Of a DNA stretch of 34,199 bases, positions 1 through 34,199 are shown piece after piece. The translations under genes and the position numbers were made by a program. The notes beneath the pieces were generated by a model. That model ran no database searches, was not told the DNA's origin, and worked only from the letters and a program-made list of their open reading frames with translations. Each line of letters starts with the position of its first letter. Positions within the stretch are counted from its first letter, which is position 1. The stretch is from an uncultured Methylococcaceae bacterium (GTDB taxonomy: Bacteria > Pseudomonadota > Gammaproteobacteria > Methylococcales > Methylomonadaceae): assembly GCA_903866825.1 (NCBI GenBank), contig CAIPPE010000030.1:1-34199 (forward strand), written 5' to 3'.

Positions 1-78
1 CAACCTGCCAGGTCGGTGATAATCAGACGGCTCGTTGCTCGGATTTCTAGTGTTGTGTTGTTTTGTTTTTTTTGTCAT
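1..78 (-). CDS. Possible 5' end of a gene running off the left edge
   Basis: An ATG on the minus strand at 78 opens a frame that stays open to the window edge, beginning MTKKTKQHNTRNPSNEPSDY. It lies a few bases after the stop of the hybrid histidine kinase, so it would be the next gene in the msrPQ-kinase operon. The ribosome site is weak (GAG just upstream), and 26 codons are too few to assign a family. A polar, Lys/Asn-rich start is common in soluble response regulators, but that is only a guess. It could also be non-coding sequence after the kinase. Confidence 0.3.
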   Translation of the reverse strand, partial: MTKKTKQHNTRNPSNEPSDYHRPGRL

Positions 79-82
79 TAAC

Positions 83-2698
83 TCATGATACAGGACTGAG
101 CAACGGGTGCTTGATTTTGTCCCGGCTTAAATTGGAAGCCGCCATTTGTTCCAGATCCATTGGTTTAGCCAGGACGTCGTTTACCCCCGCTGCAAAGGCT
201 GCAGATTGTTGTACGTCACGTACTCCAGCGGTAAAGGCAATGATCGGCAGATTGGTTAAGCCTAGTTCTTCACGAATCAATCTGACAGCAGTTAAGCCAT
301 CCATTACAGGCATTTCTACATCCATCAGCACCGCATCGAATACCTCTGATCGGGTTTTGAGAAGCTGAACGGCCTGCTGACCATCGGCGGCCAGGGTAGC
401 CGTTGCACCTTCAAGCAGTAATGCCCGCTCCATTAAATCCCTATTCATGGCGCTGTCGTCAACTACTAACAGATGTGATCCTGTTAAACGCGGCCCTGAT
501 GAAATGGGCGTGGGTGTGGTGGCCTCAACGTTCTTATCGGTTTCGTCACATTGTTGAAAAGGTATCTCGAACCAAAAGGTACTACCTTGGCCGATTTGGC
601 TTTCGACGCCAATCTTTCCATCCATCAGTTCCACCAGACGTTTGCAGATGGACAAGCCGAGACCTGTGCCGCCAAAACGGCGGCTAATACCTGAGTCTGC
701 TTGTGTGAAGGGAGAAAATAGCGTTGCTAGCGCTTCGGGCGCAATACCAATGCCACTGTCGTGAACTTCGATGTGAAGTAGTACGGTCGTTTCGGTGATA
801 TCGTGCATTTTAACAAGAATCGACACTTCCCCCCGCTCGGTGAACTTGATCGCATTTCCGGTTAGGTTAAACAATATTTGCTCCAGACGTAGTCCATCGC
901 CGAATAAGAGTCTTAAATGGGTTGCTGGAGGTACTATTCGGAGGTAAAGTCCTTTAGTGCCAGCCACTTGGCCCATCAGGCTATCAAGGTTTGCCAGCAG
1001 AGCCCTTAAGTCAAAAGGGCGAGGTTCGATGCGTAGTTGTCCGGCCTCAATCTTGGATAAGTCAAGTACATCATCCAGAATGGCAAGGAGGGACTGGCCG
1101 GCAGTCCGGATACGTTCAACCATTTCTCGCTGCTTTCCGACGAGCGGTTCTCGTTCCAGTACTTGGGCCAAACCGAGCACTGCGTTCATCGGAGTACGAA
1201 TCTCATGGCTCATGTGGGCGAGGAACTCGCTCTTGGCAGCATTAGCCGCTTCCGCAGCATCATGTGCCTGTCTTAATTCTTGCTCGTAACGCTTACGCTC
1301 ACTGATGTCTTCGACAATGTATAGATAGCGCTGGGTGCCGTCGGTATCAACTTGAACGGGTGCGCAGGTTACGCTGGCCCAGACGATGGAGCCGTCTGGC
1401 CTCAGATAGCGTTTGTTTAAACGGTATCCGCTGATATCACCGGTTTTCAGTCGTTGTATTTGATCAAGACTTTCCTGTCTGTCATTTGGATGTGTGAAAG
1501 TGAGTTGGGGATTGGTTCCTACCAATTCTTCAGGAGTATGACCTACGATCTCGCTAAGGCGCAGATTTGCTTCCAGAATCTGCCCGGTTTTTGAATCGAC
1601 CAGAGCCACGCCCATCGGGGCCTGCTCGAAGATAACGCGAAACCGGGACTCAGCAATTTGATGGGTTTTCAGAGAGGTCAATTCTTGACGCTGCTGGTCT
1701 CGACGCCATAACAGGTAGCCCGCGTAATACACCAGAAGTAGGCCAAAGCCGACGACCAAGGCTGTTATCCAGGCCATGGTTTGAATCCGGGCATAGGCCT
1801 CTGATTCGTCAATCTCGGCGATCATCAGCCAGGGCGTCCCAGTGACTGCAGCGGCATAGCCCAGCACCGGAATGTTGCGATAATCACGACCACCCTCGAT
1901 AATGCCCCGTTCTCCGCGAGCTGCTCTAGCCGCTGGCATTTCTGGTCTGTTCAAGGGTAGGGTTAGTGAGAGCGCTGGATCGAATCGGAAGCGTAGTGGG
2001 GTCAAAAAGCGCACCCCATCACCGTCACGCCGGACCAGGTAGGTTTCCGCTGTCTGGGTGGGTACCGGCCAGGTTCCGACCAGAGGGTTCAGCGCTTTAT
2101 CTGCGCTCCATGTTACATAGGCTACGCCCAGTGGCGACATATCTGGCGACCCGATAGGTGCCAGGATGCCGTATTGAGCTTCGCCCTTGGTATTTATGTG
2201 TAAATCGATGAGTTCGGTACGTGGCCGTTGCAAGATACTCTGGATCAAATTCCTGTAGTTCTGGATATCGGCTTCGCCAATAGCAAATGCCGGACGGGCC
2301 TCAGCGTCGAGTACGGTTAACCCTGCCCAGCCTCGGGCCTTCGCCATCTGCGCCATCAGTTCCTGCATCCGTTTTAGACTTACCCCATCTTTCCGTCCAC
2401 CATTTTGCCATTGGCTGAAAACTATCTCAATCTGTGAGTGCCCGTAAAAGGTCAAATCAGTATCAATTCGGGCCTCAGCGAGTAAGGCTTCAATTTGTTG
2501 CCGTTTCTGCTCTGCGATTACAGCCAGGGTGCGGTCGTTCTCACGGCGTATTTCTTTACTTAAGTACCGATAACCGACTGCACCTGTTACGCCGATTAAG
2601 AGTGAAATAACGAGCAATGGCAGCACAAAGCGTATCCAATGGAGGTTTGGGCGGCTTTGGTGCGAGTCTGTAAGCTGGGGAGCGAGGGTGGTTCTCAT
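83..2698 (-). CDS. Membrane-bound hybrid sensor histidine kinase (sensor-PAS-HisKA-HATPase-REC)
   Basis: This 871-residue inner-membrane kinase phosphorylates itself and passes phosphate to its own receiver domain. Two membrane segments (about 23-46 and 308-331) flank a periplasmic sensor of about 260 residues, probably Cache-like. A PAS domain (about 350-470) follows. The HisKA phosphoacceptor is H498 in AHMSHEIRTP. The ATPase domain has the N box NLTGNAIKF (about 611-619), DSGIGI and GGTGLGLSI. The receiver (about 741-850) has the acidic pair VVDDS, phosphoacceptor D793 in LMDVEMP, and a conserved Lys in LAKPMD. No output domain is present, so the signal must go to a separate protein. The start lies 3 bases after the msrQ stop, which implies co-transcription with msrPQ and translational coupling. 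By eye the gene is richer in G+C than its neighbours, which may mean later acquisition. The ligand is unknown. Confidence 0.93.
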   Translation of the reverse strand: MRTTLAPQLTDSHQSRPNLHWIRFVLPLLVISLLIGVTGAVGYRYLSKEIRRENDRTLAVIAEQKRQQIEALLAEARIDTDLTFYGHSQIEIVFSQWQNGGRKDGVSLKRMQELMAQMAKARGWAGLTVLDAEARPAFAIGEADIQNYRNLIQSILQRPRTELIDLHINTKGEAQYGILAPIGSPDMSPLGVAYVTWSADKALNPLVGTWPVPTQTAETYLVRRDGDGVRFLTPLRFRFDPALSLTLPLNRPEMPAARAARGERGIIEGGRDYRNIPVLGYAAAVTGTPWLMIAEIDESEAYARIQTMAWITALVVGFGLLLVYYAGYLLWRRDQQRQELTSLKTHQIAESRFRVIFEQAPMGVALVDSKTGQILEANLRLSEIVGHTPEELVGTNPQLTFTHPNDRQESLDQIQRLKTGDISGYRLNKRYLRPDGSIVWASVTCAPVQVDTDGTQRYLYIVEDISERKRYEQELRQAHDAAEAANAAKSEFLAHMSHEIRTPMNAVLGLAQVLEREPLVGKQREMVERIRTAGQSLLAILDDVLDLSKIEAGQLRIEPRPFDLRALLANLDSLMGQVAGTKGLYLRIVPPATHLRLLFGDGLRLEQILFNLTGNAIKFTERGEVSILVKMHDITETTVLLHIEVHDSGIGIAPEALATLFSPFTQADSGISRRFGGTGLGLSICKRLVELMDGKIGVESQIGQGSTFWFEIPFQQCDETDKNVEATTPTPISSGPRLTGSHLLVVDDSAMNRDLMERALLLEGATATLAADGQQAVQLLKTRSEVFDAVLMDVEMPVMDGLTAVRLIREELGLTNLPIIAFTAGVRDVQQSAAFAAGVNDVLAKPMDLEQMAASNLSRDKIKHPLLSPVS

Positions 2699-2701
2699 CT
2701 T

Positions 2702-3328
2702 TTAAGATACACCCCATTGCCGAGACAAACTTCGCAGCCAGTATCCCAAACGAATGCTCAGTAATAGGGCAAGCAACACTGCAAACGTCAGCGGATTGGT
2801 AATGTCTTTTTTGACTAGCCACCAATAATGCACGACACCGGCTATGGCGATTATATAAACCAACCGATGCAATGAAAGCCATTTTTTGCCGCCCAATAAC
2901 TTGATGAGCCGGTTATTGGAAGTAATGGCCAGTGGGATAAGTAAGACAAAAGCGGGGAATCCGACAGTAATATAAGGCCGTTTAATAATGTCGTGAGTGA
3001 TACTTTCCCAGTCGAAAAACTGATCTAGCACGACATAGGTCAAGAAGTGCAAGCTGGCATAAAAGAACGCAAATAATCCCAGCATTCTCCGTAAACGCAT
3101 GAGCCACTGCCAGCCGGTAAATCGCCGTAAGGGTGTCACTGTTAACGTAATCAATAAAAAGGTTAGCGCCCAATAACCGGTGGTTCTGGTTATTTTTTCA
3201 ATCGGATTGGCACCCAGTCCATCGAAGTAAGCGCCTATCGCTAGTTGAGTCAACGGAATTAAAGCCAATAGAAAGACAATGATCTTTATCTGGGCTAGCA
3301 CCTTCACATTAATGTTTTTAAGAGACAT
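2702..3328 (-). CDS. msrQ: MsrQ, heme-binding membrane subunit of the periplasmic methionine sulfoxide reductase
   Basis: A 208-residue integral membrane protein of the MsrQ/YedZ family (ferric reductase-like transmembrane fold). MsrQ takes electrons from the respiratory chain and passes them through b-type heme to the periplasmic MsrP. Hydrophobic helices cover most of the chain. Histidines in ASLHFLTYV and in LHRLVYIIAIAGVVHYWW are the likely heme ligands known in this family. Length matches the family (about 200). It starts 5 bases after the msrP stop and ends 3 bases before the kinase start, so the three form one tight operon. The adjacent msrP makes the assignment secure. Confidence 0.95.
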   Translation of the reverse strand: MSLKNINVKVLAQIKIIVFLLALIPLTQLAIGAYFDGLGANPIEKITRTTGYWALTFLLITLTVTPLRRFTGWQWLMRLRRMLGLFAFFYASLHFLTYVVLDQFFDWESITHDIIKRPYITVGFPAFVLLIPLAITSNNRLIKLLGGKKWLSLHRLVYIIAIAGVVHYWWLVKKDITNPLTFAVLLALLLSIRLGYWLRSLSRQWGVS

Positions 3329-3333
3329 CTTTA

Positions 3334-4263
3334 CTAAAAGTTTTTAATTAAATCCATGCCGGAGTACAAGTGAGCAACTTGATCTTCGTATCCGTTAAAG
3401 GGTAGGGTGGGGCGTTTTAAAAACTCACCAATGCGCCGTTCTTTAGCCTGAGTCCAGCGTGGGTGATCAACGGCTGGATTTACGTTCGAATAAAAGCCGT
3501 ATTCGGCGGGTCCTGCTTTCATCCAGCTGGTGGTAGGCTGGTTTTCAAGCAACCGGATTTTTACAATAGACTTGGCACTTTTAAAGCCGTATTTCCAGGG
3601 AACTACAAGGCGTATCGGTGCGCCATTCTGATTAGGTAATACCTCACCATAAAGTCCCACAGTCAAGAGTGTTAAAGGGTGCATGGCTTCATCGATACGT
3701 AACCCCTCCCGATAAGGCCATTCAAGTGTAGCAGACTTTTGTCCGGGCATTTGATCATGGTCTTCAAGGCTAATGAATTCGACAAATTTGGCTTTGCTGG
3801 TGGGTTCAACCAGTTTGAGTAATTCAGCCAGGGGATAGCCAACCCAAGGAATAACCATAGACCATGCTTCTACACAACGCAAGCGGTAGATGCGCTCTTC
3901 CAAGGGGGCTAATTTTAATAGTTCTTCGATATCATATACCTTGGGTTTCTTGACTTCACCTTCGACGCTGATAGTCCATGGCCGGGTTTTTAAGCTGCCT
4001 GCATTCTCGGCGGGCGATTCTTTACTGGTCCCAAATTCATAGAAATTATTGTAGCTGGTGATATCTTTAAAAGAGGTTAATTTATCAGTTGGAGTTTCAT
4101 CTGCCTTTTTAACATTGGGTAGCTTATCACCGGCAAAAACAGACTGGGGCAATAATGACATCATGGTTGCACCGGCTGCTAACTGCATAAAATTCCGACG
4201 GTTATAAAACAGTTCTTTAGGTGTGATTTCTGAGGATGGAATGGTAGGTATGTGCAGTTTCAT
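3334..4263 (-). CDS. msrP: MsrP, periplasmic molybdoenzyme that reduces methionine sulfoxide in proteins
   Basis: A 309-residue molybdopterin oxidoreductase of the YedY/MsrP type. It repairs oxidised methionines in periplasmic proteins using electrons from MsrQ. A twin-arginine signal [12 protein letters not shown] (about 21-32) precedes a hydrophobic stretch ending SVFA-GD, so it is exported folded by Tat. C130 in YRLRCVEAW is the expected cysteine ligand of molybdenum. The C-terminal part keeps the family motif [15 protein letters not shown]. Length is slightly below the E. coli protein (334). The start codon has a weak TGGA-type site. The gene follows the rtcB remnant by 28 bases on the same strand and is the first intact gene of the msrP-msrQ-kinase operon. 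Confidence 0.96.
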
Positions 4264-4291
4264 GATGTTAATTCCAGTTAATGAAGTCAGT

Positions 4292-4962
4292 TTATCCCTT
4301 CACACAAACAAGTTGTTTAAGAGTATGTAAAATTTCGGTCAGGTCGTTTTGGTTTGCCATCACCTGGTCAATATCTTTATATGCGGCAGGGATTTCGTCA
4401 AGCACACCTTTATCTTTTCTACAAATAACACCTGCGGTTTGGGTGGCTAAGTCCGCTTGGGTAAATTGTTTTTCGGCCGCAGTTCGACTCATACGGCGTC
4501 CGGCACCATGCGCACTGGAACAAAAACTGTCTGGGTTGCCTTTGCCTGAGACAATGTAACTCCGGGTCCCCATGCTTCCAGGCACAATGCCGATATCGCC
4601 TATCCTGGCCCGAATAGCTCCTTTGAGAGTTACCCATACGTTTTCGCCATAATGATGTTCTTTGGTGACATAGTTGTGGTGACAATTTACTACTTCAGTT
4701 GTAACCTGAACGGGCGGAAGGTGTCTCTTTAAGGCGCCCAGAACCAGCTCAAGCATCGATTGGCGATTTTGCATGGCATATTCCTGTGCCCAATGCACAG
4801 CTTCAACGTAATCATCAAAATGTTCGGTTCCTTCCGGGAAATAGGCAAGATCACGATCCGGCTGGCAATGTTATTCAACTGTGCTTGAGATGCCTCATCG
4901 ACATCATTCGTCCAGATTTTTATGGGCACTCTTTGATTTGTTAGTACTTGTTGGACGGGCAT
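4292..4962 (-). pseudogene. rtcB: rtcB (RNA 3'-phosphate/5'-OH ligase) with a large internal deletion and frameshift
   Basis: The two ends of an RtcB RNA ligase are joined with the middle missing. The 5' part (4862-4962) has a good ribosome site (AGAAGG) and encodes MPVQQVLTNQ...QAQLNNIAS, the family N-terminus. From about 4858 the RtcB frame is the other one: DRDLAYFPEGTEHFDDYVEA, then NCHHNYV, IPGSMGTRSYIV, SSAHGAGRRMSRT, CRKDKGVLDEIPAAYKDID and the terminal CVKG. Compared with E. coli RtcB (about 408 aa), roughly 170-180 residues are gone, including the DVHLGKG metal-binding region, and the junction shifts the frame. The product cannot be an active ligase. Ends are well preserved, so the loss is recent or an assembly collapse. 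The C-terminal frame alone (168 aa from an internal ATG) is unlikely to work. Confidence 0.9.
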
Positions 4963-5019
4963 TATTGACCTTCTAAGCTATTGTATTCTAATGTTCTAAA
5001 TGCTTTTAGTACTTGCAAG

Positions 5020-5042
5020 GCGACGGAAAAATATTCCGTCGC
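5020..5042. terminator. Perfect hairpin downstream of the di-heme cytochrome gene
   Basis: Inverted arms GCGACGGAA (5020-5028) and TTCCGTCGC (5034-5042) enclose a 5-base loop. It lies about 23 bases past the cytochrome stop on the minus strand and before psi-rtcB. The T-rich tail (TATTTTT) follows the stem only in the plus direction, so for the minus transcript it is not a textbook intrinsic terminator and may instead be a 3'-end stabilising structure. Confidence 0.6.
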
Positions 5043-5064
5043 TATTTTTCCTGGCTAGTAAGAC

Positions 5065-6858
5065 TTAAAGTTGTTTTAGGTATTCAAGTAGGGCTTTTTT
5101 CTCTTGAGGCGTAAAACGGGTGCCGTAGTCATGACCACAATGGCTATTGCCGGAGTTTCTATCACTGCAATCGGTGGTTTTTAGGGTAAATTTGAACCTG
5201 GTTTGTTCCGTTGCCAGTCCAACTGTATCTATGTCATAAGCAGGACCCACTTTGAAAGCTGAGCTCCGTTTTGCTGATGGCGTTAGTAATTCAGTCAAGG
5301 AGGATACGGAGCCATTATGCAGGTAAGGAGCCGTTGCCCAAATGCCTTGGAGTACGCGGGATTCGTAAGGAAAACTGGGTGAAGCCGTGGGTTTCTTGAT
5401 TTCAAGGGTTTCTTTGAGGTCATCTAAACTGCCTATGTCGCCGAGATCTTCAAACTTTTCTACTTCGCTTGCAAATTTTGCTTTTAATTGATCCAGTTTG
5501 CTTAGGTCATTTTGTTGTTTTGCATCCAGTTCAACCGGAAGGTAATGTTGAAGAATGGAGCCTGCAACCACGGTTCCCAATACTGAAAAAGCTGAATCAA
5601 CGGCTTTGAGTGGTGGTTTCGTAGGGAAAATTACCGCACCTTCAAGAACTCCTGTTTTTATCTGAGAACCTAGCAGATTAACTTCTCTGGAGTCAGTACC
5701 TACATCAATTAATGGCGTAGCCCAGGTTTTGTGGGTTAAAGAACGGGTTTTTCCCTCTTTGATAGCATGACAATCTGCGCAACTCTCATTGCCTTCTGCG
5801 GGGTCTTTTTTGCTAAACACTTTTTCGCCTGCAGTAACCAGTGTGGCATCTAATTTCCAGGGCCACTTGGGTGGCCCGATTTTCTTGATCAGGCTTTCCA
5901 GCTTATTCAGACCATGGAAGTTAGCGGAGTTGTGATCTACATAATTAACTTTGAGTAGCCGTGATTCGTCCTTCTTAGGATGAAAGTCTGCAAAAACACC
6001 GAAGACTTCACCCAGGTTTCTGGAGAGACCAAAGATCCGGTTACCATTTGGAGCAAAGCCAGGCCACTGTGTTGTGTCTTGAATGGGTGCGTTCCATATA
6101 AAGGGATATCGTGCAGGGACATCAGCCCGTTTGATGTTTTCCAAAATAATATGGTTAGGCGCTGTGCCTATATCAAGTCCTGTGACGCGGTTGAAAATCA
6201 TTGATACGGCATCCAGTCTTGATGGGCCCCACGGCGATTCGGTGGGTAACGATCTCTGGATAATAGCATCATAGGGTTCAAACCAGGTTGCAACAGCTGT
6301 ATGAAGTTTTTCTGTATCCAGTTTGCTGGGTGTGGGGCCAAGTACGGTTTGGGAAAACTCAGTGAAGGCATCGGAATTATTGAGTACGGTATTGACGGCT
6401 TTATGAAGATCACTCAAAAAACTTTGCATGTCTGTAATTGCGGGGCCGCCGTCAATTCGATATGAAACGCCAGACACTTCGATTTGTCTGGAATGACAGG
6501 CTGAACAGTTCATCCCAATTATTTTTTCACCATTTTCATCTGCTACTGTAAAACCAACCGGTAAGTTAGTTTCAGTATTTTTTGGATTTGGCAGGTAGCC
6601 ATATCGGCCCAGGCTGTCAGCCAAAAAAGGTAAACCGTTTGCCTGTTTTAGCGCACTGATCCATTTCAGTGGCATAATCCTGGAACCCTGGTCCTGGGTA
6701 TAGAATTTTTCTTTGGTGGACTCAGTCCACTGAACACCTTGGTCGGTTATGACAGGGATCGTAGCTGTCGCAGTCGCATTGCAGGGGGCAAGTACAGAAA
6801 TCAGTAGGGCGGTGGCAGTAAGGCAATTTGAGATCAATTGACTCGTTTGATTTTTCAT
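5065..6858 (-). CDS. Secreted di-heme c-type cytochrome, RoxA-like (MauG/cytochrome c peroxidase superfamily)
   Basis: A 597-residue periplasmic or secreted protein with a Sec signal peptide (about 1-30, hydrophobic TALLISVLAPCNATA). It carries two heme c motifs, C118-S-A-C-H122 and C360-A-D-C-H364. The wide spacing and the segment WNAPIQDTTQWPGF (W255, W265) before a GRN-like SRNLGEVFG stretch resemble RoxA/LatA rubber oxygenases and related di-heme proteins more than classical bacterial cytochrome c peroxidases (about 330 aa). RoxA enzymes cleave polyisoprene with O2, but most family members have no known substrate, so the reaction is open: dioxygenase, peroxidase or electron carrier. The start is supported by AAGGAA 9 bases upstream. 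The gene stands alone, preceded by about 310 bases of intergenic DNA that should hold its promoter. Confidence 0.85.
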   Translation of the reverse strand: MKNQTSQLISNCLTATALLISVLAPCNATATATIPVITDQGVQWTESTKEKFYTQDQGSRIMPLKWISALKQANGLPFLADSLGRYGYLPNPKNTETNLPVGFTVADENGEKIIGMNCSACHSRQIEVSGVSYRIDGGPAITDMQSFLSDLHKAVNTVLNNSDAFTEFSQTVLGPTPSKLDTEKLHTAVATWFEPYDAIIQRSLPTESPWGPSRLDAVSMIFNRVTGLDIGTAPNHIILENIKRADVPARYPFIWNAPIQDTTQWPGFAPNGNRIFGLSRNLGEVFGVFADFHPKKDESRLLKVNYVDHNSANFHGLNKLESLIKKIGPPKWPWKLDATLVTAGEKVFSKKDPAEGNESCADCHAIKEGKTRSLTHKTWATPLIDVGTDSREVNLLGSQIKTGVLEGAVIFPTKPPLKAVDSAFSVLGTVVAGSILQHYLPVELDAKQQNDLSKLDQLKAKFASEVEKFEDLGDIGSLDDLKETLEIKKPTASPSFPYESRVLQGIWATAPYLHNGSVSSLTELLTPSAKRSSAFKVGPAYDIDTVGLATEQTRFKFTLKTTDCSDRNSGNSHCGHDYGTRFTPQEKKALLEYLKQL

Positions 6859-7170
6859 GTGCTGGATTCCTTAAAGTGTACAAAACATCAATGATTGAAT
6901 ACCACTGGTTAACGTTATTAGGTCGATAACAAGAGATATTCACGCCAAAAACATCTACTTGATCAGCATGTGCTTAACAAAATAGATGTACCCAGTACTA
7001 TCAAATATGATGAAGCGCACAAAAAGTAATGAGATTTTCTTTTTATTTTAAGAGAGTCATTTTTGATCAGTACCACGTATTCTTGCATGAACAAATAGTC
7101 ATATGTTCCAATCAGCAACTTTATATATCAAAGATTCATTTAGTGCAATTTTTTCATTTATGGCAATAGC
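6859..7170. other. Gene-free spacer between rlmA and the di-heme cytochrome gene
   Basis: This AT-rich stretch of 312 bases contains no convincing coding frame. It should carry the promoter of the cytochrome gene (minus strand) and the 3' end of the rlmA transcript. I saw no strong hairpin, tandem repeat or clear operator in it. Confidence 0.6.
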
Positions 7171-8058
7171 TTAGGGTGTTCTATTTTCAGGAAAGATAAT
7201 ACCTGAGGAGACTTTTCTCGATAAGGTTAATATGAACTCAACTTCAATATCGAGATCTGAAAGGGTAGTTAGTGTGGTTTGAATCTGTTCTCCAGCGCTC
7301 CAGGCAAAGGGCGTCATTTGTAGAAGCGCCGTTCTTTGTTCAGGATTCGGGGCAATTTTGTAGCTAATCCGTTGGCTGGTTAATTGTTCAAATCCTTTGG
7401 GGATGGTGGTTGCTTCAGCATGTTCTTTGACATCAGTATAGATAAATTCTTTTAACTGCCAGAGGTGACGGGGGCCAGGGGTGACGGTAAGTAAGTGACT
7501 GGAAGGCTTCAATACCCGGTTTATTTCTTTGTCGTTAGAGGGTGCGAAGATCCGTAGTACCATGTCAAAGTAATCATCGCAGTAAGGCAGTCTGGAAGAG
7601 CTGGCAACCACAAAGTGTGCAGAAGGTTGTTTTTTTGCAGCGGCCGCGATAGCCACTTTTGCAATATCGTTTCCATGTATAAATAGCTGAGCGGGTTGTT
7701 CACAAAAATGTTCAATTTGTCTGCTGTAATAGCCCTCACCACAGCCCATATCCAGCAGTCTATAGATCTGATTATGTTGATGAGTCACATTGACGATCAT
7801 TGCCAGGCCTTTAGCGAGAGGCTCATAGAAACCGGCTTCCAGGAACAATCGTCTGGCTGACAACATATGTTTGCTATCACCGGGTTCTTTGGAATGCTTG
7901 AACTGGACGGGTAAAAGATTTAAATAACCTTCTTTAGCCCGATCAAAGCAGTGTTTATTTTGGCAGGCATAGGTTTTTTTAAATGCGTCTAAATGTAATG
8001 CCTGATTACATAGAGGACATAGGTAATGAGCCGTAAGATCTGGGTAGATTATTGACAC
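7171..8058 (-). CDS. rlmA: 23S rRNA (guanine-N1)-methyltransferase RlmA
   Basis: A 295-residue SAM-dependent methyltransferase. RlmA(I) methylates G745 of 23S rRNA in E. coli, and the Gram-positive homologue (RlmA(II)) modifies G748. The N-terminal zinc site C14-x2-C17-x14-C32-x3-H36 matches the family's Cys3His cluster, followed by the family segment RAKEGYLNLLPVQ. The SAM motif is LLDMGCGEGYYS (about 102-113). The family sequence GDSKHMLSARRLFLEAGFYEPL is also present. The start is GTG at 8058. Length is slightly above the E. coli protein (269 aa). It is a single-gene unit divergent from gap-pyk. Confidence 0.93.
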   Translation of the reverse strand: MSIIYPDLTAHYLCPLCNQALHLDAFKKTYACQNKHCFDRAKEGYLNLLPVQFKHSKEPGDSKHMLSARRLFLEAGFYEPLAKGLAMIVNVTHQHNQIYRLLDMGCGEGYYSRQIEHFCEQPAQLFIHGNDIAKVAIAAAAKKQPSAHFVVASSSRLPYCDDYFDMVLRIFAPSNDKEINRVLKPSSHLLTVTPGPRHLWQLKEFIYTDVKEHAEATTIPKGFEQLTSQRISYKIAPNPEQRTALLQMTPFAWSAGEQIQTTLTTLSDLDIEVEFILTLSRKVSSGIIFPENRTP

Positions 8059-8111
8059 GTTAAGTGAAGATTTAGTGAAGTAGAGGAGAATGATAACGGT
8101 ATTTTATCAAA

Positions 8112-8138
8112 TTGCTACACAGTTAATAAGCATATAAT
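8112..8138 (+). promoter_or_regulatory. Candidate promoter for gap-pyk
   Basis: TTGCTA (8112-8117) and TATAAT (8133-8138) are separated by 15 bases, slightly short for sigma-70. The -10 lies between two copies of AATAAGCATA. The rlmA/gap divergent spacer must hold promoters for both genes. The assignment rests on consensus likeness only. Confidence 0.35.
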
Positions 8139-8256
8139 AAGCATAGGGTGCTTTCATCAATAGACTAGTGACCTACTATTTTGGTATAGTTACTGAGTTT
8201 CAAAGCTTCGACTCATCAGTTTTTATTTTTTCAAATCATCACTCTGGAGATACTCA

Positions 8257-9270
8257 ATGCCAATTAAAGTTGCAATCAATGGTTATGGTCGTATTGGACG
8301 TAATATCGTTCGTGCTTTATACGAATCAGGCCGTACTAATGAAATTGAAATAGTTGCAATTAATGACTTAGGTGACAGCAATACCAATGCCCACTTAACA
8401 CAATACGATTCTGTGCATGGTAAATTTCCATTTGAAGTGACTGTTGATGGTGATTATATCGTTATCAATGGTGACAGAATTAGAGTGTTCTCTGAAAGAG
8501 ATCCTTCAAAATTACCTTGGGCAGATTTAGGTGTTGACGTTGTTCATGAATGTACCGGTTTTTTTACCAGCAAAGCTAAAGCCTCTGCGCATATTATTGC
8601 AGGAGCTAAAAAAGTTATTATCTCGGCTCCTGGTGGTAACGATGTTGATGCCACTATTGTATATGGTGTTAACCATAACATTTTAAAAGTGTCAGATACT
8701 GTTATCTCAAACGCTTCATGTACAACAAACTGTTTAGCGCCTATCGTTAAACCTTTAAACGATACTATTGGTATTGAAAGCGGTTTAATGACCACTATTC
8801 ACTCTTACACCAATGACCAGGTATTAACAGACGTGTATCACAGTGACTTACGTCGTGCCCGTTCTGCTACTCAATCCATGATTCCTACTAAGACCGGCGC
8901 TGCAGCAGCGGTAGGCTTAGTATTACCTGAGTTGGCAGGTAAACTGGACGGTTTTGCGATGCGTGTTCCTACCATCAATGTTTCTGTGGTTGATTTAACG
9001 TTCCAGGCTTCAAGAGATACGACTAAAGCTGAAATTGACGAAATCTTGACTGGTGCTTCACAAGGCGCATTAAAAGGTATTTTAGATATCAATGAAAAGC
9101 CTTTAGTGTCTATCGATTTTAACCATAACCCAGCTTCATCAATTTATGAATCACCTTTGACTAAAGTTATCGGTGGTCGTTTAGTTAAAGTTCTGTCCTG
9201 GTACGATAACGAATGGGGTTTCTCAAATCGTATGCTTGACACTACGATTGCTTTAGTTAACGCGAAATAA
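8257..9270 (+). CDS. gap: Glyceraldehyde-3-phosphate dehydrogenase (phosphorylating, type I)
   Basis: A 337-residue cytosolic enzyme that converts glyceraldehyde 3-phosphate, NAD+ and phosphate to 1,3-bisphosphoglycerate. The Rossmann motif [13 protein letters not shown] (8-20) and acidic D37 in INDLG indicate NAD rather than NADP preference. The catalytic cysteine is C155 in SNASCTTNC and the partner histidine is H182 in TIHSYTNDQ. Typical C-terminal sequences [12 protein letters not shown] are intact. Length is normal. A TGGAGA ribosome site lies 6 bases before the ATG. Pyruvate kinase follows after 12 bases, so the two are co-transcribed. Phosphoglycerate kinase, often adjacent to gap, is absent. 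The coding sequence looks strongly codon-biased, as expected for high expression. Confidence 0.98.
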
Positions 9271-9282
9271 CGGATTTAATTA

Positions 9283-10731
9283 ATGTTAAGAAGAACCAAA
9301 ATTTTAGCCACACTCGGCCCTGCAACGGATAAACCTGGCGTTCTCGAAGGCTTATTCAGAGCGGGTATTGACGTTGTCCGGATGAACTTTTCTCATGGTT
9401 CTGCTCAAGATCACATTGATAGAGCCAATCTGATTCGGGAGTTAAGTAAAAAAACCGGTAGACGTGTTGGTATTCTAGCTGATTTACAAGGTCCTAAAAT
9501 CCGTATTGCCCGCTTTAAAGATACGAAAGTATATTTGGAAGAAGGTCAGGATTTTGCCCTGGATATCAATTTTGATCCTAAACTGGGTGATAATACTCAA
9601 GTCGGTATCACTTATGAGCCTTTGGCTTTAGAAGTTGTGCCTGGCAGTCGTTTATTGCTTGACGATGGTCGAATCGTGCTGGATGTGGTTAATGTCGTTG
9701 ATATGCGTGTTAACTGTACAGTTGTTGTCGGCGGGGCCTTATCCAATAACAAGGGTATCAACTTGTTGGGTGGCGGTCTTTCTGCAGCCGCTTTAACGGA
9801 TAAGGACAAAGAAGATATTAAAACTGTGGCACTGATGCAGTGTGACTATGTGGCAATTTCTTTTCCTCGTTGTGCAGAAGACTTACATGAAGCACGTCGG
9901 TTATTAGAAGCTGAAGGCTGTTATGCCGGTATTGTTTCTAAAGTTGAACGGGCTGAAGCTATTGTACCTAATGTGATGGATGAAATCATTTTAGCGTCTG
10001 ATGCGGTCATGGTCGCTCGTGGTGATCTTGGTGTTGAGATCGGCGATGCTAACTTACCGGCTGTACAGAAACTATTGATTAAACGGGCTAGAGAGCTTAA
10101 TCGTGTGGCTATTACAGCCACTCAAATGATGGAGTCTATGATTGAAAATCCGATTCCAACCCGTGCGGAAGTATTTGACGTAGCTAACGCAGTTTATGAT
10201 GGCACTGATGCGATCATGTTATCAGCTGAAACGGCATCGGGTAATTATCCGATTAAAGCCGTGGAAGCGATGGATCGTATTTGTCTGGAAGCTGAAAAAC
10301 AGGCGATAGTTCGTCAATCAGATCATCGTATCAGCGATCAGTTTGAGCGTGTCGATGAAGCGATTGCCATGTCTGCGATGTACTTGGCTAACCATAACAA
10401 AATTAAAGGCATAGTTAGTTTAACCGAGTCTGGATCAACACCCTTGTGGATGTCCAGGATTAGTTCGGGTATACCTATTTTTGCTTTTAGCAGTCAAGAA
10501 AAAACCTTAGGTAAAGTGACGCTCTATCGCGGGGTTTTTCCTATGTATTTTCATCTTGAAGGTAATAATGATCATGCTGAGGTTAATCGTGCCATTGTTG
10601 AGAAACTCAGACGCTGGCATAAAGCTAAAGACGGTGATAAATTTATCATCACTAAAGGCGATTTGACTGGTGTAGAAGGTGGTACTAATGCGTTAAAAGT
10701 GATTGTCATTGGACAAGGTTTAACGCCCTAG
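9283..10731 (+). CDS. pyk: Pyruvate kinase
   Basis: A 482-residue glycolytic enzyme making pyruvate and ATP from phosphoenolpyruvate and ADP. The N-terminal RRTKILATLGPAT and NFSHGSAQDH, the catalytic lysine segment GIVSKVERAEAI, the metal/substrate stretch MVARGDLGVEIG and the signature ITATQMMESMIENPIPTRAEVFDVANA are all present. A C-terminal allosteric domain follows (about 350-482). Length fits the bacterial family (about 470-480). The gene is 12 bases behind gap without a strong ribosome site, suggesting coupled translation. A strong hairpin ends the operon. Confidence 0.98.
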   Translation: MLRRTKILATLGPATDKPGVLEGLFRAGIDVVRMNFSHGSAQDHIDRANLIRELSKKTGRRVGILADLQGPKIRIARFKDTKVYLEEGQDFALDINFDPKLGDNTQVGITYEPLALEVVPGSRLLLDDGRIVLDVVNVVDMRVNCTVVVGGALSNNKGINLLGGGLSAAALTDKDKEDIKTVALMQCDYVAISFPRCAEDLHEARRLLEAEGCYAGIVSKVERAEAIVPNVMDEIILASDAVMVARGDLGVEIGDANLPAVQKLLIKRARELNRVAITATQMMESMIENPIPTRAEVFDVANAVYDGTDAIMLSAETASGNYPIKAVEAMDRICLEAEKQAIVRQSDHRISDQFERVDEAIAMSAMYLANHNKIKGIVSLTESGSTPLWMSRISSGIPIFAFSSQEKTLGKVTLYRGVFPMYFHLEGNNDHAEVNRAIVEKLRRWHKAKDGDKFIITKGDLTGVEGGTNALKVIVIGQGLTP

Positions 10732-10744
10732 GCTTTAAAATAAT

Positions 10745-10777
10745 CCTGCACTCACGTGTTTATCATGTGAGTGCAGG
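10745..10777. terminator. Bidirectional hairpin terminator between pyk and uvrD
   Basis: Arms of 14 bases, CCTGCACTCACGTG (10745-10758) and CATGTGAGTGCAGG (10764-10777), pair fully with one G-U wobble around a 5-base loop. T-rich sequence follows on the plus side. It sits between convergent genes, 13 bases after the pyk stop and 11 before the uvrD stop, so it likely serves both. Confidence 0.85.
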
Positions 10778-10788
10778 GTGATTTTATT

Positions 10789-12954
10789 TCATAGTACATC
10801 CAGTTTAGCATAGGCCAGCATCAGCCATTTAACGCCTACCTGCTTAAAGTTAATCTGAACCCTTTCCTGGGCACCAGATCCTTCTATTTGTAAAACCACA
10901 CCCTCCCCAAATTTATCATGATGGACTCTTTGTCCCAATTGGTAGCTACCCGTGCTTATTGAGGGTGGATTTTTTGGTTGAATACTGGTTGCAGGGCGGC
11001 TGACCGTTGCCCGTAGTCTGACTTCCTGTATGAGTTCGGCAGGAATTTCACGGAGAAACCGTGAGGGCCTAGGATAGCTTTCCCGTCCATATAGGCGTCT
11101 CGATTCTGCATAGGTTAAATACAGTTGTTTCATCGCACGGGTCATGCCGACATAACAGAGTCTTCTTTCTTCTTCAAGGCGAGCGATATCATCGACGGAT
11201 TGTTGAGAGGGAAACAAGCCTTCTTCCATGCCCACCAGGAATACGAGCTTAAACTCCAGACCCTTGGCGGAATGAATCGTCATGAGCTGGACGCAGTCTT
11301 CAAAATCATCGCCTTGGTTATCACCTGATTCAAGTGCTGCATGGGTCAGAAAGAGATCAAGTTCACTCATGCCTTCTTCGTTTTCCTGATCAAAATTAAA
11401 GAGTCGGGCAGCATTAACCAGTTCTTCAAGGTTTTCTACTTTTTCCTCACCCTTGTCCATTTTTTCTTTTTGATACAGCTCCATGAGTCCGGAATTTTCA
11501 ACGACCCGCTTAACTTTCTCATAAAGCTCCAGGTCTACCGCTTGGACGGACAGAGCTTTGATAAGTTCTAAAAAACCAATGAGGGCATTAGTTGCACGCG
11601 CAGATAGTGTTCTTTGATTGATCAATACGATAGCGGCTGCCCATAAAGAAAGACTTTGATCTCGCGCTATTGCACGAATATCATCAATGGTTTTAGCCCC
11701 TATACCGCGCGTCGGGGTATTAATAACCCGTTCAAATGAGGCATCATCATCACGATTAGACATCAGGCGTAAATAGGCGAGGGCATTTTTAATTTCTGCC
11801 CGATCAAAGAAGCGTAAGCCCCCATAAACCCGGTAAGGAGTGGCAGTCGCCATCAGTTTTTCTTCAAATTGACGTGACTGAGCATTGGAGCGGTATAAAA
11901 TAGCGGCATCACTGCGTAAGCCGCCTTCGTTAACCCAGGCTCTTATGCGTTCAACGACAAAATAAGCTTCGTCCTGTTCATTAAAGGCAGCGTATAAGGC
12001 ACAGGGTTCACCCTCGCCAGAATCAGTCCATAACTCTTTACCCATACGTCCGGCATTATTGGCGATAATTTTGTTGGCGGCTTTAAGAATTGTGCCGGTT
12101 GAACGATAGTTTTGTTCTAGTTTAATGACCTGGTGATTAGGGTAGTGCTTTTGAAAGTTATAGATGTTTTCAATTTTTGCCCCCCGCCATCCGTAAATGG
12201 ACTGGTCATCATCACCCACCACAAAGAGATTATCCTTACCGTCAGTGAGCAGTCTTAGCCAGGCATATTGAATAGTATTAGTGTCCTGAAACTCATCAAC
12301 ATGAATATGTCTAAAACGGGCTTGATAGAATTCAAGCAGATCAGGGTTATCACGTAATAATTCATGTCCACGTAACAGCAGTTCGGCAAAATCTACTAAT
12401 CCAGAGCGACTACAGAGCTCTTCATAGGCTTTGTAGACTAAAAGCATTTGCCTTTGATGCAGGTCGTTTGTTTCCAGCATGTGCCTGGCTCTGATGCCTT
12501 CATCTTTTTGAGCATTGATAAACCACTGGACTTCTCGGGGCGGCCATTTTGAGTCATCTAAATTAAGCGAATTTAATAACCGCTTAATAACTCTTAACTG
12601 GTCACCAGAATCCATGACTTGGAAAGTTTCCGGTAATTTGGCTTGTGCCGCATGACGTCTGAGTAAGCGATGCGCGATACCATGAAAAGTACCTATCCAT
12701 AAGTTCTGGGTGGGGATATTGAGTAAGTTCTCAATTCTGGCACGCATCTCCTTGGCGGCTTTATTGGTAAAGGTCACAGCCATGATACTATGCGCATGAC
12801 TCGCCCCTACCTGAATTTGCCAGGCAATACGATGGACTAAAACCCGGGTTTTACCACTTCCGGCTCCAGCCAGAATTAACATGGCCTGGGAAGGTGCGGT
12901 AACAGCTTGTCGCTGTGCATCATTTAAAGAATCTATTATTGATGTAACATCCAT
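10789..12954 (-). CDS. uvrD: DNA helicase II (UvrD)
   Basis: A 721-residue superfamily 1A 3'-5' helicase, the same length as E. coli UvrD (720). It unwinds DNA in nucleotide excision and mismatch repair. Visible motifs in order: Walker A GAGSGKTR (30-37), motif II VDEFQDTN, motif III GDDDQSIYGWRGA, LEQNYRST, motif V TIHSAKGLEFKLVFLVG, and motif VI EERRLCYVGMTRA. The C-terminal Tudor-like end (YQLGQRVHHDKFGEGVVLQIEG) typical of UvrD/PcrA is complete. It is monocistronic and divergent from the DUF2892 gene. Confidence 0.97.
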   Translation of the reverse strand: MDVTSIIDSLNDAQRQAVTAPSQAMLILAGAGSGKTRVLVHRIAWQIQVGASHAHSIMAVTFTNKAAKEMRARIENLLNIPTQNLWIGTFHGIAHRLLRRHAAQAKLPETFQVMDSGDQLRVIKRLLNSLNLDDSKWPPREVQWFINAQKDEGIRARHMLETNDLHQRQMLLVYKAYEELCSRSGLVDFAELLLRGHELLRDNPDLLEFYQARFRHIHVDEFQDTNTIQYAWLRLLTDGKDNLFVVGDDDQSIYGWRGAKIENIYNFQKHYPNHQVIKLEQNYRSTGTILKAANKIIANNAGRMGKELWTDSGEGEPCALYAAFNEQDEAYFVVERIRAWVNEGGLRSDAAILYRSNAQSRQFEEKLMATATPYRVYGGLRFFDRAEIKNALAYLRLMSNRDDDASFERVINTPTRGIGAKTIDDIRAIARDQSLSLWAAAIVLINQRTLSARATNALIGFLELIKALSVQAVDLELYEKVKRVVENSGLMELYQKEKMDKGEEKVENLEELVNAARLFNFDQENEEGMSELDLFLTHAALESGDNQGDDFEDCVQLMTIHSAKGLEFKLVFLVGMEEGLFPSQQSVDDIARLEEERRLCYVGMTRAMKQLYLTYAESRRLYGRESYPRPSRFLREIPAELIQEVRLRATVSRPATSIQPKNPPSISTGSYQLGQRVHHDKFGEGVVLQIEGSGAQERVQINFKQVGVKWLMLAYAKLDVL

Positions 12955-13072
12955 TATTTTTTTATCACTTGCACATTTTTAGAGCTGTGTATATTATTCC
13001 AGAGACTGTAATGCTGAAATTATTCATTGCATAACTTAAGATAATAACAATTATACAGAGAAGGGGATTAAG

Positions 13073-13309
13073 ATGAGTTTTGATTATAAACGTTTGGTTA
13101 AATTTGAACACAATATAGGCGATCAAGAAAAAAAATATCGCATATATGGCGGCGCCGCTTTACTTGCTATCTCAGTCTTTACTGCATCAATAGCTTTATT
13201 ATTGGTTGGTATTGTATTAGTCGGAACAGGATTTTCTGGTTGGTGCCCTGCTTACTCAGGACTTAATAAAAATACTACAGCGGCAACCCCTGATTCAACA
13301 GAAGGTTAA
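13073..13309 (+). CDS. Small DUF2892-type membrane protein
   Basis: A 78-residue protein with hydrophobic helices at about 22-40 and 40-55. The ending GTGFSGWCPAYSGLNKNT matches the DUF2892/YgaP transmembrane pattern (TG-x-CPxYxxLGxxT). In some proteins this domain follows a rhodanese. Here it stands alone, and its role is unknown, possibly sulfur-related. A strong ribosome site AAGGGG lies 6 bases before the ATG. It ends against a hairpin shared with the convergent fxsA. Confidence 0.8.
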   Translation: MSFDYKRLVKFEHNIGDQEKKYRIYGGAALLAISVFTASIALLLVGIVLVGTGFSGWCPAYSGLNKNTTAATPDSTEG

Positions 13310-13315
13310 GAAAAA

Positions 13316-13351
13316 GGCGCAAGGTTAAGATTAATCTATTTGCCTTGCGCC
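13316..13351. terminator. Hairpin between the DUF2892 gene and fxsA
   Basis: Perfect 9-base arms GGCGCAAGG (13316-13324) and CCTTGCGCC (13343-13351) with an 18-base loop. On the minus strand the stem is followed by TTTTTCTT, giving an intrinsic terminator for fxsA. It can also stop the convergent plus transcript. Confidence 0.75.
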
Positions 13352-13360
13352 ATTCATGGC

Positions 13361-13798
13361 TTAATCATCTTTTTTAAACTCACCTTCCAACACGTTATTG
13401 TCCGCTTTTTGAGTTGCCTGAAAGGCGCTGGTGGACTGAATGATACGACTCTCAATAATATACTGGGCTATTTTTTTACGTAAGGGCGTAATTAAACAGG
13501 CTAATCCCAAAATATCCGTAATAAAACCCGGTGTTAACAGCAGTACGCCACCCAGCAGGATAATAGGACCTTCTATTATTTCATAGGCGGGTATCTGGCC
13601 TTGCGCAAGGTTTTCCTGAAAGCGTCGGAAAGTAGCAAATCCTTGCTGTTTTAATAGCCAGGAACCCAAAACGGCGGTAAAGACAACCAATATGATGGTG
13701 GGGAAAGCGCCCAGAAAACTGCCTACTTGCAAGAGTAGATATATTTCTGCAAAAGGAATAATTAGAACGATTAGAAACAGTATTTGGATTGCTTTCAT
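13361..13798 (-). CDS. fxsA: FxsA family membrane protein
   Basis: A 145-residue cytoplasmic membrane protein. The chain starts with a hydrophobic helix (IQILFLIVLIIPFAEIYLLLQVGSFLGAFPT) and contains the family segment EIIEGPIILLGGVLLLTPGFITDILGLACLITPLR. E. coli FxsA, when overproduced, relieves exclusion of phage T7 by the F plasmid; its normal role is not known. The polar C-terminus faces the cytoplasm. It is single-gene, divergent from cutA. Confidence 0.92.
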   Translation of the reverse strand: MKAIQILFLIVLIIPFAEIYLLLQVGSFLGAFPTIILVVFTAVLGSWLLKQQGFATFRRFQENLAQGQIPAYEIIEGPIILLGGVLLLTPGFITDILGLACLITPLRKKIAQYIIESRIIQSTSAFQATQKADNNVLEGEFKKDD

Positions 13799-13820
13799 TG
13801 ATACACTCTGACATTTGTTA

Positions 13821-13844
13821 TCGGTGAATTACCGAATAGCGGTA
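13821..13844. promoter_or_regulatory. Overlapping inverted repeats in the fxsA/cutA divergent spacer
   Basis: TCGGT-gaatt-ACCGA (13821-13835) overlaps TACCG-aatag-CGGTA (13830-13844), giving three alternating CGGT/ACCG half-sites about 10 bases apart. Position between two divergent genes suggests an operator for one or both. There is no direct evidence for a binding protein. Confidence 0.3.
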
Positions 13845-13921
13845 TTTATCATTACAATATAAAGGCAAACGATATAAATTTCTAGGATAATATGCAGCCT
13901 TGAATAGTGTTCATAAGTAAA

Positions 13922-14242
13922 ATGCCAAATCAGTATCAAATCATTCTTTGTACCTGCCCAGACAAAGACAGTGCAGAAAAAATCGCCCATAGTCTTGTCA
14001 GTGCCAGATTAGCAGCCTGCGTCAATATTGTACCGGGGGTCACATCGGTTTATTTATGGCAGGAAACACTGGAATCGGCTCAAGAACATTTATTATTAAT
14101 TAAAGCCTGTCAAAGTAATTATCAACCAATCGAGTCATTGATAAAACAACAGCATGCTTACGAGCTTCCCGAAATCATTGCTGTCTCAATAGAAAACGGC
14201 TCACCTGAATATTTGCGTTGGATTGATTCATGTCATTCTTAA
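13922..14242 (+). CDS. cutA: CutA divalent-cation tolerance family protein
   Basis: A small trimeric, ferredoxin-fold cytosolic protein of 106 residues from the ATG at 13922. A GTG 15 bases earlier would give 111. The family sequence is clear: LCTCPDKDSAEKIAHSLVSARLAACVNIVPGVTSVYLWQ, then an ELPEIIAVSIENGSPEYLRWI ending. CutA was linked to copper tolerance in E. coli, but its function is still debated. The stop overlaps the start of dsbD by 13 bases, the conserved cutA-dsbD arrangement of gammaproteobacteria. Confidence 0.95.
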   Translation: MPNQYQIILCTCPDKDSAEKIAHSLVSARLAACVNIVPGVTSVYLWQETLESAQEHLLLIKACQSNYQPIESLIKQQHAYELPEIIAVSIENGSPEYLRWIDSCHS

Positions 14243-16131
14243 AAATAACTTTTGTCCTGTTAGTCATGTCTCTGGTGGGTTCGATAGGCGTTTATGCTGA
14301 AGAGCCGCTGTTACGATCTGAACAATCATTAACGTTACTGGCTAGTGCTAATCCATTGGCCGGTTTAATAGATAGTCTTCCAAAATTTAAACAGGATGCC
14401 AGTGAAGAACCTTTATTGCCAGCTGAGCAGGCTTTTCAGTTTTTTGCAGAAGTTAAAGACGCCAAAACACTGCATGTTAATTGGGTGATAGCAGAAGGTT
14501 ATTATCTTTATCGTGAGAAAATTAAACTGGAGCTTATTAATCCACAAGGCATTCAACTGGGTACTTTTACAATACCCCAAGGTACTCCAAAGCACGATGA
14601 AGCGTTTGGTACGGTAGAGATTTTTCATCAGACGCTAGCCTTTGATGTTCCGTTTAATCGCCTTAATGAATCGGCAGCAGCCATTATTTTAAAGGCAAAA
14701 TTTCAAGGCTGCGCTGATCGAGGTGTTTGTTATCCACCCATGACAAAAACCATCAACCTGGAATTGCCGCTGGGACAAGTGGGACAAATACCCAGTCAGG
14801 TAACTGAAACACCGGTTTCTTCTGCTGAACTTTCTGAGCAAGACCAGATTGTACAATCCTTGCATCATGATAGTGGGGGCGTAGTATTAATTAGCTTTTT
14901 TGGTTTTGGATTGTTGCTATCCATGACACCGTGCATTTTTCCAATGATTCCGATTTTATCCGGCATTATTGTTGGACACGGTAATCGTATTACGACGGCT
15001 AGAGCCTTTTCCTTATCGCTTAGCTATGTGGTTGCTTCTGCTTTTACTTATACGGTATTTGGGGTGCTTGCAGCACTGTTCGGCGGAAATCTGCAAACAA
15101 CCTTCCAGCAACCCTGGATTGTAGGCCTATTCAGCGCCATATTTGTTTTGTTGTCATTGTCCATGTTTGGCTTTTATGATTTGGAGTTGCCCAATTCCCT
15201 AAAAACGAAACTGCATAATTCAAGTGTTAAACACCAGGATGGTTCCTTATGGGGAGCAGCCATTATGGGGGCTTTATCTTCTTTAATCGTTGGCCCCTGT
15301 GTGGCCGCGCCTTTAGCGGGTGCCTTAATTTTTATCGGTCAAAGTGGCAATGCGCTATTAGGCGGTAGTGCATTGTTTGCAATGGGCATGGGCATGGGGG
15401 TTCCTTTGCTGTTATTAGGCGCTTCAGCCGGTAAGTTATTACCCAAAGCAGGTAGTTGGTTGTACTCCACAAAAGCGGTTTTTGGGGTGATCATGCTAGG
15501 GGTTGCGGTTTGGATGCTAAGTCGAATTTTACCGCCTTCCGTGCCAATTTTATTATGGGCGATGTTGCTGATTTTGCCCGCTGTTTATCTTAATGCCTTA
15601 GAACCCCTTCCCATGGATAGCTCTGGCTGGAGTAAGCTATGGAAGGGGATCGGTTTAATAATGCTGGCTTATGGCCTGATCTTATTGATTGGATTCAGTC
15701 TGGGTAATGAGAATCCCTTAAAACCATTAAAAGGGATTGCAGGTAATACATCTCAGGCACTGGAAGAAGGCCTGGTCTTTGAACGTGTTTCAAATTTGGA
15801 GACCTTAGAAGCCAGGATACATCAAGCCAACCTAAATCATCAGCGTGTAATGGTGGATTTTTATGCGGACTGGTGTATTTCATGTAAAGAAATGGAAGCT
15901 TATACCTTTACAGACCCCAGAGTTAAAAAAGTTTTAAGCACCTATAAGCTGTTGCAACTGGATGTTACAAAAGATTCTGATGAAGATAAGGTCTTGCTGG
16001 CAAAGTTTAAGTTGATTGGGCCACCCGCCATCTTATTTTTTAGTGGCAGTGAGCAAGAAGATGCTGCACACCGTGTTATCGGCTATCAGGATGCCGAAAC
16101 CTTTCTTAAAACATTACAAGGGATAAAATGA
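14230..16131 (+). CDS. dsbD: Thiol:disulfide interchange protein DsbD
   Basis: A 633-residue inner-membrane protein that moves electrons from cytoplasmic thioredoxin to periplasmic reductases such as DsbC and cytochrome c maturation proteins. All three redox pairs are visible: periplasmic N-domain C161/C167 (GCADRGVCYPP), membrane-core C235 (MTPCIFPMIP) and C357 (VGPCVAAP), and C-terminal thioredoxin-like C549/C552 (FYADWCISCKEMEAYTF). A signal peptide ends around VYAEE. Relative to E. coli DsbD the N-terminus has about 50 extra residues between the signal peptide and the alpha domain. It overlaps cutA upstream and the TlpA-like gene downstream (ATGA), forming one operon. Confidence 0.97.
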   Translation: MSFLKITFVLLVMSLVGSIGVYAEEPLLRSEQSLTLLASANPLAGLIDSLPKFKQDASEEPLLPAEQAFQFFAEVKDAKTLHVNWVIAEGYYLYREKIKLELINPQGIQLGTFTIPQGTPKHDEAFGTVEIFHQTLAFDVPFNRLNESAAAIILKAKFQGCADRGVCYPPMTKTINLELPLGQVGQIPSQVTETPVSSAELSEQDQIVQSLHHDSGGVVLISFFGFGLLLSMTPCIFPMIPILSGIIVGHGNRITTARAFSLSLSYVVASAFTYTVFGVLAALFGGNLQTTFQQPWIVGLFSAIFVLLSLSMFGFYDLELPNSLKTKLHNSSVKHQDGSLWGAAIMGALSSLIVGPCVAAPLAGALIFIGQSGNALLGGSALFAMGMGMGVPLLLLGASAGKLLPKAGSWLYSTKAVFGVIMLGVAVWMLSRILPPSVPILLWAMLLILPAVYLNALEPLPMDSSGWSKLWKGIGLIMLAYGLILLIGFSLGNENPLKPLKGIAGNTSQALEEGLVFERVSNLETLEARIHQANLNHQRVMVDFYADWCISCKEMEAYTFTDPRVKKVLSTYKLLQLDVTKDSDEDKVLLAKFKLIGPPAILFFSGSEQEDAAHRVIGYQDAETFLKTLQGIK

Positions 16132-16646
16132 TGAAACCAACAGGGTTGATAATTATTGCGGGACTACTGGCGTTGGGTGGAGGCATACTTGTTCGGGGCT
16201 TATCTGTGCCTACAGAGCAAGTGAGTTCACAGCCATTACCAGACTTTAAGTTTCCTGATCTTTCGGATCAACAACATTCAATCTCAGAGTGGCAGGGCAA
16301 AGTCAGAGTGATAAATTTTTGGGCTACCTGGTGTCCACCTTGTATCAAAGAAATACCTGCATTTGTTGAGATGCAAGAACAGTTTGGCACTAAAGGGTTA
16401 CAGTTTATTGGTATTGCGGTAGAGGATAAAGAGCCTGTTAAAGAATTTATCGCCAAAATAAAAATAAATTATCCCATTTTGATTGGAGATTTTGATGGTG
16501 TTTCTTTGGCGCATCAATTAGGTAATACAGCAGACGCGGTGCCGTTTACTTTAATTGTTAATCAAAAAGGAGAGATTATTTATCAGCATCAAGGAGGAAT
16601 ATCCAAAGAGGATATATTGGAAGTTATTCAGCCCTTATTAAATTAA
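16128..16646 (+). CDS. TlpA/ResA-like membrane-anchored thioredoxin
   Basis: A 172-residue thiol-disulfide oxidoreductase. The N-terminal hydrophobic segment (about 5-23) anchors it in the inner membrane with the thioredoxin domain in the periplasm. The active site is WC69-P-P-C72 in NFWATWCPPCIKEIP, and the cis-proline region is in DAVPFTLIVNQ. Such proteins reduce apocytochrome c or other periplasmic thiols. The ATG overlaps the dsbD stop by 4 bases, so DsbD is its probable electron donor. TlpA, ResA and CcmG cannot be separated from sequence alone; the absence of ccm genes here argues against calling it CcmG. Confidence 0.9.
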   Translation: MMKPTGLIIIAGLLALGGGILVRGLSVPTEQVSSQPLPDFKFPDLSDQQHSISEWQGKVRVINFWATWCPPCIKEIPAFVEMQEQFGTKGLQFIGIAVEDKEPVKEFIAKIKINYPILIGDFDGVSLAHQLGNTADAVPFTLIVNQKGEIIYQHQGGISKEDILEVIQPLLN

Positions 16647-16651
16647 AAGAA

Positions 16652-16676
16652 CGGTGAGCGCATTAATCGCTCACCG
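16652..16676. terminator. Hairpin ending the cutA-dsbD-tlpA operon
   Basis: Perfect 9-base arms CGGTGAGCG (16652-16660) and CGCTCACCG (16668-16676) with a 7-base loop, 6 bases after the TlpA stop. The convergent small gene ends 9 bases beyond it. A-rich sequence on the left becomes a U-run for the minus transcript, so it may serve both. Confidence 0.75.
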
Positions 16677-16685
16677 AAAATTGAC

Positions 16686-17033
16686 TTAGAGTGATTTATA
16701 AAGCGTTAATGCCTTATTTAACAAGTCTGCTGATTTTTTAACTTCGCCCAATTTGGCTTGAATTTGCCCTTGGATAACATCGGCATTGGCTTCTTTGATA
16801 ACCGCTTCGTTACCTTCAATTTTTTCTGAAGATAACCGGGCTGATTTTAATTGTAATTGTGCTGCAGAAAAGTCGCTCTTATTGACTTCAATTAAGGCCT
16901 TTTCAACATGATCAATGGTTGTTTTGATGCTTTCTGAGCCATTAGTGGCTTCTTCAGCAGATACTGAAGTACTGATTGCACTGAAAGAAAGGGCCATAAG
17001 AAAACTTAGAGCGGTATTTTTTAAGATATTCAT
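16686..17033 (-). CDS. Small secreted helical protein of unknown function
   Basis: A 115-residue protein with a clear Sec signal peptide (about 1-26, cut near VSA-EE). The rest reads as amphipathic helices with repeated Lys/Asp/Leu spacing (DHVEKALIEVNKSDFSAAQL, then NKALTLYKSL). The layout is like small periplasmic helical-bundle proteins such as SmbP of ammonia oxidisers, but the histidine-rich metal sites of SmbP are missing, so a metal role is not supported. The leader is preceded by only AT-rich sequence without a strong ribosome site. Monocistronic, convergent with the dsbD operon. Confidence 0.7.
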   Translation of the reverse strand: MNILKNTALSFLMALSFSAISTSVSAEEATNGSESIKTTIDHVEKALIEVNKSDFSAAQLQLKSARLSSEKIEGNEAVIKEANADVIQGQIQAKLGEVKKSADLLNKALTLYKSL

Positions 17034-17163
17034 AATTTTTAATTAACTTTTAGAGGGGATTATTGGGGTTTTATCCAATAATATGAGGTTGGAAAAAGAG
17101 AGCTTTCCGGGTGCTATGATATAGTAAGAACCGAACTTTATATCATTTATATTTTTGTATTGA

Positions 17164-17180
17164 GACAGTGATTGTCACTG
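17164..17180. terminator. Short hairpin after the fibronectin-III-like gene
   Basis: ACAGTGA (17164-17170) and TCACTGT (17174-17180) form a 7-base stem with a 3-base loop, 13 bases past the stop of the minus-strand gene. The minus-strand tail contains no clean U-run directly after it, so termination strength is uncertain. Confidence 0.45.
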
Positions 17181-17192
17181 TTCCAGGCGTTA

Positions 17193-17807
17193 TTAAATAA
17201 CTATTTTAGTGATAGGATTACAAAAATCTGATGTTCCTGCTGAGGAAATACTCGCAGATTGAATATCATAAGAAACACCCGGGGTTAAGTTATCTATTAG
17301 GATTCGAGTGATAGTGCTAATATCCACCTCAACCCATTCTGATATCACGCCTGACACGGTTGATTTTCTATAGCGTATTTTATAGGCAACAGCCCCTAAA
17401 ACAGCTTTTAACACAACAATAATACTGCCACTATGACCGCCATCTATAGCATCTATTTCTGGCTTTATATAGGGTGTCGGTTGTTTTGAAGCATGAAAAC
17501 CGCTTTTGATAATGGTGGTTTCATTACCATTAGCGACTTTATTTACGTAATTAAGCAGGACTCTATAGAGATCATCGGCAATCTGTTCTTTATCATTCCT
17601 GATTGCAATGGCACTGTGGGCACCATCTTTTGCTGCCAAAATGGCTGCTTCAAAATCAGCAATGACTGCATTAATAGTTTCTATCGGGACTTCAAGATTG
17701 GGGAAAAGGAGTGTATCTGCCAGTTGAATGGCAATGTTTTTATATATGACGATTTTGTCGTTCACAGAAAGCGTGACAAAGTCGAGTAACGCTATAGTTC
17801 TCTTCAT
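17193..17807 (-). CDS. Cytoplasmic protein with a C-terminal fibronectin type III-like domain
   Basis: A 204-residue protein without signal peptide or membrane segment. The first 110 residues look helical (IETINAVIADFEAAILAAKDG, DKEQIADDLYRVLLNYVNKVAN). From about 120 a beta-rich fold follows, GAVAYKIRYRKS...SEWVEVDI...ILIDNLTPGVSYDIQSASISSAGTSDF, which has the Y-x-I-R, N-L-x-P-G-x-x-Y-x-I-x pattern of fibronectin III modules. Such combinations occur in bacterial proteins of unknown role. I cannot assign a function. The gene lies beside the 21-bp array, reading away from it. Confidence 0.75.
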   Translation of the reverse strand: MKRTIALLDFVTLSVNDKIVIYKNIAIQLADTLLFPNLEVPIETINAVIADFEAAILAAKDGAHSAIAIRNDKEQIADDLYRVLLNYVNKVANGNETTIIKSGFHASKQPTPYIKPEIDAIDGGHSGSIIVVLKAVLGAVAYKIRYRKSTVSGVISEWVEVDISTITRILIDNLTPGVSYDIQSASISSAGTSDFCNPITKIVI

Positions 17808-17912
17808 TAAGCTTATCCTTTTTATTCATTATCCTTCGGAGTCACTTACTATAGGCCACTTAACCTAAATAGCTAGTTATATTATTAATAAAATGGTTTG
17901 TCTAATATGATT

Positions 17913-18500
17913 AAGATGAGGCAAAGGGCTAACTGATTGAAAGATTGGGCTAATTAATTGTTGGTTCTGGGTAATTATTTAAGCTGTTTTTCCGAAAACT
18001 GATGACAAAAAGCAGGATACATCTCCTTATTGACCTAAACTATTTAATAACTTGGCAACACAGTATGCAATAATACCAATGAGACTTCGTATCAGGCCCG
18101 CAAATTATCCTATTGGGCTAATGAGGCATCCTAAAGTCCTAATCACGTATCCTATTCCACCAACTGCTTATCTTATTGAGCCTGTGGTGTCTCCTATAAG
18201 GAAAATTGTACATACAAAACTGCAAAAAGGATAACCAATATGCCTTATTGAATATTGAATACCCAAAATAGGCTATCAAAAAAGCCTTAAAGTATGTTGA
18301 ATAAGCAAAATAGGCTGTCCTAAAAGGAGAATAGGACGTACAAAAAGCAAAATCGGAAGTACAACAAGGAGAATAGGATATCAATAAATGCTTTTAGGAT
18401 AAGCAAAAACCATTATTGATCATTGATTAATGACTGACATAAGTACATTAACCGGAATAGGCTATCCTAAAAGGAAAATAGGCTATCCTTTGGATAATAG
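17913..18500. repeat. Array of 28 diverged 21-bp units in exact register
   Basis: Cutting the sequence every 21 bases from 17913 gives 28 units without any insertion or deletion needed. The best-kept units are 18312, 18459 and 18480 (AGGCTATCCTAAAAGGAAAAT type) and 18102 and 18123 (ATCCTATTGGGCTAAT type). A rough consensus is AGGCTATCCTAAAAGGNAAT with ATCC at columns 6-9 and AAT at the end. Units at the left (17913-18060) share mainly the final GGGCTAAT/CCTAA part. All units point the same way. There are no identical repeats with unique spacers, so it is not a CRISPR array. One plus frame reads heptads of the type K-I-G-Y-P-K-R but contains several stops, and the minus frame is open only over 18139-18384. 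It may be decayed coding repeat, a protein-binding array or a structural element. Confidence 0.75.
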
Positions 18501-18559
18501 CTAATCAAAATGATATTTTTAATCACACATTGGGGCATAATTGTTAGATCAAGCGACTG

Positions 18560-18882
18560 TTAAGGAGCCCAATCAAATACCAATAGTTCGGCCTTCTTGG
18601 CATCCGTTATCTGGATCTGGCTTTCTTGCTCCAGCAATAGCGCATCGCCGGTAATGATTTTTTGACCATTCACCTTTAGTTCTCCATGAATCAAGTGAAC
18701 ATAAGCTTTTCGATATGGATTCAATACCAGCTCGGCTGCTTGATCACTATCAAATAATCCCGCAAATTACCCCACCCCATAAAATTTGGATCATAGTAAT
18801 CGGCAAATGAAAGCGAGTGGTAGCTTTTCAGCCAGCCATGATCAACATAACCACGTTCTGCAGATTTTCTGAGTTTCAACAT
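18560..18882 (-). pseudogene. Pirin-family gene with internal deletion and frameshift
   Basis: The 5' part has a good ribosome site (AGGGGA) before an ATG at 18882 and encodes MLKLRKSAERGYVDHGWLKS, YHSLSFADYYDPNFMGWGNLR, the pirin/YhhW N-terminus. Then the frame changes: AGLFDSDQAAELVLNPYRKA, YVHLIHGELKVNGQKIITGD, ALLLEQESQIQI, ending LVFDWAP at 18560, which is the pirin C-terminus. About 120-130 residues of the usual 230, including the metal-binding HPH/H-x-E region, are missing. The junction is at about 18759-18764. The remaining product cannot bind the metal and is surely inactive. Confidence 0.88.
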
Positions 18883-18927
18883 TATGTCCCCTGTATTGAC
18901 AGCGATAATACTTTATTTTTTCTATTG

Positions 18928-18944
18928 TTTCTCATTATGAGAAA
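18928..18944. promoter_or_regulatory. Palindromic candidate operator upstream of the first nhaD
   Basis: TTTCTCAT (18928-18935) and ATGAGAAA (18937-18944) are perfect inverted arms around a single base. The site lies 97 bases before the nhaD start in the spacer shared with the pirin remnant. It is a plausible site for a dimeric regulator, possibly of nhaD or formerly of the pirin gene. KdpE-type regulators more often use direct repeats, so it need not belong to the neighbouring regulator. Confidence 0.4.
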
Positions 18945-19040
18945 TATAGTTTCTTAATAATGACTTCTTCTTTACGAAATTTTAACGCCAAACACTTTAA
19001 TATAAAGCTTATCGTTAAACTCTTTTGAAGGATTTTTTTA

Positions 19041-20636
19041 ATGGACATTTCTTACATTGTTTTGTTGTATATCGGCAGTATCGGTGTTTGGATGCTGTAT
19101 TCTATTTTTTCTAACCTAGAAAACTTTTGTAATACCCACCGTAAGACAAATATTTCAGGCCTGCCTGATAAGTTTGTTCGAATAAAAAGATTCTTTTTAG
19201 GCATTAATCTACGCTACTTTACTATTTTTGCCTTTGCTATTCTTTTTCCATCTTTGAGTTTTGCAGAAGAAATCCAATCGACAACGCAATTAGATTTAAA
19301 AAATCATTTTATCGGCTATCTGGGTATTGCCATTACTGTGTTGGCGTATGCTATTGCCATGACAGAAGATTTACATCAATTAAGTAAAGCCAAGCCGATG
19401 GTTTTAGGCTCTGCATTAATTTGGCTAGCCATCTTTGTTTATTATAAAGTGGAGTTTGGGTCTGCAAAAAATGTAGCGATTGTTTTTCAGACTAATTTAA
19501 TGGCCTATGCCGAGTTGTTTTTATTTATTACCGTGTCGATGACCTTTTTAAATGCAATGACTGAGCGGCGTATTTTTGACGCCTTACGGATAGTTCTAGC
19601 CAATAGGCAGTATAGTTATAGGCAATTATTCTGGATTACCGGCATATTGGCTTTCATTTTATCAACGGTTATTAGTAGCTTAACAGTGGGTTTATTAATG
19701 GGCTATATCATTTTGGTGATTGGAAAAGGTGACCCAAAATTTGTCGGTTTGGCAGGCTTAAATGCCGTCATCGCCGCAAATGCAGGAGGAACCATGAGTC
19801 CGTTAGGGGGTATTTCTACCTTCTTTGTTTGGCAACAAAACATGTTGCATTTCACACAGTTTTTTAACCTGACACTACCCTGCATAGTCAATTTCTTTGT
19901 TCCTGCCTTCATCATGTATTTCTCTGTTTCCAAGGACAAGCCCGCGTTTCCAAAAGAAACACCTATATTAAAGCGCGGCAGCAAGCGGATTATATTTATA
20001 TTTATACTCACCTTCAGCATGACCATTTTATCCAATGTGTTTCTTGATATGCCTGCGATAGCCGGGATGATGCTGGGCTTGGCGATATTACAGTTCTTTG
20101 CCTATTATTTGACCCGATCCGAGAAGCTGGGGCACTTTTTAATTCCTGAAACTGAACAAACGATAGATTCACAAAAAGGCTTTGATGTTTTTAAATGTAT
20201 CGCTGGTGTTGACTGGGATACCCTGTTGTTTTTCTATGGGGCGATGATGATAGTCGGGGCACTGAATTTTCTGGGTTATTTAGATGAGATGGCACATTTT
20301 CTATTTACCCAGATTAATCCTACCCTTGCCAATATCTTGATTGGTTTATCTTCCTCATCGATTGATAACGGAACCTTGATGTTTGCGGTACTCAATATGC
20401 ATCCCACGCTTCCCGTTGGGCAATGGCTGTTATTAACCCTGACCTTAGGTGTGGGGGGTAGCCTGTTAGCGATTGGTTCCGCGCCTGCATTACACGTATT
20501 GGGCTTAATGAAAGGCAGTATGAAAGAAGGTGAGGGTTATACCTTTACCTTACATTTACTTTGGATGCCGGCCATTCTATTAGGTTTTTTTGCGAGTATT
20601 GCAACACTCTATCTTATCAACGGCGGCCATTTTTAG
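19041..20636 (+). CDS. nhaD: NhaD-type Na+/H+ antiporter (first copy)
   Basis: A 531-residue membrane protein of the NhaD family (ion transporter superfamily) that expels Na+ or Li+ in exchange for protons. About a dozen hydrophobic helices are visible. Family segments: SKAKPMVLGSALIWLAIF, NRQYSYRQLFWITGILAFILSTVIS, ANAGGTMSPLGGISTFFVWQ, VDWDTLLFFYGAMMIVGAL, SSSIDNGTLMFAVLNMHP and TLGVGGSLLAIGSAPALHVLGL. Compared with the second copy it has about 50 extra N-terminal residues with an added hydrophobic helix (4-23), before the helix ending PSLSFAEE that aligns with the second copy's N-terminus. The start is backed by GAAGGA 9 bases upstream. The kinase gene follows after 26 bases. Confidence 0.93.
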   Translation: MDISYIVLLYIGSIGVWMLYSIFSNLENFCNTHRKTNISGLPDKFVRIKRFFLGINLRYFTIFAFAILFPSLSFAEEIQSTTQLDLKNHFIGYLGIAITVLAYAIAMTEDLHQLSKAKPMVLGSALIWLAIFVYYKVEFGSAKNVAIVFQTNLMAYAELFLFITVSMTFLNAMTERRIFDALRIVLANRQYSYRQLFWITGILAFILSTVISSLTVGLLMGYIILVIGKGDPKFVGLAGLNAVIAANAGGTMSPLGGISTFFVWQQNMLHFTQFFNLTLPCIVNFFVPAFIMYFSVSKDKPAFPKETPILKRGSKRIIFIFILTFSMTILSNVFLDMPAIAGMMLGLAILQFFAYYLTRSEKLGHFLIPETEQTIDSQKGFDVFKCIAGVDWDTLLFFYGAMMIVGALNFLGYLDEMAHFLFTQINPTLANILIGLSSSSIDNGTLMFAVLNMHPTLPVGQWLLLTLTLGVGGSLLAIGSAPALHVLGLMKGSMKEGEGYTFTLHLLWMPAILLGFFASIATLYLINGGHF

Positions 20637-20662
20637 GGTATATTTGAAGCTGCTTATCAAGC

Positions 20663-22222
20663 ATGAAAAATCCTTATTTCAGTAAAGATACGGCGGAACC
20701 TCTTCAGGCCTATTTACTTTGGGGCATTTTTATTACCCTGGCATTAACCTCTATTAGCTGGCTTTTGAGGCAAGTGCTAACACCGAGCAATATATTGTTA
20801 CTGTATATGCTCGGGGTTTTTTTTGTCGCACTTAGATTTGGGTTTTGGCCCTCTATTTTCGCAACCTTAACCATCATTCCTGCTTTTGCTTATTTCTTTG
20901 CCCCGCCAATATTTTCTTTAGCAATTGACGATCAAGAAAATTTAATTGGCTTATTGCTGCTATTGAGTGTTGCCGGGGTTACTAGTAATTTGGCTAAAAA
21001 AATTCGTCATCAAGCCTATATGGCGGAACAGCGTGAATGGCGAGCATCAGTGCTTTACAGTTTAAGTAAGGAGTTAGCAGAAGCCAGTAAAGAAAAAGAA
21101 ATCATTGAAATTGGAGTGCGTTATATCTACGCCGAGTTTGGTGGACAGAATACGTTTATTTTTCCTGATGAAAAGGGACAACTGACCTACCCGATTGAAG
21201 CAGCCCTTGATATTTCCTTAAAGGGCGTTAATTTAGGTGTGGCTACCTGGGTATTTGATCATGGAGAAATAGCCGGTAATAGCGCTGAAAGCTTTCCCAA
21301 TGAGCCGGCTCTTTATGTCCCCGTGAATGGGGTAAAAGGCACTATTGGCGTGATAGCACTGGGCCTTGAAAGCATTAAAATCAAAGATTTTCTTTCTGAA
21401 CAAAAGCAGCTTTTGGACACTTATGTCTATCAAATTGTACATACTCTCGAAAGAGCTCAGTCAGCCGAGGTAGCTAAAGATGCCATTTTGAAAATGCAGT
21501 CTGAAACTCTGAGAAACTCATTGCTTAGCAGTATTTCTCATGATCTTAGAACGCCATTGGCTACCATCGTAGGAGCAGCCAGTACATTGGAAACGGATGG
21601 GGCATTTTTAGATGAACATTCTAAAAGAAAACTGGTGACTGTGATCAGTGAAGAAGCACAGCGTATGTCCGATTTAACCATTAAGATTTTGGAAATGGCC
21701 CGACTCGAAGGCGGTGAAGTCGTTCTTAATCGGCAATGGTATGCGCCTGAAGAAATCGTGGGCAGTGCCTTACAGCGACTCGATAAAAAGCTTAAAAACA
21801 GGCCTATCACTATTCATATGCCGGATAATTTAGCTTTAATTCAAATTGATGCGGTGTTGTTACAACAGGTTATGGTGAATCTATTAGATAATGCGGATAA
21901 ATATTCTCCCGTTGGCTTACCGATTGATATTTCAGTCGTCACTATGCCGCTCGGCTTATTTATTACTATTGCTGATCGTGGACCTGGCATTCCAGAACAG
22001 TTTCACCAAAAGATTTTTGACAAGTTTTTTCGGGTCAATGATGAATGTGCTCAAAGTGGTGTGGGATTAGGCTTGTCAATTTGCAAAGCTATTATCGAAG
22101 CGCATGGCGAAGAGATACGGGTCAGTAACCGGAACGGGGGGGGGGCCTTGTTTCAAGTCTACCTGCCACTATTGGAACTCCCGCCCGTGATCAATGAAGA
22201 AGTGAGTGAGTTCATCGTATGA
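20663..22222 (+). CDS. KdpD-like sensor histidine kinase lacking the KdpD/USP N-terminal domains
   Basis: A 519-residue membrane kinase. Helices at about 15-110 form the DUF4118 four-helix sensor region of KdpD. A GAF-like domain follows (about 130-260). H293 in SSISHDLRTPLATIVGAASTL is the phosphoacceptor, and the ATPase has NLLDNADKYSP, DRGPGIP and GVGLGLSI. True KdpD (about 890 aa) also has an N-terminal KdpD domain and a universal-stress-protein domain, both absent. In KdpD these modulate the response to K+ and turgor. Transcribed directly after nhaD and overlapping the regulator gene by 4 bases (ATGA), it probably reports membrane or ion status for the antiporters. Confidence 0.93.
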   Translation: MKNPYFSKDTAEPLQAYLLWGIFITLALTSISWLLRQVLTPSNILLLYMLGVFFVALRFGFWPSIFATLTIIPAFAYFFAPPIFSLAIDDQENLIGLLLLLSVAGVTSNLAKKIRHQAYMAEQREWRASVLYSLSKELAEASKEKEIIEIGVRYIYAEFGGQNTFIFPDEKGQLTYPIEAALDISLKGVNLGVATWVFDHGEIAGNSAESFPNEPALYVPVNGVKGTIGVIALGLESIKIKDFLSEQKQLLDTYVYQIVHTLERAQSAEVAKDAILKMQSETLRNSLLSSISHDLRTPLATIVGAASTLETDGAFLDEHSKRKLVTVISEEAQRMSDLTIKILEMARLEGGEVVLNRQWYAPEEIVGSALQRLDKKLKNRPITIHMPDNLALIQIDAVLLQQVMVNLLDNADKYSPVGLPIDISVVTMPLGLFITIADRGPGIPEQFHQKIFDKFFRVNDECAQSGVGLGLSICKAIIEAHGEEIRVSNRNGGGALFQVYLPLLELPPVINEEVSEFIV

Positions 22223-22917
22223 GTGTAAATAAAGCCTTGCTCTTGTTGATTGAAGATGATCCGCAATTCCAGATGTTGTTAAGTACCACTTTAGAAAATC
22301 AGGGTTATCAAATAGTGACTGCTACGACTGGTAAAGAGGGACTTATTGTGGTCCGTAATCAACAGCCGAACCTGATTGTTTTAGATCTCGGCTTACCTGA
22401 TATTGACGGGCAGGAGGTCATTCGAAGTTTACGAAAATGGTCAGAAATCCCTATAATCGTGTTGTCAGCCCGGCATCAGGAAAATGAAATCACCCAGGCG
22501 CTTGATAACGGTGCGGATGATTACCTCACGAAACCTTTCAGTACTGCCGTACTCATCTCCAGAATAAAGGCGTTGCTTAGGCGCGTTACTAAAATCCCGG
22601 GTGGATCTCAAGAGTATTTTCAGGTCGGAGAGATAAAAATAGAACTGACTAAACGTTTGGTATTGGTTGGTGAGCGAGAAGTGAGCCTAACACCTATCGA
22701 ATTTAAATTACTCAGTATATTAATACGCCATGCCGGATTTGTAGTCACTCATCGGCAATTACTCGAACAGGTTTGGGGCGCATCCTATATTGAACATAGT
22801 CATTACCTACGCATTTATATGGGGCATCTACGACATAAGCTTGAAGCTGATCCAGCTAGACCAAAATATTTGTTAACTGAAGCCGGTGTAGGATATCGAT
22901 TACAAGATGGCGGTTGA
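22219..22917 (+). CDS. KdpE-like OmpR-family response regulator
   Basis: A 232-residue DNA-binding regulator. The receiver has IEDDPQF at the acidic pocket, phosphoacceptor D56 in IVLDLGLPD, and the conserved KP in DDYLTKPFS. The C-terminal winged helix (about 130-230) reads SLTPIEFKLLSILIRHAG, VVTHRQLLEQVWG, YLRIYMGHLRHKLEADP, ending YLLTEAGVGYRL, all typical of KdpE. Overlap with the kinase ATGA makes them a cognate pair. No kdpFABC genes are in the window; the two flanking nhaD genes are the natural candidates for its regulon. Confidence 0.95.
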   Translation: MSVNKALLLLIEDDPQFQMLLSTTLENQGYQIVTATTGKEGLIVVRNQQPNLIVLDLGLPDIDGQEVIRSLRKWSEIPIIVLSARHQENEITQALDNGADDYLTKPFSTAVLISRIKALLRRVTKIPGGSQEYFQVGEIKIELTKRLVLVGEREVSLTPIEFKLLSILIRHAGFVVTHRQLLEQVWGASYIEHSHYLRIYMGHLRHKLEADPARPKYLLTEAGVGYRLQDGG

Positions 22918-23164
22918 GCATTACTTCTGGAGTATAAGCGTCATAAACTTTACTTTCCAAAAATCGCTGATAGATTTAGTGCTTGCTAGCGGCCCAATAG
23001 ATAAAAAACAGGAAACTTTTTTAAATTAGTCATTAAGCTAAAAGACAAAACTTTTTTAGGCAACTATAATGCCTGTCAAATAAAGGCACTTTCAGGCTAA
23101 ATAGAATGGTGGCCAGAGTTTGCATACGATATGACGTGATATAACATTATAATTCTAGAAATAA

Positions 23165-24607
23165 ATGAATAGAAATTTATTAAAATTCTTAACCCTTGGA
23201 TTCTTGTTTATAACTCCTGGGATAACTTTTGCCAGTGAAGGTTTAGCTCCTCATCAACCACTCGGCTTAACTAATCATATCGTCGGCTATCTTGCTATAT
23301 TCGTTACCGTTTTGGCCTATATCGCTGCAATGTCAGAAGAAGTGCTTGAATTGCGTAAATCCAAGCCCATGGTGCTAGGTTCTTCGCTGGTCTGGTTTGC
23401 GATATGTATCTATTACTCATTTAATGGAGAAGCAAAAGTTGCAGCACTTGCTTTTGAAAGCAATCTGCTGGCCTATATAGAATTGTTTTTGTTTATCCTG
23501 GTTTCAATGACGTATTTAAACGCAATGGAAGAGCGCGGTGTTTTCGATGGACTTAGGATATGGCTACTTAATCGACAATATAGTTATCGGCAATTATTCT
23601 GGATTACCGGGATACTGGCATTTCTGCTGTCTACGGTCATTAGTGGTATGGCAGTAGCCTTGATATTGGGTTCAGTTGCTGCTGCAGTGGGTAAAAAAAA
23701 TAAAGACTTTGTTGCTTTGGCTTGCCTCAATGTTGTGGTGGCGACTAACGCGGGTGGTTCTTTAAGTCCATTAGGGGGTATTTCGACGCTGTTTGTTTGG
23801 CAAAATAAAATCCTGCCCTTTTATGAATTCTTTACCTTGGCTATTCCTTGTCTGGTGAATTTTCTGGTGCCTGCAATTTTCATGCATTTCTTTGTTCCCA
23901 AAGAAACTCCGGCGGCCTCTACCAGCACTATTTGGCTGCGTCGCGGTAGTAAAATAGTTATTTTCCTTTTTATATTAACACTAGCAATTACAGTTTGGTC
24001 GAATATTGTTTTACAACTTCCGCCAGCCGCTGGAATGATGGCAGGTCTTGGTTTATTGCAGTTTTATAGTTTCTATCTGACCAAAACGGCTCGTGAAGTA
24101 AAAAGTGATTTTGCACATGTCTATGAACTCTTTCAGGTAGAAGCACCCCGAAATAATAAAAAACAGGATTTTGATATTTTCAAGAACATCAGTACAGTGG
24201 ATTGGGATACACTGCTATTCTTTTATGGCGCGATGATGTTAATTGGTGCCCTTGGGTTTATTGGTTATCTTGATTCTATTGCACATTTTTTGTTCGGTTC
24301 AATTAGTCCTACTCTTGCCAATACGATCATTGGACTTTCATCTGCGTTCGTTGATAACGGCACCTTAATGTTTGCTGTACTGAGTATGCATCCAGATCTT
24401 GTAACCGGTCAATGGTTGCTATTAACCCTGACTTTAGGGGTTGGGGGAAGCTTGTTGGCAATCGGTTCTGCCCCTGGCGTCGCATTGCTAGGTCTGATTA
24501 AGGACGGCTATTCCTTTGCATTCCATATGCGCTGGACGCCAGTAATATTACTCGGTTATTTTGCTAGTATCGCCGTGCATTTCTGGATAAATGCCAGGTA
24601 TTTTTAA
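23165..24607 (+). CDS. nhaD: NhaD-type Na+/H+ antiporter (second copy)
   Basis: A 480-residue antiporter, clearly a paralogue of the first copy and sharing its motifs: SKPMVLGSSLVWFAICIYY, NRQYSYRQLFWITGILAFLLSTVIS, ATNAGGSLSPLGGISTLFVWQ, VDWDTLLFFYGAMMLIGALGFIGYLD, SSAFVDNGTLMFAVLSMHP and TLGVGGSLLAIGSAPGVALLGL. It lacks the first copy's N-terminal extension and begins at a signal-anchor-like helix (FLTLGFLFITPGITFASEG). The ATG has no obvious ribosome site, so translation may be weak or conditional. Preceded by 247 bases of spacer, it probably has its own promoter. Confidence 0.93.
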   Translation: MNRNLLKFLTLGFLFITPGITFASEGLAPHQPLGLTNHIVGYLAIFVTVLAYIAAMSEEVLELRKSKPMVLGSSLVWFAICIYYSFNGEAKVAALAFESNLLAYIELFLFILVSMTYLNAMEERGVFDGLRIWLLNRQYSYRQLFWITGILAFLLSTVISGMAVALILGSVAAAVGKKNKDFVALACLNVVVATNAGGSLSPLGGISTLFVWQNKILPFYEFFTLAIPCLVNFLVPAIFMHFFVPKETPAASTSTIWLRRGSKIVIFLFILTLAITVWSNIVLQLPPAAGMMAGLGLLQFYSFYLTKTAREVKSDFAHVYELFQVEAPRNNKKQDFDIFKNISTVDWDTLLFFYGAMMLIGALGFIGYLDSIAHFLFGSISPTLANTIIGLSSAFVDNGTLMFAVLSMHPDLVTGQWLLLTLTLGVGGSLLAIGSAPGVALLGLIKDGYSFAFHMRWTPVILLGYFASIAVHFWINARYF

Positions 24608-24696
24608 ACAGTTGGTCGTATTGTAGAAGGCGCTTGAGCGTCATGGTTTGATGGTTCGGTACTCTTTTGTAACGCTGCTTAATTATGATTGAGTAC

Positions 24697-24822
24697 TAGA
24701 GTATCATATGATAACTTTAAAAGTCATAAGTCAGCACTAAAACCACTTGCCGATTATAGCTAATAACCTGAGAAACGGGATTAAGATGTACTGCTCCGCT
24801 ATAAAAAAATAGAGTATCATAT
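24697..24822. repeat. Pair of 13-base direct repeats before the lipoprotein gene
   Basis: TAGAGTATCATAT occurs at 24697-24709 and again at 24810-24822, 113 bases apart, within the 246-base spacer after the second nhaD. The first copy is followed by GATA and so reads as ATCATATGAT, an inverted repeat. Function is unknown, and both copies lie upstream of the YceK-like gene. Confidence 0.4.
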
Positions 24823-24853
24823 CGGGAACCAGATAAAACTTGTTGAACGACAA

Positions 24854-25243
24854 ATGGTATTGATGAAAATTAAAATCTTCCAGTTTTTTATTGTGCTGGC
24901 AATTATATTGCAATATGGTTGTGGGTCTTATATAGCATCATCTCATAGTGCTGATTTTCATTCATCAAATTACTATGCCGGCACTCGCTTGGATGTTTCT
25001 TTTTTAAGAGTAGATGCCTTGATGCCATTCATATTAATGGACCTGCCTTTTTCATTTGTAGTTGACACTTTTTCTTTACCTTACAAAGCTTACCACAAGG
25101 CAACCCTGCCAAATCAAAGCTGTGATTATGTCCCGATTAGCAAGAATTTTCAATCAATGGAAAACGCCGACAAACAAATTGGTTTAGACAAAAATGGTGT
25201 GATTTCCAATCCTTGTAAAGAGCCGACTTTAACTAAAGACTAA
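24854..25243 (+). CDS. YceK/YidQ-family outer-membrane lipoprotein
   Basis: A 129-residue lipoprotein. A signal peptide of type II ends in the lipobox LQYGC (cysteine near 23). The mature part has YYAGTRLDVSF and a hydrophobic PFILMDLPFSFVVDTFSLPYKAY segment characteristic of the YceK/YidQ (DUF1375) family. An alternative start is the second Met (MKIKIF, 24866), which gives a more usual signal peptide length. Function of the family is not known. The gene is isolated, reading in the same direction as the flanking genes, with a weak AAAGCTTT repeat downstream. Confidence 0.75.
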   Translation: MVLMKIKIFQFFIVLAIILQYGCGSYIASSHSADFHSSNYYAGTRLDVSFLRVDALMPFILMDLPFSFVVDTFSLPYKAYHKATLPNQSCDYVPISKNFQSMENADKQIGLDKNGVISNPCKEPTLTKD

Positions 25244-25262
25244 TAAAGATTACAAGGTAGCT

Positions 25263-25291
25263 AAAGCTTTGATCAACGACACTAAAGCTTT
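25263..25291. terminator. Weak possible terminator after the YceK-like gene
   Basis: Two copies of AAAGCTTT (25263-25270 and 25284-25291), each self-complementary, can pair with each other across a 13-base loop, followed by TATCTCTTTT. The stem is short and A/T-rich, so the call is tentative. Confidence 0.3.
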
Positions 25292-25343
25292 TATCTCTTT
25301 TATGTTTAAACCCAGCATGAAAAACTCACTATAATCAGGCTTC

Positions 25344-26486
25344 TTGATTAATATCTCTCAGCCCTTACCCGTGCCAAACAAAACTCATATTGCTTATTTA
25401 GATTCTATCCGAGGGCTTGCGGCTCTGACTGTCATTAACGAGCATTTTGTGATTGCCTACGGTTTACCTTGTAAAAGCCAAAGCTGTCAGCAGCTATTAG
25501 ATTATTCGCCTCTGCATATTGGGTGGGATGGTGGGGCGGCGGTGTCGATGTTCTTTGTGCTTAGCGGCTTTGTTTTGTCGTTAAAATATTTTTGTACTAT
25601 TCATCCTGCCTATACGCAAACGTTTAGTTTGTTACCTTTTATCACCGGGAGAATCTATAGAATCTGGCTGCCGTATTGTGTGATCTTATTGATAAGTGCA
25701 TTGTTATACCAGCACACCCTTGAAACCCCATTATTAAAGACCCTGTTAACGCCGAGTGACTGGATCGTTAATATGTGGCGAAACAATCCGTTAACGTTAA
25801 TGGACAAGGTACGCGAAAGCTTTCTATTAAAGTTACCGCCAGCCATCATTTTACTACCCCAGGCTTGGACATTAACGATTGAACTGGTTTTGTCCTTATT
25901 ATTGCCTGTCGGTTTATTACTGGCAGAAAGAGGCACGTTCTGGTTAATCTTCTTTAGCTTATTTTCTGTCTGCTGCCTAGATGTCTCCCCGTTTTTGTTG
26001 CATTTCTTATCGGGTCTAATGATTGCGCGTCACTATCGAATAATAGTCGATTATTTAACACGTCGACTCTGGATGCGCCGTAGCATTCTATTGATGGGTT
26101 TGTTTTTTTATACCTCAGCCAGCACGTTTCCACCATCATTCGGTGATAGTGTTATTTCCCTGGTTCAGGGCCTGGGTGCCAGCTTAATCATTCTGTATGC
26201 CTTAAGCTCTAGCCGAACCCAAGGCATTTTATCAAATAGTATCTTGCGTCAAATAGGCAAAGTCTCCTACAGTGCTTATTTGATTCACATGGCGATACTG
26301 ATTTGTTTAACCCCCTATTTACTCAAAGGACTGGAAGCTTATTCCCTCAACACGACCTGGCTTTGGTTTAGTAGCTGGTTATTGACGCTGGTTATCGTAC
26401 AATTCTTATCTTTAGTTTTTTATTATGGCCTGGAAATACCCAGTATCAGATTAGGGCGAAAACTAAATTCAGTCAGCTATCATTGA
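25344..26486 (+). CDS. Acyltransferase-3 family integral membrane protein
   Basis: A 380-residue membrane acyltransferase. The N-terminal YLDSIRGLAALTVINEHF has the Arg...His pair of the family active site, and DGGAAVSMFFVLSGFVLSLKYF follows. About ten hydrophobic helices span the chain, and IGKVSYSAYLIHM near 310 is the usual late family motif. Such enzymes add acetyl or other acyl groups to sugars of surface polysaccharides or lipopolysaccharide. The start is uncertain: TTG at 25344 or GTG at 25371, neither with a good ribosome site. The stop lies against the next reading frame, so it may be transcribed with the downstream signalling genes, though a functional link is not obvious. Confidence 0.88.
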   Translation: MINISQPLPVPNKTHIAYLDSIRGLAALTVINEHFVIAYGLPCKSQSCQQLLDYSPLHIGWDGGAAVSMFFVLSGFVLSLKYFCTIHPAYTQTFSLLPFITGRIYRIWLPYCVILLISALLYQHTLETPLLKTLLTPSDWIVNMWRNNPLTLMDKVRESFLLKLPPAIILLPQAWTLTIELVLSLLLPVGLLLAERGTFWLIFFSLFSVCCLDVSPFLLHFLSGLMIARHYRIIVDYLTRRLWMRRSILLMGLFFYTSASTFPPSFGDSVISLVQGLGASLIILYALSSSRTQGILSNSILRQIGKVSYSAYLIHMAILICLTPYLLKGLEAYSLNTTWLWFSSWLLTLVIVQFLSLVFYYGLEIPSIRLGRKLNSVSYH

Positions 26487-26830
26487 GTAATTTAAACTGT
26501 CAACACCCATTTATGAAAGAGGGGCTGGCAGTATGGCCTGAGAAAAAATCAATGATAATATATCTAATTAAGCATATGAAAATAACCGGAAACCTTGTAA
26601 GCTATCCAAAAAACTTCCACGTATTTCAGTCTTCAATTGATTTACGAGCCAGCGCATTATATAAAAAGTTTGTAATTGATAGTGATACAACGCTGGAAAA
26701 GTTAAAGCCCATAATTAAACAACGAGTCATTCGAGATGTTTATTTTCAACGGCTAACTTGTACAGAAGCCATTACTGAACAGTTGCTAATGTCACCAGCC
26801 ATTTGCTGGCAACTGAGAGTGGATGGTTAA
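26483..26830 (+). CDS. Small hypothetical protein upstream of the AAA+ ATPase
   Basis: A frame of up to 115 residues. The first codon is TTG overlapping the acyltransferase stop; ATG at 26513 or 26576 would shorten it to 105 or 84. No signal peptide, membrane helix or known motif is seen. The part from MKITGNLVSYPKNFHVFQSS onward looks like a compact soluble domain. The stop sits 3 bases before the ATG of the AAA+ gene, which argues for co-translation. Since the 348-base stretch between the two flanking genes has no other content, a real gene is likely, but it might also be a leader region. Confidence 0.5.
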   Translation: MSNLNCQHPFMKEGLAVWPEKKSMIIYLIKHMKITGNLVSYPKNFHVFQSSIDLRASALYKKFVIDSDTTLEKLKPIIKQRVIRDVYFQRLTCTEAITEQLLMSPAICWQLRVDG

Positions 26831-26833
26831 TAT

Positions 26834-28114
26834 ATGCAGCTTGAAGATTTAATTAGAATGCCTAGAACCATAGAGCAGACAGGCATTGAGCTTGGGTTGC
26901 TGGTTGATTTAACCTTAAAGCACTTTTACGATGGTGGTATATTTGATTTGCGTCAGATAGCGGATCGCATGGCGTTGGCTGGTAGCGCAATGGAAAGTAT
27001 CCTGGATATCTTATGTAAAGATTCAAAACTTGAAATACTCTCTGCAGATAACAAAAGCGCGGGTGTGCGCTATCAGTTAACCGATCTAGGTCATTCTGAG
27101 GCCAAGTATGCTTTTTTAAGTAGCGCCTATATTGGTCGTGTTCCCATTACTATCAATCATTATCGGCAATTGGTTGCTGCGCAATCCGTATTTAATAATA
27201 CGCTTAGTAAAGAACAGTTAAAGGCTGATTTTGCAGATATTATTATAGAAGAGCATTTGCTCGATCAATTGGGGCCGGCCTTGCATTCGGGGCGTGCCAT
27301 TCTGGTTTATGGTCCGGCGGGTAGTGGTAAAACCTTTATTTGTAAACGTTTTGCACGAAGCCTGGGTGACCCTGTTCATCTTCCGTATGCGATTTGTGTA
27401 GGCCGGGAAATTATTCAGTTTTTTGATCCTTTAATTCATCACCCTATTTACGCTGTCAATGAGAAAGTGAATTATCAGTTTCATGCTCAAACGGATAATC
27501 GGTTGATTTTATGTGATCGGCCTGTGGCAATTAGCGGTGGAGAGTTAACCATGGAAAGCTTGGAATTACAATATGATACGATGCGACGTTTCAATCAGGC
27601 GCCTATTCAATTAAAAGCCAATAATGGAATTTATATCGTTGATGATTTAGGGCGACAGAGAATATCGGTTATTGATCTGTTGAATCGTTGGATAGTGCCT
27701 ATGGAAGAACATGTAGATTATTTAACGCTCGGGACGGGGCAGCATTTTCCAGTTCCATTTGATGTTGTATTAATGTTTTCGACAAATATAGATCCTCTTG
27801 AATTAGTGGATGAGGCTTTTTTGCGGAGGTTGGGTTACAAAATTAAATTCTCTGCTATTCATAAAACGGCCTATAAAGCAATATGGAATGCTGTGTGTGC
27901 GGATAAGGGTATCCAGCTTGAAGAGGGCGTCTTTGAACAGGTTCTTAATTTATATGAAGCAAAACATCGTTTATTTATGCCGTGTCAACCCCGGGATTTG
28001 CTTGAAATGGCACTGAATATCGCCCGATTCAATAATCAGGATGTTGTTACTAACGAAAATATGCTATTGGCATGGAATACTTATTTTATTGATTTTTTAG
28101 TTAAGGATGGATAA
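26834..28114 (+). CDS. AAA+ ATPase with N-terminal winged-helix region
   Basis: A 426-residue cytosolic ATPase. Residues 1-105 look like a helix-turn-helix module (TGIELGLLVDLTLKHFYDGG, then YQLTDLGHSEAKYAF), followed by SAYIGRVPITINHYRQLVAAQS, a stretch seen in a family of uncharacterised bacterial ATPases. The ATPase core has Walker A GPAGSGKT (about 158-165), Walker B GIYIVDDLGR (about 265), a sensor Asn in FSTNIDP and an Arg pair FLRRLGYKI. Its role is not known. The next gene, the CheB-CheR fusion, begins directly at its stop, so the proteins probably act together. Confidence 0.85.
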   Translation: MQLEDLIRMPRTIEQTGIELGLLVDLTLKHFYDGGIFDLRQIADRMALAGSAMESILDILCKDSKLEILSADNKSAGVRYQLTDLGHSEAKYAFLSSAYIGRVPITINHYRQLVAAQSVFNNTLSKEQLKADFADIIIEEHLLDQLGPALHSGRAILVYGPAGSGKTFICKRFARSLGDPVHLPYAICVGREIIQFFDPLIHHPIYAVNEKVNYQFHAQTDNRLILCDRPVAISGGELTMESLELQYDTMRRFNQAPIQLKANNGIYIVDDLGRQRISVIDLLNRWIVPMEEHVDYLTLGTGQHFPVPFDVVLMFSTNIDPLELVDEAFLRRLGYKIKFSAIHKTAYKAIWNAVCADKGIQLEEGVFEQVLNLYEAKHRLFMPCQPRDLLEMALNIARFNNQDVVTNENMLLAWNTYFIDFLVKDG

Positions 28115-31084
28115 ATGACTAAGCCATTAGAATTTCCGGTCGTTGGTATTGGTGCTTCGGCAGGTGGCTTGGCAGCCTTCGAGGAGTTTTTCTCCAGCAT
28201 GCCTATCAATCCTGATCTGGGGATTGCTTTTGTGCTTGTGCAGCATTTGGCGCCTGACCACAAAAGTCTTCTTGCTGAAATTATTCAACGTTATACTTCA
28301 ATGTCGGTTTTTGAAGTTAAGGACGGAACAATAGTACAACCTAATTGCATTTACGTCATCCCACCTAATTGTAGTATGGCGTTTCAGAGCAATTCATTGC
28401 AGTTGTTTAATCTTTCCGAGACTAATAAATCCCGTTTACCCATTGACTTCTTTTTTCGTTCACTGGCCCAGGAGCTGCATGAACGAGCCATCGTCATCCT
28501 ACTGTCAGGTGCAGGCAATGACGGCACCCAAGGCGTACGGCTCATCAAGGCGGAGTGTGGTATGGTGATGGCGCAATCTCCAGAATCAATTGAGTTTGAC
28601 AGCATGCCAAGCAGTGCAATTGCTACTGGACTCGTGGACTACGTGCTGCCCGTTAACGAGATGCCAGGCAAATTGATATATTACCTCACCCATGCCTACG
28701 GCAAGCTCGGACCCTTAGGTTCTAGCTTTGCGCTTAATAGCCAAAACGCGATGAAGAAAATTTTTATTTTGTTGCGTAACCAGACGGGGCACGATTTTTC
28801 ACAGTATAAACCTAACACCATCAATCGCCGTATTGAACGGCGTTTGGTCGTTAATCATATCGAGGCCATTGGTGATTACATCAAGTATTTACAACAAACC
28901 CCTGCCGAAGTGGAGGCGTTGTTTCAGGATATGCTGATAGGTGTGACCAATTTCTTTCGTGATACGTCGGCGTTTTTAGCGCTGGAGGAACAGTTTAAAA
29001 CCAGGCTCTTTGTCAATAAACCGACCGGTACGGTATTCCGTGCCTGGGTGCCGGGGTGTTCCACTGGCGAAGAAGCCTATTCTATCGCTATGCTGATAGT
29101 AGAAATTATGGAGTCACTGAAGATCGAGTATTCGGTACAGATTTTTGCTACTGATATTAATAGCCAGGCGATATCGGCAGCTAGAAGTGGTGTCTATCCA
29201 GCCAATATTAGTGAGTATTTGACTCCAGACCGGATGAAACGGTTTTTTACCGTAGAACCCGATGGTTGTAACTACCGTATTCATAAAAGGATACGCGAGA
29301 TGGTGGTATTTTCCATTCATGATTTAATTAAAGATCCGCCGTTCTCAAAACTTGACCTCATAAGTTGCCGTAATTTGCTGATCTATCTGGACGCCGCGCT
29401 ACAAAAGAAAATAATTCCTTTGTTCCATTACTCGCTTAATCAGGACGGGCTGTTGTTTCTAGGTACTTCAGAAGGTATTGGCGATTGTGAGGACCTTTTT
29501 TCTGCTTTGGATCGTAAATCCAAACTCTATCTGCGCCAAGGAAACAGTTATAGCAGTCATGGCGCCAAGAGGGTATTTATTCCTCCAACCCCTAAGCTTA
29601 ATGCACTAAATCAATCCAGTATCAATAAAAAATATCAATCGAAACCGCCGCTACGTGAAATAGCCGAACAGATGCTCTTGAAGCATATCGCTGCTTCAGC
29701 GGCACTGGTTAATAGTAAAGGTGACATCTTCTATTTACATGGGCGCACCGGGATGTATTTAGAGCCAGCTTCGGGTGAGACGGGGACCAATAATATTCTG
29801 AAGATGGCCAGAAGCGGCCTGAGATCCCCACTAACGATGGCCTTGCAGAAAGTGGTGACGAGTGGCGAGATGACTCAAGATACATCGTTGCGGGTTAAAA
29901 CCAATGGTCATTACAGTTTGGTAAACTTAAGTGTTTGCCCTGTAACCTCTAATTATCTGGATACATTTGAGCCGACTTTCTATCTGGTTATTCTGGAAGT
30001 AGCGCCTGGTATAGATCCTGAACAAATACAGCAGGCGCTGACCGAGAATCCTGCAAAGGATCTCTTGGTGGACGATAACGAACGTATTATTGCCGAGCTT
30101 AAACAGGAGCTGTCAGACAAGGAGGCTTACATTCTGTCTACCCATGAGGCGTTGGAGTCGTCGAACGAAGAACTGAAATCGACTAACGAAGAAATGCAGT
30201 CGGTTAATGAAGAATTACAATCCACCAATGAAGAACTCGAAACTTCAAAAGAGGAATTGCAATCGGTCAATGAAGAACTGAATACCGTTAATGTCGAGTT
30301 GCAAGCCAAGGTGGATGCTGCTGCGCAACTCTATAGTGATATGAATAACTTGCTGGATGGGTCTGGAATCGCCACGCTCTTTGTAGATAATAATCTACGT
30401 ATTTTACGTTTTAATCCGCTGGTTACCCAAATTATTAATCTGCTTCCACACGATACGAATCGCCCTATCAGCCACATTGTTTCCAATTTGATCCATTACC
30501 ATCACTTGGCTGAGGATGTAAAGACTGTTCTTAAAACCTTGCTTCCTTTTGAGAAGCGTGTACAGGATACGGACAACAAATGGTATAGCTTGCGGATTTT
30601 ACCTTATCGTACCCTAAACAATTCGATTGAGGGGGCTGTCATTACCTTTGTTGATATCAGCAGGACGATACAGTTTGAAGAGGCGCTGGAAAAAGCGAAT
30701 AGACTGCTGCGTTTAAGCGTCGTAGTCCGCGATGCTCATGACGCCATTACTGTACAGGATTTGAATGGTCATATCCTGGCCTGGAACCCGGGTGCGGAAA
30801 GAATGTACGGTTGGCGTGAACAGGAGGCCTTATTGATGAACGTTAAGGACAGAATTCCAGAAAATCTGCGGGAAAAGGCTTTGGGTAAGGTGATTAAGCT
30901 TAGCCAGGCTAATGTGTTGAAGCCTTATCGTACCCAACGTATTACTAAAGATGGGGCGGTTCTGGGGGTTTGGATTACCGCAACTGCTTTGATCAATGAA
31001 ACGGGGCAGATGTATGCAGTTGCAACAACTGAACGGGTCATTGAAGCCCAGAACGACAATGTTCTGGAATCCAAAAATGACTAG
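28115..31084 (+). CDS. CheB-CheR-PAS fusion (receptor-type methylesterase/methyltransferase signalling protein)
   Basis: A 989-residue cytosolic protein. Residues 1-190 are a CheB methylesterase: GIGASAGG (catalytic Ser), VQHLAPDHKS (His), LSGAGNDGTQG (Asp). Residues about 205-475 are a CheR methyltransferase: NRRIERRLVVNHI, LIGVTNFFRD, SAM loop VPGCSTGEEAYSIA, ISCRNLLIYL. A coiled coil (about 680-730) of seven near-identical heptads, SNEELKS/TNEEMQS/VNEELQS type, joins two PAS domains (about 735-855 and 860-975). Both catalytic sites look intact. A ribosome site AAGGA precedes the ATG, which follows the ATPase stop directly. There is no CheB receiver domain, so it is not controlled by CheA phosphorylation in the standard way. 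No chemoreceptor is nearby; its target may be non-chemotactic. Confidence 0.95.
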   Translation: MTKPLEFPVVGIGASAGGLAAFEEFFSSMPINPDLGIAFVLVQHLAPDHKSLLAEIIQRYTSMSVFEVKDGTIVQPNCIYVIPPNCSMAFQSNSLQLFNLSETNKSRLPIDFFFRSLAQELHERAIVILLSGAGNDGTQGVRLIKAECGMVMAQSPESIEFDSMPSSAIATGLVDYVLPVNEMPGKLIYYLTHAYGKLGPLGSSFALNSQNAMKKIFILLRNQTGHDFSQYKPNTINRRIERRLVVNHIEAIGDYIKYLQQTPAEVEALFQDMLIGVTNFFRDTSAFLALEEQFKTRLFVNKPTGTVFRAWVPGCSTGEEAYSIAMLIVEIMESLKIEYSVQIFATDINSQAISAARSGVYPANISEYLTPDRMKRFFTVEPDGCNYRIHKRIREMVVFSIHDLIKDPPFSKLDLISCRNLLIYLDAALQKKIIPLFHYSLNQDGLLFLGTSEGIGDCEDLFSALDRKSKLYLRQGNSYSSHGAKRVFIPPTPKLNALNQSSINKKYQSKPPLREIAEQMLLKHIAASAALVNSKGDIFYLHGRTGMYLEPASGETGTNNILKMARSGLRSPLTMALQKVVTSGEMTQDTSLRVKTNGHYSLVNLSVCPVTSNYLDTFEPTFYLVILEVAPGIDPEQIQQALTENPAKDLLVDDNERIIAELKQELSDKEAYILSTHEALESSNEELKSTNEEMQSVNEELQSTNEELETSKEELQSVNEELNTVNVELQAKVDAAAQLYSDMNNLLDGSGIATLFVDNNLRILRFNPLVTQIINLLPHDTNRPISHIVSNLIHYHHLAEDVKTVLKTLLPFEKRVQDTDNKWYSLRILPYRTLNNSIEGAVITFVDISRTIQFEEALEKANRLLRLSVVVRDAHDAITVQDLNGHILAWNPGAERMYGWREQEALLMNVKDRIPENLREKALGKVIKLSQANVLKPYRTQRITKDGAVLGVWITATALINETGQMYAVATTERVIEAQNDNVLESKND
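30157..30303 (+). repeat. Coding 21-bp heptad repeats in the CheB-CheR coiled coil
   Basis: Seven consecutive 21-base units encode (E/Q)S-x-NEEL-type heptads linking the CheR and PAS parts. This is the family's usual coiled-coil linker and explains the repeat. It is not related in sequence to the array at 17.9-18.5 kb, although the period is the same. Confidence 0.85.
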
Positions 31085-33383
31085 TCCCGTTGAGACGAGT
31101 TCGAATACAGGGTTGCGCAAACAGGCAGAGGATATTCTTCAGGGAAAAGCAGCGCAGTTCTCAGGGCAACTGAAGGGCTTGTCTGAGGAGGCGATGGAAG
31201 AGCTCCTTCATGAGTTGCATGTACACCAAATCGAATTAGAGTTGCAGAATGAAGAGCTTCGTCAGACACAGCTTGAACTTGATATCGCGAAAACGCATTT
31301 TTTTGAACTCTATGATTTAGCACCTGCCGCCTATCTTACCATGACCCAGCAGGGTTTAATCCAGCAGACCAATCTTGCTGCTGCCACGTTACTGGGCTTA
31401 TCTCGACGTAACCTGATGAACAAGAAGTTCTCCAACTTTATTTTCGAGGCTGATTTAGCTGTTTACTACTCATTCTTTAAACAGCTTGTTGAATCCAGGG
31501 AGCAACAGGTGCTTGAATTACGGATGCACAAAAACGATGGTATGCAATTTTGGGTGCATATGGAGGCTAAGGCCGCCCAGAGTGAAGAGGATGTGCCGAC
31601 CTTGCGTGTTGTGCTTACCGATATCTCTGAACGGATCCAGACTGAAATAGCCCTGCGCGAGAATATTGTGCATATTCAGTCACTTGTTGATTCAGCCAGG
31701 GAGACTGAAAATGCCTTACGTATTGCTGCTACTGTGTTTGAATCACTGGAGGGGATTTTTATCACGGATGCCAACAGGGCTATTCTTCGCACCAATCAAG
31801 CCGTTTTTAATATCACCGGTTATTGTGAAAAAGAGCTTATCGGCCAAAATCCTAATATCTTTAGCTCAGGTTGTCAGGATGCTTGTTTTTATAAGGCAAT
31901 GTGGAAGATGATCAACGAGACTGGGATTTGGGACGGTGAAGTCTGGAATCGTCGTAAGAATGGTGATATTTATCCGCAGCATCTTACTGTCTCTTCAGTA
32001 AAAGATACTGCCGGCAAGGTTACTAATTATGTCGCTACTTTGACGGATATTTCTCAGAGTCAGTTGGCGGCAGATAAAATAAAGTTTTTGGCGTTCTATG
32101 ACCCTTTGACTAAATTACCTAACCGGATTTTGCTCAGGGAACGTTTAACATTGGCATTAATTTCAAGTCAGCGTAACAAGCACAATAGCGCATTATTGTT
32201 TATTGATCTGGATAATTTCAAGAATCTTAATGATACCTTAGGTCATGATATGGGGGATTTGTTATTGCAGCAGGTGTCTGAACGTTTAGTGCATAGCGTA
32301 CGGGAAGGTGACACGGTTGCCCGTTTGGGCGGAGATGAATTTGTGGTGATGCTGGAAGATTTAAGTGCGTCTATCAATGAAGCAGTCATTCAGGTCGAGG
32401 CTGTTGGTCATAAAATATTGGAGTCTATCAACAAAAGTTATCAACTCACTACTTACTTTTATAACTGTACCTCAAGCATCGGTATTACGTTGTTCACGGG
32501 CCAGCAACAAACCGGTGATGAAATCCTGAAGCAGGCTGATATAGCCATGTATCAAGCCAAAGCTGCTGGTCGCAATGCCCTGCGTTTCTTCGATCAGCAG
32601 ATGCAGGATACTATTACCAATCGGGTTAGCCTGGAAAGAGATTTGGAGAATGCGCTAGCCGAAAATCAGATAATGCTTTATTACCAGCCTCAGCTACAGT
32701 CCGGGAATCAGATTATAGGTGCCGAAGCTTTAATTCGTTGGCATCATCCTGAACGAGGCTTTGTACCACCCAGTGACTTTATACCGCTGGCGGAAGAAAA
32801 CAAACTGATTTTAGCGATTGGTCAATGGGTGCTGGAAACTGCTTGCGCCCAGATTAAAAAATGGGAAAGTTGTGAGCAAACCAAAAATTTAACCATTGCA
32901 GTTAACGTCAGTGCCCGTCAGTTTCACCAAATTGACTTTGTAGAGAATGTGCGTCAAGTCCTGAAAGATATCGCAATTAATCCCAATAAGCTAAAGCTTG
33001 AATTGACTGAAACAGTGGTGCTCGATGACATCGAAGGCACAATCAATAAAATGAACGCATTGCATGAGTTGGGTGTCAGTTTTTCCATGGATGATTTTGG
33101 TACGGGCTATTCATCGCTATCCTATTTGTCGAGATTGCCCATGGATCAATTAAAAATCGATCAGTCTTTTGTGCTCAATATAAATATAAATATCACCGAT
33201 GCAGTCATTGTACAAACTATCATTGGTATGGCCAAGAATCTTTATATGGAGGTTATTGCCGAAGGCGTGGAGACAGAACAACAGAGACAGTTTCTTGAGC
33301 TTAATGGTTGTTCCCAATACCAAGGCTATTTGTTTAGCAAACCAGTGCCGATTGCCGAGTTCGAAAAGTTTTTTGGTTTATGA
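31077..33383 (+). CDS. PAS-PAS-GGDEF-EAL protein for c-di-GMP turnover
   Basis: A 768-residue protein from the ATG at 31077, which overlaps the CheB-CheR stop by 8 bases (an upstream ATG at 30996 would add 27 residues but overlap more). It has no membrane segment. A helical start (LHELHVHQIELELQNEELRQTQ) leads into two PAS domains (about 75-200 and 215-335). The GGDEF domain (about 340-500) has the intact motif ARLGGDEFVVM, so it may make c-di-GMP. The EAL domain (about 515-765) has AEALIRW, NVSARQF, LTETVVLDD, DDFGTGYSS, KIDQSFV and EGVETE, so it may also degrade it. The relative activities cannot be read from sequence. The overlap implies co-regulation with the CheB-CheR fusion. Confidence 0.95.
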   Translation: MTSPVETSSNTGLRKQAEDILQGKAAQFSGQLKGLSEEAMEELLHELHVHQIELELQNEELRQTQLELDIAKTHFFELYDLAPAAYLTMTQQGLIQQTNLAAATLLGLSRRNLMNKKFSNFIFEADLAVYYSFFKQLVESREQQVLELRMHKNDGMQFWVHMEAKAAQSEEDVPTLRVVLTDISERIQTEIALRENIVHIQSLVDSARETENALRIAATVFESLEGIFITDANRAILRTNQAVFNITGYCEKELIGQNPNIFSSGCQDACFYKAMWKMINETGIWDGEVWNRRKNGDIYPQHLTVSSVKDTAGKVTNYVATLTDISQSQLAADKIKFLAFYDPLTKLPNRILLRERLTLALISSQRNKHNSALLFIDLDNFKNLNDTLGHDMGDLLLQQVSERLVHSVREGDTVARLGGDEFVVMLEDLSASINEAVIQVEAVGHKILESINKSYQLTTYFYNCTSSIGITLFTGQQQTGDEILKQADIAMYQAKAAGRNALRFFDQQMQDTITNRVSLERDLENALAENQIMLYYQPQLQSGNQIIGAEALIRWHHPERGFVPPSDFIPLAEENKLILAIGQWVLETACAQIKKWESCEQTKNLTIAVNVSARQFHQIDFVENVRQVLKDIAINPNKLKLELTETVVLDDIEGTINKMNALHELGVSFSMDDFGTGYSSLSYLSRLPMDQLKIDQSFVLNININITDAVIVQTIIGMAKNLYMEVIAEGVETEQQRQFLELNGCSQYQGYLFSKPVPIAEFEKFFGL

Positions 33384-33501
33384 TTTTATAAAATTTCATA
33401 ATTATCAGTTCAATAATCATGATTTAGTGGCTGTTGCCTGTCGTGCAAGAAATTAGGAAAACATATATACTCTAACTTCCTATTAATACAGTTCATTCAC
33501 T

Positions 33502-34199
33502 ATGAAAATAATCCCCCACTTTATTTTTTCCATGATCTTGATTTCTGTTAATCATGCTGCGTTGGCTGAAAAATCAAAAAACTGTACTAATAATCATTCA
33601 TCTGGAGATGAAAAAAAATGTGTGGCGGAAAGTAACCTAAGTAATGGCAGTGGCAGAACCTATGTTTTGCAATTATTGCAAAGTTTAGCGGAACAAAAAT
33701 CAATTCCCAGCATTACTCCATTTTTAAAAGATAGTGAAGCCTATGTTCGTGAGGCAGCCATTGAGGTGTTAGGACAATTAGGCGCAAAAGAAGCCATTCC
33801 CAGTATCATTCCGCGTTTGCAAGATACAGATAGTAGTGTCAGGAATAAAGCCATTAAAGTATTAGTCGAGTTCCATGCAAAAGCGGCCATTCCAAGTATT
33901 GTTGCTTTGTTACAAGCAAAAGATAGCACGGTCCGTATTAAAGCAATGGAAGTCTTATTGCAATTAGAAGCAAAAGAAGCGATACCCGCTATTATTCCGC
34001 TTTTAAAGGATGAGGAAAGCAGTGTACGTTTGGAGGCTATCAATACGTTATTGAAATTTCGGGCAATAGAAGCCGTCCCGGCTATTAAGGAACTCCTGAA
34101 AGATAATGAAAGTACAATTCGTGTTCGAACGATGGAAGTTTTGGAGTTGTTACAAGGAAAAGAGGCACTTCCAGGTATTATTTTACTATTAAAAGACAA
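33502..34199 (+). CDS. Secreted HEAT-repeat protein, 3' end beyond the window
   Basis: The frame is open from an ATG at 33502 to the window edge (232 codons). A signal peptide (about 1-22, IIPHFIFSMILISVNHAALA) is followed by a short linker with two cysteines, then HEAT-like repeats of exactly 31 residues: QKSIPSITPFLKDSEAYVRE, KEAIPSIIPRLQDTDSSVRN, KAAIPSIVALLQAKDSTVRI, KEAIPAIIPLLKDEESSVRL, IEAVPAIKELLKDNESTIRV. Such proteins form scaffolds for protein binding. Partner and role are unknown. The regular repeat unit suggests recent internal duplication. A separate gene from the GGDEF-EAL protein, since a 118-base spacer lies between. Confidence 0.85.
   Translation, partial: MKIIPHFIFSMILISVNHAALAEKSKNCTNNHSSGDEKKCVAESNLSNGSGRTYVLQLLQSLAEQKSIPSITPFLKDSEAYVREAAIEVLGQLGAKEAIPSIIPRLQDTDSSVRNKAIKVLVEFHAKAAIPSIVALLQAKDSTVRIKAMEVLLQLEAKEAIPAIIPLLKDEESSVRLEAINTLLKFRAIEAVPAIKELLKDNESTIRVRTMEVLELLQGKEALPGIILLLKD

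Follow-up and report, generated by a model that had tools for sequence, protein, structure and literature searches.

Bacterial tandem repeats are usually treated as neutral minisatellites, iterons, or CRISPRs. Plasmid iterons are direct repeats of ~20-22 bp that are spaced by integral helical turns, lie beside a Rep gene, and have a repeat sequence specific to the replicon. The sopC locus of the F plasmid is centromere-like and consists of ~43-bp tandem units, each with a dyad. In eukaryotes, centromeric satellites form higher-order repeats in which the monomer length is fixed, turnover is fast, and blocks of several monomers are amplified. BrickBuilt, as outlined in the abstract of its source, is a minisatellite-MITE of Porphyromonas gingivalis with a 23-nt repeat and inverted-repeat ends (PMC4596501). 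Another source describes TAACTGA direct repeats in Beggiatoaceae, Cyanobacteria, and Bacteroidetes (PMC4679880).

The window analysed here, i.e., the whole of a 34,199-nt contig (C30) from a 4.28-Mb draft genome of an uncultured Methylococcaceae bacterium in 345 contigs, contains a tandem array that is the DNA half of a dispersed gene-array cassette: a gene for a helical-FN3 protein together with its own private array, usually upstream. There are many such cassettes per genome, and their arrays share period, length, and weak dyad symmetry, but not sequence.

Like iterons, the arrays have periods of 20-21 bp and multiples beside one gene, with their own sequence at each locus. Unlike iterons, the cassettes are many and dispersed in each genome, the arrays run to hundreds of bp, the units are diverged, and the neighbouring gene encodes an acidic helical-FN3 protein; two such proteins queried against the plasmid collection gave no match. 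We considered an iteron-Rep replicon and rejected it, as the repeat spacing is present but no adjacent initiator is (55 family members were compared with Pfam and NCBIfam, and none matched a Rep protein). The arrays resemble sopC in having tandem units of around four turns, dyad symmetry, and an adjoining gene; they differ in that the partner protein has no ParA/ParB-type match in Pfam or NCBIfam and in that each genome carries many unrelated arrays. The array may work like an iteron or centromere-like array by analogy, and we file it as neither because no initiator or Par protein was found. A CRISPR or other repeat-spacer array was also rejected, since the units are contiguous, diverged, and without spacers and none of the 55 members had a PADLOC match. 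With centromeric satellites the arrays have in common a fixed monomer, quick sequence turnover, and block amplification, but they are bacterial, only a few hundred bp long, mostly tied to a gene, and built on a two-turn monomer.

BrickBuilt is likewise a multicopy intergenic tandem array in a Bacteroidota genome, but its 23-nt sequence is constant, it has inverted-repeat ends, and its abstract names no partner gene family (PMC4596501). The TAACTGA repeats are short direct repeats upstream of many genes and patchy over distant phyla, as are the arrays, but are described as a single 7-nt sequence near the start codons of many gene types (PMC4679880). A search of open-licence PMC text found no description of such gene-array cassettes, and the main text of a paper on Methylobacter genomes (PMC12810054) has no mention of fibronectin, repeats, paralogs, or mobile.

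The array and its partner gene in the window

A preliminary description of the window had proposed that positions 17913-18500 hold diverged 21-bp units in exact register. This periodicity is real: lag-21 identity is 0.474, against 0.278 +/- 0.019 in dinucleotide shuffles, and none of 1000 shuffles scored as high. When any lag from 5 to 63 was allowed, 0 of 300 shuffles reached the observed score. Lags 42, 63, 84, 105, and 126 each give identities within 0.445-0.48 and, since these are uniformly high, a single register runs throughout 17913-18500. The strength of the periodicity is uneven, being pronounced only from 18102 (lag-21 identity 0.511, z 10.2) and weak before it (0.399, z 3.8, with 1 of 300 shuffles equal at some lag). 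At period 21, Tandem Repeats Finder scores just 18322-18378 within the array, and homology with other copies of the array stops at ~18491. The features of the locus are collected in Table 1.

Table 1. Features of the gene-array locus, in window coordinates.
Feature	Coordinates	Strand	Description
Partner gene, 204 aa	17193..17807	-	N-terminal all-helical domain (residues 1-107) and C-terminal FN3 domain
Leader, array to gene	17808..17912	-	-10-like TATAGT (complement of 17848-17853); possible ribosome-binding site (complement of 17815-17819)
Degenerate gene-proximal part of array	17913..18101		9 units with weak periodicity; small register-breaking indels in relatives at 17913-17992
60-codon open frame in array	18052..18234	+	YPI-type heptads; judged not to be a gene
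Tandem array core	18102..18491		~19 diverged 21-bp units in exact register; consensus near AGGATATCCAATAAGGAAAAT

The array begins ~105 bp upstream of the partner gene. Upon comparison of upstream regions by eye, the -10-like TATAGT of the leader was seen in many family members; a consensus scan found 6 sites against 6.4 expected and did not pick the TATAGT of the leader. The window array has a dyad z of 1.9-2.0, and its DNA retrieved no relatives from the plasmid collection.

Three other stretches of the window can be described alongside the array. The sequence at 18560-18882, which adjoins it, is 93-95% identical to two pieces of contig C273 that lie ~375 bp further apart there, and we take it to resemble a pirin-type gene with an internal deletion. 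At 19041-24607, a gene for a DUF4118-containing sensor histidine kinase lies between two CitMHS (citrate-transporter-type) genes. Within the ORF at 28115-31084, a coding 21-bp periodicity occurs at 30108-30317; it is probably that of an ordinary repeat protein and unrelated to the array.

AlphaFold2, run on the 204-aa protein with a 55-sequence alignment, predicted a helical part and a beta part (pLDDT 89.3, pTM 0.52), and the helical part alone was predicted with a pLDDT of 92.8 and a pTM of 0.83. The beta part is an FN3 domain, per profile searches against PDB (best with a many-domain titin chain, at E 4.9e-34, and also with a two-domain fragment, at 2.8e-9), Foldseek, and Pfam, in which fn3 was matched in 17 of 55 family members (E<=0.01). 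The fold of the helical domain retrieved no match at E<=0.001 in PDB or BFVD, and no Pfam, NCBIfam, or PADLOC family spans the whole protein in any of the 55 members. The ratio dN/dS is 0.31 between the window gene and its relative in another genome, G012, and 0.38 and 0.15 in two other family pairs, which shows the gene to be under purifying selection. Proteins of the family are mildly acidic, with a median pI of 6.0 and a median net charge of -3 for the helical domain.

Related copies of the gene and array

The same DNA occurs in the window's own genome on contigs C231 (88%), C99 (86%), and C120, where it ends at the contig edge, and also in G012, which is from a congener, on its contig C51. 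Homology between the window and G012:C51 covers 17190 to 18485; it sets in at the gene's stop codon, runs out where the array does, and is absent on either side. As the two share the gene and array alone, both seem to travel as one unit. The gene is broken in C231. C120 retains the start of the array and the leader, followed by sequence like that past the G012 gene, with the gene itself missing.

These copies raise the possibility that the array is a relic or tail of a MITE- or minisatellite-type mobile element with the gene as its passenger. The recurrence of the gene and array in differing contexts (window and G012:C51) and the truncated copies at C231, C99, and C120 would suit such an element. 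On the other hand, the shared unit contains no other gene, the flanks of the window and G012:C51 copies show no clean empty site or target duplication, and the purifying selection on the gene in three pairs speaks against a passenger. We consider a mobile element improbable.

The preliminary description had also held that no indel shifts the phase of the array, a claim that the relatives bear out for 17993-18480 and contradict for 17913-17992. In slices from 17993 onward (451-497 aligned columns, 87-93% identity), there is no net gap among the window, C231, and C99; the G012 copy differs by a single gain of 21 bp and a single loss of 42 bp. With softer gap costs over 17993-18480, the window still aligns gap-free to C231, and the alignment to G012 divides the 21-bp gain into two parts, keeps the 42-bp loss, and adds a +1/-1 pair. 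At 17913-17992, the small gaps, four against C231 and four against G012, add up to net displacements of +3 and +2 and break the register. Substitutions per base (C231 and G012, respectively) are 0.143 and 0.086 in the leader, 0.238 and 0.225 at 17913-17992, 0.174 and 0.220 at 17993-18101, and lowest, at 0.045 and 0.069, at 18102-18480. Slow substitution together with change almost exclusively by whole units indicates a constrained core and an unconstrained gene-proximal end. When gaps and substitutions were compared between leader and array, a Fisher test gave p 0.012 with a boundary at 17993 that was chosen post hoc; with the boundary at 17913, 4 of the 7 C231 gaps fall inside the array, and we thus do not rely on this value. 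Among other array pairs, single-base net gaps were found in 11 of 15, nine of them in one pair (L032/L154) with periods of 41 and 20, and some pairs have odd-sized gaps. The register is therefore not strictly guarded across arrays.

Arrays beside family genes and elsewhere

The window's genome contains 23 matches to the gene family (E<=0.001), and 18 of the 41 genomes searched, all of one genus, match it. In a sample of the taxonomic family, 9 of 121 genomes match, eight in the window's genus and one, weakly, outside. A class sample of 274 genomes yielded five matches beyond the window's genome, all of which are merely FN3-domain pieces of longer frames, and a phylum sample of 200 genomes yielded one weak match beyond it. 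A scan of named genomes added loci of two kinds, 70 in total: Methylococcales, namely Methylobacter psychrophilus, records labelled Crenothrix polyspora, and other Methylococcaceae/Methylococcales; and Bacteroidota, namely Paludibacter, Bacteroidales, Chitinophagaceae, and others. Judging from near-identical places, M. psychrophilus appears to belong to the window's genus. Whole-genome searches of 15 genomes behind such loci returned 1-14 matches each, some partial or to FN3 only. In viral contigs, 39 pattern matches to the family were found and 0 confirmed, and the phage, plasmid, and viral collections contained no relatives of the family proteins, two proteins having been queried against plasmids.

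Arrays were scored as the best self-match at lags of 10-69 in 168-bp windows over 800 bp on each side of a gene, with a threshold of 0.4821, the maximum over 435 shuffled upstream regions. One locus (L063) with no tblastn hit was dropped before counting; from 110 loci, 103 remained after removal of 7 copies at >=95%, and 4 of these had less than 400 bp upstream, leaving 99 testable. Upstream arrays exceed the threshold at 68 of the 99 loci (Methylococcales 55/84, Bacteroidota 13/15), and every one of the 68 best lags is 20, 21, 40, 41, 42, 60, or 63; the other 31 upstream regions are below threshold. Downstream, 11 of 96 regions exceed it (Methylococcales 10/82, Bacteroidota 1/14), nine with best lags that are helical multiples and the remaining two with lags of 14 and 16, and some subfamilies carry the array downstream. 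As a control, 800-bp pieces of the remaining window were above threshold in 2 of 78 cases, both at 29501-30700 inside the ORF at 28115-31084. Lowering the threshold to 0.482 adds three borderline loci, for a total of 71, with all lags in the 20-63 set. At this threshold, 21 loci have no array on either side, and 11 of them nevertheless have a best lag in the set, versus a 15% random expectation (p 7e-5); the same is true of 20 of the 85 sub-threshold downstream regions.

A fresh test on 40 of the matches listed for 11 Bacteroidota genomes in the whole-genome searches, with near-copies kept in, gave 32 upstream regions above threshold, at lags of 21 (7), 42 (21), 62 (1), and 63 (3). Downstream, 2 of 40 were above it, both at lag 14. 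Helical phasing, first proposed from the window's 21-bp period, is supported across the family, where the periods (20, 21, 40, 41, 42, 60, 62, and 63) are approximate multiples of two turns and often not of three. A best lag of 14, together with 28 or 21, was seen downstream of the family gene at three loci (L313, L316, and L155), possibly as a 7-bp-based tandem repeat just past the gene.

The background rate was estimated by scanning 800 kb of another genome, G006, in which 26 places were above threshold. Eight of its 10 family genes have an array place within 900 bp, at lags of 21, 42, 62, and once 66, one of these places sitting in a 163-codon open frame; at the rate of far non-ORF places, this has p ~1e-11. 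The other 18 places comprise 9 within ORFs of >=150 codons and 9 outside, and 5 of the 18 are also at lags of 20, 21, 42, or 63.

A lag-63 array in G006 lies ~240 bp upstream of a different gene (L347:4611-5303, on contig C10), the 231-aa product of which has no Pfam or NCBIfam match. This gene belongs to a second family of ~230-aa proteins, with at most a weak FN3 match (E 0.009) and no significant similarity to the first family in hhalign (probability 1.3, E 0.04). Matches to the second family occur in 20 of the 41 genomes searched, all of one genus, and number up to 18 in a single genome. Of 30 loci from this genus, 6 were dropped (1 with a short upstream region and 5 not full length), and 9 of the 24 full-length loci are above threshold upstream, all at 21, 42, or 63, compared to 0 of 23 downstream.

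Arrays were also found apart from family genes. An orphan array resembling that of the window occurs at G008:C255 (L239, ~2200-2500), with a hipBA-like pair on one side and a collagen-like G-X-Y repeat gene on the other (names by eye), and 10 kb around it contains no significant match to the window's protein. In G006, strong 42-bp arrays at L319:14727-15208 and L353:9096-9632 have no family gene; an argH-like gene is downstream of one and a transposase remnant is by the other (names by eye).

Turnover, coding capacity, and possible roles

We delimited 79 arrays. Those upstream are typically 377 bp long and stop 157 bp short of the start codon (medians), and whole-array self-match spans 0.40 to 0.79. 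A 20/21-bp sub-period is retained in 52 of the 64 arrays with a best period of >=40, as though older 21-bp arrays had been amplified in blocks, like higher-order satellites. The share of gene pairs with similar arrays falls with protein identity: 13/15 at >=80%, 8/25 at 70-80%, 3/53 at 60-70%, and 3/2820 below that. Array sequence is thus inherited with the gene but lost fast, becoming unrecognisable below about 60-80% protein identity, while the period persists.

Against column-permuted controls, reverse-complement self-match has z>2 in 43 of the 79 arrays and z below -2 in none. This dyad was replicated in 21 of 32 arrays of the fresh set, and a null check gave 2 of 32. Palindromy is weak, with a paired fraction at the best axis of 0.446 versus 0.395 in column-permuted controls, and covariation between their arms across units is unconvincing (0.039 versus 0.031 in a row-shuffled control). 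Weak dyad symmetry of the units is as expected of protein sites. Conserved columns cluster at offset 1 (z 5.2) and are depleted at offset 5 (z -3.3), but the second rise at offset 10 that contacts on one face of the helix would produce is missing (z 0.7). As A/T-rich columns dominate the conserved ones, mutational bias could contribute. The suggestion that the array forms a bent structure is weakly supported at best: an A/T signal at 10-10.5 bp stands out in 23 of the 79 arrays and in 7 of the 32 fresh ones, and it is absent from the window array (p 0.2-0.3).

An alternative offered in the preliminary description was a decayed heptapeptide-repeat gene. For a decayed or an active gene of this kind, one could cite that the open frame of Table 1 is present in C231 and C99 and one heptad longer in G012, so that a frame of 60-67 codons recurs in four copies. 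Additionally, 15 of the 79 arrays stay open over >=95% of their length in one frame or another, and for 20 of 79 no more than 1 of 50 column-permuted controls reaches the longest frame, an excess above chance in which no consistent protein or strand is seen. Differences within the window frame, though, are spread evenly by codon position (3/3/3 against C231 and 6/8/6 against C99) and are mostly nonsynonymous, and array periods include 20, 40, 41, and 62. The even codon-position changes and the periods of 20, 40, and 41 disfavour a heptapeptide gene, as does the fact that the 18 upstream arrays open over >90% are so on the gene strand in 12 cases and on the opposite strand in 6, with unrelated peptides. 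We regard this origin as highly implausible.

The transcribed array could instead act as RNA, with the partner protein binding a series of small hairpins or guides. Folding energy is indeed below that of column-permuted controls, but equally so for either strand (mean z -2.4 and -2.7), and on the gene strand upstream arrays do not tolerate G-T (890 seen, 948 expected) more than A-C (1168 seen, 1233 expected). The -10-like box seen by eye between array and gene in many members also argues against it, and no Rfam family was matched in the window. An RNA-level element is thus unlikely, and the arrays are probably neither protein-coding nor RNA.

Another explanation is that the arrays are a functionless mutational by-product, in which local replication or recombination duplicates two-turn steps beside genes. 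It would suit the freedom of the sequences to change, the amplification of two- and three-unit blocks, the orphan arrays without a gene (G008:C255 and L319 and L353 in G006), and the register-breaking indels at the degenerate end of the window array and in other pairs. It accounts less well for the clustering of arrays at two gene families that are unrelated to each other, the first spanning two phyla and the second examined in this genus, for a window core that changes more slowly than the leader and nearly always by whole units, and for the dyad symmetry and clustered conserved columns. We judge this explanation to be unlikely, while giving it more weight than the RNA or mobile-element readings.

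The reading that we favour, tentatively and at a little less than even likelihood, is that the cassette array is a putative platform for a dimeric DNA-binding protein with sites two helical turns apart. Such a protein would occupy these sites on one face of the helix and, once bound, may polymerise or loop, controlling or marking the adjacent gene. Exchange of whole units and amplification of two- and three-unit blocks would rewrite the sequence while selection favours the spacing. Given the mild acidity of the partner protein, a host factor may bind the array in place of the cassette's own product. Control of a promoter fits poorly, as some subfamilies carry the array downstream.

More broadly, and with considerably more doubt, the cassettes could represent an undescribed, widespread system of private DNA addresses, in which each helical-FN3 gene would have its own helix-phased palindromic array, rewritten in satellite-like fashion, and orthogonal nucleoprotein platforms would read the spacing, in at least two unrelated families, one of them in two phyla. 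That two-turn spacing is kept in two phyla while the sequence turns over points to a structure that reads spacing. The arrays would offer a bacterial counterpart to the satellite-DNA puzzle of a monomer length that outlasts its sequence, in a system of a size that permits editing, and they serve as a marker for two large uncharacterised protein families.
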